Below, one piece after another: positions 1-64,000 of a stretch of DNA of 64,000 bases. A program made the translations under genes and the position numbers. The stretch is from positions 1,283,501 through 1,347,500 of the forward strand of contig NZ_CP137559.1 of the NCBI RefSeq assembly GCF_019249725.2. Reading direction: 5' to 3'. The notes below the pieces were generated by a model, which worked only from the letters and a program-made list of their open reading frames with translations, did not search any database and was not told where the DNA came from. Within the stretch, counting starts at the first letter, position 1. The number at the start of each line of letters is the position of its first letter. The stretch comes from Segatella hominis. Its GTDB lineage: Bacteria > Bacteroidota > Bacteroidia > Bacteroidales > Bacteroidaceae.

Positions 1-1
1 T

Positions 2-46
2 TGGGTGATGCTGATGGTTAGTGGAATCTTAGCTTACCTCAATTAA
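2..46 (+). CDS. possible C-terminal tail of an upstream membrane protein
   Basis: One frame stays open from the window edge to a TAA at 44-46 and encodes about 14 mostly hydrophobic residues (WVMLMVSGILAYLN). This could be the last transmembrane stretch of a gene that begins outside the window. Too little is present to name a family, and chance cannot be excluded. Confidence 0.25.
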   Translation, partial: WVMLMVSGILAYLN

Positions 47-128
47 GGCAGATCTGAAAGAAAAGGACCAGCTGAAATAGAAGTTAAATTTAAGCAACAA
101 TAATTTAGTAACACAAAATCTTTAACGT

Positions 129-521
129 ATGAAAAAGTCAATTATGATGGCCCTCTGCATGGCCATGTTGGTATTCGCAGCATCTTGCGGCAACAAAAAG
201 GCAGAAACAACAGCAGAACCTGCTAAAGTAGAAGTAGAAGTAATCACTGACTCTGCATTCCAGCAGAAGGCTGCAGGTGACTATGCAAGTCTTGACCAGA
301 AGACAGTCATCACTTTGAACAGCGACTTTACTGTTACCACCAAGAACTACAAGAAGAACTACTACAAGTGGGAGTTCATGGTACAGCCACAGGGTTCTGA
401 AGCAAACATCATGCTCGCAAGCAAGGGTATGGATACAGATATCAAGGATCAGGCAATCATCGATGTAGAGGAAGGCAAGATCGTAGTTAACAACGAGACA
501 TTCCGCAAGGCTGCCAAGTAA
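129..521 (+). CDS. small lipoprotein of unknown function
   Basis: 130 residues. The N-terminus has a lysine pair, a hydrophobic run and the lipobox-like FAASC with Cys at about position 20, so export and lipidation at the periplasmic face are expected. The mature part is lysine-rich and mostly polar, without cysteines or a domain I recognise; residues 50-125 look beta-rich. It lies 18 bp before ispE on the same strand and may be co-transcribed. No function can be assigned. Confidence 0.75.
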   Translation: MKKSIMMALCMAMLVFAASCGNKKAETTAEPAKVEVEVITDSAFQQKAAGDYASLDQKTVITLNSDFTVTTKNYKKNYYKWEFMVQPQGSEANIMLASKGMDTDIKDQAIIDVEEGKIVVNNETFRKAAK

Positions 522-539
522 TTTAAAAAGAAATAGCCT

Positions 540-1379
540 ATGATTGTTTTTCCATGTGCCAAGATCAACCTTGGCTTGAACATCGTAAGCAAAAGAGAGG
601 ATGGTTACCATAATCTGGAAACCGTCTTCTATCCCATCCCACTGTATGATGCATTGGAAATCAAATACATGGATGAGAAATTTCCGAGCGATACCGCCTG
701 CGACCTGAAAGTGACAGGCAATGTTGTGGATTGTGACGAGCAGAAAAATCTGGTGGTAAAGGCTTACCATATTCTGGCAGCCGACTATCAGTTGCCACGC
801 ATCCATACCCATCTCTACAAGCATATCCCTTCTCAAGCCGGTCTTGGCGGCGGTTCTTCGGATGCAGCCTTCATGATCAGACTTCTCGATGAGCGTTTCC
901 GTCTCAACATCGGTAATCCGGAAATGGAACGTTATGCAGCCCGACTGGGTGCCGACTGTGCTTTCTTCATCGAAGCAGAACCTGCTTATGCGGAGGGTAT
1001 CGGAGATGTACTGATGCCTGCAGATGGTCCTGATGGCAATCTGCAAGGATACTATCTTTGTGTCGTAAAACCCGACGTCGCTGTAAGTACCAAGGAAGCT
1101 TACAGTGCCATCACCCCGAAGAAACCAGCCAAGAGCTGCCGTGATATCGTGCGTCAACCGATAGAAACCTGGAAAGAAGAACTTGTCAATGATTTCGAGG
1201 AACCTATCTTCAAGATGCATCCGGAGCTGGCAGCCATCAAGCTAAAACTTTACGACCAAGGTGCAGCCTACGCCTCCATGAGCGGTAGCGGAAGTGCCCT
1301 CTATGGCATCTTCAAAGAAGAGCCAAAGGGAATCGAAGAACAGTTTGACGGCATGTTCTGCGAAGTGATGAAACTATAG
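540..1379 (+). CDS. ispE: 4-diphosphocytidyl-2-C-methyl-D-erythritol kinase
   Basis: GHMP-superfamily kinase of the MEP isoprenoid pathway; it phosphorylates the 2-hydroxyl of CDP-methylerythritol with ATP in the cytoplasm. The N-terminus AKINLGLNIVSKREDGYHNL is diagnostic (KINL and DGYH). The ATP-binding GHMP loop GLGGGSSDAA is at about residues 100-109 and the C-terminal GSGSALYGI glycine motif at about 249-257. Length 279 is normal for the family. It follows the small lipoprotein closely and precedes the AlkD-like gene by 48 bp, so the three may form one transcript. Confidence 0.96.
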   Translation: MIVFPCAKINLGLNIVSKREDGYHNLETVFYPIPLYDALEIKYMDEKFPSDTACDLKVTGNVVDCDEQKNLVVKAYHILAADYQLPRIHTHLYKHIPSQAGLGGGSSDAAFMIRLLDERFRLNIGNPEMERYAARLGADCAFFIEAEPAYAEGIGDVLMPADGPDGNLQGYYLCVVKPDVAVSTKEAYSAITPKKPAKSCRDIVRQPIETWKEELVNDFEEPIFKMHPELAAIKLKLYDQGAAYASMSGSGSALYGIFKEEPKGIEEQFDGMFCEVMKL

Positions 1380-1427
1380 CAGAAAGCCGTAATCAGATCA
1401 GTAAAGAAACTCTAAAAGGAAATAAAC

Positions 1428-2042
1428 ATGAATGAAGAAACTCATCAGAAGCTGATGAAGATTAAGCGAAGTTTTCGCCTCTTAATGAGTGGTCCTACCT
1501 CTCAGTCGATGACCCAGAAAGGCTTAGGCTATAAGATCAACTGGGGCGTACCTTTCATAGAACTGAAGAAGATGGCCTTGGAATATGGCAAGGATTATGA
1601 ACTGGCCATTGAACTCTGGAAGGAAGACATCCGTGAATGCAAGATTCTTGCCACCCTCATCATGCCGGCAGAGAAGATGCTGCCAGAGATAACAGATATT
1701 TGGATGGAACAGGTCAAGAGCCAGGAAATGGCAGAGATGCTGGCATTCAATCTTCTGCAGTATGTGGATTATGCTCCTGCCATTGCCTATGAATGGATTG
1801 CCACAGACAAGACGCTTTATGAGATAGCTGGATTCCAACTATTGGCAAGGCTTTTTGCCAACGGACAGGAAGCCAACGAGAGAGGCATCAATGAGTTTCT
1901 CGACCAGGCTGCAGTTGCCTTACAAGGCGATAATATGGGTATCAAGCATGCTGCTGCCAACTGTGTATTGCGCTTTGCTGACCTCGGTGAAGAATACGAG
2001 AAGATTGCTCGCGCTGCCCTGAAGGGTATTTTTGAATTATAA
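1428..2042 (+). CDS. DNA alkylation repair (AlkD-like) HEAT-repeat protein
   Basis: 204 residues, almost entirely helical, resembling the AlkD/DNA_alkylation family of HEAT-like repeat proteins (PF08713-type). Features seen: an N-terminal stretch ending in GVPFIELKKMA, typical of the family's substrate-facing helices, then repeated ELAIELWKE / KILATLIMP helices. Family members include DNA glycosylases that bind alkylated bases, but many are uncharacterised and I cannot confirm the catalytic residues, so the glycosylase role is inferred from the fold. Followed by a strong hairpin terminator. Confidence 0.75.
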   Translation: MNEETHQKLMKIKRSFRLLMSGPTSQSMTQKGLGYKINWGVPFIELKKMALEYGKDYELAIELWKEDIRECKILATLIMPAEKMLPEITDIWMEQVKSQEMAEMLAFNLLQYVDYAPAIAYEWIATDKTLYEIAGFQLLARLFANGQEANERGINEFLDQAAVALQGDNMGIKHAAANCVLRFADLGEEYEKIARAALKGIFEL

Positions 2043-2114
2043 AACTTAATCCAAGAAGAAAAAGAAATTTCCTTCCTTTAGATTTAAAAAAAATCCTTTG
2101 GGATTAAGAAAAAG

Positions 2115-2165
2115 AAATTCCCCGCTCCACAAGAATCACTTGATTCTGATGAAGCGGGGGATTTT
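2115..2165. terminator. bidirectional intrinsic terminator
   Basis: Arms AAATTCCCCGCT (2115-2126) and AGCGGGGGATTT (2153-2164) pair with one wobble. A second inner stem AGAATC/GATTCT (2132-2137, 2142-2147) lies inside. T-rich on the + side and A-rich before it, so it can end the + strand ispE group and the - strand HU/LysM transcript that converges on it. Confidence 0.85.
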
Positions 2166-2207
2166 TATATCGTACTATGAAAATAGAATGTTCATCACAT
2201 TGCAGAT

Positions 2208-3743
2208 TTAATTTTTTTTCCCTTTTCTTTTCAGTTCCAGTTTTGGAATCTTCACTTTCTGTCCTGTTTTTATCTCAGAACATCCGTTAATGGCCTGCAT
2301 ATAGCATTCCATGCCAGGGCCCAAATAGAGTTTACTCAATCCAGCTAAAGTCTGACCACTCTTAGCCGTCACGGTTTTTTCTACGCCCACAATACGATAA
2401 GCACCCGTTCTGATGCGAGGATCGTTGAGATACTCAGAAGCCTTTTCAGCCATCTTCACGGCATTATTAGCTTGTGCCATCCGGATGCTGTCCTGCCTGG
2501 CCTTTTTCTTCATTGCCAACTGAGCATGGTCTGTCTGCTCATTGTTTGCCTGAGCACCATTAGCCAGAACGTTCTTTGCGTCAGTTTTATCATCCGAGGA
2601 AGCAACAGACTTCGCTGTATCCACAGGAGCAACTACCGTTGGCTTAGGTTTTGGTTGAGGCTGAGGTTTGATAGCCTTCAACTGCATCTCCATCTGCTCT
2701 TGGCGCGCCTGCATTTTGCCGTAAGTAAAGGCAAACCAGCATAAGCCACCCAAGAGAGCAACAAAGACCACACATACTAAGGCGACCACATATTTTGGTA
2801 TCACGAGATGGTGATGGTCTGAAGCATAAGTTTCAGAGAAATCATCTGCTGAGGTCTCAACGTTTTTCAATTCTGAAGACAAAGCAACGTTTTCTTCAGA
2901 AATCGGGGATTTCACTTCTTGAGGCTGCTCAACTTTCTGATTATTTTCCTGAGTCAACTCTTCGTTCAACAGACTCTCTTGAGACAGGTCATTTTTCTCT
3001 CCATCATCCTGAGACTGCAACTTTGCATCCGACAGATTCTCCTGAGACTGCAACTCTGCATCCGACAGATTATTCTCCTGAGACTGCAACTCTGCATCCG
3101 ACAGATTATTCTCCTGAGACTGCAACTCTGCATCCGACAGATTCTCCTGAGACTGCAACTCTGCATCCGACAGATTCTCCTGAGACTGCAACTCTGCATC
3201 CGGCAGATTCTCCTGAGACTGCAACTCTGCATCCGGCAGATTCTCCTGAGACTGTTCTTCCTCCCGAGACTGCCTTACGTTCTGATCAAGCTCTTGAGGC
3301 TGTTCTGCATTCTGCTCCTCTAAAACCACCTCGTCATCATGGCGTTCCTGCTCTTTCTGCAGCAGCAGTTCCTCTTCCCTTTCCATATTGGCGAATTTCT
3401 CGTCAATATCAGAGAAATCGACACCATCATTCACCACAACAGTTTCGAATTGGGCAAAAGGTTTGTTGATGATTTCCTTCAGGATATTATCCGGAGTAAA
3501 AGAAATCTTATCGCGCCCCTCTATCAGGATTCGCTCACCGGTATTGACATCCACACTCTCCCTATCTTTCACGGAAGTAATCTTGAAGGTACCCAGCCAC
3601 TTCATTTTGAGCAACTTATCCTCCTGGATGCCGGCACCGGCAACCTCAAACATGGTGGCAATAAAGCGCTCCGCCTCAGCCTGGGTAAGTCCACGCTTGC
3701 TGGCAACAGCCTTAGCCAAAACAGACAAACTCGACTTATTCAT
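2208..3743 (-). CDS. HU-domain / transmembrane / LysM-like fusion protein
   Basis: About 511 residues. Residues 1-100 are an HU/IHF-type DNA-binding domain (MNKSSLSVLAKAVASKRGLT... with a flexible-arm region SVDVNTGERILIEGRDKISF). Then an acidic, Gln-rich linker with about seven near-identical 11-12 residue repeats (core LSDAELQSQEN, residues about 164-246), one membrane segment (about 314-337, YVVALVCVVFVALLGG) and a C-terminal LysM-like stretch (SGQTLAGLSKLYLG...KTGQKVKIP). Start placed at 3743 because GGAGGGGAGG lies just upstream; this overlaps the preceding HU gene by 8 bp. The layout predicts DNA binding inside and wall binding outside. That role is inference. Confidence 0.8.
   Translation of the reverse strand: MNKSSLSVLAKAVASKRGLTQAEAERFIATMFEVAGAGIQEDKLLKMKWLGTFKITSVKDRESVDVNTGERILIEGRDKISFTPDNILKEIINKPFAQFETVVVNDGVDFSDIDEKFANMEREEELLLQKEQERHDDEVVLEEQNAEQPQELDQNVRQSREEEQSQENLPDAELQSQENLPDAELQSQENLSDAELQSQENLSDAELQSQENNLSDAELQSQENNLSDAELQSQENLSDAKLQSQDDGEKNDLSQESLLNEELTQENNQKVEQPQEVKSPISEENVALSSELKNVETSADDFSETYASDHHHLVIPKYVVALVCVVFVALLGGLCWFAFTYGKMQARQEQMEMQLKAIKPQPQPKPKPTVVAPVDTAKSVASSDDKTDAKNVLANGAQANNEQTDHAQLAMKKKARQDSIRMAQANNAVKMAEKASEYLNDPRIRTGAYRIVGVEKTVTAKSGQTLAGLSKLYLGPGMECYMQAINGCSEIKTGQKVKIPKLELKRKGKKN
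3006..3252 (-). repeat. 33-36 bp in-frame tandem repeat in the HU/LysM gene
   Basis: About seven copies of a 33 bp unit (two copies are 36 bp, adding one Asn codon) encode the LSDAELQSQEN repeat. Copies differ at only one or two positions (Pro/Ser, Glu/Lys), which indicates recent expansion and probable length variation between strains. Confidence 0.9.
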
Positions 3744-4029
3744 CTTCCTCCCCTCCATTATTTATTTTTTCCTTGACGGAAGCAACAGGTCGGAATCCGA
3801 GCACAAGTTTCGGCGGAACCAGCTGGCGCTTCTTCGTGAGCGGATTGACCACCACGCGCTCCAGTCGTTTCTTCACCTCAAAGGTGCCGAAATCAGGAAT
3901 CGTCACCTGTTCGCCCTCTTCAAACTGAGCAATCATCGCATCAATCACCTTTCTCACCAGGCGTTGAGTATCTTCCTGTGAGAATCCGGTTTTGCGAGCC
4001 AGTTCAGCTATGTATTGTTTATTGTTCAT
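3736..4029 (-). CDS. HU-family DNA-binding protein
   Basis: 97 residues with the full HU/IHF fold: N-terminal helices (MNNKQYIAELARKTGFSQ), the FGTFEVKKR hinge at about 47-55, and the beta-arm NPLTKKRQLVPPKLVLGFRPV with the conserved GFRP-type turn. Binds and bends DNA in the nucleoid. The last codons overlap the start of the HU/LysM gene, so the two are translationally coupled. It lies 25 bp downstream of rimO. The short acidic tail GGEEDE is unusual for HU but harmless. Confidence 0.92.
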   Translation of the reverse strand: MNNKQYIAELARKTGFSQEDTQRLVRKVIDAMIAQFEEGEQVTIPDFGTFEVKKRLERVVVNPLTKKRQLVPPKLVLGFRPVASVKEKINNGGEEDE

Positions 4030-4054
4030 CTTATATCAATCTCCATAAAGATTC

Positions 4055-5350
4055 TTAGACCAATTCTCCATACAGATCAAACTCTTCACTTGAAGTAATC
4101 TTCACGTCATAGAAGTTACCCACTCTCAGTCGCTTGGTGGCAGGAATCAGCACCTCTGGATCCACCTCAGGAGAGCAAAATTCCGTTCTACCGATATAAT
4201 AGTCGCCTTCCTTGCGATCGATGATGACCTTGAGTACCTTGCCCACCTTTTCAGCTTCCACTTCAGCACTGATATCCTGCTGAAGCGCCATCAACTGGTC
4301 CAGTCTGCTCTGCTTCACTTCCTCCGGAACATCATCTTCATAATGCTTGGCACTGTAGGTACCTTCCTCCTCCGAATAAGCGAAAGCACCCATGCGCTCA
4401 AACTTCGCCCATTTCACGAACTCCATCAGTTCCTGGAAATCCTCCTCTGTTTCTCCTGGGAAACCGACGAGCAGTGTGGTTCGGATATGAATTCCCGGCA
4501 CCTTTTCTCTGATAGCCTGAATCAGTTCCATCGTCTCCTTCTTGGTCACATGGCGATGCATACGGTCGAGCATGTGATCACTGATATGCTGCAGTGCGAT
4601 ATCGAGATACTTGCAGACATTTGGCTTTTCGCGCATCACATCAAGCAAGTCCATCGGGAACTGGTTTGGATAAGCATAATGCAGGCGAATCCACTTGACA
4701 CCAGGGATATCAGCCATGTCGGAAATCAGATCAGTGATATGATGCTTACCATCGATATCAAGCCCATAATAGGTAAGTTCCTGGGCGATAATCTGAAATT
4801 CCTTCACGCCATCCGCTACCATTTCGTGAACTTCCTGCAGGATTTCCTCCTTCGGGCGGCTCACGTGCTTGCCGGTAATAATCGGAATAGCGCAATAGGC
4901 ACAATGACGGTCGCATCCTTCGGAAATCTTCACGTAAGCATAGTGGCGAGGTGTGGTGAGATGGCGACGACCATTACAAGCAGGCACCTCAGCCTTTCCC
5001 AGTTCACTGAGAAGAAGTTTGTAGTTATACTTTCCGTAAAACTTATCAACTTCAGGAATTTCAGCTTCCAGTTCTTTCTGATAACGCTGTGAGAGACAAC
5101 CCATTACATAGAGTTTTCTAACTTTACCTTCTTGCTTGCGCTGCACAAATTCCAGAATCGTATCGATGCTTTCCTGTTTGGCATCCCCGATGAATCCGCA
5201 AGTATTGATGACTGCTATTTCACCTTGAGGACGTTTGGAGTCATGTACACAGTGATAGCCGTTTGCCTCAAACTGCTTCATCAGCAACTCGCTGTCCACC
5301 AGGTTTTTGGAGCAGCCCATTGTAATTATATCGATTTCGTTCTTTTTCAC
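4055..5350 (-). CDS. rimO: ribosomal protein S12 methylthiotransferase
   Basis: Radical-SAM enzyme that adds a methylthio group to the conserved aspartate of ribosomal protein S12. Three N-terminal cysteines (MGCSKN, NTCGF, GCLSQR) bind the auxiliary 4Fe-4S cluster. The radical-SAM CxxxCxxC motif is CDRHCAYC at about residue 146. A C-terminal TRAM-like domain covers about residues 365-431. Length 431 is typical. It reads MGCSKNLVDSE, the RimO rather than the MiaB signature. Same strand as ftsY upstream and HU downstream. Confidence 0.96.
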   Translation of the reverse strand: MKKNEIDIITMGCSKNLVDSELLMKQFEANGYHCVHDSKRPQGEIAVINTCGFIGDAKQESIDTILEFVQRKQEGKVRKLYVMGCLSQRYQKELEAEIPEVDKFYGKYNYKLLLSELGKAEVPACNGRRHLTTPRHYAYVKISEGCDRHCAYCAIPIITGKHVSRPKEEILQEVHEMVADGVKEFQIIAQELTYYGLDIDGKHHITDLISDMADIPGVKWIRLHYAYPNQFPMDLLDVMREKPNVCKYLDIALQHISDHMLDRMHRHVTKKETMELIQAIREKVPGIHIRTTLLVGFPGETEEDFQELMEFVKWAKFERMGAFAYSEEEGTYSAKHYEDDVPEEVKQSRLDQLMALQQDISAEVEAEKVGKVLKVIIDRKEGDYYIGRTEFCSPEVDPEVLIPATKRLRVGNFYDVKITSSEEFDLYGELV

Positions 5351-5395
5351 GTTTTCTTAATCTACCGTTTTATTTCTAAATTATGAAATCCTTTA

Positions 5396-5546
5396 AGCCG
5401 TCTTTCGAAAAAGAGGACCTTGATTCCGTTTATCATAGAGAGAAGAAAGACAGCCTCATCTTCGTATATCGCAGAAAAAGTCCTTATTATCAGAGAGAGA
5501 GGACTTAGTCTTTCTTGAAGAGAGGATTAGCCTTTCTTAAAGAGAG
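5396..5546 (-). repeat. reiterated ftsY 3' end
   Basis: The last 20 bases of ftsY (CTCTCTTTAAGAAAGGCTAA on the minus strand, 5546-5527) are followed after 2 bp by a near copy CTCTCTTCAAGAAAGACTAA (5524-5505), stop codon included. More decayed relatives occur near 5396-5455. Confidence 0.8.
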
Positions 5547-6483
5547 AATCTACGAACTCTTTCTTGTTGAAGAGCTGCATATCCTCCATTCCCTCACCCA
5601 GTCCGATGTACTTCACAGGCACCTTCAACTGGTCTGAGATACCGATTACCACACCACCTTTGGCAGTACCATCCAGTTTGGTAATAGCCAAAGAAGTTAT
5701 GTTTGTAACAGCAGCAAACTGCTTAGCCTGCTCAAAAGCATTCTGTCCGGTACTACCATCGAGCACGAGCATCACCTCATCAGGAGCCTCAGGCAAAACC
5801 TTCTTCATGACATCCTTGATTTTCTTGAGTTCATTCATCAGTCCCACCTTGTTGTGCAGTCGTCCGGCAGTATCAATCAGCACCACGTCGGCGCCATTAG
5901 CCTTAGCACTCTGGAGGGTATCGAAGGCAACAGAAGCTGGATCAGATCCCATCTGCTGCTTCACCACAGGCACCCCAACTCTCTCTCCCCAGATGCTGAT
6001 CTGTTCAACGGCAGCAGCACGGAAAGTATCGGCAGCACCGAGATAAACCTTCTTGCCAGCCTTTTTAAACTGATAGGCCAACTTGCCGATGGTAGTAGTT
6101 TTACCCACACCATTCACACCGACAACAAGAATTACATAAGGCTTGTGATCGGAAGGTAAATCCCAGTCGTCATTATCATCAGAGTGATTTTCAGAAAGCA
6201 GATTAGCGATTTCCTCTCGGAGGATTCTATCAAGCTCAGAGGTAGAAACGTACTTATCACGAGCAACTCTCTCTTCGATGCGGCGGATGATCTTCACAGT
6301 AGTCTCCACACCGACATCAGAGGTAATCAAAACTTCCTCCAGATCGTCGAGCACATCATCATCAACGGTTGATTTACCTGCTACTGCGCGTGCCAACTTA
6401 CTGAATACACTCTCCTTGGTTTTCTCGAGTCCTTTGTCGAGAGTTTCCTTTTTCTTATTATTAAAAAAACCGAATAATCCCAT
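5527..6483 (-). CDS. ftsY: signal recognition particle receptor
   Basis: SRP-type GTPase that docks ribosome-SRP complexes at the membrane. About 318 residues: short charged N-terminus, helical N domain, then the G domain with P-loop GVNGVGKTTT, DTAGR and TKLDG, ending FNKKEFVDSLFKKG. Start set at 6483 (MGLFGFFNNKKKE) because a promoter -7 element at 6502-6509 overlaps the longer alternative start at 6504. The acidic A domain of proteobacterial FtsY is absent, as is usual in Bacteroidota. Confidence 0.95.
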   Translation of the reverse strand: MGLFGFFNNKKKETLDKGLEKTKESVFSKLARAVAGKSTVDDDVLDDLEEVLITSDVGVETTVKIIRRIEERVARDKYVSTSELDRILREEIANLLSENHSDDNDDWDLPSDHKPYVILVVGVNGVGKTTTIGKLAYQFKKAGKKVYLGAADTFRAAAVEQISIWGERVGVPVVKQQMGSDPASVAFDTLQSAKANGADVVLIDTAGRLHNKVGLMNELKKIKDVMKKVLPEAPDEVMLVLDGSTGQNAFEQAKQFAAVTNITSLAITKLDGTAKGGVVIGISDQLKVPVKYIGLGEGMEDMQLFNKKEFVDSLFKKG

Positions 6484-6501
6484 AAGATATAATATTTTCT
6501 G

Positions 6502-6533
6502 CAAAGATAATAGAAAAAGCTAACAACACCAAA
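6502..6533 (-). promoter_or_regulatory. Bacteroidota-type promoter for ftsY
   Basis: On the minus strand TTTG (6533-6530), 20 bp, then TATCTTTG (6509-6502), an exact match to TTTG-N19/20-TAnnTTTG. Transcription should start a few bases further on, giving a very short leader before the ATG at 6483. Confidence 0.8.
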
Positions 6534-6559
6534 TTATATTGCAACTTTTTCATAGAAAT

Positions 6560-6645
6560 AAGAAACAAATGAGAAAGATTAAAGAAATGACAAATGAGAA
6601 ATGACAAAGGAGAAATGAGAAATGAGAAGAAAAAGAAAAGGTCGC
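6560..6645. repeat. low-complexity ATGAGAAATGACAA filler
   Basis: Tandem, imperfect units related to AATGAGAAATGACAA fill the gap between the DUF4295 gene and the ftsY promoter. No coding potential is convincing; any short ORF here is a by-product of the repeat. Confidence 0.7.
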
Positions 6646-6690
6646 AACTCGGTAGAGTTACGACCCATGAATATATTAAGTACTAAATGA

Positions 6691-6849
6691 TTAGTCCTTG
6701 AAGAAATCCTTAACAGCCTCGTTAGGTACCATCTTCTCATCGAAAACGTAAGCACCAGTCTTAGGGCTCTTAACCATCTTGATAACCTTTGTATATGCGC
6801 GACCATCCATGTTACCTTCGTGGAGGGTAGCGACCGCTTTCTTTGCCAT
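6691..6849 (-). CDS. DUF4295 small ribosome-associated-locus protein
   Basis: 52 residues beginning MAKKAVATLHEGNMDGR and ending NEAVKDFFKD. Bacteroidota-specific DUF4295, which consistently sits beside rpmB and rpmG. Very basic N-terminus, conserved AYTKVIKMVKSPKTGAYVF core. Start at 6849, 44 bp after rpmG ends. The function is not established; the constant neighbourhood suggests a ribosomal or ribosome-assembly role. Confidence 0.9.
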   Translation of the reverse strand: MAKKAVATLHEGNMDGRAYTKVIKMVKSPKTGAYVFDEKMVPNEAVKDFFKD

Positions 6850-6893
6850 AGTCTATTTAATTGATAAAATTGTTTATAAACTTGTAAGCGAAC

Positions 6894-7082
6894 TTACTTA
6901 ATCTCCTTGTGAAGAGTCATCTTCTTAAGGATTGGGTTGTACTTCATCAACTCAAGACGCTCAGGAGTGTTCTTACGATTCTTTGTAGTCACGTAACGGC
7001 TTGTACCTGGCATACCACTGTTCTTATGCTCAGTGCACTCGAGGATAACTTGTACTCTATTACCTTTTGCTTTCTTTGCCAT
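6894..7082 (-). CDS. rpmG: 50S ribosomal protein L33
   Basis: 62 residues: [20 protein letters not shown], then [27 protein letters not shown], the family signature. It has a single Cys, so it is the zinc-free (C-minus) form. Sits 5 bp after rpmB in a L28-L33-DUF4295 transcript. Confidence 0.97.
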
Positions 7083-7087
7083 GATAT

Positions 7088-7351
7088 TTATTCTCCTATT
7101 ACTTTAATGTCTTTCCAATCTACGTAACCCTTAGACACAGCCTGCTTCAGGGCAGCGTCAAGACCTACCTTGTTAATGAGACGAAGACCAGCAGCGCTGA
7201 TCTTAAGGCTAATCCAGCACTCTTCTTCTACATAGTAGAATTTCTTGCTGAAGAGGTTAACGTCAAAGCTTCTCTTTGTACGGTGCTTTGAGTGAGACAC
7301 ATTGCAACCTAACTGTGCCTTCTTACCTGTAATTTGACAAATCTTAGACAT
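7088..7351 (-). CDS. rpmB: 50S ribosomal protein L28
   Basis: 87 residues with the L28 signature [21 protein letters not shown]...[14 protein letters not shown] and the C-terminal [15 protein letters not shown]. First gene of the rpmB-rpmG-DUF4295 transcript, with a perfect promoter about 55-80 bp upstream. Part of the large subunit near the L1 stalk base. Confidence 0.97.
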
Positions 7352-7403
7352 TTCTATCTTTAATTTTCTAATTCGTTAATTGATACCTATTCCAAACAGA
7401 GTG

Positions 7404-7434
7404 CAAAATTACAAATAATTCTCGTATATACAAA
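7404..7434 (-). promoter_or_regulatory. promoter of rpmB-rpmG-DUF4295
   Basis: Minus strand TTTG (7434-7431), 19 bp, TAATTTTG (7411-7404). Both boxes match the Bacteroidota consensus exactly. Confidence 0.85.
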
Positions 7435-7559
7435 ATATTCCTTAGCAGAAACTCAACTTTTAAGTTTTTTTTGCTTTTATCTTCCCCTTTTCGCCTCGAT
7501 TCCCCATTTTTCACTTCAACATAAAAGAAAAAGGAGTTGCGTCACAGGTCGTCCAAATT

Positions 7560-7905
7560 GCTATTTTATTCATCGGATGACACGGATTTTATTCGGAGGG
7601 TTCTTGCTGCAGCGATTACTCACGGATTGGCGCAGAGGCGACCTATTCGGTCGGTGTAGATACCCCTGGGATTGGAAAAAGCGATTCGCCAGAGATTCCA
7701 TAAAAAATCTGTGTAATCTGTGAAATCTGTGGGACAAAAAACTTCCACGAAGAAAAATCTGCGTTATCTGCGGAATCTGCGTGACACAAAACAATAAAGG
7801 AATTCTTCGGGCGCCAGCCATTGGCCAGCGGCCAAATATCCGTGAAAATCCGTGAGTAATCCGATAAGCAAGAATGCCTCCGATTCATCCGTGAAATCCG
7901 ATGAA
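7560..7905. repeat. AATCTGTG-type interspersed repeat block
   Basis: This roughly 710-base gap holds no convincing gene. About 350 bases consist of imperfect copies of (A)ATCTGTGTAATCTGTG and CCGTGAAATCCGTGA units in direct and diverged form. ORFs across it translate to the repetitive HRFHRLHRFF or ITQIFLR type, known by-products of such repeats in Bacteroidota. Confidence 0.7.
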
Positions 7906-7991
7906 ACAAAACTTTGAAGAAATGAAAAAGAGGAAGTGCCATGAACTTATGACACACCCTCTAATATTTTCTAATATCTTGATAAAAGAAC

Positions 7992-8085
7992 TTAATCTTT
8001 CTGCAAATCCTGACAGAAGAAAAAGAACTTAATCCTTCTGCAAATCCTGACAGAAGAAGAGCTTAATCTTTCTTCAAATCCTCTT
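7992..8085 (-). repeat. reiterated pncC 3' end
   Basis: The end of pncC (GAGGATTTGAAGAAAGATTAA on the complement) is followed by two near copies, CAGGATTTGCAGAAGGATTAA and CAGGATTTGCAGAAAGATTAA, with the stop-equivalent TTAATC at 8063, 8029 and 7992 (spacing 34 and 37 bp). Confidence 0.85.
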
Positions 8086-8572
8086 CGTGCTCCTTGAGGA
8101 AAGCGAACATAGACTTCAACGCCGTATTGGTAGCGATGGCGAGATTGATGTCACGACCGAAATCGTCTGTGAGTTTCAGAGTGCGCACATCATCCTTGCT
8201 GCCATAGCCTATCCAGATGGTGCCCACAGGATTCTCCAGAGTACCTCCAGAAGGACCAGCTACACCCGTAGCAGAAATCGCATAATCCACATGGAGGGCA
8301 TTGATGGCACCGATCACCATCTCCTTAGCCACTTCCTCACAAACGGCAGTCTGCTCCTCAAGCACCTCATGGCTCACACCGAGCAGGTTCTCTTTCACCT
8401 CATTGGTATAGGAAACGATACCACCCTTGAAGTAGTTGCTCGCACCAGGTACTGCAATGATAGCCTCAGCGATACGGCCGCCAGTGCAACTCTCTGCTGT
8501 ACCCAAAGTCTTATCACTATTGTATAGCATCTCTGAGATGCTCTTACTCAAAATCTTACTTTCAAATTCCAT
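8063..8572 (-). CDS. pncC: nicotinamide-nucleotide amidohydrolase (CinA-C family)
   Basis: 169 residues, stand-alone CinA C-terminal domain. Deamidates nicotinamide mononucleotide to nicotinate mononucleotide in pyridine-nucleotide salvage. Signature TAESCTGGRIAEAI at about 25-38, GGIVSYTNEVKENLLGV at 50-66 and ISATGVAGPSGGTLENPVGTIWIGY at about 99-123. No N-terminal competence-domain fusion. Located 16 bp after tsaD on the same strand. Confidence 0.93.
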   Translation of the reverse strand: MEFESKILSKSISEMLYNSDKTLGTAESCTGGRIAEAIIAVPGASNYFKGGIVSYTNEVKENLLGVSHEVLEEQTAVCEEVAKEMVIGAINALHVDYAISATGVAGPSGGTLENPVGTIWIGYGSKDDVRTLKLTDDFGRDINLAIATNTALKSMFAFLKEHEEDLKKD

Positions 8573-8588
8573 ATTTAATATAAAAAAA

Positions 8589-9629
8589 CTATTTGAACGT
8601 TACTTTAGAGAACGCAGGCAAGTCTATGGTTGCGAAGTCCTTATCGCGATACTTAAACGTGCCCACGCATCCTATCATCGCTGCATTATCAGTCGTATAA
8701 CTGAACTTCGGAATATAGATGGTCCATCCGAAGCGCTTAGCATGATCATGAAAGGCATTGCGCAAACCATTGTTGGCAGAAACACCTCCCGCAACAGCCA
8801 CGTGGGTGATACCCGTCTGCTTCACTGCCATGCGGAGCTTCTTCATCAGGATATCCACGATGGTAAACTCGATGCTGGCAGCCAGGTCGAACTTGTTTTT
8901 CTCTACGAAATCAGGATCGTCTGCCACCCATTTGCGGAGACTGTAGAGGAAACTGGTCTTGAAGCCAGAGAAACTATAGTTGAGTCCCGGGATATGCGGT
9001 TCAGCAAAAGAGAAAGCCTTCGGATTACCCTGTCTTGCGTATTTATCTACGATAGGGCCACCCGGATACCCCCACTCCAGCACCTTGGCACACTTGTCGA
9101 TAGCCTCGCCGGCAGCATCATCGATGGTCTGACCGAGCACCTGCATATCATTGTACGCATTCACCTTCACAATCTGGGAGTTTCCACCCGAAACAAGAAG
9201 GCAGATGAAAGGGAACGGAGGAGCCGTCTGGTCGTCATCACTTTCCTTGATGAAATGCGCCATCACGTGTCCCTGCAAGTGATTGACATCAATCAAAGGA
9301 ATGTTGAGCGAGCGGGCGAGTCCCTTGGCAAAGCTGACACCTACGAGCAATGAACCCATCAGACCGGGACCTCTCGTAAAGGCCACTGCACTCAGGTCTT
9401 CCTTGGTGATGCCGGCATGCTTGATAGCCTGATCGACCACAGGAACCACATTCTGCTGATGCGCGCGCGAAGCCAGTTCAGGAACCACACCACCATAAGC
9501 GCGATGCACCTCCTGTGAAGCCGTGACATTGCTCAACAGCACTCCATTTCTCAAGACAGCAGCCGAGGTATCATCGCAGCTGCTCTCAATACCCAATATA
9601 TATATATCCTTCTTTTCGTTTTCTTCCAT
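8589..9629 (-). CDS. tsaD: tRNA N6-threonylcarbamoyladenosine transferase catalytic subunit
   Basis: Transfers the threonylcarbamoyl group to A37 of ANN-decoding tRNAs with TsaB and TsaE. ASKHA fold: ILGIESSCDDTSAAVL at the N-terminus, metal-binding HLQGHVMAH at about 115-123, LVSGGNSQIV, and AGGVSANNGLR near the C-terminus. Start chosen at 9629 (MEENEKKD); a start 4 codons upstream exists. About 346 residues, normal length. Confidence 0.96.
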   Translation of the reverse strand: MEENEKKDIYILGIESSCDDTSAAVLRNGVLLSNVTASQEVHRAYGGVVPELASRAHQQNVVPVVDQAIKHAGITKEDLSAVAFTRGPGLMGSLLVGVSFAKGLARSLNIPLIDVNHLQGHVMAHFIKESDDDQTAPPFPFICLLVSGGNSQIVKVNAYNDMQVLGQTIDDAAGEAIDKCAKVLEWGYPGGPIVDKYARQGNPKAFSFAEPHIPGLNYSFSGFKTSFLYSLRKWVADDPDFVEKNKFDLAASIEFTIVDILMKKLRMAVKQTGITHVAVAGGVSANNGLRNAFHDHAKRFGWTIYIPKFSYTTDNAAMIGCVGTFKYRDKDFATIDLPAFSKVTFK

Positions 9630-9640
9630 GATTTTATACA

Positions 9641-9745
9641 CCTTATTATATTGATTCTTACACCATTATATCGAATTCTACTGATCCTCACAGATTCTTA
9701 CACCTTATTATATATAATGGTGAGTATATATTATGGTGAGTATTC
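9641..9745. repeat. TTCTTACACCTTATTATAT direct and inverted repeats
   Basis: Between map and tsaD, the phrases CTTACACC(T)TATTATAT recur, and the region 9689-9742 contains CACCTTATTATATATAATGGTGAG arranged as an inverted repeat with a second TATATATTATGGTGAG copy. It could act as the map terminator or as the tsaD upstream region. No gene is seen. Confidence 0.45.
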
Positions 9746-9746
9746 T

Positions 9747-10607
9747 TTAGTAGGTCAGCACCTCTACACCGTGTTCTGTCATCACGAAGGTATGCTCCCA
9801 CTGTGCAGATGGTTTTTCATCGCCTGTGATAACCTCCCATCCGTATGGATCGTCCGCATCGATGAACACCTTCCAGGTACCCATGTTAATCATTGGTTCG
9901 ATGGTGAATACCATACCCGGAACGAGCAGCATACCAGTACCCTTATGACCGTAGTGAAGCACCTCTGGCTCTTCGTGGAACTCGCAGCCCACGCCATGTC
10001 CACAGAGATCGCGCACCACTCCATAACCGTATTTCTTGCAGTGCTTCTCGATAGCATGACCGATGTCGCCCACAAAACTGTATGGCTTGGCAGCTTCAGC
10101 ACCGATTTCGAGGCATTCCTTAGCCACTCTCACCAACTGCTCCTTCTCCGGAGTCGTCTTGCCGATGATGAACATACGGGAAGCGTCAGCATAATAGCCG
10201 TCCACGATGGTAGTCATATCCACATTGACGATATCGCCCTCCTGGAGCACGTCTTCCTCCTTAGGAATACCATGGCAAACCACCTCATTGATACTCGTAC
10301 AAACGCTTTTAGGATAGCCCTCGTAATTGAGGCAGGCAGGTATGGCATCATGATCCTTGCAGTACTGCATACAGATGTCGTCGATCTCCTGCGTGTTCAT
10401 ACCTGGGCGGATAGCTTCAGCCACCGCATCAAGACAACCCGTATTGACGACACCGCTCTTACGGATACCCTCAATCTGTTCTGGAGTCTTGATCAAATCA
10501 CGAGTAGGCACCAATTTGCCTTTATTTTCCCAAAACATCACCTGCTTATCAAGGTCGGTCAGAGGCTGACCCGGCAAGCAATGCCATCTTCTTTTTTTAA
10601 TAACCAT
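9747..10607 (-). CDS. map: type I methionine aminopeptidase
   Basis: About 286 residues. Removes the initiator Met from nascent proteins. Metal ligands visible: the two Asp in NVDMTTIVDGYYADASRMF, His in GHGVG, Glu in FTIEPM and Glu in WEHTFVMTEHG. The N-terminal 35 residues (MVIKKRRWHCLPGQPLTDLDKQ) extend beyond the E. coli enzyme, as in many Bacteroidota. Start 10607 is preferred over 10649 because the promoter lies at 10668-10698. Confidence 0.95.
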   Translation of the reverse strand: MVIKKRRWHCLPGQPLTDLDKQVMFWENKGKLVPTRDLIKTPEQIEGIRKSGVVNTGCLDAVAEAIRPGMNTQEIDDICMQYCKDHDAIPACLNYEGYPKSVCTSINEVVCHGIPKEEDVLQEGDIVNVDMTTIVDGYYADASRMFIIGKTTPEKEQLVRVAKECLEIGAEAAKPYSFVGDIGHAIEKHCKKYGYGVVRDLCGHGVGCEFHEEPEVLHYGHKGTGMLLVPGMVFTIEPMINMGTWKVFIDADDPYGWEVITGDEKPSAQWEHTFVMTEHGVEVLTY

Positions 10608-10667
10608 TTCGTTTAATTTTATTGCGGCAGCCCCATCAGGTCCGCCCATTATTTCTATTTACATCTG

Positions 10668-10698
10668 CAAAAGTACAACATTTCAAGCAGAGTACAAA
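10668..10698 (-). promoter_or_regulatory. promoter of map
   Basis: Minus strand TTTG (10698-10695), 19 bp, TACTTTTG (10675-10668); exact match to the Bacteroidota consensus, about 60 bp before the ATG at 10607. Confidence 0.85.
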
Positions 10699-10891
10699 AT
10701 AATTGCAATAATATTTATCTTTTTTCAGATACTTGCAGCATTCCGTTTCTGTTTTTTCTGATCCAAATCGTCTTTGAGTATTCTCTCTGAGGCTGGAGAT
10801 ACTCATTCGATTGATAGAAAATCTCACTTGATGAAGATTCTCACTTGAGAGGAAAATCTCGATGCTGTAAAATCTCGGTTGATGAAATACT

Positions 10892-11512
10892 TTATTTCAG
10901 AAACTTATAGATTTCCTCTGTCCAGTCTGCTCCGTTCTGCGGACAATAGGTACGGATGCCCAGTTCGCTGGCAGCAGCGCAGTTGCGCGGACCATCATCT
11001 ACGAAGAGCGCATCTTCTGGGAGGATTTTTTCCTGAGTGAGCACATAGCGGAAGAAGCGATCATCCGGCTTCATCAACTTCACCTCATAACTGCGATACA
11101 GGGCATCAAAATACTCACCGATGGCATGGCCGTCACCAGAGAATTCCGTGCTGTCTGTCCAGGAACTCATGTAGGGATTGGTATTGGAGAGGAGAATCAC
11201 ACGATAGCCTTCCTCTTTCAACTTGCGGAGAGCAGCCAACTTATTGGCAGGCACATCAGCCGCATAACCCAACCAGCAATGGCGCACTTCCTCAAAAGAC
11301 AGTTTTCTACCCACCATCTTCTCCAGGGCCTCCTGATATTCTTCAAGACTCAGTTTACCTTCCTCCAGATCGCCGAAGATGCCCGCCTGACAATAAGGGT
11401 TCAAAACTTCATCAGCCTTCTGCAGCCCCAATGCACTGAAACGCCTCACTGCTTCATCATGGTTGAGTGTGATGATCACGCCGCCCATGTCAAAAATCAC
11501 CGTTTTAATCAT
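10892..11512 (-). CDS. HAD-superfamily hydrolase (subfamily IA)
   Basis: 206 residues. Motif I is FDMGGVIITL with a single catalytic Asp (the second Asp of DxD is replaced by Gly-Gly, as in the YihX/HAD-IA3 group), motif II LLSNTN at about 107-112, motif III Lys in VKLMKPDDRFF, motif IV LFVDDGPRN. A helical cap occupies residues 15-85. Family members are phosphatases of sugar phosphates or nucleotides; the substrate cannot be read from the sequence. About 90 bp downstream of metH. Confidence 0.85.
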   Translation of the reverse strand: MIKTVIFDMGGVIITLNHDEAVRRFSALGLQKADEVLNPYCQAGIFGDLEEGKLSLEEYQEALEKMVGRKLSFEEVRHCWLGYAADVPANKLAALRKLKEEGYRVILLSNTNPYMSSWTDSTEFSGDGHAIGEYFDALYRSYEVKLMKPDDRFFRYVLTQEKILPEDALFVDDGPRNCAAASELGIRTYCPQNGADWTEEIYKFLK

Positions 11513-11603
11513 AACTATATTTTCTCTAACGTTTTCTATATCAACTCTTTCGTATCCTGTATTTATCTGATGAATTCAGCATTTATCTACTAAATTCTGC
11601 GTC

Positions 11604-14393
11604 TTATTCAAACAAGTTCAACTTATTCTTGCGGGCTTCATCGAGGCTGGCGAGTTTCTGCTGCTGCTCATGATATTCCGCCCTCATCTTAGCATATTTG
11701 TCGTCCAGTTCCTTCACGAATTTCGGACCTTCCACCTTATCAAAGAGGCGGGTGCAGATGCCGGCATTCAGACTCGCGTCTTTCACCCAGACCACCGGAC
11801 CGCCGTATTCCGGAGCTATCTTGAGCGCCACGTGCAGTTCGCTGGTAGTAGCACCGCCCACCATGATAGGGATGCGCAGCCCCGCCTTCTGCATCTCGTG
11901 AGCCACATGCACCATTTCATCGAGCGACGGCGTAATCAGTCCGCTCAATCCGATGGCATCCACCTTTTCCTCGATAGCCTTCTTGACAATCTGTTCGGCA
12001 GGAACCATCACACCTAAGTCGATGATATCGAAGTTATTGCACGACATCACCACGCAGACGATGTTCTTTCCGATATCATGCACATCACCCTTCACGGTAG
12101 CCATCACCACCTTGCCAGCCTTGGTAGAACTGCCCGTATTCTCAGCCTCGATATGCGGTTGGAGGATAGAAACAGCCGCTTTCATCGTGCGTGCGGTCTT
12201 GACCACCTGTGGCAGGAACATCTTTCCTTCGCCGAAGAGCGCACCCACTTCGTTCATACCGTCCATCAGCGGTCCCTCGATTACATTCACGGCATGCGGA
12301 TATTTGGCGAGTGCCTCATCGATATCCTTCTGCAGGAACTCCGTGATACCCTTGCGCAGGGCATATTTCAAGCGGTTCTCCACCGGTTCCTTGCGCCATT
12401 CCGGAGCAGCCGGTTTAGCCACGGGCGCACCGCCAGCCTTGGCTGCAGCCTTGGCAGCATCCATCTGCTCCTTGATCTCATTAGCCAGGTCTATCAGTTC
12501 GTCAGCAGCACCCTTTCTGCGGTTGAGCACCACGTCCTCGATGAGTTCACGCTGTACTTCAGGCAATTTGGCGTAATCCTTTCTGGCTTTGGCATTTACG
12601 ATACCGAAGTCCATACCAACCAACTGGGCATGATGAAGAAAAACGGCGTGGATAGCCTCGCGGATATAAGTATTGCCACGGAAGGAGAAAGAGAGGTTGC
12701 TCACACCACCGCTCACATGGGCACCAGGCAGATGCTGGTGGATCCATTCCGTAGCGCGGATAAACTCCACGGCATAGTTGTCGTGCTCCTCCATACCCGT
12801 AGCGATGGCCAGCACATTCGGGTCGAAGATGATGTCGAGCGGATTCATGCCCACCTTATCCACGAGGATACGATAAGCCCTCTCGGCTATCTCAATACGG
12901 CGCTCGAAGGTAGTAGCCTGCCCGATTTCATCGAAACACATCACCACCACGGCAGCTCCGTATCTCATCACATCACGGGCGTGGGAGATAAACTTCTCCT
13001 CACCTTCCTTGAGTGAGATGGAGTTGACGATGCACTTACCCTGACAGCACTTCAGTCCGGCAACGATGACATCCCATTTCGAGGAGTCGATCATGATAGG
13101 CACCTTGGCGATCTCAGGTTCAGCAGCTATCATATTGAGGAAGTTGACCATTTCCACCTTGGCATCCAGCAGACCGTCATCCATGTTGACATCCACGACT
13201 GCAGCCCCGTCGGCCACCTGCTTGCGGGCGATATCCAACGCCTCCTCATACTGTTTTTCATTGATGAGTCGGAGGAACTTGCGACTACCCGCCACGTTGC
13301 ATCGCTCACCCACGTTGACAAATCTTGACGCATCCATCGGGAGTTTCACGGAGTCATCTACATCGAGCAGATCGAGTCCGGAGAGCCACATGGTGTCCGG
13401 TTTGGCTGCCACCTGATGAGGTTTCACCCCCTGCGCCATACGGTCGTAACTGGCGATGAATTCGGGCGAAGTACCACAGCAACCGCCGATAATGTTGACC
13501 AGTCCCTCGTCGAGGAACTCCTTGATTTTCGGAGCCATACTCTCAGCCGTCTCGTCATACTGCCCCATCTCGTTAGGCAATCCGGCGTTCGGATGGGCGC
13601 TGATATACCAGGGCGCCACAGCCCCCATGCGCTTGATGAAAGGTTTCATCTGCGGAGCACCGAAGGCACAGTTCATGCCCACCGAAAAGATAGGATAAGA
13701 CGAGATGCTGGCCAGGAAAGCCTCGATGGTCTGTCCGCTCAGGGTACGACCAGCCAGATCGCTCACGGTCAGACTCACCATGATAGGCAGGTCCACACCG
13801 TGCTTCTTCATCGTGGTAAGCGCCGCGTCGATCATCGCCTTACAGTTGAGCGTATCAAAGATGGTTTCGATGAGAATCACATCCACACCACCCTCGATGA
13901 GACCGTCGATTTGCTCGCATGTATCCTCAAAAAGTTCATCATACGTAATCTCACGTGCCGCAGGATTGCTCACGTCAGGACTCATACTGCACGTTTTGTT
14001 GGTAGGACCCACATCGCCCGCCACAAAACGCGGTTTGTCATCCGTGCTGAAAAGGTCGCACTGTATGCGTGCCAGCCTGGCTCCCTCGTAAGCCATTTCC
14101 CGGGCTTGATTTTCCAAGTGATAATCAGCCTGTGAAATGCGCTGCGAAGAAAACGTGTTGGCAGAAATAATATCGGCACCCGCCTCGAGGTACCTCCGGT
14201 AAATATCTGAAATTACATCGGGGCGGGTAATATTGAGCATATCATTATTACCCTTCATCTGTCCTGGAATATCCTGGAATCTGTCGCCCCTGAAGTCTTC
14301 CTCCGTCAAATTGTACTTCTGAATCTCCGTGCCCATCGCACCGTCGAGAATCAGAATTTTCTCCTTAACAATCTCTCTTATCGTCTTACCCAT
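11604..14393 (-). CDS. metH: cobalamin-dependent methionine synthase lacking the activation domain
   Basis: About 929 residues. Methylates homocysteine using methyl-tetrahydrofolate through methylcobalamin. Order: homocysteine domain (about 1-330, [12 protein letters not shown] at the start, zinc ligands in MNCAFG and GGCCGT), pterin domain (about 355-620, [16 protein letters not shown]), cap, then the B12 domain with DVHDIG at about 768 (the His ligand). Full-length MetH is about 1,220 residues; here the protein stops about 155 residues after DVHDIG, so the AdoMet-binding reactivation domain is missing. Start set at [13 protein letters not shown]; a 30-codon longer ORF would run into smpB. 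Confidence 0.95.
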
Positions 14394-14463
14394 TGTCGAT
14401 TTTCTGTATATAGGCGTGCTTTTGAGGGCACGGCATTCATATCTTAGAGGTGTTCGAGATGGC

Positions 14464-14943
14464 TTAGAAGTGCTTGATGGCACGGTCCATTTCTCGTCTG
14501 TCCTCCTTCTCCTTGAGCGTCTGTCGCTTGTCGTATTCCTTCTTACCCTTGCAGAGGGCTATATCCACCTTGGCACGTCCGTGATCGTCGATGAAAACGA
14601 GTATAGGCACGATAGTAAATCCCGGCTGCTTGCTGTCTTCCTCAAGTCTTCTGAGTTCTCGCTTGTTGAGCAGCAACTTGCGGTCTCTGCGGGCCTCGTG
14701 ATTGCTGAATGAGCCGTAGAAATAAGGAGAGATGTTCATTCCCTTCACCCAGAGTTCGCCCTGGTAGAAGTCACAATAGCAGTCCACGAGCGAAGCCTTA
14801 CCGCCACGTATCGACTTGATTTCCGTACCAGTAAGCACGATGCCTGCTGTATAGGTATCCACGAAGAAGTATTCGAAGGATGCCTTCTTGTTTCTTATCT
14901 GTATCGGACTCTTCTTGCGGAGTTCCTGTTCTTGCTTGTTCAT
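14464..14943 (-). CDS. smpB: SsrA-binding protein
   Basis: 159 residues. Binds tmRNA and brings it to stalled ribosomes. Signature: [37 protein letters not shown], then [22 protein letters not shown] and [19 protein letters not shown]. The basic C-terminal tail [13 protein letters not shown] is complete. Lies 70 bp upstream of the chosen metH start. Confidence 0.97.
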
Positions 14944-15009
14944 ATATAAATAATGTATAATTTATAATGAATAATGAATAATTTAAAAAGTAAACATTAA
15001 ACACTAACA
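14944..15009. repeat. AATGAATAATTT low-complexity spacer
   Basis: AT-rich tandem units (AATGTATAATTTATAATGAATAATGAATAATT) and AAACATTAAACACTAACATTAAAC fill the gap between the DUF4375 gene and smpB. A common intergenic filler type; no gene is seen. Confidence 0.6.
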
Positions 15010-15513
15010 TTAAACAATAGTAGCAAACTGCTGGATGTTTTCGTCGATATAGTAGGCCACCTTGCTGGTCCATTCCTCCTCATTTTCGACGAAAGCATCA
15101 TCAAAGTCATCAAATTCAGGATATTTCTCGTAGAGCGCCATGAAATCCTCATCGCTCATCTCCTGCTCCACCTCAGCAGCCGCTTTCTTGTAGAAGAAAT
15201 GGGCCTTGTTGATGAGCTTTCCCAAGTCCGGGATACCCCAGTTGCGGAAAGCCTTGTCGGTAGGATTTCTGAAGATGAACCCGCCGAAGCCGTTGTGGAT
15301 GAGCTGTATCATACCGCCATCCATCATCTCCTCGTGCAGGAAGTGCCATGCCAGGAGCGTAATCTGGTCGCTGTTGAGTTCCGCCATGTTCTGTGCGGTC
15401 AACTGTCCCCCGATGGCTTCCAGCGTAGCATCGATGAAAACCTTCACAAACTCGTCCATGCCCTCGAGTGCAGCCTTCTGCAGAGCAGCATCATTTATCT
15501 TAACTTGCGTCAT
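15010..15513 (-). CDS. DUF4375 (DMP19-like) protein
   Basis: 167 residues, strongly acidic C-terminal third (EKYPEFDDFDDAFVENEEEW). The core LAWHFLHEEMMDGGMIQLIHNGFGGFIF matches the DUF4375 family, whose characterised member DMP19 of Neisseria mimics DNA and sequesters a repressor. Whether this protein is a DNA mimic is inference from the family and its charge. It has its own perfect promoter and could be transcribed with smpB and metH downstream. Confidence 0.75.
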   Translation of the reverse strand: MTQVKINDAALQKAALEGMDEFVKVFIDATLEAIGGQLTAQNMAELNSDQITLLAWHFLHEEMMDGGMIQLIHNGFGGFIFRNPTDKAFRNWGIPDLGKLINKAHFFYKKAAAEVEQEMSDEDFMALYEKYPEFDDFDDAFVENEEEWTSKVAYYIDENIQQFATIV

Positions 15514-15543
15514 AATCTAATTAAAATTGCAATTTTCAGTTTG

Positions 15544-15574
15544 CAAAGATACACCAAAATGTGCATAAAGCAAA
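15544..15574 (-). promoter_or_regulatory. promoter of the DUF4375 gene
   Basis: Minus strand TTTG (15574-15571), 19 bp, TATCTTTG (15551-15544). Exact consensus, about 30 bp before the ATG at 15513. Confidence 0.85.
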
Positions 15575-15646
15575 GAAAAATGATAAGAAATAGGTTAAAG
15601 AGTTAAAAAGAATACTCATTTTTAGGTATTTTCCCAAGATTTTTTG

Positions 15647-15654
15647 TACTTTTG
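15647..15654 (+). promoter_or_regulatory. -7 box of the Fe-S scaffold / GGGtGRT operon
   Basis: TACTTTTG matches TAnnTTTG, with a T-rich TTTTTAG at 15618-15624 as a weak -33 element. Predicted start near 15661, leaving a leader of about 100 bases before the ATG at 15759. Confidence 0.6.
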
Positions 15655-15758
15655 TAGTCGAAATGTGGCAGCAGTGCTCAAATTTCTGACCGCATATATA
15701 ATATAAGGTGTACAGAAATATAGTGTTTATATATTCATTAATATAAATTTTAGCGAAT

Positions 15759-16460
15759 ATGATCTATTCTAAAGAAGTGGACAACATGTGCGTTGTCGCT
15801 AAGGGTCCTAACCACGGACCAGCTCCAATTCCTGAAGAGGGAAAATGGATTCAGGCAAAAGAGATTAAGGATATCTCTGGTTATACTCACGGTGTGGGTT
15901 GGTGTGCTCCTCAGCAGGGTGCTTGTAAGCTTTCTTTGAACATCAAGGAAGGTGTTATCCAGGAGGCTCTCGTTGAGACCATCGGTTGTACTGGTATGAC
16001 TCACTCAGCAGCTATGGCTTCTGAGATTCTTCCAGGCAAGACTATCCTTGAGGCATTGAACACAGACCTCGTTTGCGATGCTATCAATACAGCAATGCGC
16101 GAGCTCTTCCTCCAGATTGTTTACGGTCGTAGCCAGAGCGCTTTCTCTGAGGGCGGTCTCGTTATCGGTGCAGGTCTTGAGGACTTGGGTAAGGGTCTTC
16201 GTTCACAGACTGGTACTCTCTACGGTACAGTAGCTAAGGGTACACGTTACCTCGAGTTGACAGAGGGTTACATCACAAAGCAGTTCTTGGATAAGGACAG
16301 CCAGGTTTGTGGTTACGAGTATGTACACCTCGGCAAGATGATGGAAGCTATCAAGAACGGTATGGATGCCAACGAGGCAGTAAAGAAGTTCACAGGTAGC
16401 TATGGTCGTACAACTGCCGAGCAGGGTGTTGTTAAAGCAATTGATCCACGTAAAGAATAA
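15759..16460 (+). CDS. NifU-like iron-sulfur cluster scaffold homologue
   Basis: 233 residues. N-terminal two-thirds resembles an IscU/NifU-type scaffold: HGVGWCAPQQGACKL, then VETIGCTGMTHSAAMASEILPGKTILEAL and a later Cys in DLVCDAINTAMREL, so three Cys are spaced as in scaffold proteins. The C-terminal region (YLELTEGYITKQFLDKDSQVCGYEYVHLGKMMEAI) is specific to this group. It always travels with the GGGtGRT gene that follows 15 bp later. Codon use is strongly biased to GGT/GCT/CGT, pointing to high expression. The function of the pair is unknown. Confidence 0.8.
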   Translation: MIYSKEVDNMCVVAKGPNHGPAPIPEEGKWIQAKEIKDISGYTHGVGWCAPQQGACKLSLNIKEGVIQEALVETIGCTGMTHSAAMASEILPGKTILEALNTDLVCDAINTAMRELFLQIVYGRSQSAFSEGGLVIGAGLEDLGKGLRSQTGTLYGTVAKGTRYLELTEGYITKQFLDKDSQVCGYEYVHLGKMMEAIKNGMDANEAVKKFTGSYGRTTAEQGVVKAIDPRKE

Positions 16461-16475
16461 TAAGGAGATACAGAT

Positions 16476-17489
16476 ATGATTAGAAAAGTAAGTTACGAAA
16501 GTCAGGAACGTCGCGAGAAGCAAGTTCTTGCTGCTCTCAATGCTAACGGTATTCAGAGCTTGGAAGAGGCTAATCAAATCTGCGAGGACGCAGGTGTTGA
16601 TCCTTATCAGATGTGTGAAGACACTCAGCGTATCTGCTTCGAGAACGCTAAGTGGGCATATGTAGCTGGTGCTGCTATTGCTATCAAGAAGGGTGTGAAG
16701 ACAGCTGCTGATGCTGCCGAGGCTATCGGTATCGGTTTGCAGGCTTTCTGTATCCCTGGTTCTGTAGCTGACGACCGTAAGGTTGGTCTCGGCCACGGTA
16801 ACTTGGCTGCCCGTTTGCTCCGCGAGGAGACACAGTGCTTTGCTTTCTTGGCAGGTCACGAGTCTTTCGCTGCTGCTGAGGGTGCTATCAAGATCGCAGA
16901 GATGGCTAACAAGGTTCGCAAGAACCCATTGCGCGTTATCTTGAACGGTCTTGGTAAGGATGCTGCTCAGATCATCAGCCGTATCAACGGTTTCACATAC
17001 GTACAGACCAAGTTCGACTACTACACAGGTGAGTTGAAGGTTGTTAACCGTATCGCTTACAGCGATGGCCCACGTGCTAAGGTTAACTGCTATGGTGCTG
17101 ACGATGTTCGCGAGGGTGTAGCTATCAACTGGAGCGAGGATGTAGATGTATCTATCACTGGTAACTCTACCAACCCTACCCGTTTCCAGCACCCAGTAGC
17201 TGGTACTTACAAGAAGGAGCGTATTGCCGCAGGCAAGCCATACTTCTCAGTAGCTTCTGGTGGTGGTACAGGCCGTACATTGCACCCAGATAACATGGCT
17301 GCAGGTCCTGCTTCTTACGGTATGACTGATACTATGGGTCGTATGCACTCAGACGCTCAGTTCGCAGGTTCTTCTTCAGTTCCTGCTCACGTAGAGATGA
17401 TGGGCTTCCTCGGTATGGGTAACAACCCTATGGTAGGTGCTACTGTAGCTATCGCCGTAGCTATCGACTTGGCTTTGAACAAGAAGTAA
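16476..17489 (+). CDS. GGGtGRT protein of unknown function
   Basis: 337 residues, named for the motif SGGGTGRTLHPDN at about residue 265. Other visible landmarks: basic N-terminal helix ESQERREKQVLAALNANG, Cys in EANQICED, QMCEDTQRICFENA, and Gly/Ala-rich stretches (AYVAGAAIAIKKG, ATVAIAVAIDLALNKK). Partner of the scaffold-like gene immediately upstream; both share the highly-expressed codon bias. No reaction is known for the family. A strong terminator closes the pair. Confidence 0.85.
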   Translation: MIRKVSYESQERREKQVLAALNANGIQSLEEANQICEDAGVDPYQMCEDTQRICFENAKWAYVAGAAIAIKKGVKTAADAAEAIGIGLQAFCIPGSVADDRKVGLGHGNLAARLLREETQCFAFLAGHESFAAAEGAIKIAEMANKVRKNPLRVILNGLGKDAAQIISRINGFTYVQTKFDYYTGELKVVNRIAYSDGPRAKVNCYGADDVREGVAINWSEDVDVSITGNSTNPTRFQHPVAGTYKKERIAAGKPYFSVASGGGTGRTLHPDNMAAGPASYGMTDTMGRMHSDAQFAGSSSVPAHVEMMGFLGMGNNPMVGATVAIAVAIDLALNKK

Positions 17490-17511
17490 TTTTTGTTTAG
17501 GCAAAATATTT

Positions 17512-17553
17512 ATCCTCCATATCCCCACGCATGGGGATATGGAGGATTTTTTA
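17512..17553 (+). terminator. strong intrinsic terminator
   Basis: ATCCTCCATATCCCC (17512-17526) pairs perfectly with GGGGATATGGAGGAT (17533-17547), loop ACGCAT, followed by a T run. Ends the scaffold/GGGtGRT transcript. Confidence 0.93.
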
Positions 17554-17576
17554 TTAACCCCACATTATTATAATTT

Positions 17577-17860
17577 ATGGAGGATAGAGAACTGTTACTG
17601 AAAAGTAACCCAGAATTTGACCGCCTTGCCTTTACGGTATTAGCTATTGAAGCTTCAGCTCAAAAGATGGGTATATCGCCATCTGAAATGAGAAGGCGAC
17701 TGGATAAGGTGGGATTAATCAAGATTTCTACGATTCCGATGTCTGTCGAATGCTTCATGACCAAGAACTGGAACTTCACCTGATGAGCGATACATATATT
17801 GTCAACGACTTGATAGAAGAGCTAAGGGAGAAAAAATGTTACATCATACACTTTTTTTAA
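17577..17860 (+). pseudogene. frameshifted small DUF3791-like gene
   Basis: The first reading frame (17577-17783) begins MEDRELLLKSNPEFDRLAFTVLAIEASAQKMG and looks like DUF3791, small proteins found in toxin-antitoxin-like pairs. After GLIK (about 17720) it loses the family pattern. A shift of one base restores a plausible tail, DFYDSDVCRMLHDQE...DTYIVNDLIEELREKK, ending at 17860. A single-base indel is the simplest reading; no partner gene follows. Sequencing error cannot be excluded. Confidence 0.55.
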
Positions 17861-18093
17861 TGACACTCCCATTTCCCCAAATACTCTTTTAATTTTCCTT
17901 CTCTGCCCGGGTATATTTTTCTCCCTGCCCACGCAAGAAATTTTCCGCGGGCAGGGAAAAATAAAAGTGGGTACAGAGTCGGAAACAATGATAAAAGCAA
18001 AGGTACGTTTTTATTTTGAAACCAACAAGAAAATTCATAAGGAGTTGAGAAAAAACTGTGACAACCGTGACCGTGAGAGAAATGGGGATGTAA
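17861..18093. other. spacer with a GC hairpin
   Basis: No gene seen. CCCTGCCC (17933-17940) pairs with GGGCAGGG (17949-17956) in an otherwise AT-rich stretch, but neither side carries a clear T run, so I only note it as a hairpin downstream of the LRR gene on the minus strand. Confidence 0.4.
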
Positions 18094-19374
18094 CTACTTT
18101 ACTAAAACCTTTTTCGTTTTTCCGTTGTTATACTTGATTATATTAACACCCTTTTTCTTACCTTCAATAAGGGTACCATCAATAGCAAAACTCTTCGCCT
18201 CTACAGGTTCAGTGGTTTCAATAGCATTAATGCCAGTTTGATGATCCATTTCCACAATAGTTGCAAAATTGCGCCAATAGTAAGCAGCAGCGTAAGCCTC
18301 ACGCGTACCTTTTGGCACATGCAGCGTACATGTAGAATAATTGATATTATCAAAGAAATATTGATTTATCTTATGAGGCCTTTCCTCATAGGCATACAAA
18401 TGCTTCACCTGACAATTGGCGAAAGTAAAATTGGTCATTATCAAAGGAATTTTCGGCAAGTGTAGCTCCTCTACCCCCATGCATAGACTAATAATATAAC
18501 CACCCAAATTAGTTATTCCTTCAGGCAATTTAAAATATTTCAGAGAAGTACAACCTGCAAATGCGTTACTCATTATACCCTCCAAAGTCTCAGGCAGGTC
18601 GATTCTCTCCAATGAACTGCAACCATTAAATGCATACAACATTATTTTAGTCAGAGTGTTTGGCAATTTCACACTCTTAAGTGATGAACAACCATCAGCA
18701 AATGACTGTGGTAAATACGTGATTCCTTCTGGTATTTCCAATGAAATGAGAGACGAGCAATTCCTGAAAGTACCCACTTCCAGCTTCTCTAATTTAGGAA
18801 GTTGAAATTCCTTTAGTTTGCTACACTTTGCAAAAGCATGGTCTCCTATTTCCGTTATCCTATCTGAATGCGTGATTTCCTCAAGTTCAGAACAATCATA
18901 GAACGCATACGTAGAAATTCTTATCACATTGTTGGGCAGTATCAATTTGGTCAGGGAGTGGCATGAAGCAAACATATATGCCGTAATACAGTTGTTGGCT
19001 GTATATGCTTGATACCCCCTACCTTTATAGGAGTAGTTACAGTAATAATCTCCACCTTCACATATATTCGCCATTGAGAGATCAAGTATATGCAAATTAG
19101 ACTTCACTTTTTCTTTATCCATACCATAATACTTTCCCACTCCCATCAATTCACGCAGGTAGGCAATGTCCGTGCCATCAATGTTTCCTACAATCTTGAG
19201 ATTGGTAATAAGTGGAGCATCATCGGCTTTTATCAATTCCGATAGATATTCTCCATTAGTTATGGTCACTGTCACCTGCTCTGTTATCAGATTACCCCCA
19301 GCAAAAGCCTTGCAGACAAACATTGACAACAAAGCAGACATAAACACTAATTTAAGTTTAAATAGTTTCATCAT
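18094..19374 (-). CDS. secreted BspA-like leucine-rich repeat protein
   Basis: 426 residues. Signal peptide MMKLFKLKLVFMSALLSMFVCKAFAG, then about eight LRR_5 (BspA-type) repeats of about 23 residues between residues 125 and 365, with phrases such as CSSLERIDLPETLEGIMSNAFAG. The tail SFAIDGTLIEGKKKGVN...GKTKKVLVK resembles the C-terminal sorting-like segments of other secreted Prevotella proteins, including two in this window. Expected at the surface; BspA relatives bind host proteins or other bacteria, but the ligand here is unknown. Confidence 0.88.
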   Translation of the reverse strand: MMKLFKLKLVFMSALLSMFVCKAFAGGNLITEQVTVTITNGEYLSELIKADDAPLITNLKIVGNIDGTDIAYLRELMGVGKYYGMDKEKVKSNLHILDLSMANICEGGDYYCNYSYKGRGYQAYTANNCITAYMFASCHSLTKLILPNNVIRISTYAFYDCSELEEITHSDRITEIGDHAFAKCSKLKEFQLPKLEKLEVGTFRNCSSLISLEIPEGITYLPQSFADGCSSLKSVKLPNTLTKIMLYAFNGCSSLERIDLPETLEGIMSNAFAGCTSLKYFKLPEGITNLGGYIISLCMGVEELHLPKIPLIMTNFTFANCQVKHLYAYEERPHKINQYFFDNINYSTCTLHVPKGTREAYAAAYYWRNFATIVEMDHQTGINAIETTEPVEAKSFAIDGTLIEGKKKGVNIIKYNNGKTKKVLVK

Positions 19375-19411
19375 AGTGATTTTCTAATATGAATATAAAA
19401 ATTACGAATCA

Positions 19412-20056
19412 TTATGGCTTCACATCCCATAATACAGGAACATTCTTCATTGTAATATAACCTGTCGTGTTAGCATCGATATATAGACCAAGCTTTATCA
19501 CCTGCAAAACTCTGGCAGTCTTCTTTACATTTATGAATAAATTGTACGGACTTTCAAGTTTCAGTTTGACATACACCCCCTCGCTGACATCATAACTCTC
19601 GGATGTAGTCTGACTATCAGAACTGTAAAGTTCTCCATTCTGATCTATACACATCGTATTGCTGGCCACATCAGAACCAGGGAACTGGCCTCTACCTCCA
19701 AAGCTAATGCGTGATTTATTAACTTTCATCATCACTTTCAGCACAAGCGATACCGTGCCAGAGTTCTCTGATGTGCTTTTTCCATAGGCTCCAACAAGCT
19801 GGATATCTACAGCCTTGCTGAAAGGATTGGTGACAACAGAGCCAGAAGTAGAAGTTGTGGAGCTGATGACAAACTCAGACGGCAGTATCTTATTGTCGTA
19901 TTCATTTCCACTCTTGGTATCACCTTTATTATCAGCGACAGCCTCTACTGTATTACCAATTTTCTTAAGCAATTTTCCTAACTGCGCATTAGCCGGTTGT
20001 GTTGTGACAAACAACATCGCTAATGCCATAGCCATTTTAAAAACATTCTTAGTCAT
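19412..20056 (-). CDS. exported protein of unknown function
   Basis: 214 residues with a clear signal peptide (MTKNVFKMAMALAMLFVTTQPANA, cleavage after ANA). The mature part is beta-rich, with Ser/Thr-rich segments (STTSTSGSVVTN), and contains no cysteine or recognisable motif. It lies 37 bp upstream of the LRR gene on the same strand, so co-export or a shared role is possible. A -7 like box TAAATTTG is at 20110-20103 on the minus strand. Confidence 0.7.
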   Translation of the reverse strand: MTKNVFKMAMALAMLFVTTQPANAQLGKLLKKIGNTVEAVADNKGDTKSGNEYDNKILPSEFVISSTTSTSGSVVTNPFSKAVDIQLVGAYGKSTSENSGTVSLVLKVMMKVNKSRISFGGRGQFPGSDVASNTMCIDQNGELYSSDSQTTSESYDVSEGVYVKLKLESPYNLFINVKKTARVLQVIKLGLYIDANTTGYITMKNVPVLWDVKP

Positions 20057-20386
20057 AGTTAAAAAAAAATTATTAGGTTTATAAATTAGATACTTATTTT
20101 TGCAAATTTAGCAAAAAAATTCCGAAACATCACTTCTTTAGCGTAACATTATACTTTATTAACTAAAAAGCACAACACATAACTTTTCGTGATTTCAGAT
20201 GGAAAGCACCACCAACAGCCATGAGTAGTTGCTTTAGTACTATACAAATTGAGTTTAAAGAGATAATTTTTATAGCATAAAAGTGAGATTTTTATCCAAT
20301 ATAAATGACTGTTTCATTGGAATTTAAGGTTGATAACACAAGTATAGCATTTTAATATCTGTTAATATACACTAAAAAACTGCCCT

Positions 20387-20421
20387 TTTGATACGACTTA
20401 AGGATATTATCAGTATATTTG
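20387..20421 (+). promoter_or_regulatory. promoter of the thi operon
   Basis: TTTG (20387-20390), 23 bp, TATATTTG (20414-20421). The -7 box is exact; the spacing is slightly long. Transcription would start about 20428, directly before the riboswitch. Confidence 0.7.
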
Positions 20422-20427
20422 CAAGAT

Positions 20428-20510
20428 GAATGTCACGGGGGTGCTGAGAGATCGGCTGAGATTATACCCATTGAACCTGACGCAGATAATGCTGACGCAG
20501 GGAAATATGA
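20428..20510 (+). promoter_or_regulatory. TPP riboswitch (THI element)
   Basis: Conserved core visible: CACGGGGGTGCTGAGA, GGCTGAGATTATACCC, TTGAACCTGA and the distal GATAATGCTGACGCAGGGAA. It binds thiamine pyrophosphate and here should act through the terminator at 20577-20619, which lies before thiS. It controls the downstream thiSEGCH genes. Confidence 0.95.
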
Positions 20511-20576
20511 TATAACCAAGAGGATAATGGCACTGGAATACTGCAAGATGAGTATCAGAAGGTGTATCCGAAAAGA

Positions 20577-20620
20577 AGCCCCTATTCTATGGCTAATGAC
20601 CATGGATTAGGGGCTTTTTC
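20577..20620 (+). terminator. riboswitch-controlled terminator
   Basis: AGCCCCTA (20577-20584) pairs with TAGGGGCT (20608-20615), with TATGG/CCAT in the middle, followed by TTTTT. It lies between the TPP aptamer and thiS, so it is the likely expression platform. Confidence 0.88.
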
Positions 20621-20684
20621 CGTGATAAAAACAAGGACTTAAAATAAACGGCTATCAGCATAGCCCTTAAAAACAATTCGATTT

Positions 20685-20882
20685 ATGAAAGTAAATATCA
20701 ACAACAAGGAAACTGAGACTCAGGCTCTCAACGTTAAGCAACTGGCAGAAGAACTCAATCTTCCTGCCACAGGTGTAGCCGTTGCCATCAGCAACAATAT
20801 GGTGCCTCGCGACGAATGGGAAACCACAAAGATCCTCGAAGGCGCTGACATCGTTATCGTAAAAGCTTTCTGCGGGGGATAA
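20685..20882 (+). CDS. thiS: sulfur carrier protein ThiS
   Basis: 65 residues, ubiquitin-like, ending in the required GG (VKAFCGG). As a C-terminal thiocarboxylate it supplies sulfur to ThiG for the thiazole ring. First gene after the riboswitch. No thiF (the adenylating enzyme) follows in this operon. Confidence 0.95.
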   Translation: MKVNINNKETETQALNVKQLAEELNLPATGVAVAISNNMVPRDEWETTKILEGADIVIVKAFCGG

Positions 20883-20957
20883 GGATTCTATATAAAGCTA
20901 TGACTTATTTGATGATAGAGTGATGGCTTAAAATAACATGACGAAGAATTTTAAAAA

Positions 20958-21596
20958 ATGGCAAAAATTTCATTAGACCGTTTTCGCCTGCAGTTCATCT
21001 CCCATCAGAATGAAAAGTTGGGTTATCTCGACGGTATCCGTGAGGCATTAGCTGGCGGATGCAAATGGATTCAGCTGCGCATGAAGGGAGCTACCGACGA
21101 CGAGGTGCGCCCTATCGCCCTGCAGGTGAAGGAATGGTGCAGAGAACAGCAGGTCACCTTCCTCATCGACGACCGTGTGGCTCTCGTAAAGGAACTGCAG
21201 ATAGATGGTGTGCATCTGGGCAAGAACGATATGCCTATCGCTGAAGCCCGCAAGATACTGGGCGACGGATTCATCATCGGCGGTACTGCCAACACCTTTG
21301 AGGATGTGAAGGCACACTACGAGGCTGGAGCCGACTACATCGGTTGCGGTCCGTTCCGCTTTACCACCACCAAGGAGAAGCTCTCTCCTATCCTCGGACT
21401 GGAAGGATATAAGGACATCATCCAGAAGATGAAGGAAGAAAGCATCGACATCCCGCTCGTCGCCATCGGAGGCATTACCAAGGAGGATATCCCCGAAATC
21501 ATGAAAACGGGAGTGAACGGCATCGCACTCAGCGGTTGCATCCTCCATGCAGTAAATCCAGCTGAAGAAACCAGGGAGATTCTGGCTCTGCTATAA
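20958..21596 (+). CDS. thiE: thiamine-phosphate synthase
   Basis: 212 residues, TIM barrel. Joins hydroxymethylpyrimidine diphosphate and the thiazole phosphate. Signature CKWIQLRMKGATD, FLIDDRVALVKELQIDGVHLGKNDMP, IIGGTANTFEDV, GADYIGCGPFRFTTTK and VAIGGITKEDIPE. The PFRFTT variant replaces the common PVFPT/PTxTK loop, as in the Bacteroidota group. Intergenic direct repeats follow it. Confidence 0.94.
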   Translation: MAKISLDRFRLQFISHQNEKLGYLDGIREALAGGCKWIQLRMKGATDDEVRPIALQVKEWCREQQVTFLIDDRVALVKELQIDGVHLGKNDMPIAEARKILGDGFIIGGTANTFEDVKAHYEAGADYIGCGPFRFTTTKEKLSPILGLEGYKDIIQKMKEESIDIPLVAIGGITKEDIPEIMKTGVNGIALSGCILHAVNPAEETREILALL

Positions 21597-21690
21597 AACT
21601 GGCTCTGCGATTATCCAGACTCCGGAATAATCTAGAACTCCGCTATAAAGCTGGCTCTACGATTATCCAGACTCTGCAATAATCAGCCCC
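21590..21690 (+). repeat. 52 bp direct repeat extending the thiE 3' end
   Basis: GGCTCTGCGATTATCC at 21601 and GGCTCTACGATTATCC at 21653 lie in near-identical units of about 35-43 bases. The start of each unit repeats the last codons of thiE (CTGGCTCTGCTATAA). Confidence 0.8.
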
Positions 21691-21730
21691 CGCTATAAGA
21701 AAAAAATAAAAGTATAAATCATAAAAAACA

Positions 21731-22504
21731 ATGGAAAAATTAGTAATTGCAGGCAGAGAATTCAACTCTCGCCTTTTCCTGGGAACAGGTAAGTTCAACA
21801 ACAACCAGCTCATGGCTGAAGCCATCAAGGCTTCTGAAACTGAAATGGTTACCGTAGCCATGAAGCGTATCGAACTCGAAGACAAGCAGGACGATCTGCT
21901 CGCTCATATCGTGCAGAATCCTAACATCCAGCTCCTCCCTAACACCAGTGGTGTGCGCAACGCAGAGGAGGCTGTATTCGCTGCACAGATGGCACGTGAG
22001 GCATTCGGTACCAACTGGCTCAAGCTTGAAATCCACCCAGACCCTCGCTACCTTCTCCCTGACTCTATCGAGACTCTGAAGGCTACTGAGAAACTGGTGA
22101 AGCTCGGTTTCGTGGTATTGCCATATTGCCAGGCAGACCCTACCCTCTGCAAGCACCTCGAAGAGGCTGGTGCTGCTACCGTAATGCCACTCGCTGCACC
22201 TATCGGTACCAACAAGGGTTTGAGAATGAAGGACTTCCTGCAGATCATCATCGAACAGGCTACTGTTCCTGTAGTAGTAGATGCGGGTATCGGTGCACCA
22301 AGCCACGCAGCCGAAGCTATGGAGATGGGTGCCAGCGCTTGTCTGGTTAACACCGCCATCGCCGTAGCCGGAGACCCTGTTGAGATGGCCAAGGCTTTCA
22401 AGGAGGCTGTCATCTGTGGTCGTCGCGCCTACGAGGCTGGTCTCGGAGCCATCAGCGACTGTGCTGAAGCAAGTTCTCCTCTCACCGCTTTCCTCAACGA
22501 CTAA
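21731..22504 (+). CDS. thiG: thiazole synthase
   Basis: 257 residues. Builds 4-methyl-5-(2-phosphooxyethyl)thiazole from deoxyxylulose phosphate, the ThiS thiocarboxylate and dehydroglycine. Visible: the N-terminal [15 protein letters not shown], the Schiff-base Lys region [17 protein letters not shown] at about residue 96, [14 protein letters not shown], and [31 protein letters not shown]. Normal length. Confidence 0.96.
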
Positions 22505-22538
22505 TATAATATGATAAATCAAAAGGCATCAAGGATGA

Positions 22539-24296
<1,758 letters not shown>

Positions 24297-24376
24297 AATA
24301 AGGTAAAAAGCAAAGTCTGCCGGCTCATTTCTCACCTGAGGAAGGAGCAGGCAGCACTTTAGAAATTCATAGGAAT

Positions 24377-25528
24377 ATGTTTTCAGACGAATTAAAGAAT
24401 ATCAGTTGGGAGGAGACCACGGAGCGTATCGCTCGCATGACCGATAATGATGTACGCCGTGCCCTCGCCAAGGACCATTGCGATGTAAACGACTTCATGG
24501 CAATGATTTCACCGGCAGCAGAGCCATATCTGGAGGTGATGGCTCGTCTCTCTCGCAAATATACAGAGGAGCGCTTCGGCAAGACCATTTCAATGTTCAT
24601 CCCTCTCTACATCACCAATTCATGCTCCAACTCCTGCGTGTATTGCGGTTTCCACCGCGAGAATCCGATGGCACGCACCATCCTCACCCCTGAGCAGATC
24701 GAGAACGAGTACAAGGCTATCAAGCAGCTGGCTCCATTCGAGAATATCCTGCTCGTAACGGGCGAAAACCCGGCAAAGGCTGGCACCCCTTATCTCGCCA
24801 AGGCCATCGACATCGCCAAGAAGTATTTCTCCAACGTGAAGATCGAGGTGATGCCGCTCTCTACCGAGGACTACAAGACCCTCGCCGACCATGGTATGAA
24901 CGGTGTGATCTGCTTCCAGGAGACCTACCACCGCGACAACTACAAGCTCTACCACCCACGTGGCATGAAGAGCAAGTTTGAGTGGCGCTGCGACGGTTTC
25001 GACCGCATGGGTATGGCAGGTGTCCATTCCATCGGTATGGGTGTGCTCATCGGACTGGAGAAGGAGTGGCGCACGGACGTAGTGATGATGGCTCACCACC
25101 TGCGCTACCTGCAGAAGCACTACTGGAAGACGAAGTACAGTGTGAATTTCCCTCGTATGCGCCCAGCACAGAACGAAGGATTCCAGCCTAACTGTTTCAT
25201 GACCGACAAGCAGTTGGCACAGGCTACATTCGCCATGCGTATCTTCGACCACGACGTAGATATTTCCTACTCTACCCGTGAGCCAGCCAACATCCGTGAC
25301 AACATGGCTACCCTCGGTGTCACCACCATGTCGGCTGAATCCAAGGTAAATCCAGGTGGTTATCATACTTATCCTCAGGCGCTGGAGCAGTTCACCGTGA
25401 GCGATGAGCGTACCGCCAAGGTGATCAACGCGAGACTGAAGGAAATAGGCAGAGAACCAGTCTGGAAAGATTGGGATGCCTCATTCGACCTCTTCGGAAA
25501 TCTCGGAAAAGAAGAGAAAGTTGGATAA
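24377..25528 (+). CDS. thiH: 2-iminoacetate synthase
   Basis: 383 residues. Radical-SAM tyrosine lyase that supplies dehydroglycine to ThiG. The CxxxCxxC motif is CSNSCVYCGF at about residue 80, preceded by ISMFIPLYITNS. LVTGENPAKAGTPYLAKAI and CFQETYHRDNYKLYHPRG match ThiH. Last gene of the operon, closed by a terminator. Confidence 0.96.
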   Translation: MFSDELKNISWEETTERIARMTDNDVRRALAKDHCDVNDFMAMISPAAEPYLEVMARLSRKYTEERFGKTISMFIPLYITNSCSNSCVYCGFHRENPMARTILTPEQIENEYKAIKQLAPFENILLVTGENPAKAGTPYLAKAIDIAKKYFSNVKIEVMPLSTEDYKTLADHGMNGVICFQETYHRDNYKLYHPRGMKSKFEWRCDGFDRMGMAGVHSIGMGVLIGLEKEWRTDVVMMAHHLRYLQKHYWKTKYSVNFPRMRPAQNEGFQPNCFMTDKQLAQATFAMRIFDHDVDISYSTREPANIRDNMATLGVTTMSAESKVNPGGYHTYPQALEQFTVSDERTAKVINARLKEIGREPVWKDWDASFDLFGNLGKEEKVG

Positions 25529-25532
25529 AAAA

Positions 25533-25569
25533 AATCCTCGTCCGTTTCAATATCGGACGAGGATTTTTT
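25533..25569. terminator. terminator after thiH
   Basis: AATCCTCGTCCG (25533-25544) pairs with CGGACGAGGATT (25554-25565), followed by a T run on + and preceded by an A run, so it can serve both thiH and the converging HU-related gene. Confidence 0.92.
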
Positions 25570-25604
25570 GATTTTCAAGTCACATTCATAAACCTCAGAA
25601 GGCT

Positions 25605-26138
25605 TTATTTAAGTTCGTAGTCGGTATCGCCACCAGTTGTAGAACTTCCACCTGCCTGACTGTTGTCTCCAGTAGTCGTATTACCACCAATGGTGTTACT
25701 GTCGGCTCCATTACCAGTACCACTGCCTGAACCTGAAACTACTACATTGCTGGCTCTTCTAACACTTGCCGAAGTGTTAAGATTGGCATTGCTCAAAGTA
25801 CCGGTAGCACGGGCTCTGAGTTTTACACCGGTAATATTGTTTGCCGCAGTAAATTCTGCCTCAGTCTTGGCTCCCTCCTTATTGCGGATCCCCACGCTGA
25901 AGATGGCAAGGTTGTCAATCTTCACATTCTTACCAGCCAGGAGCTGCTCCTTGATACACTTCACCATGGCAGTCATCATGCCCAGGCACATCGCCTCAGT
26001 GAATCCCGTATTGTGCTCCTCCATGTGCTTGGCGAGTCCTGCCAAATCCATCGTCTCTTCTACCACAGGGAAAGCATACCACTTACCAAAAGCAAGACTC
26101 TTCTTGTTCTTGTTCTGCTTCAAAACGTACTTAATCAT
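25605..26138 (-). CDS. HU-related DNA-binding protein
   Basis: About 177 residues of the Bacteroidota HU-related (histone-like, putative) family: MIKYVLKQNKNKKSLAFGKWYAFPVV..., a TGFTEAMCLGMMTAM helix, GKNVKIDNLAIFSVGI and the FTAANNITGVKLRARA segment. The last 50 residues are low-complexity (Ser/Gly/Thr/Asn). Start at 26138 rather than 26147 (MKGMIKY). The family often accompanies DUF4248 and replication-like genes in accessory clusters, as here. The exact role is unknown. Confidence 0.85.
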   Translation of the reverse strand: MIKYVLKQNKNKKSLAFGKWYAFPVVEETMDLAGLAKHMEEHNTGFTEAMCLGMMTAMVKCIKEQLLAGKNVKIDNLAIFSVGIRNKEGAKTEAEFTAANNITGVKLRARATGTLSNANLNTSASVRRASNVVVSGSGSGTGNGADSNTIGGNTTTGDNSQAGGSSTTGGDTDYELK

Positions 26139-26237
26139 ACCTTTCAAAATTTTTAGTTAATTACTGTCAAATCCACATCTCTATTTTCCTTCAAAGGCAT
26201 AGGATCCATCGCCTTGTCCGTCAGAGAGTTTCATCGA

Positions 26238-26268
26238 GTAAACCCCTTTGGTTTACATAGCAAAGATA
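26238..26268 (-). promoter_or_regulatory. promoter -7 box and hairpin before the HU-related gene
   Basis: Minus strand TATCTTTG (26268-26261) followed by the hairpin GTAAACC-CCTTT-GGTTTAC (26238-26256), which would be at the very 5' end of the transcript. No good -33 box was found. Confidence 0.5.
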
Positions 26269-26337
26269 CAACATTTTGAAGGGTCATTCAGACGATAGCA
26301 TACGTTGCGTGAGATAGCATACTTTATAAGGATTTTC

Positions 26338-26559
26338 TTATGGTTCACCCAGATAATCAATGATAAGAGCTACCTCCTTAGGAGTGAAAAACTTGGCCGA
26401 CTTACGATAGCCTAACTTATGGAGTCCATTTACGAGATCCGGGTTGCGACGTACCCAAGCCATCAAGTGATTCACTGCCGTATGAGCCGAATTGGCTGTT
26501 GGAAAATAAAGCCAGGCAAGCTCTGACTTGCCATAGGCTCTGACTTTAAATTCTGTCAT
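26338..26559 (-). CDS. DUF4248 domain protein
   Basis: 73 residues. FKVRAYGKSELAWLYFPTANSAHTAVNHLMAWVRRNPDL matches the Bacteroidota DUF4248 family. Basic and helical, possibly DNA- or protein-binding. It belongs to the same accessory cluster as the HU-related and primase-like genes. Function unknown. Confidence 0.8.
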   Translation of the reverse strand: MTEFKVRAYGKSELAWLYFPTANSAHTAVNHLMAWVRRNPDLVNGLHKLGYRKSAKFFTPKEVALIIDYLGEP

Positions 26560-26653
26560 ATTATCAATCTTTTGAAATTACACAATGAATAAAATTATTA
26601 CCCTCATACTTACGCCTCGTAAAGATGATACTTACGGAGCGTAAACCTTATGT

Positions 26654-27727
26654 TTAGAAGGGACAGACATCAGAAGGAGGAGGCAGCAGGATTTCGGGTT
26701 TCTGCTGAGCCTCACCCAACAGGATATCGGCAATATCGGTGTTCGCCTCAAACTGCTCCATGAAGTCCACTACCCGATAATCCCAGCATCCGCTCTTCGC
26801 CATCTGCTCCTTCCACTTATCATACTCTCCGCTATCGGGATAAACCACGAGTCGCCGATGCAGCAAGGGGAGCAGCTTATCAGTCTGCAGATTGCCACAT
26901 CCGCCCGTTGCCAGCCATAGGAACTGTGGATAGCGGCAGGCACAGATAAGCGATGTCTTCTCACTCTCCACGATACATACCGTCTTATCGGGATAGCGGG
27001 GAAGCAGATGCCGTCCAAAGAGCACCTTTTCCGTATCCTGAAGCTGCGGTCCTACATGAGAACGTTCACAGATGGAACGCATGGTGTTGGCCCATCCCTG
27101 CACCCGATGACCGTCATTGCGATAAGCCATCAGCTTGGCATCATGCACCCGCTGCTGTTCGTCTATCAGCCAGAACACCACTGCTCTGCCATAATTCACC
27201 CCCTGCACAACGACGTCTCGGGCAGTACCTCCCACACAATAATCGTCTAGCACCTGCCGGGCATCACCACCGATGTTCAGGCCTTCAAGCCACATGCTGA
27301 AAGCACTCGGTCTCAGCATCGCCTTCTGTACCCATTCGGGGCTGAAGAACTCGGTCTGTCGCCTATCCTGAGGTTGCACCAGCAATCTGTTCTTACGGGA
27401 AAGCATTTCTCTGTTTCGGGCTTCATCTGCCCACTGATGCCTGTTTCCCAATCCCAGCAAGGGTTTACCATTTACATATTCCGTCTGGTAATCTTTCTTG
27501 CAGCTTAGCTCCGGATGATCATGGAAATATTGACGCGGTGGATAATGATAGCCACACGATGCCGTATGGTCGCATTTACCACATTCATCAGCCACATATT
27601 TGCCCGTCTCCAGATCCACATATCGGGTAAAGCACTTCTTGCGTCCACATTGAGGACAGACATAGCGATTGGAACCACCAGAACGATAACGCTCCAAAAT
27701 AAATCTGTTTTCTGTATCATTATACAT
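26654..27727 (-). CDS. DUF6371 primase-like (zinc finger + toprim-type) protein
   Basis: About 357 residues. The N-terminus has a zinc-ribbon CPQCGRKKCFTRY...DECGKCDHTASCGYH like DnaG-type primase zinc domains. The middle (CIVESEKTSLICACRYPQFLWLATGGCGNL) and VVYPDSGEYDKWKEQM look like toprim motifs (E in VESEKT, DSGEYD). DUF6371 is typical of Bacteroidota mobile and satellite elements. Start 27727 (MYNDTENRF). The site array at 27756-27958 lies directly upstream. Confidence 0.75.
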   Translation of the reverse strand: MYNDTENRFILERYRSGGSNRYVCPQCGRKKCFTRYVDLETGKYVADECGKCDHTASCGYHYPPRQYFHDHPELSCKKDYQTEYVNGKPLLGLGNRHQWADEARNREMLSRKNRLLVQPQDRRQTEFFSPEWVQKAMLRPSAFSMWLEGLNIGGDARQVLDDYCVGGTARDVVVQGVNYGRAVVFWLIDEQQRVHDAKLMAYRNDGHRVQGWANTMRSICERSHVGPQLQDTEKVLFGRHLLPRYPDKTVCIVESEKTSLICACRYPQFLWLATGGCGNLQTDKLLPLLHRRLVVYPDSGEYDKWKEQMAKSGCWDYRVVDFMEQFEANTDIADILLGEAQQKPEILLPPPSDVCPF

Positions 27728-27755
27728 ATTGCTCTGAAATTTAAATATAAAAAAT

Positions 27756-27958
27756 GTATCAGAGTGTATCATTTCCGCATTGATACAAAACAATCATTAA
27801 TCTATTGATATTCAGAATGTTATCACGTATCAAAGATGATACATTCCCTTTGTATCAGATACAGCAGTTGTATCACTCATGATACAGTCTAACTATATCT
27901 ATATCAATTAATTAAGTATCATTTTGTATCAAAAATCTGAATGATACATCCCTGATAC
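27756..27958. repeat. array of 12 GTATCA/TGATAC sites
   Basis: GTATCA or its complement TGATAC begins at 27756, 27766, 27781, 27827, 27837, 27852, 27870, 27880, 27916, 27926, 27942 and 27953. Five neighbouring pairs are spaced 10-11 bp, one helical turn. The array fills the gap between the ATPase and the primase-like gene, like iterons or a multi-site operator. Confidence 0.8.
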
Positions 27959-27980
27959 AAATACTTACTTCTTGTAAGGC

Positions 27981-29018
27981 TTACTTGCCTTTTCTGTTCA
28001 AGTTATTGCTCTTGGCAACACGCTGAACCATACTCGAACTGGTACCCAGTTTATCAGCAATGTCCCGATAAGACAAGCCAGGCTGCTTGAGTTCACGAAT
28101 GATATCGCGCTCCAGCTCTGCCTTCTCATCTCTTGATCTTGGCAGATGTGCCCGTTCTTCATCATAGCCTCCATATTCGAAATGGAGCCATCCGTCAGAA
28201 CTGGTCAACGTAAGTTCCTGCACGTTCTTGAAATCAAGTTCGATTGGGAGAGAACGATACTTCAGTTGGATGAGATAGCGCATGTTCTTGTCCTTTCTCG
28301 ATTTGTTGAAACCAATAACGTTATCGGCAAGGTTACTGAGAAGCTTGCTACCTGCCAGGTCGTCGATTGTAAGCGGATCGCCCTGCTTGCGCTTAGGTGT
28401 ATGGGCAAGGATGAGCATGGTACAGTTGTGAGTCATACGCATAGCTACCAGTTGCTGCATGATTTTTCCAGCTTCAGCTGACTCCTTAGAATTGATACAG
28501 AGATTGGTAAAGTTATCTATGATTATCACCTCTATATTCAGTTCCAGTGCCATTCGCTCTATCTCAGAAAGAATCATGCTCTGGTCGGTAACATCGTGCA
28601 TCTTGGTATAATCGATGCCAGCGTGGTAGAGCGTATTAGGAAACTCCTTGTTGGGATATCTCAAAGCCAATTGCTGCTGCGAAAGCTCAAAGTTGACATA
28701 AAGCACCCGCTTTCCCTGTTCAGCCAAGTCAATAGCTATCTGCATGGCGAGGACTGTTTTACCCACACCTGGACCGCTAAAGAGAATCGTAGTCTCTTGT
28801 TCCACCAGAATATGGGGACAAAGTTCCTTCGGTGGATCCATCCTCAGTCCTTCCATCCGGTAGTCATTGAAAGGAGACACATTGAAAAAGCTAGGCTTGT
28901 CCTGCTGCTGAACAGCCCCTGGAGCAAGAGCCTGAGCCTGTTTCTGGGATTCAGTCTGCTGAAGAGCAGCCTGAGCTACGATTTCATCCAATTCCTGTTT
29001 AGAATCTTTATTAATCAT
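27981..29018 (-). CDS. RepA-like AAA ATPase with C-terminal HTH
   Basis: About 345 residues, AAA_25/RecA-fold type as in plasmid RepA helicases. Walker A SGPGVGKTVLAMQIA at about 80-94, Walker B IEVIIIDNFTNL, sensor-like LILAHTPKRKQGDP and DLAGSKLLSNLADNVIGF. The C-terminus ELKQPGLSYRDIADKLGTSSSMVQRVAKSN is a helix-turn-helix. Start at 29018, with AGGAGG just upstream inside the preceding small ORF. With the primase-like gene and the site array it forms a replication-like module; no integrase is present. Confidence 0.8.
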   Translation of the reverse strand: MINKDSKQELDEIVAQAALQQTESQKQAQALAPGAVQQQDKPSFFNVSPFNDYRMEGLRMDPPKELCPHILVEQETTILFSGPGVGKTVLAMQIAIDLAEQGKRVLYVNFELSQQQLALRYPNKEFPNTLYHAGIDYTKMHDVTDQSMILSEIERMALELNIEVIIIDNFTNLCINSKESAEAGKIMQQLVAMRMTHNCTMLILAHTPKRKQGDPLTIDDLAGSKLLSNLADNVIGFNKSRKDKNMRYLIQLKYRSLPIELDFKNVQELTLTSSDGWLHFEYGGYDEERAHLPRSRDEKAELERDIIRELKQPGLSYRDIADKLGTSSSMVQRVAKSNNLNRKGK

Positions 29019-29019
29019 A

Positions 29020-29163
29020 CTATCCTCCTTTCTTGATATAATCAACAGATTCATTACTTGCCATCATCTCCTGCACGTGCTTGCGATAAGCCGCAGCCGG
29101 AGGGGCGTTGCTGTGGAGTAAATACTCATTGAGGATTTCTCCTATAGATAATACCTTTTTCAT
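29020..29163 (-). CDS. small conserved-looking ORF before the ATPase
   Basis: 47 residues, MKKVLSIGEILNEYLLHSNA...ASNESVDYIKKGG. Its stop lies 1 base before the ATPase ATG, and its last codons carry that gene's AGGAGG ribosome site, so translational coupling is likely. Mostly helical. Not recognised; supported only by position and codon pattern. Confidence 0.5.
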   Translation of the reverse strand: MKKVLSIGEILNEYLLHSNAPPAAAYRKHVQEMMASNESVDYIKKGG

Positions 29164-29649
29164 ATTTTATGAGGTATTAATCCTTCCGTCATCTTTGAAG
29201 CAATTTGCATTCAGATAGTCCAAGTCCTCAAGCTTCATTGTCAGGATGCTTGTCTGCCTGCTGGACTTAAGTGAATACAACGGACGATATCCAATAAGCC
29301 CCAGAGATTTTCATTCTATCAACTCCATCTGTCTTCAGTTTATTGAATACAAAAAAAGCCGATAAGAACTAAATCTCGCCGGCAAAATTACAATAGGCCT
29401 TGGTAAGGTTGCAAGCACCTTACCAAAACCTTACCAAAAATTTAAAATAAATTAAACTTTAATAGTAGATTTCCTATAACTTCCATACGCCCAGAACTGG
29501 CAGCAACTTCTAGTCCTGGGCAGCGTTCTAGATCATTTCAACATAATAATAATGCGCCCTATAATAATAGGACGCATTACTAATAGTATATGGGCTAAGC
29601 ATTTTTAGCTTTCAGCCTGTTCTTCAACTACTTTGAAGAGTTCAAAAAC
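29164..29649. other. spacer upstream of the accessory operon
   Basis: Apart from the promoter/operator at 29383-29439, I see only a 23-codon ORF (29169-29240, minus, MKLEDLDYLNANCF...) that could be a remnant or leader peptide, and AT-rich sequence with TAATAATA units around 29560. Confidence 0.4.
29383..29439 (-). promoter_or_regulatory. operator-like inverted repeat over a promoter
   Basis: Minus strand -7 box TAATTTTG (29390-29383). Immediately upstream lies TTGGTAAGGT (29399-29408), 7 bp, ACCTTACCAA and a further ACCTTACCAA direct copy. The sites cover the -20 to -45 region, where a repressor would block the accessory operon that reads toward 26338. Confidence 0.65.
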
Positions 29650-30537
29650 TCAGTCTTTATTGTTTGCTTTTTCAAGACAAACCTTGTAAAAGTTTTCTGC
29701 TTTATCTTCCAACTCCTCGAAAGTTTTTAAATAGGTATTTTTTTGAGCCTTAGTTGATTTACTTAAAAGAGATGAATATTTACCGTCTTTCAATCGGGCG
29801 GAGTGAAAAGCTTCACTCATCAGATCCATTACATCAACCTGATTAACTTTGCCACCATCTTTTTTCACAAAATAATTAGCATCACACATTGCTTTTATAA
29901 CTTTAATGAAATCAGACAAACGTTTTTCCTTAATACATATATCAGAAGTTTTATCCGATTGTGTTTTGCTTTTCTGCTCTACTTGATTTGCTAAATCCGC
30001 CAAACTATCCTGTGTATCTACATCTGGCTCTATAAAACCAGGCACTTGAATATTCTTCTTCGATAAAGTTTCATTAACCTCATATTCTATTGCCGCAAGA
30101 AGTTCGAAACCTTTATCTGACAAACTGTAATAATTGAATTTTACTGCAATCCATTTATTTCGCCTCAAACAGAATAATCTTTCAAAAAAAGTGGAATCAT
30201 CCTTAATTTCTTTGGAAAAAGCATTAGAACCATTATTTTTTAAATCGAGAAGAATTTTGTAGTCACATTCTCTTATGTTTCTTGCATAAAGAGCATGATT
30301 AAGGATTTTCTTTTCTAGTTTTTTTAAATCATCCAATACAGCACGTCCGGCCATATTAATCTGTGAAGAAACGACTTTTCCTCCTTCTTCAAAAGTTGCA
30401 TATACCAAATCTTTCCGTTTGAGTAATTGTACTGCAATACAGAACTGAGCATCAGTTAATCCTTTTGGAGCTTTATCATGTTGCTCACCATCTGACAATG
30501 TTCGCAAAACGCGAAATTCATTAATGCTTATACTCAT
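29650..30537 (-). CDS. protein of unknown function, winged-helix-like N-terminus
   Basis: About 295 residues, lysine- and asparagine-rich, from an AT-rich gene whose composition differs from the core genes nearby. Residues 1-75 (INEFRVLRTLSDGEQHD...LTDAQFCIAVQLLKRKDLVYATFEEGGKVVSSQINMAGRAVLDDL) and again 90-165 look like two MarR/winged-helix-type modules. The C-terminus is helical. Start at 30537 (MSISINEF), about 27 bp after the -7 box TAACTTTG (30571-30564). The function is unknown; it lies between the replication-like module and the methyltransferase system and points away from the latter. Confidence 0.65.
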   Translation of the reverse strand: MSISINEFRVLRTLSDGEQHDKAPKGLTDAQFCIAVQLLKRKDLVYATFEEGGKVVSSQINMAGRAVLDDLKKLEKKILNHALYARNIRECDYKILLDLKNNGSNAFSKEIKDDSTFFERLFCLRRNKWIAVKFNYYSLSDKGFELLAAIEYEVNETLSKKNIQVPGFIEPDVDTQDSLADLANQVEQKSKTQSDKTSDICIKEKRLSDFIKVIKAMCDANYFVKKDGGKVNQVDVMDLMSEAFHSARLKDGKYSSLLSKSTKAQKNTYLKTFEELEDKAENFYKVCLEKANNKD

Positions 30538-30765
30538 ATAATTAAAACTATTTAATTTTTTTTCAAAGTTACTGCTTTTTCTTGATAGCAAAAAATAAAA
30601 TAACATTTTTTAAACTATAGAAAAGAACAAAACTCTACACTTTTAAAGAATTTATTGAGCTTTTTTATGGGTTCAGGAGAAGATAATAAAGTGCGGAAGA
30701 GATTGAAAAACGCTTTTCTCGAAAACTTTTTCAGAGAAACTTACAATAATCTCAATTATTCTTTG

Positions 30766-30773
30766 TACCTTTG
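30766..30773 (+). promoter_or_regulatory. -7 box of the methyltransferase operon
   Basis: TACCTTTG matches TAnnTTTG. It would start a transcript near 30780, leaving about 340 bases of leader before the ATG at 31119. Confidence 0.55.
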
Positions 30774-30779
30774 CCGATA

Positions 30780-31060
30780 GATTAGGCGGAAGCCTTTTCC
30801 AAGACATCGTTGGTAAAAAAAGCATTCGCTATTATTTCGCGTTTAGCCAAGAGCGTCGGAAACTCATTTGGAATAACAAGCACGGAAATAATATGTGATA
30901 GGTGGCTCGTATATATATGTTTCGTATGAAGCCCCTTATCTACCAGGTAAAGCAATGCAAGCACGCTATAGGCGTGATGCATTCTTATGGTAGATCTGGG
31001 GCTCCATCCGACGCCGCCCCGTGCTAAACGCGATAAGAGGCATCACGCCCTTTTTGCGTC
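30780..31060 (+). ncRNA. candidate structured leader RNA of the methyltransferase/HNH operon
   Basis: Successive helices are visible: GGC-GGAA-GCC (30789-30798, GNRA loop), CCAA-GACATCG-TTGG, CCAA...TTTGG again, then a 74-base hairpin. In the long hairpin (30930-31003) AGCCCC/GGGGCT, ATCTACC/GGTAGAT, AATGCA/TGCATT and CACGC/GCGTG give about 24 base pairs with small symmetric interruptions. A later segment GCATCACGCC (31040-31049), followed by C and TTTTT, can instead pair with GGCGTGATGC (30971-30980). No known RNA family was recognised. Confidence 0.55.
31040..31056 (+). terminator. possible conditional terminator in the leader
   Basis: GCATCACGCC followed by CTTTTT is complementary over ten bases to 30971-30980, and GCCCC (31016-31020) to GGGGC (30998-31002). 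If formed, this fold would look like a terminator and would break the upper part of the long hairpin. Confidence 0.4.
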
Positions 31061-31066
31061 TTAGCG

Positions 31067-31110
31067 GATTGATAGTTGTTTGCAGATGTCTTGTCTTATA
31101 ACTATCAATC
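31067..31110 (+). promoter_or_regulatory. 11 bp inverted repeat before the methyltransferase start
   Basis: GATTGATAGTT (31067-31077) and AACTATCAATC (31100-31110) are perfect complements around a 22-base loop. They end 8 bp before the ATG and could be an RNA hairpin controlling translation or a protein-binding site. Confidence 0.6.
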
Positions 31111-31118
31111 AAAAGTAT

Positions 31119-32183
31119 ATGGCAAACAAAAATCTGAATGCCGCCAAGACGGCAAAGAAGGATGAGTTCTATACTCAACTTTCTGACATAGAGCGAGAAT
31201 TGCAGCATTATTGGCAGCACTTCCGCGGGAAGGTTGTGCTCTGTAATTGTGATGATCCCTACGAAAGCAACTTCTTTAAGTATTTTGCTCTTCGCTTCAA
31301 CCAGTTGGGTTTGAAGAAACTTATTTGTACCTGTTATAATGGTTCTCCTGTAACGGGCAATGAACTCATGCTCCATTTTGAAGGATTTGGCGATGAAGAA
31401 CCAAAGAAAATTGCCTACAAAGTGGAGATTACGGAAGTAAAAGATGAAAACGGAGATGGGGCTGTTGACCTATCGGATGTTCGTTATCTTTTGGAGAACG
31501 ACAAGAACGTGATGTCGATATTGCAGACTGGCGACTTTCGTTCAAGCGAATGCATTGAACTCCTAAAAGAAGCAGATATCGTAGTTACAAATCCTCCATT
31601 CTCTTTGTTCCGAGAGTATATTGGGCAGTTGATGAAATATGATAAGAAGTTCCTGATAATTGGTCCTCAGAATGCGATTCATTACAAAGAAGTTTTTCCT
31701 TTAATTAAAAACAATCAACTTTGGTTAGGTTATGGCTTCAAAGGTTGTGCAGCTCATTTTTATTCTCCATATGAGGACATCGCAACAGCTGCCAATCATC
31801 GGGAAAATATGATTCGTGTTTCAGGCGTTACCTGGTTTACTAATCTCGAAATTTCTAAACGTCATGAAATGTTAGTAATGGTTTGTCGTTATTCAAAAGA
31901 TGATTATCCTAAATACGACAATTTCGATGCTATAGATGTCAGCAAAACTATTGATATTCCCTGTGATTATGATGGGATTATGGGAGTACCCGACACCATG
32001 CTTTACGCATTTAATCCTGAACAATTTGAAATTATCGGTCTCGGTAATGGAGATTTAGCTAAGGAAATAGGAATTACAAAAAATTATAGAGGACGAACAG
32101 ATTTGGCCTATACCAAAGAAGGTAAACACAAATGTCCTTATAGTAGAATATTGATCCGTAACAAACATCCACAAACATTATGA
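31119..32183 (+). CDS. EcoRI-family adenine-specific DNA methyltransferase
   Basis: About 354 residues. MANKNLNAAKTAKKDEFYTQLSDIERELQHY is the M.EcoRI-family N-terminus. The catalytic motif IV is NPPF (in VVTNPPFSLFREYI, about residue 160), and the AdoMet region includes KVVLCNCDDPYESNFFKYFA. The family makes N6-methyladenine. Start at 31119. The TGA overlaps the next gene's ATG (ATGA), so the two are co-translated. No EcoRI-type restriction gene is nearby; the DUF262-HNH gene takes that place. Confidence 0.9.
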   Translation: MANKNLNAAKTAKKDEFYTQLSDIERELQHYWQHFRGKVVLCNCDDPYESNFFKYFALRFNQLGLKKLICTCYNGSPVTGNELMLHFEGFGDEEPKKIAYKVEITEVKDENGDGAVDLSDVRYLLENDKNVMSILQTGDFRSSECIELLKEADIVVTNPPFSLFREYIGQLMKYDKKFLIIGPQNAIHYKEVFPLIKNNQLWLGYGFKGCAAHFYSPYEDIATAANHRENMIRVSGVTWFTNLEISKRHEMLVMVCRYSKDDYPKYDNFDAIDVSKTIDIPCDYDGIMGVPDTMLYAFNPEQFEIIGLGNGDLAKEIGITKNYRGRTDLAYTKEGKHKCPYSRILIRNKHPQTL

Positions 32184-33304
32184 TGACAATTAAACAACTT
32201 GAAGTAACCATCGGTGAGATAACCAAGGGTTACATCAACAATGAAGAACAAGGAGTACGTGGCTATAATGGGCTTTTGGATATCCGTCCACCTTATCAGC
32301 GAGAATTCATCTATAACGAAACCGAACAACGTGCCGTCATCAACACCGTGCTTAATAAATATCCGCTCAATGTAATGTACTGGGTGAAGAGAAGTGATGA
32401 TGCAGAATGTCCTTATGAGGTAATGGACGGACAGCAACGCACTCTTTCACTATGTCAGTACGTAGCAGGAAAATTTGCAGTTGATTTTAAATATTTCGAT
32501 AATCAACCAGCCGATGATCAGAAGAAAATTCTCGACTATAAGCTGACAGTATATGTTTGTGAAGGTAAGGAGTCAGAAAAACAGGAATGGTTCAAGACCA
32601 TCAATATTGCCGGCAAGCCATTGAATGAGCAAGAAATCCGCAATGCAGTTTATGCAGGGCCTTTCGTTAGTGATGCAAAACACCATTTCTCCAAAAGCAA
32701 TTGCGGGGCTTATCGCCTAGGTAAGGATTTGGTAAATGGTTCACCTATCCGCCAAGACTTTTTCAAAAAGGCTTTAGAGTGGATGGCGGAACATGAAACT
32801 CGCAATGGAAAGCCACAAAGTGCCGTTGGCTATATGGCGATTCATCAACACGACAAGAATGCCATTCCTCTTTGGACTTATTTTCAAAACGTACTGAATT
32901 GGGCCATTTCTACTTTCAACATGAAGAAATTCAAAATCATCATGAAGGGTGTGGATTGGGCTTTGTTTTATGACAAATATCATGAACAGCCATTGGATAT
33001 CAAGGCGATGGAGGATAGAATCTCAGATCTTATCGGTGATGATGAGATTCAGAAGCCAAATGGTATTATTCCTTACGTGTTAACTGGCGATGAGCGTTAT
33101 CTGGATCTTCGTACTTTTAAGGATAAGGTTAAGAAGGCAATATGGGAAAAACAGAACCATAAATGCGCCATCTGTGGCAAAGAGTTTGACTTTGAATTTA
33201 TGGAGGGCGACCACATCAAGCCTTGGCGAGAAGGTGGAAGAACCGACATCAAAAATTGCCAAATGCTTTGCCGACAGTGCAATCGTAGTAAGGGGAGCAA
33301 ATAA
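32180..33304 (+). CDS. DUF262-HNH endonuclease
   Basis: 374 residues. N-terminal DUF262 (ParB/sulfiredoxin-like NTPase fold, as in GmrS): RPPYQREFIYNETEQRAVINTVL, PYEVMDGQQRTLSL with the DGQQR core, then KPLNEQEIRNAVYAG. The C-terminal HNH domain has CAICGKEF, EGDHIKPWREGGRTDIKNCQMLCRQCNRSKGSK with four zinc Cys and catalytic His. DUF262 proteins are known in type IV modification-dependent restriction. Pairing with an adenine methyltransferase suggests a two-gene restriction-modification-like defence unit. Confidence 0.88.
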   Translation: MMTIKQLEVTIGEITKGYINNEEQGVRGYNGLLDIRPPYQREFIYNETEQRAVINTVLNKYPLNVMYWVKRSDDAECPYEVMDGQQRTLSLCQYVAGKFAVDFKYFDNQPADDQKKILDYKLTVYVCEGKESEKQEWFKTINIAGKPLNEQEIRNAVYAGPFVSDAKHHFSKSNCGAYRLGKDLVNGSPIRQDFFKKALEWMAEHETRNGKPQSAVGYMAIHQHDKNAIPLWTYFQNVLNWAISTFNMKKFKIIMKGVDWALFYDKYHEQPLDIKAMEDRISDLIGDDEIQKPNGIIPYVLTGDERYLDLRTFKDKVKKAIWEKQNHKCAICGKEFDFEFMEGDHIKPWREGGRTDIKNCQMLCRQCNRSKGSK

Positions 33305-33337
33305 AATAGTTAAACCTTGTTATTCTCCTATTCTATT

Positions 33338-33420
33338 GTGGCAGTTGGCGCTTTTTCGTTGTGACAGTTGGCGCTTTTTCGTTGTGGCAGTTGGCGCTTT
33401 TTCGTTGTGGCAGTTGGCGG
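33338..33420 (+). repeat. 23 bp tandem repeat, about 3.6 copies
   Basis: Units GTGGCAGTTGGCGCTTTTTCG + TT start at 33338, 33361 (one change, GTGACAG), 33384 and 33407 (partial). They are contiguous, with no spacers, and lie just after the HNH gene. GGCG and TTTTT in each unit could act as weak terminators. Confidence 0.9.
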
Positions 33421-33493
33421 AATTATTTCTTCTGATACACCCTTACATAATCGATGAAATACTTCATCGGTACTCCTACACAGATTTCCCAAT

Positions 33494-33544
33494 AAAAAAA
33501 GCCTGGCTTCTATTTCTCCCCAAGAAGAGAATAAGAAGCCAGGC
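33494..33544 (-). terminator. terminator on the minus strand
   Basis: GCCTGGCTTCT (33501-33511) pairs with AGAAGCCAGGC (33534-33544); read leftward the hairpin is followed by TTTTTTT. It terminates the C69 peptidase transcript. Confidence 0.88.
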
Positions 33545-33559
33545 ATTCCTGTATTCAAC

Positions 33560-33695
33560 TTATTTAATCTTTATCTCGCCAAATCATGCAAGGTCTTGTT
33601 GGCAGCATCATTGATAGCATCATGGGCTTTCTGGTGAGCCTCATTCACCTTTGTTGGCAGCCTTCTGGTTGACAAAGGGGAACAAGGAGAACCCG
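33560..33695 (-). pseudogene. decayed fragment of a small helical protein gene
   Basis: Minus strand frames join NQKAANK and, after a one-base shift, VNEAHQKAHDAINDAANKTLHDLAR, ending in TAA. The Ala/Lys/Asp-rich helical pattern suggests the end of a small coiled-coil type protein. No start is left. Confidence 0.35.
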
Positions 33696-33701
33696 CAGGT
33701 C

Positions 33702-33719
33702 CTGAGTTTCTACTCAGGA
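33702..33719 (-). terminator. hairpin over the C69 peptidase stop codon
   Basis: CCTGAGTTTCTACTCAGG forms a 7-bp stem with a 4-base loop and contains the TAG of the peptidase gene. There is no T run, so its role in termination is uncertain. Confidence 0.45.
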
Positions 33720-35365
33720 CAAACGAATTTATCTCCAGTCTGCTTGATTAGCTCACGAGCATATTTCTCTGGATATCCCGGACGAACTGGGCGTGCACCG
33801 AGACCCTCCTTCGTACGCTCGAAAGTTCCATTCTTGGTGGTTGGCTTGATGATCATATCATTATACTTCACCACGAGATAAGTATGGAGCTGCTTCCAGC
33901 GACCGAGCATCTGCTGCGCCTTCTCTACACCATAATCGTTGAGGTACTTCACTGCCTGCTGAGGATTCTGGGCATAGAGTTCGAGCGCCTTGTCCTCCAC
34001 CTGCTTCTGGGCAGCAAAATAACTGTTGTCGAGACTGTCGCGAACCTCCTTCAAACTTGGGAACAACTGGCTGTAACGTGGATAAACCATGTTGCTCACC
34101 ATATTGCAAACCCAGTAAGCATTCTTGTCGCTGAAGGTCACGGCATCTGCGCCAGGCGTATTGTAGCACTCTGGACGCACGGTAGAACTGCAGTAGATAG
34201 GTGTAAAGGCCACCATGTTGGCATCATCATTGCCAAACCAGAGCACACCACCGATCTCGCGTGGCAACCAGGAACGCATCTGGCTCACATATACGAAACC
34301 ACTCTGCTGGGTGCTGACAGGGCGCTCGTTGAAGCACTGCTTGCCATCCACCTTGAATGTCAGAGGAGTTGGACGGTAAGGCATCTGCCAGATACCGCCA
34401 CCGATATCATCGCCATCAGCCACAGAGAGCGGAGTACCCTCATAATGGTCTCTCATGCAAGCCTCTACATCCTTTACGCTCACCTTCTTGTCAGGAATCA
34501 CCCAGAGTGGCATATCCTCAGCATTCGGATCCTTGCCGAGTGCCCAAGGCAGATAACGGCTCATATCCTTGAAGTGGTTGAGCAAAGCCCAAGCACGGGC
34601 ATCGCAGAAGCGGCGACCCGAGAAATCTGGTTTGGCATAAGCCATCTTCCAGGAGAAGTCAGCATTCTTGCCGCTGAACCAGCCCTTGCTGCGTGCAAAG
34701 GCTACCACGTCCTTGGCAAACATGACATTCTTCTTGTCCTTCATATTAAACTTGCCGATGCGACTCTGATTGGCATGGGCACAGATAGCCTCATCAGGGA
34801 TGCGCTGAGCCACCCAGACCACGCCCTTGCTGCCCGGTCCCTTGCCCATCATCTCCATGATCCAAGCCTCGTTAGGATCACAAATGGTAAAGGTCTCACC
34901 TTCTGAATTATAACCGTAGGTCTGCGCCAGTGTAGTCATCACCTTGATAGCCTCGCGAGCGGTCTTACTGCGCTGCAAAGCCACGTAGATGAGTGAGCCA
35001 TAGTCTAAGATACCGGTAGAATCCACCATTTCCTCGCGACCACCATAGGTAGTCTCGCCGATGGTCACCTGATATTCGTTGATATTACCGATAACACTGT
35101 AGGTCTCGGCAGCCTCAGGAATCTCTCCGTGATAAACATTGGTATCCCAGTCGAAAATCTTGCGCATCTCGCCCTTGGCATGCTTGCCCGCAGGATAATG
35201 GGCGAGATTCTGGAACATACCATAGTCGTCGGCACTGTAAGAGCACATCACCGAACCATCTACAGATGCTTTCTTGCCCACGATGAAATTAGTGCAGGCA
35301 TCAGCCTCAGATACACTGCCCATCATAGCCACAGCCATCAAGGCCGAAGCAAAAATCTTATTCAT
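33710..35365 (-). CDS. C69-family dipeptidase
   Basis: 551 residues. Ntn-hydrolase-type peptidase family C69 (dipeptidase A). Signal-like N-terminus MNKIFASALMAVAMMGSVSEADA, then CTNFIVGKKASVDGSVMCSYSADD, where the first Cys is the N-terminal nucleophile after processing. Also GREEMVDSTGILDYGSLIYVALQRSKTAREAI and FTICDPNEAWIMEMMGKGPGSKGVVWVAQRIPD. Probably exported to the periplasm and used in peptide catabolism. Confidence 0.92.
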   Translation of the reverse strand: MNKIFASALMAVAMMGSVSEADACTNFIVGKKASVDGSVMCSYSADDYGMFQNLAHYPAGKHAKGEMRKIFDWDTNVYHGEIPEAAETYSVIGNINEYQVTIGETTYGGREEMVDSTGILDYGSLIYVALQRSKTAREAIKVMTTLAQTYGYNSEGETFTICDPNEAWIMEMMGKGPGSKGVVWVAQRIPDEAICAHANQSRIGKFNMKDKKNVMFAKDVVAFARSKGWFSGKNADFSWKMAYAKPDFSGRRFCDARAWALLNHFKDMSRYLPWALGKDPNAEDMPLWVIPDKKVSVKDVEACMRDHYEGTPLSVADGDDIGGGIWQMPYRPTPLTFKVDGKQCFNERPVSTQQSGFVYVSQMRSWLPREIGGVLWFGNDDANMVAFTPIYCSSTVRPECYNTPGADAVTFSDKNAYWVCNMVSNMVYPRYSQLFPSLKEVRDSLDNSYFAAQKQVEDKALELYAQNPQQAVKYLNDYGVEKAQQMLGRWKQLHTYLVVKYNDMIIKPTTKNGTFERTKEGLGARPVRPGYPEKYARELIKQTGDKFVCPE

Positions 35366-35501
35366 AAAATATACCTTTATTAATATACACCTAAATGCAA
35401 TGTGGAGTTAGAAAAGTCTCCTAACTCCACAAAATTATTTCAGAAGAACAAAGAGAAAAGCATTTGAATTCTTCACTCTTCCCTCTTCACTTAAATCACT
35501 C

Positions 35502-36353
35502 TTAATCACAAGCCTTGAAACTCATGTCCAAGCCCTTCACGCTATGTGTCAAGGCACCTACAGAGATGAAATCCACACCCTGCTCGGCATAGTCGCGGAT
35601 GGTATCGTAGGTGATACCGCCAGAAGACTCAGTCTCATACTTGCCAGCGATGATATCCACCGCCTTCTTGGTATCAGGCACAGAGAAATTGTCGAGCATG
35701 ATACGGTTTACACCACCGTGCTTCAAAACCTGGTCGAGCTCATCAAAGCTGCGCACCTCGATTTCGATCTTCAGGTTGAGACCCTTCTCCTTGAGGTAAG
35801 CATGGCAACGGTCGATAGCATTGTCGATACCACCAGCGAAGTCGATATGGTTGTCCTTGAGCAGGATCATATCGAAGAGACCGATGCGATGGTTCATACC
35901 GCCGCCGATCTTCACAGCCTGCTTCTCCAGCATTCGGAGACCTGGAGTAGTCTTGCGGGTGTCCAGGATATGAGTCTTGGTACCCTCAAGGCGCTTCACG
36001 TACTTGGCGGTCATGGTAGCGATACCGCTCATACGCTGCATGATGTTGAGCATCAGGCGCTCAGTCTGGAGGAGAGAACGGGTCTTTCCAGTCACGATCA
36101 TCGCGATGTCGCCCTTCTTCACAGGAGTACCATCCTGAATGAGAACCTCCACCTTCATGGTAGGATCAAAGCGAGCAAACACCTTCTTGGCCATCTCTAC
36201 ACCAGCCAACACACCATCTTCCTTGATAAGCAGATGACTCTTGCCCATCGCATCGTCAGGGATGCAACAAAGGGTTGTGTGGTCACCATCACCGATATCC
36301 TCAGCAAATGCCAAGTCAATCAACTTGTCTTCTAATTGATCTACGCTTAACAT
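35502..36353 (-). CDS. nadC: nicotinate-nucleotide diphosphorylase (carboxylating)
   Basis: 283 residues. Converts quinolinate and PRPP to nicotinate mononucleotide in de novo NAD synthesis. Visible: AFAEDIGDGDHTT, TERLMLNIMQRMSGIATMTAKYV, ILDTRKTTPGLRMLEKQAVKIGGGMNHR, LLKDNHI and IMLDNFSVPDTKKAV. Typical length. A nadE gene is 7 kb upstream on the same strand. Confidence 0.96.
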   Translation of the reverse strand: MLSVDQLEDKLIDLAFAEDIGDGDHTTLCCIPDDAMGKSHLLIKEDGVLAGVEMAKKVFARFDPTMKVEVLIQDGTPVKKGDIAMIVTGKTRSLLQTERLMLNIMQRMSGIATMTAKYVKRLEGTKTHILDTRKTTPGLRMLEKQAVKIGGGMNHRIGLFDMILLKDNHIDFAGGIDNAIDRCHAYLKEKGLNLKIEIEVRSFDELDQVLKHGGVNRIMLDNFSVPDTKKAVDIIAGKYETESSGGITYDTIRDYAEQGVDFISVGALTHSVKGLDMSFKACD

Positions 36354-36389
36354 AAATATCCTTTTTAAAAATTAATGATTCTTGTTTTT

Positions 36390-36465
36390 ATTCTTTTAAA
36401 GCCTTAGCTCTGCATCTGAAGCCTTAGTTTCTTTTTTAAAGCCTTAGCTCTGCATCTGAAGCTTC
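36390..36465. repeat. 40 bp direct repeat
   Basis: Two copies of AAAGCCTTAGCTCTGCATCT plus GAAGC, about 40 bp apart, between the small 74-residue gene and nadC. No coding content. Confidence 0.75.
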
Positions 36466-36475
36466 GACCTCAGTT

Positions 36476-36700
36476 TTATTCTAAAATTCTTCCATTCCAG
36501 TAGGCTCTCCGGATTCCTTCCTCATCGCATTTCACCTCGATGAGTCCGCCCAACCATTCCGTCATGGGAAGTTCATCCCGAAACTCGAAATAGTTGACCA
36601 CCCTTCCTTCCATCAGTTCCACCACAGCCTGCTGCAGTCTGTCACCTCCCGGAAGTCGAACCTCATGAGCGCCGCACCTTCTGATTTCTTCCATTCCCAT
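36476..36700 (-). CDS. small hypothetical protein
   Basis: 74 residues: MGMEEIRRCGAHEVRLPGGDR..., then VVELMEGRVVNYFEFRDELPMTEWLGGLIEVKCDEEG...AYWNGRILE. It resembles a Prevotella family of small two-sheet proteins with a GxVxxYxxFxDExPxTEWL pattern; function unknown. Short acidic/hydrophobic beta strands, no signal peptide. Confidence 0.6.
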   Translation of the reverse strand: MGMEEIRRCGAHEVRLPGGDRLQQAVVELMEGRVVNYFEFRDELPMTEWLGGLIEVKCDEEGIRRAYWNGRILE

Positions 36701-36751
36701 TTCCTCCTCTTATCTTCTTTCATCCTCCTTTATCATTAATTCCCTCTAAAA

Positions 36752-36825
36752 TCCCCTTATTTTTTAGGGGGACTTTTCTCTTCTTTTTAAAAGCCCCTTA
36801 AGAGAGAGTTTCTCTCTTTTTATTA
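36752..36825 (-). terminator. two hairpins downstream of the DUF4296 gene
   Basis: CCCCTTATTTTTTAGGGG (36752-36769) and AAGAGAGA/TCTCTCTT (about 36799-36816). The rest of the 180-base gap is pyrimidine-rich on + and carries no gene. Confidence 0.5.
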
Positions 36826-36878
36826 TTTAGAAGGAATCTTTTCCTAAATTCTCTTTCCTTCAATCTTTCCAATCCTTA

Positions 36879-37916
36879 TCATTTCACTTCTATCTTCTGA
36901 AGTCTGTCTGGCGGAACGGCAGAACCGCCAGGACCGGATAATTGAGGACGAAGAGGAAGAGAACGGCCTGATACAGGAGAAACCGATGAACCTGATGGAG
37001 AACCAGCAGATGAGCCTGAAACCGAACCAGGAGTTGATCCAGAACCTGGATTCCCCGGAGCATTAGGCCCCCCATTTCGAGCATTGGCAGAATCCCCTGC
37101 TACATTCTGATTTCCCATCGGCTGCGGTTTCATGCGAAGCTTCACGAGCCTGATATGATGTACGAACATCAGCTTCATGGTGGTATAGGATTCTGCACCA
37201 CCGAAATCGCCCACGTTCAGGAGGAAATATCCCTTCACACTCTTGATGCCCAAACTGTCGCGGTCTTCCACCTGAATAGAATAACTCTGCGAACTGGACA
37301 TACGGGAATTGCTGTAAGCCACACTGTCGTTCTTGAAGGTGACGGCAAGCATCGCCACACCATCGCGCATACCCTCCTGGAAGAGGAACTGCGCCTGGAA
37401 ATTGAGCATCAACTTATCGCCCTTATGGAACGAAGTATCCACCGGCACCTCAAAACTATAATAGTTGTAAGGCTTGTAAGTACTGAGCACCATCGCAGAA
37501 GGACCCTTCCAGATATTGGCAGTATCGCTGGAAACCATATTGCCCAGACTGTTCAAATCACTGACGTCAGCACCCATCGCCTGCGCCTCAGCAGTAAGCC
37601 GGTCGCCCAAATTCACATAGATGTCGTGGAGCAGTTTCGTATGGCGCATATAATAGACCATCGACGAATCAAACTCAGCAGCCGTAATGCCATGTTTCTT
37701 GAAAACAGCCTCTCGATAAGTAATCATCGCTGCACCTCCATCCTGGCGGGAATTATCGTTGGCCATCGCCTCAGCAATATGAAAGTCGTAGAGCACATTC
37801 TCCATCTCCTTCTCGGAAAGATACTCTCCCGGCACCGAAGGCTTACAAGAAGCAATGCTTGCCAAGAAGCTGATACCCAAGAATATACCCCAAAATGCTT
37901 TATTCAATGATTTCAT
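36879..37916 (-). CDS. DUF4296 lipoprotein
   Basis: 345 residues. Signal peptide with lipobox LASIASC, then the DUF4296 helical domain (EYLSEKEMENVLYDFHIAEAMAND...FKKHGITAAEFDSSMVYYMRHTKLLHDIYVNLGDRL, about 28-125). A beta-rich region follows (about 160-270), and a Gly/Ser/Pro-rich low-complexity tail (SGSTPGSVSGSSAGSPSGSS) precedes the C-terminus. It directly follows lspA (2 bp), the enzyme that would process its lipoprotein signal. Function unknown. Confidence 0.85.
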   Translation of the reverse strand: MKSLNKAFWGIFLGISFLASIASCKPSVPGEYLSEKEMENVLYDFHIAEAMANDNSRQDGGAAMITYREAVFKKHGITAAEFDSSMVYYMRHTKLLHDIYVNLGDRLTAEAQAMGADVSDLNSLGNMVSSDTANIWKGPSAMVLSTYKPYNYYSFEVPVDTSFHKGDKLMLNFQAQFLFQEGMRDGVAMLAVTFKNDSVAYSNSRMSSSQSYSIQVEDRDSLGIKSVKGYFLLNVGDFGGAESYTTMKLMFVHHIRLVKLRMKPQPMGNQNVAGDSANARNGGPNAPGNPGSGSTPGSVSGSSAGSPSGSSVSPVSGRSLPLRPQLSGPGGSAVPPDRLQKIEVK

Positions 37917-37918
37917 TC

Positions 37919-38572
37919 TTATTCCTTTTCTTGTTCATTTTCCTTCTTTCCTCCTCCCAACTGTTCCAGTTCCTTACGACAGAAAAGTAGGAGCGAGATG
38001 ACACCTACAGAAACGCAGGAATCAGCGAAATTGAATACCGGGTCGAAGAAAGTACCATGCTGCCCTCCAAAGAAAGGCACCCAGTCTGGCCACGTATAAG
38101 TGAAGAATGGGAAGCGGAACATATCCACCACCTTGCCCATCAGCACACCAGCATAACCCGTTCCGAAAGGCACCATATAGGAAACATATTCGGTGGATGA
38201 AGCCGTGAAGATGAGACCGTAGAAGATGGAGTCCAGCATATTGCCGATGGCACCCGTCAGTACCAATGCCACGAGATAGATGTACAGTTTGCGGTGGGTT
38301 CCGCGCTGAATGATGCGGCGCAGATACCAGAACAGCACACAGATGGCAACAAGCCTCAACAGACTGAGCCAGAACTTGCCGATGAACGACATGCCCCATG
38401 CCATACCATTATTCTCGACGAACTCAATATAAAACCAATCTGTAACACGAACCGACTCGCCAAGGCAAAAATGGGTTTTGATATAGAGCTTGATAATCTG
38501 GTCGATAATCAAGAGAATCACTACCATTGCCGTGACGAGCCAGCCTGTCTTTACCTTTTTATTTTCTTTCAT
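37919..38572 (-). CDS. lspA: lipoprotein signal peptidase
   Basis: 217 residues, four membrane segments. Cleaves prolipoprotein signal peptides. Catalytic Asp pair: GAIGNMLDSIF (about residue 113) and VFNFADSCVSVGV (about 184). Also IDQIIKLYIK near the N-terminus and VENNGMAWGM. Longer than the usual 160-170 because of an insert between the third and fourth helices, common in Bacteroidota. Sits between the TraR-like gene and the DUF4296 lipoprotein with no spacers. Confidence 0.95.
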   Translation of the reverse strand: MKENKKVKTGWLVTAMVVILLIIDQIIKLYIKTHFCLGESVRVTDWFYIEFVENNGMAWGMSFIGKFWLSLLRLVAICVLFWYLRRIIQRGTHRKLYIYLVALVLTGAIGNMLDSIFYGLIFTASSTEYVSYMVPFGTGYAGVLMGKVVDMFRFPFFTYTWPDWVPFFGGQHGTFFDPVFNFADSCVSVGVISLLLFCRKELEQLGGGKKENEQEKE

Positions 38573-38965
38573 TTATTTACGATTTCTTGCCTCCTTGGAA
38601 GCTACACTCAATGTGGCATGAGGAACAGCACGAAGACGCTCTTTAGGAATCAGCTCACCAGTTTCACGGTCGATACCATAAGTCTTGTTTTCGATACGGA
38701 CCAGCGCTGCCTCCAAACCCTTGATGAATTTCTGCTGGCGCTGTGCCATCTGTATGATCTCTTCCTTACTCTGGGCCTCACTACCCTCTTCGAGAGCCTT
38801 GTAGGTAGGTGATGTATCTACGATATCATTACTGTCGGAATGATTCAGCTGAGCCATCATCTCCTTGTAGTTCAAACGAGCCACTTTCAATTTCTCTTCA
38901 ATAATAGCGCGGAACTCCTCGAGCTCCTCGTCGCTATAACGTAGTTTTTCGTTAGCCATAGACAT
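38573..38965 (-). CDS. TraR/DksA-family protein without the zinc-finger cysteines
   Basis: 130 residues. The coiled-coil N-terminal part ends in a DksA-like C-terminal module with YGIDRETGELIPKERLRAVPHATLSVASKEA. Compared with the family pattern (YGxCxxCGxxIxxxRLxAxPxAxxCxxC), the cysteines are replaced by Ile/Glu and Ser/Ser, so zinc binding is lost. An RNA-polymerase secondary-channel role is possible by homology. A start at 38959 is an alternative. Confidence 0.85.
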   Translation of the reverse strand: MSMANEKLRYSDEELEEFRAIIEEKLKVARLNYKEMMAQLNHSDSNDIVDTSPTYKALEEGSEAQSKEEIIQMAQRQQKFIKGLEAALVRIENKTYGIDRETGELIPKERLRAVPHATLSVASKEARNRK

Positions 38966-39150
38966 TTATTGTTATGCAGTTATTAATCTTGTTTATTTAG
39001 TTATTTTTGTTTCCGGATAAACAGCAGAAGTTAGAAGCAAACAGTTGGGGAAACTCCTTCTTGAGGGGAATTCCGGCTCCACTCGGGAGGGACTCCGTCT
39101 CTGCTTTTCGGGGATATTCCTGACTCCTTACTTCTAACTCCTTACATGAT

Positions 39151-42100
39151 TTAATTCTTCTCTACGAGAATGTTCAACTTAAAGTCATCAAACTCGGTCT
39201 CAACGCCTGCGTTGTCACCGATTTCGATGCTGTCTGCCAATACCTGACCCTTGATGTAGTCGCCGAATGCCTCGATGGCTGCATTGGTCTCCTCATTGGA
39301 AGCCACAGTTACGTTGATGCGGTCGGTAATCTCCAAGCCGGTCTCCTTGCGGAGGTTCTGGATACGGTTGATCAACTCACGAGCCATACCCTCCTTCTTC
39401 AATTCAGGAGTCAACTCTACCTCAAGCGCTACGGTCAGATTGCCCTCGTTAGATACGAGCCATCCTGGGATATCCTCAGAGATAATCTCCACGTCGGCTA
39501 CCTCTACTACGGCTTCCTGTCCGTCGATATTCAATGTGATGTTGCCTGCCTTCTCGAAAGCTGCAATCTGGTCCTGATCGAGTGCTGACATCTGGGCTGC
39601 AACACCCTTCATCAGCTTGCCGAACTTCTTACCCATCACTCTGAAGTTACACTTCACCTTCTTCACGAGAATGCCCTGACCCTCAATGAAGTTCACCTCC
39701 TTCACGTTCACCTCGTTCTTCAACAGACCAGCTACAGCCTCGATGTGTGCTTTCTGTACATCATCTACGGCAGGAATCATGATCTGCTGGAGTGGCTGGC
39801 GCACCTTAATGTTCACCTTGCGGCGCAATGCCAATACCATAGAAGTAATCTTCTGGGCGATGGCCATACGCTCCTCCAAGTCTGCATCGATAGCAGCCTC
39901 ATCGGCTACAGGGAACTTGTCGAGATGTACGCTCTCCAACTCGCCGCCCAAGTCGTGATACAACTCGTCAGCATAGAATGGAGCGAATGGTGCCAAGAGC
40001 TTAGCCACTGTCATCAGACAAGTATAGAGAGTCTGGTAAGCGCTCAACTTATCCTCGCTCATCTCCTTACCCCAGAAACGTTTACGGTTCAGACGAACGT
40101 ACCAGTTAGAGAGGTCGTCGTTGACGAAAGCGTCGATGAGACGGCCTGCGCGGGTTGGATCGTAGCCAGCCAACTCTCTGTCAACGCCCTTGATGAGGGT
40201 ATTGAGTGAAGAGAGAATCCAGCGGTCGATCTCTGGGCGCTTCTCGAATGGCACCTGAGCAGCCTCTGCATCGAAACCATCTACGTTAGCATAGAGGGCG
40301 AAGAAGCTGTATGTATTATATAAGGTACCGAAGAACTTGCGACGGGTCTCATCTACACCGTTAGGGTCGAACTTGAGGTTGTCCCAAGGCTCACTGTTGG
40401 TCATCATATAGAAACGAACAGGGTCGGCACCATACTTATCGATCATCTCGAATGGGTTGGTCACATTGCCCACGTGCTTACTCATCTTGTTGCCCTTAGC
40501 ATCGAGCACGAGACCAGAAGAGATGACGTTCTTGAAAGCTACGCTATCAAATACCATGGTAGCGATGGCGTGCAGGGTGAAGAACCATCCACGGGTCTGA
40601 TCCACGCCCTCGTTGATGAAGTCGGCTGGATAGAACTTAGGAGGAATAGCATATCCCTCGTAGGTGCTGTGGATGAGTGCATCGCGGTCTGCCTCTGTGC
40701 CACGAGCCATCTCACCCTCGAATGGGTAGTGGAGCTGGGCGTAAGGCATTGAACCTGAATCGAACCAAACGTCGATGAGGTCGCTCTCACGATACATTGG
40801 CTTGCCCTCCTCGTTAACCAAAACAATCTTGTCAACGTATGGACGGTGGAGGTCAATCTTATCATAGTTTTCCTGACTGTAGTCGCCAGGAACGAAACCA
40901 TTCTCCTTCAATGGGTTGCTCTGCATGATACCGGCAGCCACAGACTTCTCGATTTCAGCATAGAGTTCCTCAAGACTGCCGATACACTTCTCGCCACGGT
41001 TCTCGTCACGCCAGATTGGCAATGGAGTACCCCAGAAGCGGGAACGTGAAAGGTTCCAGTCGTTCAGGTTCTCAAGCCAGTTGCCGAAACGGCCTGTACC
41101 AGTGCTCTCAGGCTGCCAGTTGATGGTCTTGTTGAGTTCTACCATGCGCTCCTTGCGGGCAGTATCCTTGATAAACCAGCTATCCAATGGATAATAGAGG
41201 ATAGGCTTGTCGGTACGCCAGCAGTGAGGATAGTTGTGCACGTGCTTCTCACTCTTGAAAGCCTTGCCCTCCTGCTTCAACTCGTAGCAGATTACGATGT
41301 TCAGGTCTTCAGCCTTATCAGAAGCCTTCTTGTCCCAAACACCATCCACATTAAACTGTGGGTCGTAGGCATTCTTCACGTAGTCGCCTGCGTGATGAGC
41401 GTATGCCTCCTTGTTGACGCAAGCGCTTACGAAGTTGGCATCGAGGTCTTCGATGAGATAGAACTTACCCTGCAGGTCAACCATTGGGCGGGTTTCGCCC
41501 TTCTTATTAATAAGGTAGAGCGCAGGGATGTTGGCATCCTTGGCTACCTTGGCGTCATCGGCACCGAATGTAGGAGCGATGTGCACGATACCTGTACCGT
41601 CATCGGTAGTAACGTAGTCGCCGAGGATGACGCGGAAAGCCTCACTGTCCATCTCAACGAACTTATCGCGACCATCCTCAGAAGCAAATACCTTCTCAGG
41701 ATGAGCAGCAGCATATTCTGTAACGAACTGAGGCGCGAAAGCATCTACCTTCTCGCATGGCTTCACCCAAGGAAGGAGCTGCTCGTAGTGCAAACCTTCG
41801 AGGTCGGTACCCTTCATGTGGTCGATGATGCGCCATGGGCACTGCTTCTTCTCCTTGTCGAATGGAAGGAGATCGCCCTCCTTGCACTCCTGGTCAGCCT
41901 TCAGATAAGAACCTACCAGCGCCTCAGCCATCACGAGTGTCATAGGCTCGCCATTGTAGAGGTTGTAGGTCTCGATGGCTACATAGTCAATCTTAGGACC
42001 CACACAGAGAGCCACATTTGATGGCAAAGTCCAAGGTGTAGTAGTCCATGCGATGAAATATGGTTTACCCCACTTGGTCCACTCAGCCTTAGGATCCTTG

Positions 42101-42762
42101 ATGAGGAACTGGGCTGTGGTGGTGAGGTCCTTCACGTCGCGGTAGCAACCAGGCTGGTTCAACTCGTGAGAACTCAAACCGGTACCTGCGCCTGGAGAAT
42201 AAGGCTGGATGGTGTAACCCTTGTAGAGCAAGCCCTTGTTATAGAGCTGCTTGAGGAGCCACCAGAGGGTCTCAATATACTTGTTATCGTAAGTGATATA
42301 AGGATGATCGAGGTCAACGAAGTAACCCATTTTCTCGGTCAACTCGCGCCACTCAGCGGTGAACTTCATCACGTTCTCGCGACACTTATGGTTGTAGTCC
42401 TCTGTAGAGATATACTTCTCAGAAGCCTTGTTGTCAATATCCTTCTTGGTAATGCCAAGTTCCTTCTCGACACCGAGTTCAACAGGAAGTCCGTGAGTAT
42501 CCCATCCCGCCTTGCGGTGTACCTGGAAACCCTTCATAGTCTTGTATCTGTTGAATGTATCCTTGATACTACGAGCCAACACGTGGTGAATACCCGGGTG
42601 GCCGTTAGCTGATGGAGGTCCCTCGAAGAAGATAAACTGAGGGCAGCCTTCACGCTCGTCAATAGACTTGTGGAAGATGTCGTTCTTCTCCCACTCTGCT
42701 AAAACGTCATTGTTGGTCTTTGTCAAATTCAGACCATTGTGCTCGGCAAATTTCTTAGCCAT
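39151..42762 (-). CDS. ileS: isoleucyl-tRNA synthetase, eukaryote-like type
   Basis: About 1,203 residues. Class I synthetase: the HIGH-type motif is PSANGHPGIHH, and KMSKS is replaced by KMSKHVGN. GWDTHGLPVELGVEKELGI and YGADPVRFYMMTNSEPWDNLKFDPNGV match type-2 (eukaryote-like) enzymes rather than the bacterial type 1. The CP1 editing domain and C-terminal extension are complete. Start placed at MAKKFAEHNG because the -7 box is at 42808-42801. Confidence 0.95.
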   Translation of the reverse strand: MAKKFAEHNGLNLTKTNNDVLAEWEKNDIFHKSIDEREGCPQFIFFEGPPSANGHPGIHHVLARSIKDTFNRYKTMKGFQVHRKAGWDTHGLPVELGVEKELGITKKDIDNKASEKYISTEDYNHKCRENVMKFTAEWRELTEKMGYFVDLDHPYITYDNKYIETLWWLLKQLYNKGLLYKGYTIQPYSPGAGTGLSSHELNQPGCYRDVKDLTTTAQFLIKDPKAEWTKWGKPYFIAWTTTPWTLPSNVALCVGPKIDYVAIETYNLYNGEPMTLVMAEALVGSYLKADQECKEGDLLPFDKEKKQCPWRIIDHMKGTDLEGLHYEQLLPWVKPCEKVDAFAPQFVTEYAAAHPEKVFASEDGRDKFVEMDSEAFRVILGDYVTTDDGTGIVHIAPTFGADDAKVAKDANIPALYLINKKGETRPMVDLQGKFYLIEDLDANFVSACVNKEAYAHHAGDYVKNAYDPQFNVDGVWDKKASDKAEDLNIVICYELKQEGKAFKSEKHVHNYPHCWRTDKPILYYPLDSWFIKDTARKERMVELNKTINWQPESTGTGRFGNWLENLNDWNLSRSRFWGTPLPIWRDENRGEKCIGSLEELYAEIEKSVAAGIMQSNPLKENGFVPGDYSQENYDKIDLHRPYVDKIVLVNEEGKPMYRESDLIDVWFDSGSMPYAQLHYPFEGEMARGTEADRDALIHSTYEGYAIPPKFYPADFINEGVDQTRGWFFTLHAIATMVFDSVAFKNVISSGLVLDAKGNKMSKHVGNVTNPFEMIDKYGADPVRFYMMTNSEPWDNLKFDPNGVDETRRKFFGTLYNTYSFFALYANVDGFDAEAAQVPFEKRPEIDRWILSSLNTLIKGVDRELAGYDPTRAGRLIDAFVNDDLSNWYVRLNRKRFWGKEMSEDKLSAYQTLYTCLMTVAKLLAPFAPFYADELYHDLGGELESVHLDKFPVADEAAIDADLEERMAIAQKITSMVLALRRKVNIKVRQPLQQIMIPAVDDVQKAHIEAVAGLLKNEVNVKEVNFIEGQGILVKKVKCNFRVMGKKFGKLMKGVAAQMSALDQDQIAAFEKAGNITLNIDGQEAVVEVADVEIISEDIPGWLVSNEGNLTVALEVELTPELKKEGMARELINRIQNLRKETGLEITDRINVTVASNEETNAAIEAFGDYIKGQVLADSIEIGDNAGVETEFDDFKLNILVEKN

Positions 42763-42800
42763 ATTATCTGTATATTTATTATTATTTTTACTTTTGGGCG

Positions 42801-42808
42801 CAAAGTTA
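42801..42808 (-). promoter_or_regulatory. -7 box of ileS
   Basis: TAACTTTG on the minus strand, about 40 bp before the ATG at 42762. No clean -33 TTTG was found. Confidence 0.6.
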
Positions 42809-42865
42809 CGAAAAAAATATCTTTCCACCGAATAATCGCTTTTAAATTTCTATAATTTTTCCATT

Positions 42866-42914
42866 AAAAATCCCGATTTAAACATCAGAATCGCTCTTGA
42901 TGCTTAAATCGGGA
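42866..42914 (-). terminator. terminator after nadE
   Basis: TCCCGATTTAAACATCA (42871-42887) pairs with TGATGCTTAAATCGGGA (42898-42914) with one mismatch. On the minus strand it is followed by TTTTTAA. Separates nadE from the ileS promoter. Confidence 0.9.
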
Positions 42915-43014
42915 AACAATATCATGTAGGGCTGGCAACGGAAACCATCCCATAATCATTACTTTTAAATCATTATTTCAAAGCCTGACCAGGTCTATAA
43001 CTCCTACACCAAGC

Positions 43015-45015
43015 CTACAGGCTTTCTGCTTCCTGCAACCAGATGGTAGAAGTGGCATCCGAAGGCATACGCCAGTCGCCACGTGGGCTAAGGCTCACGC
43101 TACCCACTTTCGGACCATCAGGCAAGCAACTGCGCTTGAACTGCTGATTGAAGAAACGACGCACGAATGTCTTGAGCCATTTCTTGATGGTTTCTTCATC
43201 ATAACTATCTGGGTCATTATCACTTATCTTCACTCGTTCACCTTGTGATTCAAGGAAGGCTTTCTTTGCCAAAAGATAGATTTTGGAAGGACGGAAGCCG
43301 AAGCGAAGGAAGTAATATAGGAAGAAATCGTGCAACTCGTATGGTCCCACCAGATCTTCCGTTTTCTGCTTGATATTGCCATTTTCGTCGGCAGGTATCA
43401 GCTCCGGACTGATCGGCGTATCGATGATATCCTGCAAAGTGATGCGGCTCTGCTCGTCCACCCCACTCTCAGCCACATAGTTGACCAAGTGGCGAATCAA
43501 TGTCTTAGGGATGCTGGCATTCACGCCATACATACTCATGTGGTCGCCATTATAGGTAGCCCAACCGAGCGCCAACTCAGAGAGGTCACCCGTACCGATT
43601 ACCATACCGCCACACTGGTTGGCAAGATCCATCAGTATCTGTGTACGCTCGCGCGCCTGCGAATTTTCATAGGTTACATCATGCACCTCCATATCATGCC
43701 CGATGTCCTCGAAATGCTGGGTTACCGCCTTGGCGATGCTGATTTCACGGATGGTGATGCCGAGACTCTCCATCAGCGTGATGGCATTATTGTAGGTGCG
43801 GTCGGTGGTTCCGAATCCCGGCATAGTGACACCGATGATGCCCTTGCGGTTCATGCCCAATTTATCGAATGTTTTCACGCAAACCAACAAAGCCAACGTA
43901 GAGTCGAGTCCACCACTGATGCCCACCACCACGGTCTTGGCATGGGTATGTACGATGCGCTTCGCCAAACCCATCACCTGGATATTGAAGATCTCCTCGC
44001 AGGAAGCCTTCATATCGGCAGTAGCTGGGATGAAAGGATGCGGATTCACTTCTCGCTCCAATACAAAATCACGGACATTCTCGGCAGGATGTGTATCTAT
44101 CACGGAGATACCAAACTGCTTATTGAGCACGGAATATTTGATATTTCGCTGGGCATTCACGTAGGTAGAATTGGTGCGACGCTCAGAACGGAGCTTCTCC
44201 ACATCTATCTGAGCCACAACCATTTGATCCTCTAAGCTAAAACGTTCACTTTCACCTAAAAGTGCACCGTTTTCATAGATCAGGGCATTGCCTCCATAGA
44301 CCACATCCTGGGTGCTCTCACCAAATCCGCAGGAACTGTAAACATAGCCCGTTATCGTGCGGGCACTCTGCTGGGAGAGCAGACTCTTCAGATAACTGTT
44401 CTTGCCTATCAGCTCATCTGTAGCCGAGAGGTTGAAGATGATGTCAGCACCCGCCAAAGCCAACTTGTTGCTTGGAGGCGCAGGAGCCCAAACGTCCTCA
44501 CAGATTTCCACACCAAACTGGAATCCGTCAAAGGTACGGAAGAGCTGCACGTCAGGAGTCAGTTTCACCTTATGTCCGGCAAAACGGATTTCCTGTTCAC
44601 GGAGGTCCTGAGCAGATGCAAACCATCGCTTCTCATAGAATTCACAGTAGTTGGGCAGGTAAGTTTTCGGCACGATGCCCAATATCTGTCCCTGCTGAAT
44701 GACGATTGCACAGTTGAGCAACAGATCGCCAGCCACGACAGGAGCGCCCACGATGGCGATGATATCGAGTTTGCGGGTGAAATCGAGCAGCATCATCACG
44801 CTCTGTTCCGTTGCCTCCAACAGGATTTGCTGGCGGAAAAGATCCTGACAGGTATATCCCGTGAGCGAAAGTTCAGGGAAAGTAATCACCTCCACACCCT
44901 TGCCCTCAGCCAAGATAATCTGTTCTTCTATCTTCTGAGTATTGAAAATGACATCTCCCACACGTACTGCTGGGATTGCACTTGCCACCTTCATAAAGCC
45001 ATATTTCATATTCAT
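43015..45015 (-). CDS. nadE: glutamine-dependent NAD+ synthetase
   Basis: 666 residues in two domains. N-terminal nitrilase-like glutaminase (about 1-300): Glu in FPELSLTGY, Lys in PKTYLPNY, Cys in GVEICEDVW. C-terminal NAD synthase domain (about 340-660) with the PP-loop GISGGLDSTLALL and GTGDLSELALGWATYNGDHMSMYGVN. Uses glutamine rather than free ammonia. Start could also be 6 bp downstream (MKYGFMK). Confidence 0.96.
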   Translation of the reverse strand: MNMKYGFMKVASAIPAVRVGDVIFNTQKIEEQIILAEGKGVEVITFPELSLTGYTCQDLFRQQILLEATEQSVMMLLDFTRKLDIIAIVGAPVVAGDLLLNCAIVIQQGQILGIVPKTYLPNYCEFYEKRWFASAQDLREQEIRFAGHKVKLTPDVQLFRTFDGFQFGVEICEDVWAPAPPSNKLALAGADIIFNLSATDELIGKNSYLKSLLSQQSARTITGYVYSSCGFGESTQDVVYGGNALIYENGALLGESERFSLEDQMVVAQIDVEKLRSERRTNSTYVNAQRNIKYSVLNKQFGISVIDTHPAENVRDFVLEREVNPHPFIPATADMKASCEEIFNIQVMGLAKRIVHTHAKTVVVGISGGLDSTLALLVCVKTFDKLGMNRKGIIGVTMPGFGTTDRTYNNAITLMESLGITIREISIAKAVTQHFEDIGHDMEVHDVTYENSQARERTQILMDLANQCGGMVIGTGDLSELALGWATYNGDHMSMYGVNASIPKTLIRHLVNYVAESGVDEQSRITLQDIIDTPISPELIPADENGNIKQKTEDLVGPYELHDFFLYYFLRFGFRPSKIYLLAKKAFLESQGERVKISDNDPDSYDEETIKKWLKTFVRRFFNQQFKRSCLPDGPKVGSVSLSPRGDWRMPSDATSTIWLQEAESL

Positions 45016-45035
45016 AATTCTTCACTCTTCGTTCT

Positions 45036-46178
45036 TCACTTAATCGTAACCTGAGTTGCTCCATAACCATACTCCTGGAAGGAAGCGTCCTGATAAGAGC
45101 AGGACTTATAGCGGTAGTTCAACTCATGCACGATTGCCTGACGGAGCACGCCCTCGCCCTTGCCATGGATGAAGATGATTTTCTGTCCTTTCTTATTTTT
45201 GTACTCCGCCATCGTCTTCTTGAACACATCCATCTGATAATGCAGGATGTCGGCGGAGTTCATGCCTGCGGTCGTCTCCAGCACCTCGTCGGCATGTAGG
45301 TCGATAACCACCGTGCCATCGTCCTTCTTCTGCTTCTTCTTGCTCTCGTTGGCGACGATCTTCTCGTCCTTATACATCTGCTCCTTCAATCTCTTGGAGT
45401 CAACGACCAATGGTCTTGCCACCTCATCATTCTCCACGATGGTGAAGAGCAAGGCAGGTGTCTCGAAGAAATCATTCTCCTCGAAGAGATGCAACTTGTA
45501 GAACTTCACAGGATCCAGGCGGAACTGCACGTCGGTAGCAGGCTTGAGGAGGAAAGGCTTATCCTTCTTGTAGGCCACCATCTGGATGGCGATATGTCCC
45601 ATCTCATTAAGCACGTCACGACCGAATTCCTCGATGAAGAGCTTCGTGTTAGGCTCTACCTCTCCACAGCCCTTCAGCGTCCAGGCATTACCCTCAGCTA
45701 CGAGATAGGTATATTGGATAAAATAGTTGCTGTCGTTGACGAAGTAAGTCTCGAAACGGGTATTCGTGATTTCCTTGATATCCACCGGTACGAAGGCAAG
45801 ATAAGCGCTGAGCTTGTTGCCGCCGTCACGCTCACGGGCTGGAGCCTGGAAGGTAATCTCACGGTCGGCAGCATCATATTCGTCCACATTCATATCCACC
45901 TCCACATCATGCAGGTTGAGGATAGACTTGATGCTTCGACTGTCGTTCTTCAGTTCCGTGTTGGCACGTTCCTCAGCAGCCTGCTTGGCATCCATCTTGG
46001 CAGAAATCATCTTACCCATGGCATAGTCGTCCTGCTCCACCACTACCACGTCGTGGATGGAAGTAGGAATCTCGAAGCCATCCTCGTCCATCACCATCAC
46101 GATATCTTTACCCTGGAAGCCGGAGATCTTTCCTCCTCCCACTTCACTCAGGAATCTTACTTTATCACCTATTTTCAT
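45036..46178 (-). CDS. DUF2027 - Smr domain protein
   Basis: 380 residues. DUF2027 occupies about 60-280 (NKLSAYLAFVPVDIKEITNTRFETYFVNDSNY...), and the N-terminus VGDKVRFLSEVGGGKISGFQGKD looks like a small SH3/KOW-type domain. The C-terminal Smr nuclease-like domain has VIDLHADEV and IFIHGKGEGVLRQAIVHEL. A Bacteroidota-specific combination; Smr domains of MutS2 nick or bind branched DNA or act on collided ribosomes. The role here is not established. A promoter -7 box TATCTTTG is at 46209-46202. Confidence 0.9.
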   Translation of the reverse strand: MKIGDKVRFLSEVGGGKISGFQGKDIVMVMDEDGFEIPTSIHDVVVVEQDDYAMGKMISAKMDAKQAAEERANTELKNDSRSIKSILNLHDVEVDMNVDEYDAADREITFQAPARERDGGNKLSAYLAFVPVDIKEITNTRFETYFVNDSNYFIQYTYLVAEGNAWTLKGCGEVEPNTKLFIEEFGRDVLNEMGHIAIQMVAYKKDKPFLLKPATDVQFRLDPVKFYKLHLFEENDFFETPALLFTIVENDEVARPLVVDSKRLKEQMYKDEKIVANESKKKQKKDDGTVVIDLHADEVLETTAGMNSADILHYQMDVFKKTMAEYKNKKGQKIIFIHGKGEGVLRQAIVHELNYRYKSCSYQDASFQEYGYGATQVTIK

Positions 46179-46310
46179 CTTTGTTTTCTATTTGTTTGGT
46201 GCAAAGATACAAAAGATATTGTAAATGACGAAAAGTTTTATCTTTTTTATCACAATTCGTGCAGATTTCGATGAATTTGACGAAATACAATTCAGAGGAG
46301 GAAAACAAAC

Positions 46311-46352
46311 GAAACAAAAAACCGGTCAAGCTCTACCAAAGAGCCCGACCGG
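46311..46352 (-). terminator. terminator after the amylase gene
   Basis: CCGGTC (46322-46327) pairs with GACCGG (46347-46352), and GCTCT with AGAGC inside. The run of A at 46311-46320 becomes a T run on the minus strand. Confidence 0.88.
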
Positions 46353-46442
46353 AAAACTTATTACTTTGATTAATTAAAAATTGATATATTAGTATCTCTC
46401 AGAGAGAACGTATATCCCTAAGTATTTAAAGAGGGTTTATGA

Positions 46443-49400
46443 TTACTTGATGACATACTTCTTGCCACCGCAAACATAGACACCTGGAGCGAGGATGTAC
46501 TCAGCATCTGCCATGCTGCCTACCTCAGCTACCTTCTGACCATTGATAGAATAAATCTTCAACTTAGCAGGAGCCTTCTTGCTACCTACCTGGTTGATGC
46601 CTGTTGAGATAGACTCGTTGGTCTTACCGTCACGATTATAAACTGCACCGTTTACGAAATCGAAATTACCTGTCTGGTTTTCAGCATTACCATTGTTATT
46701 GAAGATGATTTTGGTAGGAGTACTTGTCAAATCGCCATCATACTTCCACATCCAAACATCAAGACCATTCTTCTTCTCACCAGTCTTGGTACATGCTACA
46801 CCTGGCCAGTTACCACCAGTAAAGTTGTCTGTATCATTCCAAGCCCATACGTGGATGTCATTCCAGTTAGCAGGAGCGAGGAAGTAAGCATAGATACCTG
46901 TTGGAGTAGGAATAACGATCTCTTTCGTCTTGTTGAAGGTAGCAGAACCTGTCTTGGTTTCGTTATCTGCATTGGTTGCGCTCCAAGTTACAGTCTGGCT
47001 CTCGCCTTCCATCATGTCAGCACCGAGAGTGAAGGTAGCAGCCTTACCAGGGGTAAGAGCCACCTGCTCGCCATCACCAATCTTATACCAACCGCTCTTG
47101 GCATTGTTGCTCAATGTGGCAGTTACGGAGATAGTCTTCTGGAAGTCACCACCATTAGGACTCAAAGTAACCTTGGCTGCTGTGTTGACAGGAGCATCGA
47201 GCGTCTTGACACTTGAACCACCGTCATACTCCAAGTAGATATCGCCTGTGATACCAGTGATGTCACTTGACTGCTTGTCATTACCATTATTCAGAATCAC
47301 ATTGAAGCTCTCTACTCCATCAAAAGTCTTGTACCAGTAGTTGACACCACCAATCTCTTCAGGACCATCCATGGTCTTACCGTGCCATGCACCTGTCAAC
47401 TCCTTGGCTGGAGTACCAGGAACCCAAGCATAGATAGTTGGAGACTTGTCTGCCTTTACATATACGGTGATAGCTGCGTTAGGATCTACCTTGGTATAAG
47501 TAACCTTACCAGTCTTCTCGCCTTCAGAGCTTGTAGCGCTCCAAGTCACAGTCTTGGTGTCCTTGAAGTTCATGCCTTCGCCGATAGTGAAGGTAGCAGC
47601 CTTACCAGGAGTCAAATCTACCTTGTCCTGACCCTCTATCTGGTACCAACCAGACAAGGCATCTTCAGAGAGTTTTGCGGTAACAGTTATCGTATTGGTA
47701 CGGAAAGTACCACCAGCTGGAGAAAGAGAAACGCTTACTGGCTGAAGAGGAGCCTCGTCAACCCAAGTTGTACCAGCCTCTTCATTACCATCATATTTTT
47801 GACCGCCCAGAGACTTGGCTGTTGTATCGTAGATGAAAGCACCATCATCAATGAGCTTGCCACCCTTCCAGTCTTTCACGAGTACGCGAACCTGACCCTG
47901 ATTATTAGGAGCATCAACGGTGATAGTAGGACCTGTGTAAGTCTTGCCTGTTACCAAGTCTGTATAAGTACCATCTGGGCAATCTGTGAAAGTAGCACCA
48001 CCATTGAGGGCTACGAGTGCATAGTTGTCCTTATAAGCACGCTTGAAAGCGATACCACCATTGGCCTTACAACCATCTGTAGTCCACTGACCCTTACGGA
48101 GAGCAGGAACAGCCTGACGAATCTTGTTCAAACGGATGAGGTGCTGAGCCAAATCATGATTCAAAGTAGCAGCCACATTACCAGAAGCCTTGTATTCACC
48201 GAAGTCTGATGCTTCTACATCACCTGTGATATAACCACCGAAGTAAGCACGACCGGTGTTAGAAAGAGGACCATTAGGACCTTTATCAATTACTTTACCA
48301 CGACGGAAACCAACCTCAGAACCATAATAGAGACATGGGATTCCACGGAAGGTAAACAAGAGAGAGAGGTTCTCAGCCCACTGAGCATCTGTACCACCGA
48401 AACGGTTGGTATCGCTAGGACCTGGACTATAGTCATGGCTATCTACATATACCACATTGAAAGTAGCGTCATTATAGCACTCATCGCCGCTTGCCATGCC
48501 GAAAGCCTGTTGGGCAGTGTTGTAGCTGTAGTGCATAGGGAAGTCAATGACGTTGAATCCGCTTGCCTGAGAATAGTCTGGCTCGTGCCATGCGCCATTG
48601 ATCATCTTGGCATTGTTGCTCTGTGGAGAAGTTGTCTCCTTCAAGCAAAGCTGTTGTGGACCCACAGGCTCAGAACCCTCAGGAATCACCTGATTATCCC
48701 AGTAGCTTTGGCTTCCATCCCAAGCATCAAGCAAGGACTGATCCGACTTCCAGGTATAGAAGTAGCAAGAAAGATTGGCCTGACCTCTGTAGGTTACATC
48801 GTTCATACGTGTACAAACCTCACCATACATAAAGAAAGGTGCCTTGTTCAAGCGCTTGTCCTCGTACTTCTTACCGAGAGCTACAAATTTAGGGATGAAC
48901 TCCTTGTTGAATGTCAAGCGGGAGATGTGGCCGGATGTATCAATACGGAAACCATCGACACCCATCTTGATAAACTGTCCATAGCAATCTACGAGATACT
49001 TAGCCACGTAGTCGTTCTCTGTGTTGAGATCCACACAGTCACCAGCAATCTGACCCATCCAACGGCTTGGGAAGTCCCAGTTCCAGTTGTTGGCTGTATG
49101 ATGCCAATAGTTGTGTATATCGTGGTTATTGCCATCTGTATTCTTCATCAGGGCAAGACGACGCTGATACTGTGCCGTAGGCAAAAGACTTGGATAGTCA
49201 CTACCTAATGTTTCGGGATTAGGAATCATACAAGCATTGATGTCTGCCTGATTACGAAGACGTGTATCGCGGTCGAACTCCTTGCAGAGCTTCTCCTCAC
49301 CGAAGTTACCGGAGTGGTTGAGCACGATATCGAGGATAATCTTGATACCCTTTTTGTGAGCCTTGTCAATGAGTTCCTGGAACATCACGTCACCGCTCTT

Positions 49401-49790
49401 TTTGCCGTCACCGCTCTGATAACGGCAATCTACCTTGGAGAAATCCGAAGCATGATAGCCGTGGTAGTCATAACCGGACGCATTCTGTACGACAGGAGTA
49501 ATCCAGATGGCAGTGAAACCTAACGCCTTGATGTAGTCAAGCTTGTCGATCACACCCTGGAAGTCACCTCGCCAACAAGGGTCCTTGGTACTCTTCTGTG
49601 CTTCCTGGTTATCCCAGCAGAGCACATTGTTAGCAGGATCACCATCGTAGAAACGTGTGGTAATCATGAAATAGATACTTTCGTCTCGGAAGTCTGTACG
49701 ATTAGATGTGAAGACATCCGTCGCCATCGACTGCATTGAGACCAGAAGGAGCAGCAATGCCGTCCAAAGCTTCTTAGTAAACCTTCTCAT
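46443..49790 (-). CDS. secreted GH13 alpha-amylase with starch-binding modules
   Basis: 1,115 residues. Signal peptide (about 1-23), GH13 catalytic domain (about 35-600): ILDIVLNHSG, nucleophile Asp in GVDGFRIDTSGH, acid Glu in FFMYGEV, third Asp in YVDSHDYS. Then two Ig-like Fn3-associated modules (about 675-760 and 865-945), each followed by a CBM26-like starch-binding module (about 765-855 and 955-1055). The tail SINGQKVAEV...GVYVCGGKKYVIK is a sorting-like segment. Should degrade starch outside the cell. No susC/susD is in the window. Confidence 0.93.
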   Translation of the reverse strand: MRRFTKKLWTALLLLLVSMQSMATDVFTSNRTDFRDESIYFMITTRFYDGDPANNVLCWDNQEAQKSTKDPCWRGDFQGVIDKLDYIKALGFTAIWITPVVQNASGYDYHGYHASDFSKVDCRYQSGDGKKSGDVMFQELIDKAHKKGIKIILDIVLNHSGNFGEEKLCKEFDRDTRLRNQADINACMIPNPETLGSDYPSLLPTAQYQRRLALMKNTDGNNHDIHNYWHHTANNWNWDFPSRWMGQIAGDCVDLNTENDYVAKYLVDCYGQFIKMGVDGFRIDTSGHISRLTFNKEFIPKFVALGKKYEDKRLNKAPFFMYGEVCTRMNDVTYRGQANLSCYFYTWKSDQSLLDAWDGSQSYWDNQVIPEGSEPVGPQQLCLKETTSPQSNNAKMINGAWHEPDYSQASGFNVIDFPMHYSYNTAQQAFGMASGDECYNDATFNVVYVDSHDYSPGPSDTNRFGGTDAQWAENLSLLFTFRGIPCLYYGSEVGFRRGKVIDKGPNGPLSNTGRAYFGGYITGDVEASDFGEYKASGNVAATLNHDLAQHLIRLNKIRQAVPALRKGQWTTDGCKANGGIAFKRAYKDNYALVALNGGATFTDCPDGTYTDLVTGKTYTGPTITVDAPNNQGQVRVLVKDWKGGKLIDDGAFIYDTTAKSLGGQKYDGNEEAGTTWVDEAPLQPVSVSLSPAGGTFRTNTITVTAKLSEDALSGWYQIEGQDKVDLTPGKAATFTIGEGMNFKDTKTVTWSATSSEGEKTGKVTYTKVDPNAAITVYVKADKSPTIYAWVPGTPAKELTGAWHGKTMDGPEEIGGVNYWYKTFDGVESFNVILNNGNDKQSSDITGITGDIYLEYDGGSSVKTLDAPVNTAAKVTLSPNGGDFQKTISVTATLSNNAKSGWYKIGDGEQVALTPGKAATFTLGADMMEGESQTVTWSATNADNETKTGSATFNKTKEIVIPTPTGIYAYFLAPANWNDIHVWAWNDTDNFTGGNWPGVACTKTGEKKNGLDVWMWKYDGDLTSTPTKIIFNNNGNAENQTGNFDFVNGAVYNRDGKTNESISTGINQVGSKKAPAKLKIYSINGQKVAEVGSMADAEYILAPGVYVCGGKKYVIK

Positions 49791-49837
49791 AAATTGTGTT
49801 GTTAAGTTAAGATATTTAGTTATTTATCATTTGTTTG

Positions 49838-49869
49838 CAAATATAATAACAAAAGGTGTAAACAGCAAA
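49838..49869 (-). promoter_or_regulatory. promoter of the amylase gene
   Basis: Minus strand TTTG (49869-49866), 20 bp, TATATTTG (49845-49838), exact consensus. Confidence 0.85.
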
Positions 49870-49899
49870 TAAACAAGCGCTTAACCCACACTTTTTATA

Positions 49900-49949
49900 T
49901 GCAATCGATTGCACTAGAACGTAAAATATTATTATGCAATCGATTGCAT
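49900..49949 (-). promoter_or_regulatory. two LacI-type operator palindromes
   Basis: TGCAATCGATTGCA occurs at 49900-49913 and again at 49935-49948 (16 bp perfect palindrome ATGCAATCGATTGCAT at 49934-49949). Centres are 35 bp apart. They lie upstream of the -33 box, so they fit an activator or an upstream-bound regulator better than a promoter-occluding repressor. Confidence 0.85.
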
Positions 49950-50039
49950 AGAATCTTTCAAAGATTTCCGCCCAAAAGTTTGCATAATTAAAAACCTCTC
50001 TTAGACCATAAAGTAATGGTTTAAGAGAGGTGTAGTATT

Positions 50040-50241
50040 TAAACCTAAAAAATGCTTAAAGTAATTCTTTAAGTGCTTTCCTTACTTCAAAGTTAGGAAT
50101 ACCTAAAGTATAAACACCCTCGTCATAATCCTTGATGGTCAGATAACCGGATCTATAGAGTTCTTGACATCACGATAAGCCTTCAAACTATCCTCATATT
50201 CTTTCCTCATTTTTATATGATTTTCTGAAAGTTCAGCCAGT
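50040..50241 (-). pseudogene. chimeric remnant of Rpn and AAA/PD-(D/E)XK genes
   Basis: Minus strand LYRSGYLTIKDYDEGVYTLG, followed by IPNFEVRKALKELL and a stop, matches the corresponding region of the AAA-ATPase/PD-(D/E)XK family (compare the complete gene at 54886, YITIKGYDPETELFTLDIPNKE). Just upstream in another frame is EYEDSLKAYRDVKNSI, a copy of part of the adjacent Rpn gene (50466-50520). The two pieces are joined within CTCTATAGATC. Confidence 0.75.
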
Positions 50242-51183
50242 TCAGGCTTGTTCACTCAATTTCCGGATTACCTCCAGTGGAAGCTCGGTGGCCGTTGATA
50301 CTTGCTCTTCAGAAAGACCCATTGAAAGAAGGCGGCGAGCTGTGGATTGCTTTTCTTTTTCCATTCCTTTAGCCATTCCTTTTTCCATTCCTTTAGCCAT
50401 TCCTTTTTCCATTCCTTTAGCCATTCCTTCCGCCATACCTTCTTCACGACCCTTTTCCAAAGCCGTATCTATAGAGTTTTTGACATCACGGTAAGCCTTC
50501 AAACTATCCTCATATTCTTTCAGCTCTGTTGGGGTGAACTTCGCAATCTCGGCCTCCTCAAAGAGTTTAGTAAACACTTTCTCTTTCAAGGCAGCAGGAC
50601 GCTTATCCAATCGGGAAAGGTTTTTCAATACATACAACCACTTATCATAAAGCGTGTCAAGCTCCTCCTCTGTCTTGTTGAACTTCGCTATCTCAACATA
50701 CTTGAAAGAAAGTTTGTCATTAAAAACCTTAAAAGTCTTCTTATCAAGCAAGCCTACATCATGGTTGATATCATTCTTGTCAAATGCCTCTTCTTCCAAG
50801 TCGAAGTTCAGCAGAGCAACTGTATATACATGTTCAAGTTTGAAGTTCCATTCTGCCCCTTTTGGAGCCTGCTCACGGATAGGAAAAGTAGAATAGAACA
50901 AAGAACGATCCTTGAAGTACTTCTGATAAGCATTCTGCATTTCAACGATGAACTTTTCACCATGCTCATTTTCGCAATAAACATCAAAGATGGCCTTGCG
51001 CTCGGCAAAGACATCACCAACGTGCTCACTATTCAAGTACTTCACATCCTTAATGACCTGAAAACCATCAAACAGTGAATTCAAGAAATTGATGAGCAAA
51101 TCCTTGTTAGGCTTTGTTCCAAAGATACGCTTAAAACCGAAATCGGTAAGCAAGCTAATATATCGTTCTTCTATCCGTTTCAT
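50242..51183 (-). CDS. Rpn-family recombination-promoting nuclease
   Basis: About 313 residues. PD-(D/E)XK transposase-like nuclease family (PF12784 type). LLTDFGFKRIFGTKPNKDLLINFLNSLF at the start, catalytic region AIFDVYCENEHGEKFIVEMQ with D and E-x-Q, and DRSLFYSTFPIREQ. A C-terminal stretch of four KGME/KGMA repeats (EGMAKGMEKGMAKGMEKG), encoded by 24-bp tandem DNA repeats, precedes the last 30 residues. Start at 51183 because GGAG lies 7 bp upstream; the alternative at 51189 is too close to it. Confidence 0.88.
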   Translation of the reverse strand: MKRIEERYISLLTDFGFKRIFGTKPNKDLLINFLNSLFDGFQVIKDVKYLNSEHVGDVFAERKAIFDVYCENEHGEKFIVEMQNAYQKYFKDRSLFYSTFPIREQAPKGAEWNFKLEHVYTVALLNFDLEEEAFDKNDINHDVGLLDKKTFKVFNDKLSFKYVEIAKFNKTEEELDTLYDKWLYVLKNLSRLDKRPAALKEKVFTKLFEEAEIAKFTPTELKEYEDSLKAYRDVKNSIDTALEKGREEGMAEGMAKGMEKGMAKGMEKGMAKGMEKEKQSTARRLLSMGLSEEQVSTATELPLEVIRKLSEQA

Positions 51184-51221
51184 ATTCATCTCCTTTTAAA
51201 ACGTTTAACTGAAATGTGATG

Positions 51222-51253
51222 CAAAAATAAGCTATTTTATCGAAAATACCAAA
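51222..51253 (-). promoter_or_regulatory. promoter of the Rpn gene
   Basis: Minus strand TTTG (51253-51250), 20 bp, TATTTTTG (51229-51222). Exact consensus, about 38 bp before the ATG. Confidence 0.8.
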
Positions 51254-51381
51254 AAAAACAGCAAGAATCCTTCAAGTTATCAGCAAATTACTCAGAAAAA
51301 AGATTCTCCCATATTCAATGAGTTATGACGTTTATGAATTATAGAAATCTGCCCCATCCCCCTCACTAACAACCTGCTAAA

Positions 51382-51416
51382 CGAAAAACGAGGATTGCAT
51401 CCCTGCAACCCTCGTC
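51382..51416 (-). terminator. terminator of the large secreted-protein operon
   Basis: ACGAGGATTGCA (51389-51400) and TGCAACCCTCGT pair with one wobble, with a T run on the minus strand side. The gap 51190-51502 otherwise holds no gene beyond the Rpn promoter. Confidence 0.8.
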
Positions 51417-51502
51417 TAACTTTAGTAAAAGATGATTAATAAAAGTTTGTTATATAAACTCTGTATATTTTTGTTTCAAACTCATTTCATCTGAATTTTC
51501 AT

Positions 51503-51721
51503 TTAATCCCAGAGCGACTTGCTCTTGAAATTAGATTCAGTATCTTCCTCCTCATCGAAATCGTAATCCCAAGAAGAGAAGTCGTTTTCCTTGGCACCAG
51601 TTCCACCGTAATGGCTTTGATCTGAGTTGTTAAGTCCAGATGCCCCATTGAATCCTTCACAGAAAGTTTCTCCCGCAAAAGTAACCATAGTCATCTGTGG
51701 AATTATATACTTCTTTTTCAT
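51503..51721 (-). CDS. small acidic protein in tandem with a secreted protein
   Basis: 72 residues, MKKKYIIPQMTMVTFAGETFCEGFNGASGLNNSD..., acidic C-terminus DYDFDEEEDTESNF. Bacteroidota contain many such MKKxYIxPxM... short proteins beside secreted proteins. Begins 26 bp after the end of the 913-residue gene. Possibly a peptide precursor or a small regulator; unproven. Confidence 0.6.
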   Translation of the reverse strand: MKKKYIIPQMTMVTFAGETFCEGFNGASGLNNSDQSHYGGTGAKENDFSSWDYDFDEEEDTESNFKSKSLWD

Positions 51722-51746
51722 ATCTTCAGTTTTTACTTATCCAATA

Positions 51747-54488
51747 TTATTTAATTACGTATTTCTTACCATTGTGGATGTAAATGCCACCTACCGTAGG
51801 GTGTTCCACTTGCTGTCCACTCAAGGTATAATACTTACCGTCAAGCACTGTTTTAGATTCAACTACCCCCTGTATTCCAGTAACGTCATTATCTACAGCA
51901 CCGAAATCAAAGAAGAGTGCAGGGATTTTCTTTGCACTACCTGACTGGTTTTGAAGCGCACTAAAATCATTGCTCGTACCCAAATTGAGCTTTTCCGCTA
52001 TTGCTTTCTTTATAGAAAGATAGCTACTATTTGCATAGGTCAAGCCCTTACCATTGGAAATCCAGAATCCCAAAAGATAATCGTTTTGATTATAACCTTG
52101 TTTGTCTATTGCGTTATCCAAGCCTAAACCATGAATTGCATGATAGAATCCAAAGAGATAATTAACATTTTCTTCATCCGCTGTAGGAATATTCTTAGCT
52201 ATAACACATTCTTCCAAGCGATTGTCTCCAGTATATTTCAACTTCTTATTAGTTGCCTCTTCCAGTGGAATAACCAAAGTATTATAAGTAATCAAAGACT
52301 TTCTCTTATGGAACACAGCACCAGGAACTTTAATATCTTCCTTCAAAGCCAAGATTACACCAGTATATGCAGGAATAACATCTTCAGAAGTATCAAAATT
52401 ATTAATATTCTTCAATTTAAATCCTACGTGGTTATTTGCATCTGCAGCAGTAACCTCCGATACAACAAAGACATCCACATTCTTAGGACGCTTCCAAGCC
52501 GTTTTATCACTCCATGTTCTGAAGTATTGATAATTACCTTTATTCTTAATATTACGAACATTTTCCTCAGACATGTAAACTACATCTTTAAAATCACGAA
52601 GTTCCAAATCTCGGTTCTTTGAAATAGTATAGAAATATCTGTAAGATGAATTACCTCCCACAGTAGAAGTATAGATGTAGAATCTTACTGTCCAAGTACC
52701 AGCAGGACGGTTCCATATGATATTGAGATTTTCATCCGTACTTTCTGTCAGACCACTCTCTGTATAAGAAACCTCATTAGGATCAGAACGTGAAGCTTTA
52801 TGACCTACTGGAGCAGTTTCATCATAAGGATAAATTGCTGCCTTATCCTCTGGATTTGTACCATTTTCAAACCAGTTGATTGCCTGTGTATGATTACCGA
52901 CAAAGCGGAATGGCTTGTTCTTATTGTCTTCAGTAGTAGCTATGGTCAACTTATAGCAGTTCTCTGAAACATCAAAATCCATATCAGCAACATCAGAACC
53001 CCAATTCCATTCACCATCTGCAGTAGTAGTACCAGGAATAGCTGTACCTACCATTGAGAGGGAAGTAATAGTTTTACGACCTGTACTTAGAACCTCTCCA
53101 CCAGTATTTCCCCATAACTCATTATGATTATTATTGCCTTTATTGCTATTAAATTCCCATGACGAAACACCTACAACATCATCATTTAATTTAAAAGTTC
53201 CATTTTTAGCATTAATTTTGTTGTCTGTGGTTTTTAGAGGCTTACCTCCATTACCCCACAAGAACAACTTTGGATAAGTAGAAAGAATATTTTCCAGATA
53301 CACTACTTGATTTTTATACTCATCAAAAATATTTTCTTTCTTATCTTGATTCATTGCATTAGAAATCGCATAGAACTCAGAGCCCTCTTGTGCATACAAA
53401 TTACCATAAAATTTACCAGCATAGAAATTTCCTTGATCGGATAGTACATTATAATTTTTTCTGTCAGAAGTTAAAGTCATAGCTGTAGCCTCCTCATCTG
53501 TACTCAGATAATAAGCAACACGCTTCATATCATCATATTTGATTGTCAACGAACTTGGCTCTTTCTTAAGATGGCCAATTGTAAGATAAATAGTATAAGA
53601 ACCATCTTGACCACCTTCGGTAGTTTTTGTTCTACGGCTTTTCATATTCCAGTAGTTTCCATCTTTTTCTGAAATATCCTCACTTTTTTCCAAATTATTA
53701 AAGACGAGAGTTGCTGTATGATCCTCACCCATTACAGGATTAGTATTATCAATAATAGTTGTGGAATTCTTACCAGGGCCATAAACAGCAACAGGAGTTC
53801 CTGTTGCGTCCACACTCATTACCTGAGCTTTTGCAGTAAGAGTTGCAGGAATTTGCACCATATAAACGGCATTATCTTCTGCATCTTTTTTTTGCTCCTG
53901 GAATTTAAACACAGCATCTTTATAGTTGATTGTTTCACCATCAAAGTTGAAGAAGTTACCTACAAGATAATAACCCTCGCTGTATTTACGATTTGCAATT
54001 GGATTTTCACCAGAAGGAGTAGGAGGAGTTACAGTACCACTATCTTTTTTCTTACCATCAACCCATACTTTTGTTTCGCCTTTAATAACAACATGAATAG
54101 TAATGTACTCATAAGCATTTTTATCAAAAGAAACCTTCCAGGTATTACTGGACGAAGTTCCTTGTTCAGCACTTTTATATAAACTTGAGCCCCCTTCCTC
54201 ATTAATTTCGAGAAGTTCACCATTCATTGAAGGGTAAAACTGTTTTTGGGGCGAGCTGTTAACACCTACTCGAAAGTAAAATTCATCAGCGCTATTACTT
54301 TCGATTTTAATTTTATAAGTATCACCGGACTCCAAATCCATTTTATGATTACTAGGGATATCGTAGCTTCCCCCGGCACCATTGATGCTTTCAGCTGTCA
54401 TTAAATAAACATCATCGGCTGCCTTTACCGTTTGCGATATGGACAATAATGCCCAAACCGCCATTAAAAACATAAAAAATCTTTTCAT
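51747..54488 (-). CDS. large secreted protein, probably starch/glycan-binding
   Basis: 913 residues. Signal peptide MKRFFMFLMAVWALLSISQTVKA. Aromatic/Asn-rich beta modules: about 440-660 (SLSMVGTAIPGTTTADGEWNWGSDVADMDF...) look like the carbohydrate-binding modules of SusE/SusF. The C-terminus KYYTLSGQQVEHPTVGGIYI, then HNGKKYVIK, is the same kind of tail as in the amylase. No catalytic motif is visible. Its promoter region carries a LacI-type palindrome at the same offset as the amylase gene, suggesting a shared regulator. Confidence 0.65.
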   Translation of the reverse strand: MKRFFMFLMAVWALLSISQTVKAADDVYLMTAESINGAGGSYDIPSNHKMDLESGDTYKIKIESNSADEFYFRVGVNSSPQKQFYPSMNGELLEINEEGGSSLYKSAEQGTSSSNTWKVSFDKNAYEYITIHVVIKGETKVWVDGKKKDSGTVTPPTPSGENPIANRKYSEGYYLVGNFFNFDGETINYKDAVFKFQEQKKDAEDNAVYMVQIPATLTAKAQVMSVDATGTPVAVYGPGKNSTTIIDNTNPVMGEDHTATLVFNNLEKSEDISEKDGNYWNMKSRRTKTTEGGQDGSYTIYLTIGHLKKEPSSLTIKYDDMKRVAYYLSTDEEATAMTLTSDRKNYNVLSDQGNFYAGKFYGNLYAQEGSEFYAISNAMNQDKKENIFDEYKNQVVYLENILSTYPKLFLWGNGGKPLKTTDNKINAKNGTFKLNDDVVGVSSWEFNSNKGNNNHNELWGNTGGEVLSTGRKTITSLSMVGTAIPGTTTADGEWNWGSDVADMDFDVSENCYKLTIATTEDNKNKPFRFVGNHTQAINWFENGTNPEDKAAIYPYDETAPVGHKASRSDPNEVSYTESGLTESTDENLNIIWNRPAGTWTVRFYIYTSTVGGNSSYRYFYTISKNRDLELRDFKDVVYMSEENVRNIKNKGNYQYFRTWSDKTAWKRPKNVDVFVVSEVTAADANNHVGFKLKNINNFDTSEDVIPAYTGVILALKEDIKVPGAVFHKRKSLITYNTLVIPLEEATNKKLKYTGDNRLEECVIAKNIPTADEENVNYLFGFYHAIHGLGLDNAIDKQGYNQNDYLLGFWISNGKGLTYANSSYLSIKKAIAEKLNLGTSNDFSALQNQSGSAKKIPALFFDFGAVDNDVTGIQGVVESKTVLDGKYYTLSGQQVEHPTVGGIYIHNGKKYVIK

Positions 54489-54697
54489 CTTTTATTTATT
54501 TAGTTAAGTTATTATTTATATATTGTTCTAAGCTTCTTTGAGCAGCTAGATGACCTTGTACTTTTCTGTTAGGTAATCATCACTTCTTTTAGGAACTTAT
54601 ACGCTATTTTTAACTTTGTCTATTTTTTAAGATGAACATGCTTTTAGCAATATCCATTACTTAGTTAGAAACTTTTATTATACTTACTTTATTGCGG

Positions 54698-54705
54698 CAA
54701 AATTA
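54698..54705 (-). promoter_or_regulatory. -7 box of the large secreted-protein gene
   Basis: TAATTTTG on the minus strand, about 210 bp upstream of the ATG at 54488. No exact -33 TTTG is found; the long leader (54489-54697) contains no other obvious signal. Confidence 0.5.
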
Positions 54706-54760
54706 ACTTTTTTTTCCGAAACCTGCACATTTTTCCTCTAATTTTATACATATATTACCA

Positions 54761-54774
54761 TGCAAACGTTTGCA
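54761..54774. promoter_or_regulatory. LacI-type operator palindrome
   Basis: TGCAAACGTTTGCA, a perfect 14-bp palindrome, 56 bp upstream of the minus-strand -7 box and 26 bp before the -33 box of the divergent AAA gene. Confidence 0.8.
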
Positions 54775-54800
54775 CAATCGGCATTTTTTAGCCAATTCCC

Positions 54801-54831
54801 TTTGTTATTCCGAATAAAATGATTAGCTTTG
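54801..54831 (+). promoter_or_regulatory. promoter of the AAA-ATPase/PD-(D/E)XK gene
   Basis: TTTG (54801-54804), 19 bp, TAGCTTTG (54824-54831). Exact consensus; start about 54838, leader about 48 bases. Confidence 0.85.
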
Positions 54832-54885
54832 CAAAAGCAAATAGGCTGATAAGGTATTATCACCAGAAACTTAAAAGAACAAACC

Positions 54886-56451
54886 ATGGCAGAATTGAAA
54901 TTATATCCAGTAGGAATCCAGACTTTCGAGGAAATCATCACCCGAAATCTGCTGTACGTTGATAAGACGGAATATGTCTATCGCATGACTCATAGCGGAG
55001 GAAAACATTTCTTCTTAAGCCGTCCACGCCGTTTCGGAAAGTCACTATTGGTTTCTACCTTTAAGAGTTATTTTCTGGGAAAGAAGGAACTCTTCAAAGG
55101 ACTCGCTATTGAAAAGTTGGAAAAGGACTGGACGGAATATCCTGTCCTGCATTTCAGCATGGCTGGCGGTAAACACATGGAGAAAGACCAGCTGGAAAGA
55201 TATTTGGATTTCGAATTGAATAAACTGGAGAAACTTTTTGGTATTGATACTCCACGTCAGGATCCTAATACCCGTTTGGCAGATTTAATTATTAAAGCTT
55301 ATCAGCAAACTGACAAGCAGGTGGTTGTACTCATTGACGAGTATGATGCTCCCCTACTTGATGTTGTGCATGAAGATTCTCATTTGAAAGATTTGCGCAA
55401 TGTGATGCGTAATTTCTATAGTCCTTTGAAGGATTGCGAACCTATGCTTCGCTTTGTTTTCCTGACAGGTATCACTAAATTTTCGCAGATGAGCATCTTC
55501 AGTGAACTCAATAATATCACCAATATCAGCATGGATCATGAGTACGCTGGAATCTGCGGTATTACCAAGGAGGAATTGGAGACTCAGATGTCAGCAGATG
55601 TTGATGCTTTGGCAGTTAAGATGAATCTAACCCGAACTCAGACTCTTGATGCATTGCGAGAGTTTTATGACGGTTATCATTTTGCAGCTCAGTCACCAGA
55701 TATTTTCAACCCCTATAGTCTGCTGAATGCTATGGCTAAAAGTAAGTTGGATTATTATTGGTTTACTTCTGGCACACCTACCTATCTGATAGAAATGCTT
55801 AAGAAATTTCAGGTAATGCCTTCTGATATAGGACGTTGTGAGGCTGACAAGTCAGACTTTGACGCACCGACCGAAATGATGGTGTCCATCATGCCTTTAC
55901 TGTATCAAAGTGGTTATATAACTATAAAAGGATACGACCCTGAAACTGAGCTTTTCACGCTTGATATCCCAAACAAAGAAATCCGTGTTGGATTATATCG
56001 TAGTCTCTTACCTAATTATATAGGTATGACTACGCCTAAGGGAGCAACCACCATCGCAAAGATGTCGGCTCTTATTCGCCGTAATGATATGAATGGTGCT
56101 TTGCAGATGCTTCAAGCTTTTCTTGCCACGGTTCCGTATTGCAACAATGCGGATTCAGAGGGGCATTATCAGCAGATGATGTATGTGATATTCTCTATTC
56201 TTGATAATTACGTGGACGTAGAAGTTCGCACTCCGTCAGGAAGAGTGGATATGGTACTGAGAACAGCTACGCATCTCTATCTCTTTGAGTTGAAACTCAA
56301 TAAGGATGCAGCTGCAGCGATGAAGCAGATTGACCTCAAGGAATATCCTAAACGTTTTGCTCTATGTGGCTTGCCAATCGTAAAGGTAGGCATCAACTTT
56401 GATGTCGCTACACATAATATTACAGATTGGAAAATAGAAGACGTGATGTAA
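54886..56451 (+). CDS. AAA-ATPase / PD-(D/E)XK nuclease domain protein
   Basis: 521 residues. N-terminal AAA-ATPase-like domain (PF09820 type): MAELKLYPVGIQTFEEIITRNLLYVDKTEYVY, Walker A RRFGKS, Walker B VVVLIDEYDAPLL at about 145. The C-terminal PD-(D/E)XK_9 part has RVDMVLRTATHLYLFELKLNK, with catalytic D, E and K. These are common, multi-copy Bacteroidota genes of unproven function, often thought to be mobile. Ends in a terminator. Confidence 0.92.
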   Translation: MAELKLYPVGIQTFEEIITRNLLYVDKTEYVYRMTHSGGKHFFLSRPRRFGKSLLVSTFKSYFLGKKELFKGLAIEKLEKDWTEYPVLHFSMAGGKHMEKDQLERYLDFELNKLEKLFGIDTPRQDPNTRLADLIIKAYQQTDKQVVVLIDEYDAPLLDVVHEDSHLKDLRNVMRNFYSPLKDCEPMLRFVFLTGITKFSQMSIFSELNNITNISMDHEYAGICGITKEELETQMSADVDALAVKMNLTRTQTLDALREFYDGYHFAAQSPDIFNPYSLLNAMAKSKLDYYWFTSGTPTYLIEMLKKFQVMPSDIGRCEADKSDFDAPTEMMVSIMPLLYQSGYITIKGYDPETELFTLDIPNKEIRVGLYRSLLPNYIGMTTPKGATTIAKMSALIRRNDMNGALQMLQAFLATVPYCNNADSEGHYQQMMYVIFSILDNYVDVEVRTPSGRVDMVLRTATHLYLFELKLNKDAAAAMKQIDLKEYPKRFALCGLPIVKVGINFDVATHNITDWKIEDVM

Positions 56452-56466
56452 GCCTAAATATTCCGA

Positions 56467-56508
56467 CAAAAACACCTGAGCAGCGAAATGATGCTCAGGT
56501 GTTTTTTA
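56467..56508. terminator. bidirectional terminator
   Basis: ACACCTGAGCA (56472-56482) and TGCTCAGGTGT (56492-56502) pair perfectly, with A run before and T run after, serving the AAA gene and the converging oxidoreductase gene. Confidence 0.93.
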
Positions 56509-56525
56509 TATTTGATTATTTTAAA

Positions 56526-58169
56526 TCACAGCTGCTCCATATACTGCGCACACATTTCGGCACAGCGCTCTCCATCCACGCCTGCTGAAACGATGCCACC
56601 AGCATAGCCAGCTCCCTCACCACAAGGGAAGAGACCCTGGATGCGGACATGCTGCAAGGTTTCACGGTCGCGAACAATGCGAACCGGAGAAGAGGTGCGA
56701 GTCTCCGTCGCTATCAGTATCGCCTCATTGGTCAGAAATCCATGCGCATTCTTGCCGAATGTCTTGAATCCTTCCTGCAGACGCTTGCTCACAAATGACG
56801 GCATCCAGAAATGAAGCGGACTGGATACCAGACCCGGCGCATAACTGCTCTTAGGCAGGTCGTAACTCAAACGGTTGTTCACGAAGTCGGCCATGCGCTG
56901 AGATGGCGCCGTCTGCTTCATGTTGCCCTGCTGCCAGCACTGTTTCTCCAATATCTCCTGGAAATACATCATTTGGAGGGAAGAGTGAGGAGTGAAGAGT
57001 GAAGAATCCTCCTGTCTGCGAAGTTCGATTTCCTCCAACACTGCCTGATGATCCTTCACAAATGGCGCTACATCTTCAGGATGCGTCTCCACCACCATGC
57101 CCGAATTGCTCCATGCCGTACCACGGTTGCTCGGACTCATGCCGTTGACCACAAGCTGTTCCGGACCCGTAGCTGCAGGAATCACAAAACCGCCCGGACA
57201 CATACAGAAACTATATACACCCCTGCCATCCACCTGGGTTACAAAACTGTATTCGGCTGCAGGCAGATACTTGCCACGACCGTTCTTGTTGTGATACTGT
57301 ATCTGATCGATGATCTGGGAAGGATGCTCCAGACGGACACCCACCGCAATGCCCTTCGCCTCAATCTCTATCTTGGAAGAAGCGAGATAGCGATACACAT
57401 CACGGGCACTATGACCGGTAGCCAAAATCACTGGTCCACGATAGTTTTCCTCCGCACCCGTCTGCAGGTTGACAGCCTCCACACCTATCACCTTGTCGCC
57501 CTCCAAGACGAAGCGGGTCATCTTGGTCTGGAAATGCACCTCACCACCACATTGGAGAATGGTATTGCGCATATTCTCGATGACACGCGGCAACTTATCG
57601 GTACCGATATGCGGATGGGCATCAGCTAAGATATTCGTATTGGCTCCATGCTGACAGAACACATTCAGTATCTTATCCACGCTACCACGTTTCTTGCTGC
57701 GGGTATAAAGTTTGCCGTCACTATAGGCACCTGCACCACCCTCACCAAAACAGTAGTTGCTCTCGCCATCCACCTTCTGGGTCTTGGTGATATTACTGAG
57801 GTCTTTCTTGCGCTCACGCACATCCTTGCCACGCTCCAAAACCACCGGTCTGTAACCCAATTCGATGAGTTTGAGGGAAGCAAAGAGACCGCCAGGTCCC
57901 TCTCCCACCACGATGACACAAGGCTTACTGCTCACGTCGGGATATTCCGTATGGACATACTGATCGTCCTGCGGAAACTCATTGATATAGGCACGCACCT
58001 TGAGATTGACAAAGATGGTGCGCTGGCGGGCATCGATGCTTCTCTTGAGTACTCTCACCTGGTTGAGTGTTCTCACATCCAACCCCTTTTCCTTGGCGAG
58101 ATAGCGCTTGATGCCTTCCTCGCTCGCTGCCTGTTCTGGCAGAATTCTGATTTGATATTCCTCGATCAT
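56526..58169 (-). CDS. FAD-dependent oxidoreductase (COG2509-like)
   Basis: 547 residues. FAD motif VIVVGEGPGGLFASLKLIELGYRPVVLERG at about 85-113, preceded by an N-terminal domain. GEGGAGAYSDGKLYTRSKKRG, ILATGHSARDVY and SFCMCPGGFVIPAAT are family marks. The C-terminus GEGAGYAGGIVSAGVDGERCAEM completes the FAD fold. Residues about 386-397 (EDSSLFTPHSSL) come from a TTCACTCTTCACTC-type repeat inserted in frame. Substrate unknown. Confidence 0.9.
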   Translation of the reverse strand: MIEEYQIRILPEQAASEEGIKRYLAKEKGLDVRTLNQVRVLKRSIDARQRTIFVNLKVRAYINEFPQDDQYVHTEYPDVSSKPCVIVVGEGPGGLFASLKLIELGYRPVVLERGKDVRERKKDLSNITKTQKVDGESNYCFGEGGAGAYSDGKLYTRSKKRGSVDKILNVFCQHGANTNILADAHPHIGTDKLPRVIENMRNTILQCGGEVHFQTKMTRFVLEGDKVIGVEAVNLQTGAEENYRGPVILATGHSARDVYRYLASSKIEIEAKGIAVGVRLEHPSQIIDQIQYHNKNGRGKYLPAAEYSFVTQVDGRGVYSFCMCPGGFVIPAATGPEQLVVNGMSPSNRGTAWSNSGMVVETHPEDVAPFVKDHQAVLEEIELRRQEDSSLFTPHSSLQMMYFQEILEKQCWQQGNMKQTAPSQRMADFVNNRLSYDLPKSSYAPGLVSSPLHFWMPSFVSKRLQEGFKTFGKNAHGFLTNEAILIATETRTSSPVRIVRDRETLQHVRIQGLFPCGEGAGYAGGIVSAGVDGERCAEMCAQYMEQL

Positions 58170-58193
58170 ATTATTAGGATTTTCCTTTTTTGA

Positions 58194-58733
58194 TTACACC
58201 TCCATGGTTGCCATGACTTCCAATGTATCCAAATTGTACATGGTGAACTTGCCGTCCTCCAAAGTGGCGATGGTAGGAGGATTGCCGCCCTTAGGGAAGG
58301 TGATGCTGCCCGTATTGCAGATGGCACGGTCGGAATGCGACAATTCCCAGAGATGAGAATGGCCGTAGATGATGGCATCATAAGGTCCCTTAGGCATGTT
58401 CTCCTTATTATATATATGTCCGTGGGTCAGCAGGTATCGCTTGCCGTCATCCACGAGCAGGGCGTAGGTTTCCATGATAGGGAAATCGAGCAGCATCTGA
58501 TCTACTTCTGCATCACAGTTGCCACGTACGGCGATAATTTGGTCTGCCAGACCATTGAGGCGCTCCACGATGCCCTTAGGGTCGATGCCCTCCGGAATGC
58601 GGTTGCGGGGACCGTAGTTGATGATGTCACCCATGATGCACATCATATCACACTTCTGAGCCTCATAGAAGTTGAGTGCCCGTTCTAATGCTGGCAAACA
58701 GCCATGTATATCCGAAAATAAGAGGTATTTCAT
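58194..58733 (-). CDS. YfcE-type metallophosphoesterase
   Basis: About 179 residues. MKYLLFSDIHGCLPALERAL with metal ligands in SDIHG, MGDIINYGPRN, VRGNCDAEVD and THGHIYNKEN, and IYGHSHLWEL near the C-terminus. Family members are phosphodiesterases or phosphatases acting on small phosphates. Start at 58733; a -7 box TAATTTTG is at 58819-58812. The longer upstream frame is not believable, being in the promoter region. Confidence 0.92.
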   Translation of the reverse strand: MKYLLFSDIHGCLPALERALNFYEAQKCDMMCIMGDIINYGPRNRIPEGIDPKGIVERLNGLADQIIAVRGNCDAEVDQMLLDFPIMETYALLVDDGKRYLLTHGHIYNKENMPKGPYDAIIYGHSHLWELSHSDRAICNTGSITFPKGGNPPTIATLEDGKFTMYNLDTLEVMATMEV

Positions 58734-58870
58734 AATTCTTCTTTCCTTTTGATTTCTATTATTTTGATGCGATTCTGTCACTGTTGATCCATTGTGACGG
58801 ATAACGTGATGCAAAATTAGGAAAAAAACGACAAACAGCCAAGATTTCAAGCCAAGAAGTCTGTTAACAA

Positions 58871-58922
58871 TACAAAAAAACCGTTGGGCATCATGAGGCA
58901 ACTCATGAGCGCAACGGCTTTT
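58871..58922 (-). terminator. terminator of the nqr operon
   Basis: CCGTTG (58881-58886) with CAACGG (58912-58917) and TCATGAG/CTCATGA inside; on the minus strand followed by TTTTTTT. It sits directly downstream of nqrF. Confidence 0.88.
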
Positions 58923-58934
58923 ATTTTATCATCT

Positions 58935-60209
58935 TTATCCGAAGTTATCATACATGATGCTCTCAGGATCTACTCCCAGAGAATCCAGATAATCGGTTAC
59001 GGTCTTAATCAACATTGGAGGTCCGCAGAGATAGTACTCGCAATCCTCTGGTGCCTCATGATCCTTCAAGTAGGTATCACGGATGCAGTTAACAGCAAAT
59101 CCCTCGTAGTACTTCACGCCCTGAGCATCTGCCACTGGATCCTTGCGGTCGAGTGAAAGATGGAAGTGGAAGTTAGGGAATTCCTTCTCAAGCTCCCAGA
59201 AGTCCTCCAGGAAGAAAGCCTCACCCAACGCACGAGCACCATAGAAGAAGTGCAACTCACGGTCGGTAGTATGCAATGTCTTGGTCATGTGCATGATCTG
59301 CGCACGCAATGGCGCCATACCGGCACCACCACCAATCCAGATCATCTCCTTGCCTGAAGTGAAGTTAGGATGGAAGTCACCGTAAGGACCACTCATCATT
59401 ACCTTGTCGCCTGGCTTCAATGAGAAGATGTAAGAAGAAGCGATACCTGTTGGTACGTTCTGGAATCCTACCTGTGGACGTGGCAAGAATGGAGTTGTAG
59501 CGATACGAACAGTAAGAGTGATGATGTCACCCTCGTCAGGATAGTTCGCCATAGAGTAAGCACGAACGGTAGGCTCTGGGTTGTGAGCCTTGAGAGAGAA
59601 GATGTTGAACTTCTTCCATGCTCCGATGTACTCCTCGCCAATGAGATCCTTGTCGAAGTCCTTGTCGTAATCGATGCAGTCGTATGCAGGAATCTTGATC
59701 TGAGCGTAAGAACCCGGAACGAAGTCCATGTGCTCGCCTGGAGGCAGAGCCACCTTGAACTCCTTGATGAAGCTGGAAACGTTCTTGTTGGAGATCACCT
59801 CGCACTCCCACTCTTTCACGCCCATCACACTCTCAGGCACCTTGATCTTCAGGTCGCCCTTCACCTTGCACTGGCATCCTAAGCGCCAGTGGTCCTTGAT
59901 CTGCTTGCGGGTGAAGTGAGGCTTCTCAGAATCGAGAATCTCGCCGCCGCCCTCGAGCACCTGAACCTTACACTGGCCACAACTTGCCTTACCGCCGCAG
60001 GCAGAAGGCAGGAAGATGCCGTTCTCATTCAGCGTAGTCATCAAACTGCTGCCCTGAGGCACGTTGATGGTCTTGTCGCCATTGATTTCGATATTTACAT
60101 TTCCGCTTGGGCTGAGATACTTCTTAGCCACGAGCAGGATGATAACTAATAGGAGAATCACTACGAGGAAAACTCCGATACTAGCCAATATAAATGATGT
60201 ATTACCCAT
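58935..60209 (-). CDS. nqrF: Na+-translocating NADH:quinone reductase subunit F
   Basis: 424 residues. NADH-oxidising subunit: one N-terminal membrane helix (FILASIGVFLVVILLLVIIL), a 2Fe-2S ferredoxin domain with Cys in PSACGGKASCGQCKVQV plus a fourth Cys about 31 residues on, then FAD domain (RAYSMANYPDEGD) and NADH domain (MIWIGGGAGMAPLRAQI, YLCGPPMLI). Last gene of the six-gene operon. Confidence 0.97.
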   Translation of the reverse strand: MGNTSFILASIGVFLVVILLLVIILLVAKKYLSPSGNVNIEINGDKTINVPQGSSLMTTLNENGIFLPSACGGKASCGQCKVQVLEGGGEILDSEKPHFTRKQIKDHWRLGCQCKVKGDLKIKVPESVMGVKEWECEVISNKNVSSFIKEFKVALPPGEHMDFVPGSYAQIKIPAYDCIDYDKDFDKDLIGEEYIGAWKKFNIFSLKAHNPEPTVRAYSMANYPDEGDIITLTVRIATTPFLPRPQVGFQNVPTGIASSYIFSLKPGDKVMMSGPYGDFHPNFTSGKEMIWIGGGAGMAPLRAQIMHMTKTLHTTDRELHFFYGARALGEAFFLEDFWELEKEFPNFHFHLSLDRKDPVADAQGVKYYEGFAVNCIRDTYLKDHEAPEDCEYYLCGPPMLIKTVTDYLDSLGVDPESIMYDNFG

Positions 60210-60227
60210 ATCTATAGTCCTCCTATT

Positions 60228-60851
60228 TTAGATTTTCAAGCCTGAGAAGCAAAGCATAGCCATTGCCATGAGGCCTACTGTGATAAATGTGATGCCGAGT
60301 CCCTGCAATGGCTTTGGCACGTCGCAATACTGCATCTTCTCGCGGATGGCACCCATCAGCACGATGGCGAGTGTCCAACCGAGACCAGAACCTACTGCAT
60401 ATACAATGCTATCCCATACTGAGGTGATAGCCTGAGTATTGGTAGGATCCATCAGGATGCGCTGCTGCATGAAGAGTGATGCACCCATGATGGCACAGTT
60501 TACGGCAATCAATGGCAGGAAGATACCCAAAGCTGCATAGAGCGATGGAGAGAACTTCTCTACAACCATCTCGACCAACTGCACGATACCGGCGATGACT
60601 GCGATGAAGAGGATGAAACTCAGATAAGTGAGATCCACACCTAAGATTCCGTCAGCGCTGAGCACCTTGGTCTGCAGGAGATAATCTACTGGTACGGTGA
60701 TGAGCAACACGAAGGTTACTGCAAGACCCAATCCCAAAGAGGTCTTCACGTTCTTAGATACTGCCAAGTATGAACACATACCCAAGAAGTAGGCGAAGAT
60801 CATGTTATCGACGAAAATCGAACGGAAAAACAAACTAATTGCGTGCTCCAT
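60228..60851 (-). CDS. nqrE: Na+-NQR subunit E
   Basis: About 207 residues, six membrane segments. MEHAISLFFRSIFVDNMIFAYFLGMCSYLAVSKNVK and VNCAIMGASLFMQQR contain the conserved Cys that helps hold the membrane Fe site. Start at 60851, one base before nqrD's stop. Confidence 0.96.
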   Translation of the reverse strand: MEHAISLFFRSIFVDNMIFAYFLGMCSYLAVSKNVKTSLGLGLAVTFVLLITVPVDYLLQTKVLSADGILGVDLTYLSFILFIAVIAGIVQLVEMVVEKFSPSLYAALGIFLPLIAVNCAIMGASLFMQQRILMDPTNTQAITSVWDSIVYAVGSGLGWTLAIVLMGAIREKMQYCDVPKPLQGLGITFITVGLMAMAMLCFSGLKI

Positions 60852-60852
60852 C

Positions 60853-61479
60853 TTACTTCTCCTCCTTATAAATATAGGCACGATGTACCCAGATTACACA
60901 TCCAACGAGAATCAATGCCATGGCTGGCATGGTCATCATACCGTTGTTAACATATCCGAAATCGTAAGCTCCCTCTGGAATCAGCTGGAAACCGAGCAAT
61001 GAACCACGGCCTAAAAGCTCACGTACTGCACCCACAATCACGAGGATGAGGGCATAACCCAAACCATTACCTACACCATCGAGGAATGAAGGCCAAGGCT
61101 TGTTCATCATGGCAAATGCCTCCAAACGACCCATCAGGATACAGTTGGTGATGATCAGACCTACATACACTGAGAGCTGAACGCTCACATCATAGGCGAA
61201 AGCCTTCAACACCTGGCTCACGATGGTAACCAAGGCAGCAACCACTACCAGCTGAACGATGATACGGATGCGCTGTGGAATGGTGTTGCGGATGATGGAA
61301 ATAATCACATTAGAGAATGCCGTGATGATCGTAACGGCAAGTCCCATCACAATGGCTGGCTTCAACTGTGAAGTAACAGCCAAGGCACTACAGATACCAA
61401 GCACCTGGACGAGGACAGGGTTGTCACCGTTCAATGGCTTGATGAATGCCTCCTTATTTTGTTTACTAAATAATGCCAT
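60853..61479 (-). CDS. nqrD: Na+-NQR subunit D
   Basis: 208 residues, six membrane segments, homologous to NqrE in the inverted orientation. PVLVQVLGICSALAVTSQL and TNCILMGRLEAFAM carry the Cys pair equivalents. Normal spacing in the operon. Confidence 0.96.
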   Translation of the reverse strand: MALFSKQNKEAFIKPLNGDNPVLVQVLGICSALAVTSQLKPAIVMGLAVTIITAFSNVIISIIRNTIPQRIRIIVQLVVVAALVTIVSQVLKAFAYDVSVQLSVYVGLIITNCILMGRLEAFAMMNKPWPSFLDGVGNGLGYALILVIVGAVRELLGRGSLLGFQLIPEGAYDFGYVNNGMMTMPAMALILVGCVIWVHRAYIYKEEK

Positions 61480-61491
61480 AATATCGCTTAA

Positions 61492-62094
61492 TTATTTAAT
61501 GAATTTAGCAAGACCTTCCTTGAGCATAGCATCCACACCATCGGATGTCAATGTAGCACCTGTCACGGCATCCACATTATTTGGGTCGCCTGCTGGAGCG
61601 TCTTTCTCAACGCCGAGCGCGATGCCCGGTACGCCATCCTTGTGAATCTTCTTGCCCTGGAACTTCTGCTGCCACTTCAGGTTGTCCTTGATTTCAGCAC
61701 CGAGTCCGGCTGTCTCGCCTTCGTGGTTGAAATATACGCCATAGATGGTGTTGTTGTCGGCATCTACGGCGATGAAGCCTGAGATACCGCCCCAGAGACC
61801 CATACCCTTTACGGAGTAAACGGTCTTCTTCTGACCATCAATCTCGCACTCGTAATACTTCATGCCGTCCTTCTCCTTCTCTGCCTTTACCACCTCTTTA
61901 TATTTAGCAGCCGCAGTTGCATTGTCGAGGTCGCGGAGGTTGAGTGAGTTCAGAATCTGCTTCTGAGTATCCAGTGCCACGTTAGCATCCTGTGTTGCCT
62001 TCAATGAAGAAGACACGAATGCGAGCAGGAATGCCACGATTACCACGATGATAACCGAATAGATAATAGTATAGCTATTTGAATTTGTCTTCAT
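61492..62094 (-). CDS. nqrC: Na+-NQR subunit C
   Basis: 200 residues, one N-terminal membrane helix (YTIIYSVIIVVIVAFLLAFV). The covalent FMN site is DAVTGATLTSDGV near residue 180 (acceptor Thr in the TGAT motif). GLWGGISGFIAVDADNNTIYGVYFNHEGETAGLG is typical. Confidence 0.97.
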   Translation of the reverse strand: MKTNSNSYTIIYSVIIVVIVAFLLAFVSSSLKATQDANVALDTQKQILNSLNLRDLDNATAAAKYKEVVKAEKEKDGMKYYECEIDGQKKTVYSVKGMGLWGGISGFIAVDADNNTIYGVYFNHEGETAGLGAEIKDNLKWQQKFQGKKIHKDGVPGIALGVEKDAPAGDPNNVDAVTGATLTSDGVDAMLKEGLAKFIK

Positions 62095-62112
62095 ATCTAC
62101 ATTCCTCCTACA

Positions 62113-63270
62113 TTATTTAATTGCACGTTTAGCACGGCGAGAGATGTTGCTCTGTACTACACAGTAGTCGATGAGTGGAGCAAACATATTGCCGAAGAAG
62201 ATAGCGAGCATCATACCCTCTGGATAACCTGGGTTCATCACACGTACGATAACGGCGATGGCACCGATGAAGAATCCGTAGAAGTACTTTCCCTTTTCTG
62301 TACGGGCAGAGGTTACAGGGTCGGTAGCCATGAATACGGCACCGAAGCAGAAACCACCGAGAACGATGTGCTCATACCAAGCGATAGGAGTCATGCCGAG
62401 AGCCTGGAAGATAAGCGCCATCACGATACCACCTGCGAATACGGAACCCATGGTCTTCCAAGATGCGATACCTGTCCAGAGAAGGATAATGGCGCCGATG
62501 GCAATGGCGATGACAGATGTCTCACCAATACAACCCGGGATGAAACCTGTGATGGCGTCGCAGAGATTAGCGGTAGGCGTAATGTTCTGAGCCAACTGTC
62601 CGAGCGGAGTAGCCGCTGTGAATCCGTCTGGCAAGGTGTTGCCGAGACCGAAGATGGCATCCTTGGCAATCCAAACCTTATCACCACTCATAGCCAATGG
62701 ATATGAGAAGAAGAGGAACATACGGGCACCTACAGCCACATTGAAGATGTTCATACCTGTACCACCGAAGATTTCCTTGCAGAAGATAACTGCGAAGGCG
62801 CAAGCCAAGGCAAGCATCCAGAGCGGTGTAGTGATAGGAATAATCAATGGGATGATGATACCGCTGACGAGATAACCCTCCTGGATTTCCTCGTGCTTCC
62901 ACTGAGCCCAGGCAAACTCGATGCCGAGACCCACGATGTAGCTAACCAGCAACTTAGGGAGGACAGCTAAGAATCCGAAGCCGAAGACCTCGATGAAGCT
63001 GGCAGTATCCAATGTACCGGCAGCCTTGAAATTCTGGTATCCCACATTATACATACCGAAGAGCAATGCAGGAATCAGGGCGATTACCACAAAGCTCATG
63101 ATGCGCTTCGAGTCGATAGAGTCGTGAATGCTGGCTCCGCTCTTCGCTGTCGTGTTAGGCACGTACAGGAAGCTCTCGAAACCATCGAAGACACTCTCGA
63201 AGGCATGAAGCTTACCTCCCTCCTGGAAGTTAGGCTTTATCTTATTGAGATAATTTCTTAATGCACTCAT
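62113..63270 (-). CDS. nqrB: Na+-NQR subunit B
   Basis: 385 residues, about ten membrane segments. The covalent FMN site is DGFTAATPLGQLAQN at about residue 215. Also KEIFGGTGMNIFNVAVGARMFLFFSYP and MATDPVTSARTEKGKYFYGFFIGA. Carries riboflavin/FMN and takes part in sodium transfer. Confidence 0.97.
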   Translation of the reverse strand: MSALRNYLNKIKPNFQEGGKLHAFESVFDGFESFLYVPNTTAKSGASIHDSIDSKRIMSFVVIALIPALLFGMYNVGYQNFKAAGTLDTASFIEVFGFGFLAVLPKLLVSYIVGLGIEFAWAQWKHEEIQEGYLVSGIIIPLIIPITTPLWMLALACAFAVIFCKEIFGGTGMNIFNVAVGARMFLFFSYPLAMSGDKVWIAKDAIFGLGNTLPDGFTAATPLGQLAQNITPTANLCDAITGFIPGCIGETSVIAIAIGAIILLWTGIASWKTMGSVFAGGIVMALIFQALGMTPIAWYEHIVLGGFCFGAVFMATDPVTSARTEKGKYFYGFFIGAIAVIVRVMNPGYPEGMMLAIFFGNMFAPLIDYCVVQSNISRRAKRAIK

Positions 63271-63288
63271 TTTTTATTATTCATTAAA

Positions 63289-64000
63289 TTAAGCATTCTC
63301 CTTACGCAAGGTGTTCAAACCGTCACGTACAATCTTCTGGAGTTCGAGCTTGGAACTATCTACAAACTCAGCTACAGCAAAGTCTTCTGGGCTCACCTCG
63401 TAGATACCGAGTTGCTCCTGCTTGTCGATATCGCCTGTGATGATGGCTTTGATGAGATACTCACCATAGATGTCCATTGGCAATACACTGTCGTACTCGC
63501 CGCTCATGATCATGTGGCGCTCACCACCCTTCACACGTGCATCCAGCGCATACTCCTTCTTCTTGCCGAAAAGCCATGAGAAATAGCTGCGGGATGTAGA
63601 GAACTGATCGGTGCGTGGAAGTATCCAGCCCAGCATCTCATCCTTGTCGTCACCCTCTGGAATAGCGGTAATCTCGGAGGTATGTCCTCCTACATAAGAG
63701 GCAAGTGATGCCTGAGTACCTGTCAGAGGATTACCATTGATAACTCGCACGTGCTCAGTAGTTTTCAACTGATCGGCTACAAAAGCACTCAAAGGGGTAC
63801 CTACCAATACTTCAGCATAACCTGGAGTCTTGATTTCGCTACCGGCTACTGCTACCATCTTGCGGAGATCTACCTTACCTGTAAGGAAGAGGCGACCGAA
63901 GAAGATAACGGCTGCAGGATCTACAGTCCATACCACCTCACCCTTGTTGACTGGGTCGATATGGTTGACCTGAACACCTACATTACCAGCAGGACAAGGA
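63289..64000 (-). CDS. nqrA: Na+-NQR subunit A (partial)
   Basis: The frame stays open to the window end, so the N-terminal part of the gene lies outside. The part seen reads PCPAGNVGVQVNHIDPVNKG...VVWTVDPAAVIFFGRLFLTGK, then GGHTSEITAIPEGDDKDEMLGWILPRTDQFSTSRSYFSWLF, and ends ELQKIVRDGLNTLRKENA. It is the soluble, quinone-side subunit, first in the operon. Confidence 0.95.
   Translation of the reverse strand, partial: PCPAGNVGVQVNHIDPVNKGEVVWTVDPAAVIFFGRLFLTGKVDLRKMVAVAGSEIKTPGYAEVLVGTPLSAFVADQLKTTEHVRVINGNPLTGTQASLASYVGGHTSEITAIPEGDDKDEMLGWILPRTDQFSTSRSYFSWLFGKKKEYALDARVKGGERHMIMSGEYDSVLPMDIYGEYLIKAIITGDIDKQEQLGIYEVSPEDFAVAEFVDSSKLELQKIVRDGLNTLRKENA

Follow-up and report, generated by a model that had tools for sequence, protein, structure and literature searches.

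The methyltransferase M.EcoRI itself is paired with a nuclease of the PD-(D/E)XK type. The control of restriction systems has been summarized in a 2025 review, the accessible part of which describes promoter methylation, repressor methyltransferases, antisense RNA and C proteins and presents control at the level of translation as possible, with hairpins at the start sites of nucleases as one form (PMC12707154). The terms 'riboswitch', 'attenuat', 'leader' and 'untranslated' are absent from the same part of that review.

Gene pair and layout of the locus

The locus analyzed here lies in a window of 64,000 nucleotides of Segatella hominis DNA, the whole stretch that was studied, and all of its features are on the plus strand. 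A promoter word, a leader, an EcoRI-family methyltransferase gene and a DUF262-HNH gene had been predicted at 30766–33304, and all four were found there. The gene of the adenine-specific DNA methyltransferase (31119–32183, 354 aa) starts with the ATG at 31119, giving the N-terminus MANKNLNAAK common to relatives, and not with the TTG at 31080. According to the Pfam profile search, its product belongs to PF13651 (E 2.1e-145), and the PADLOC MTase_II model (PDLC03297) matched it at nearly full length (E 3.9e-123). The second gene (32180–33304), the reading frame of which shares an ATGA overlap with the first, encodes a protein that matched the PADLOC REase_II model (PDLC03418) over residues 3–372 of 374 (E 1.3e-117). 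This protein contains a DUF262 domain (GmrSD_N, PF03235, E 1e-18) and an HNH domain (PF01844); the other Pfam matches at E up to 0.001 were PF14279 and PF02945, and the GmrD family PF07510 was absent at this threshold. The DUF262 domain has the motif DGQQR, which is named in the accessible text of PMC4619093.

Since the PADLOC type II models were matched almost end to end, the gene pair is not the undescribed defence system that the original prediction had proposed. Judged by these models, it represents an established form of type II restriction–modification (MTase_II plus REase_II), and ordinary type II restriction–modification is its most likely role: the methyltransferase would protect adenines in the target site, and the DUF262-HNH protein would be predicted to cut unprotected DNA. 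A three-part undescribed defence system that includes the leader was also rejected, because the gene pair is of a known type II kind and the leader is common to unrelated genes. No functional tie was found between the locus and the adjacent replication-like module. The novelty lies in the leader, a conserved pseudoknotted RNA, and not in the gene pair.

Fold of the leader RNA

The locus begins with the word TAccTTTG (30766–30773), which we take to be a promoter word of the Bacteroidota -7 type. It recurs in relatives: of the 57 with enough flanking sequence, 50 have TAnnTTTG upstream of the core at a distance of at most 120 bases, versus 22 of 408 control windows. The leader comprises about 340 bases, and the region 30766–31120 folds at -122.9 kcal/mol (z -5.17), with none of 100 shuffles being as good. 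For the alignment, 62 leader extracts were taken; exclusion of the broken L026 and L029 left 60 aligned sequences, 58 of them distinct. L051–L057 and L070 were excluded as second copies, and L067, which gave no local match, is outside the 58. A 56-row alignment (A2) additionally excludes L037, which has an internal duplication, and L061, which is nearly identical to L062.

Model R1, built on the 58 sequences with the S. hominis leader included, matched the conserved 5' module at 30818–30898 with 101.3 bits. According to the pair counts in the alignment, helix P2 of this module is formed by TATTATTTC (30830–30838) and GAAATAATA (30885–30893). Strand A (CGTTTAGC, 30840–30847) pairs with strand A' (GCTAAACG, 31023–31030) as helix P1, which crosses P2 and makes the structure a pseudoknot; all pairs of this helix are present in 53 of 58 sequences. 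The P3 loop word GCGTCGG (30853–30859) is complementary to CCGACGC (31008–31014), carried by the loop of hairpin P6 (30998–31020), whose GGGG/CCCC stem is paired in 95.5% of cells. Between these parts, folding indicates a central hairpin P5 (30938–30995, ATCTACCA/TGGTAGAT and CACGC/GCGTG), the latter part of which is paired in 81.5% of cells. Strand A'' (GCGTCTTAGC, 31056–31065) is a candidate alternative partner of A' (hairpin P7), and the terminal stem P8 (GATTGATAGTT/AACTATCAATC, 31067–31110), seen in the sequence and in relatives, ends the leader eight bases ahead of the ATG.

In the 56-row alignment, the 35 counted pairs had 93.8% of cells paired, versus 37.5–47.7% when slid, and 22 of them carried changes on both sides (shuffled mean 7.8; reached by none of 500 shuffles). 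The leader had been predicted to be highly structured, with absence of covariation as the contrary outcome; that outcome did not occur, and the leader is a genuine, conserved and presumably transcribed RNA. In 56 of the 58 relatives, across nine sequence versions, the two 7-base words of the loop–loop contact are exact complements (cross control 33/2758). Outside the alignment the contact was present in 13 of 16 cases from other families of the order and in 12 of 16 weak matches from the family itself (cross control 15/942). The misses were L080, L085 and L086 in the order set and L151, L156, L157 and L163 in the weak set. The words of L085 and L086 each show a single mismatch; at L151 and L163 the script seems to have chosen wrong words, and L080, L156 and L157 appear to be broken. 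Among 80 named loci, four of which were too short and one (L190) had no loop word by the script rule, 71 of 75 have the contact, and 51 of these 75 are outside the alignment.

The alternative A':A'' pairing had a summed energy of -558.6, below all 2000 permutations (mean -510.1), and for 42 of 58 leaders the leader's own pairing beat the cross mean, relatedness being not removed from either figure. No intrinsic terminator-like site was found, and a P7–P8 loop contact, examined by eye, showed no consistent covariation.

Known RNA families were rejected as the identity of the leader. The search of the whole window against Rfam 15 gave no family for the leader at the gathering cut-off; at E up to 10, the leader gave four matches, all far below their own cut-offs, and for 20 loci of several subtypes, tRNAs were the only matches. 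The RNA is undescribed in the literature searched, including the accessible parts of PMC11109978, PMC4619093, PMC6429828, PMC7160235, PMC2864571 and PMC7366714; an earlier unnamed listing in supplementary tables of RNA candidates from human microbiomes (PMC8040213) is possible.

Distribution of the leader and the genes behind it

DNA matches to the leader (E ≤ 0.001) were detected in 52 of 301 family genomes and, together with the covarying pairing, mark it as conserved beyond chance. The order of leader, methyltransferase and DUF262-HNH gene recurs in other Bacteroidales. Contrary to the original claim, the leader is not fixed to a modifier and a cutter and also precedes other restriction systems and non-defence genes. 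Out of 84 R1 matches in the 301 genomes, 50 stand before type I, II or III restriction genes, 6 before large proteins without an assigned family and 23 before other genes; the remaining 5 are either broken or cut off by a contig end. Among the 80 named loci, nine were too short for gene classification. Besides restriction systems, the genes behind the leader include acyltransferases, surface proteins and an AbiC-like gene, which form no single pathway. The large proteins, of about 780 aa (L051/L045 type) and about 830 aa (L035/L187 type), have no Pfam or PADLOC family. Broken leader copies were observed at L026, L029 and L157.

A second leader subtype (R2) with the same plan gave 124 matches in 301 genomes of one family. 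EcoRI-family methyltransferases follow 43 of 84 R1 matches and 19 of 124 R2 matches; as only 19 of the 124 subtype 2 matches precede a methyltransferase, the superfamily taken together is not specific to defence. In 42 of 44 pairs, 193–264 bases separate the R1 end from the methyltransferase domain; the other two pairs have 1175 and 1328. Conversely, a leader of subtype 1 or 2 lies no more than 2 kb upstream of 63 of 111 methyltransferases, for 61 of them at a distance of up to 600 bases; the other 48 are leaderless by the R1/R2 models (123 family matches, 111 of them starting at profile positions 1–3, counts that take in fragments and two matches under the Pfam cut-off), so that the pair occurring widely without the leader, the outcome named as contrary to the prediction, was seen in part. 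Three of 24 leaderless loci scanned (L319, L327, L329) proved to have diverged leaders.

A small HTH gene was located upstream of the methyltransferase at 4 of the 24 scanned loci without an R1/R2 match, versus none of 58 leader loci; one of the four (L317) has an in-frame stop, and for L128 an intragenic stretch was scanned. C-protein-like HTH words were absent upstream in the 58 leader loci, the S. hominis locus included. Some leaderless gene pairs carry a small HTH controller in place of the leader, which is a thin argument for a controlling role of the leader itself.

A search across the phylum found the leader in 0 of 247 genomes, which shows little because the set contained no genome known to match. 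The nearest genome (G001, 59% complete) had no R1 match. An origin of the RNA from phages or plasmids was not supported: 50,697 phage and 72,556 plasmid records contained no match, and the leader pattern had no exact match in viral contigs.

Possible role of the leader and comparison with known systems

The sharing of the leader points to an RNA-based controller of restriction genes, one not described in Rfam or in the literature searched. On balance, the leader is probably a cis-acting riboregulator, which would travel as a portable module with its own promoter and control expression of the operon behind it. This is consistent with the conserved pseudoknotted fold (P2, P1 formed by A and A', contact of the P3 and P6 loops), with the near-fixed distance to the methyltransferase and with the sharing of the module by unrelated genes, but those genes form no pathway hinting at a ligand. 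In the proposed scheme, A' would pair either with A at the 5' end, giving the compact fold, or with A'' just upstream of P8. P8 spans the translation start region, and the choice of fold would gate translation of the methyltransferase and, via the ATGA overlap, of the nuclease; a metabolite, a protein, a small RNA or an infection-linked change are candidate signals for flipping the fold. Strand exchange adjoining the start codon is possibly the working mode of the leader. A P8 gate cannot be universal, because the P8 word is absent from 7 of 58 leaders in the author's reading.

The same portability would be expected of a constitutive expression device, a promoter and a folded 5' end that aid mRNA stability or translation and do no switching. 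The leader has a promoter word of its own and precedes unrelated genes that share no pathway, yet this explanation is rather unlikely: structure over the start region, where P8 lies, should be an obstacle to initiation; a pseudoknot with a loop contact and a putative alternative pairing exceeds the needs of a stabilising hairpin; and an HTH gene holds the leader's place at a few leaderless loci. Less probable still is a direct role of the RNA in defence, for instance as a trans-acting RNA that the methyltransferase or nuclease binds or uses as a guide. Although the leader stands before the methyltransferase in 22 of the first 30 loci, and the HNH domain weakly resembles IscB (36.6 bits, cut-off 175) and Cas9d (24.3 bits, cut-off 375), which use RNAs, this resemblance is confined to the HNH part, genes from unrelated families have similar leaders, and the 48 leaderless methyltransferases by the R1/R2 models also speak against such a role.

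Alternatively, the element could serve the exchange of gene cassettes by recombination or insertion, similar to a folded attC, and its fold would then matter as single-stranded DNA. Leaders 75–86% identical precede unrelated genes in eight chosen pairs, with the similarity stopping near the start codon; gene types are intermixed on the leader tree, and broken copies exist. Against this stand the upstream flanks, which showed no similarity in the eight pairs, the adjoining promoter word, the near-fixed spacing and orientation relative to the methyltransferase, and the lack of arrays in the loci inspected. A simple folded attachment site is not expected to have a pseudoknot with a loop contact, and this origin appears improbable. 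A broader extension of the riboregulator reading is tentative: a superfamily of pseudoknotted leader RNAs may serve as an exchangeable controller, with the TTGATAG-stem class acting in a C-protein-like manner on restriction systems of several types by start-codon strand exchange upon an infection or establishment signal, and the large leader-sharing proteins may be new defence genes.

A conserved folded RNA common to several restriction types would represent a further control layer beyond those in the accessible part of the review (PMC12707154). Such a layer would make the avoidance of self-restriction after acquisition of a system testable in Bacteroidales, and the leader offers a search hook to the two types of large proteins as candidate defence genes.

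In comparison with known systems, the locus is closest to type II restriction–modification with an M.EcoRI-family methyltransferase (PDLC03297, PDLC03418), both proteins being near full length in one operon; it differs in the DUF262-HNH partner and the long RNA leader. GmrSD type IV enzymes likewise have DUF262 with DGQQR and an HNH nuclease, but here the HNH domain is PF01844, PF07510 was not found and a methyltransferase is encoded upstream. As to the IscB/HEARO system, the IscB model stayed below its cut-off, and Rfam gave no omega RNA family match in the window or the leader. With riboswitch-like leaders the RNA shares a long structured 5' leader, a conserved core, a pseudoknot and a putative alternative pairing near the start codon, and its fold is conserved and covarying; it differs from them in the absence of an Rfam match and of a pathway common to the genes behind it. 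Finally, as in C-protein restriction systems, a regulator-like element stands ahead of the operon, but in this locus the element is an RNA and not an HTH protein.

Conservation and anatomy of the leader RNA

The original prediction had proposed a promoter, a structured leader, an EcoRI-type methyltransferase and a DUF262-HNH protein as an undescribed defence system, and the claimed order is present in the window: a promoter word TAccTTTG (30766–30773) precedes a leader of ~340 bases, the gene of an EcoRI-family adenine methyltransferase (start codon ATG at 31119) and that of the DUF262-HNH protein, which overlaps the methyltransferase gene by ATGA at its start and ends at 33304. The leader is unusually long, since the median 5' UTR of Bacteroides thetaiotaomicron is 32 bases (PMC7366714). 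Its fold was better than those of 100/100 shuffled sequences (z −5.17). A short distance 3' of the HNH gene, at 33336–33419, a 23-base unit (TTGTGGCAGTTGGCGCTTTTTCG) is repeated 3.7 times in tandem. The minus strand at 25605–30606 encodes an HU-HIG protein, a DUF6371/PG0870-type protein, an HTH-bearing AAA_25 ATPase and a 318-aa protein that matches no Pfam family; this gene group may be an integrated mobile element. A TPP riboswitch (RF00059, 58 bits) is located elsewhere in the window, at 20427–20520.

The leader is a conserved RNA. Helix P2 (30830–30838 with 30885–30893) encloses strand A (30840–30847) and hairpin P3; strand A pairs with strand A' (31023–31030), crossing P2 and thus forming a pseudoknot, and the P3 loop word (30853–30859) contacts its complement in the P6 hairpin loop (31008–31014). 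In counts from which relatedness among sequences was not removed, here and for the loci outside the alignment, the two loop words were exact complements in 56/58 leaders, in nine word versions (33/2758 matches when words were taken from leaders with another version), and A:A' pairing was full in 53/58 (misses: L037, L061, L062, L066 and L069). Over 35 pairs and 56 sequences, 93.8% of cells were paired versus 37.5–47.7% with slid partners, and both-side changes occurred in 22 pairs versus a shuffled mean of 7.8 (0/500 shuffles as high). Outside the alignment, loop complementarity was found in 13/16 loci of other families and 12/16 weak family matches (cross control 15/942), as well as in 71/75 named loci, 51 of these 75 lying outside the alignment.

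Strand A'' (31056–31065), a second complement of A' that may provide a switch, is located just 5' of the terminal stem P8 (31067–31110), whose 3' end is eight bases from the ATG. Energies of own A':A'' combinations sum to −558.6, whereas permuted combinations average −510.1 (sd 10.8; 0/2000 as low), own energy being better than the cross mean in 42/58 leaders. A TTGATAG-type P8 word was read by eye in 51/58 leaders; of these 51, 42 show its exact complement of six bases 5' of the start codon (the script gave 43, one inside the gene). The word is absent from L049, L050, L059, L060, L063, L064 and L068, whose downstream genes lie outside restriction-modification, one being AbiC-like. Since no terminator-like site was found in the window leader, we propose that it would gate translation rather than termination.

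DNA matches to the window leader were found in 52/301 genomes of the family set (Bacteroidaceae), and none in phage and plasmid collections. A covariance model of subtype 1 (R1), covering the 5' 81 positions and built from 58 distinct sequences, gave 84 matches in 61/301 family genomes, 16 matches in 14/295 genomes of the order set (Bacteroidales), across eight other families, and 0 matches in 247 genomes of the phylum set (Bacteroidota), which had no positive control. The core, written as an exact pattern with 20 bases fixed, occurs at 119 or more sites in named genomes and is absent from the viral contigs scanned; judging from titles, most of the 80 matches listed come from Prevotella of the rumen or gut and from other Bacteroidales. 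Broken copies include L029 (G212:C13), where the 5' part is followed by an apparent HNH-gene tail, L305, which resembles it, and L026 (G247:C14), where the leader stops after the 5' module. In L037, a stretch of the leader 3' part that includes the P6 loop word is duplicated internally.

Genes located behind the leaders

Among the first 30 loci, an EcoRI-type methyltransferase follows the leader in 22 and a DUF262 gene in 21. In the family set, such a methyltransferase is found no more than 2 kb downstream of 43/84 R1 matches and, for 42 of these, no more than 600 bases downstream. Downstream genes of the remaining 41 were assigned by reading. Seven precede other restriction genes: HSDR_N (L052, L054), an N6_N4 methyltransferase next to a REase_II gene (L053), type I M and S genes (L042), type III genes (L154; L163 by likeness) and, behind a broken leader, Eco47II with a C5 methyltransferase (L157). 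Six precede large family-less proteins (L051, L055, L045, L147, L035) or DUF4268 plus such a protein (L037), and 23 precede other genes. These 23 comprise acyltransferases (L063, L066, L069, L152), LRR, Ig-like and sulfatase proteins (L058, L059, L150, L151), RNase_T (L032), an AbiC-like protein (L049), DUF4886 (L164), and secreted proteins or ones without identification. The last five matches are three broken leaders (L026, L029, L156) and two that reach a contig end (L148, L155). In the order set, the methyltransferase was seen by eye behind 9/16 leaders, a ResIII-type helicase at L076 and an acyltransferase at L078; L079–L082 and L086 are broken or without a clear assignment.

A stricter set comprised 71 named core-pattern loci whose downstream sequence reached 700 bases or more. 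EcoRI-type methyltransferases follow in 54/71 (48 with a DUF262 gene), the L053-type methyltransferase in 2, an HSDR_N protein in 1 and the ~780-aa type in 6; the other 8 are HsdM (L166), an adenine methyltransferase (L200), a broken EcoRI-type gene (L184, by eye), ~830-aa proteins (L187, L192), a glycosyltransferase (L168), an LRR-like protein (L223, by eye) and a broken leader (L182). Restriction genes or remnants thus account for 60/71, large proteins with methylase-like motifs by eye for 8 and neither for 3. Compared with the looser model, the exact core pattern therefore selects loci with a much higher share of restriction genes. The large proteins are of two kinds, ~780 aa (L051, L055, L045, L147) and ~830 aa (L035, L187, L192), with methylase-like motifs seen by eye; those tested (L051, L045, L035, L187) contain no Pfam or PADLOC family. 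Both kinds are candidate undescribed defence genes.

Judging from sequence comparisons, the leader appears to be a portable module. In eight pairs picked for alike leaders and unlike genes, leader identity is 75–86%, beginning at the promoter or core and ending close to the start of the gene or ahead of it; the fetched flanks show no further match, except for one pair matching again ~3.9 kb downstream. The leader tree, with 24/53 inner branches open and a bootstrap that had not converged, mixes gene types (e.g., L035 with L033; L045 with L039 and L027). The TAnnTTTG word lies 5' of 50/57 cores.

Second leader subtype and leaderless copies

Several methyltransferases without an R1 match bear a different leader of the same plan, and nine of these were used to build the subtype 2 model (R2). 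It gave 124 matches in 78/301 family genomes, only 19/124 before the methyltransferase. Among 30 R2 loci fetched, reading by eye gave the EcoRI-type methyltransferase in 15 and a type IIG enzyme resembling MmeI in L297 and L306, the former also placed by protein-family search; L290 has a TPR protein; others have secreted proteins, proteins without identification, broken copies or contig ends. The longest perfect complement between R2 loop regions reached at least 7 bases in 27/29 loci versus 116/780 crosses, the longest word being a neighbouring helix in some of the loci counted. At L306–L313, weak R2 matches stand in front of genes for secreted and other proteins, and several of them have loop words that are complementary but new in sequence. 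The RNA superfamily probably has further members.

Of 111 methyltransferase matches starting at profile positions 1–3, 63 have a leader match within 2 kb upstream (44 R1, 19 R2), at a distance of no more than 600 bases in 61; the other 48 lack one. An unfiltered search of 20 of these 48 added clear leaders for L319 and L329, while L327 yielded a weaker case. A small HTH gene lies upstream in 4/24 scanned loci without R1/R2 match (L136, L317, L318, L320), the 24 including the diverged-leader cases L319, L329 and L327 as well as L128, for which the wrong stretch was scanned; the HTH word scan gave 0/58 in leader loci. The L317 gene has an in-frame stop, and the two HTH genes typed both match HTH_3. 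The RNA leader and the HTH gene may be, on these small numbers, alternative occupants of one slot.

Comparison with known systems

PADLOC type II methyltransferase and restriction enzyme models cover nearly the whole window methyltransferase and DUF262-HNH protein, respectively, and the pair therefore represents a recognised type II restriction-modification kind; as applied to the genes, the prediction of an undescribed system fails. A solved-structure search gave no match for the methyltransferase and three weak matches for the DUF262-HNH protein, all to its HNH part, to which IscB and Cas9d show weak likeness with scores far below cut-offs. No Rfam 15 family matches the window leader or 20 tested relatives of both subtypes. 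A literature search of abstracts and article passages found no description of the leader, and the terms riboswitch, leader, untranslated and attenuat are absent from the accessible part of a 2025 review of restriction biology (PMC12707154). The gene pair is of a known kind, and the leader, a probable but unproven controller, is an undescribed structured RNA family.
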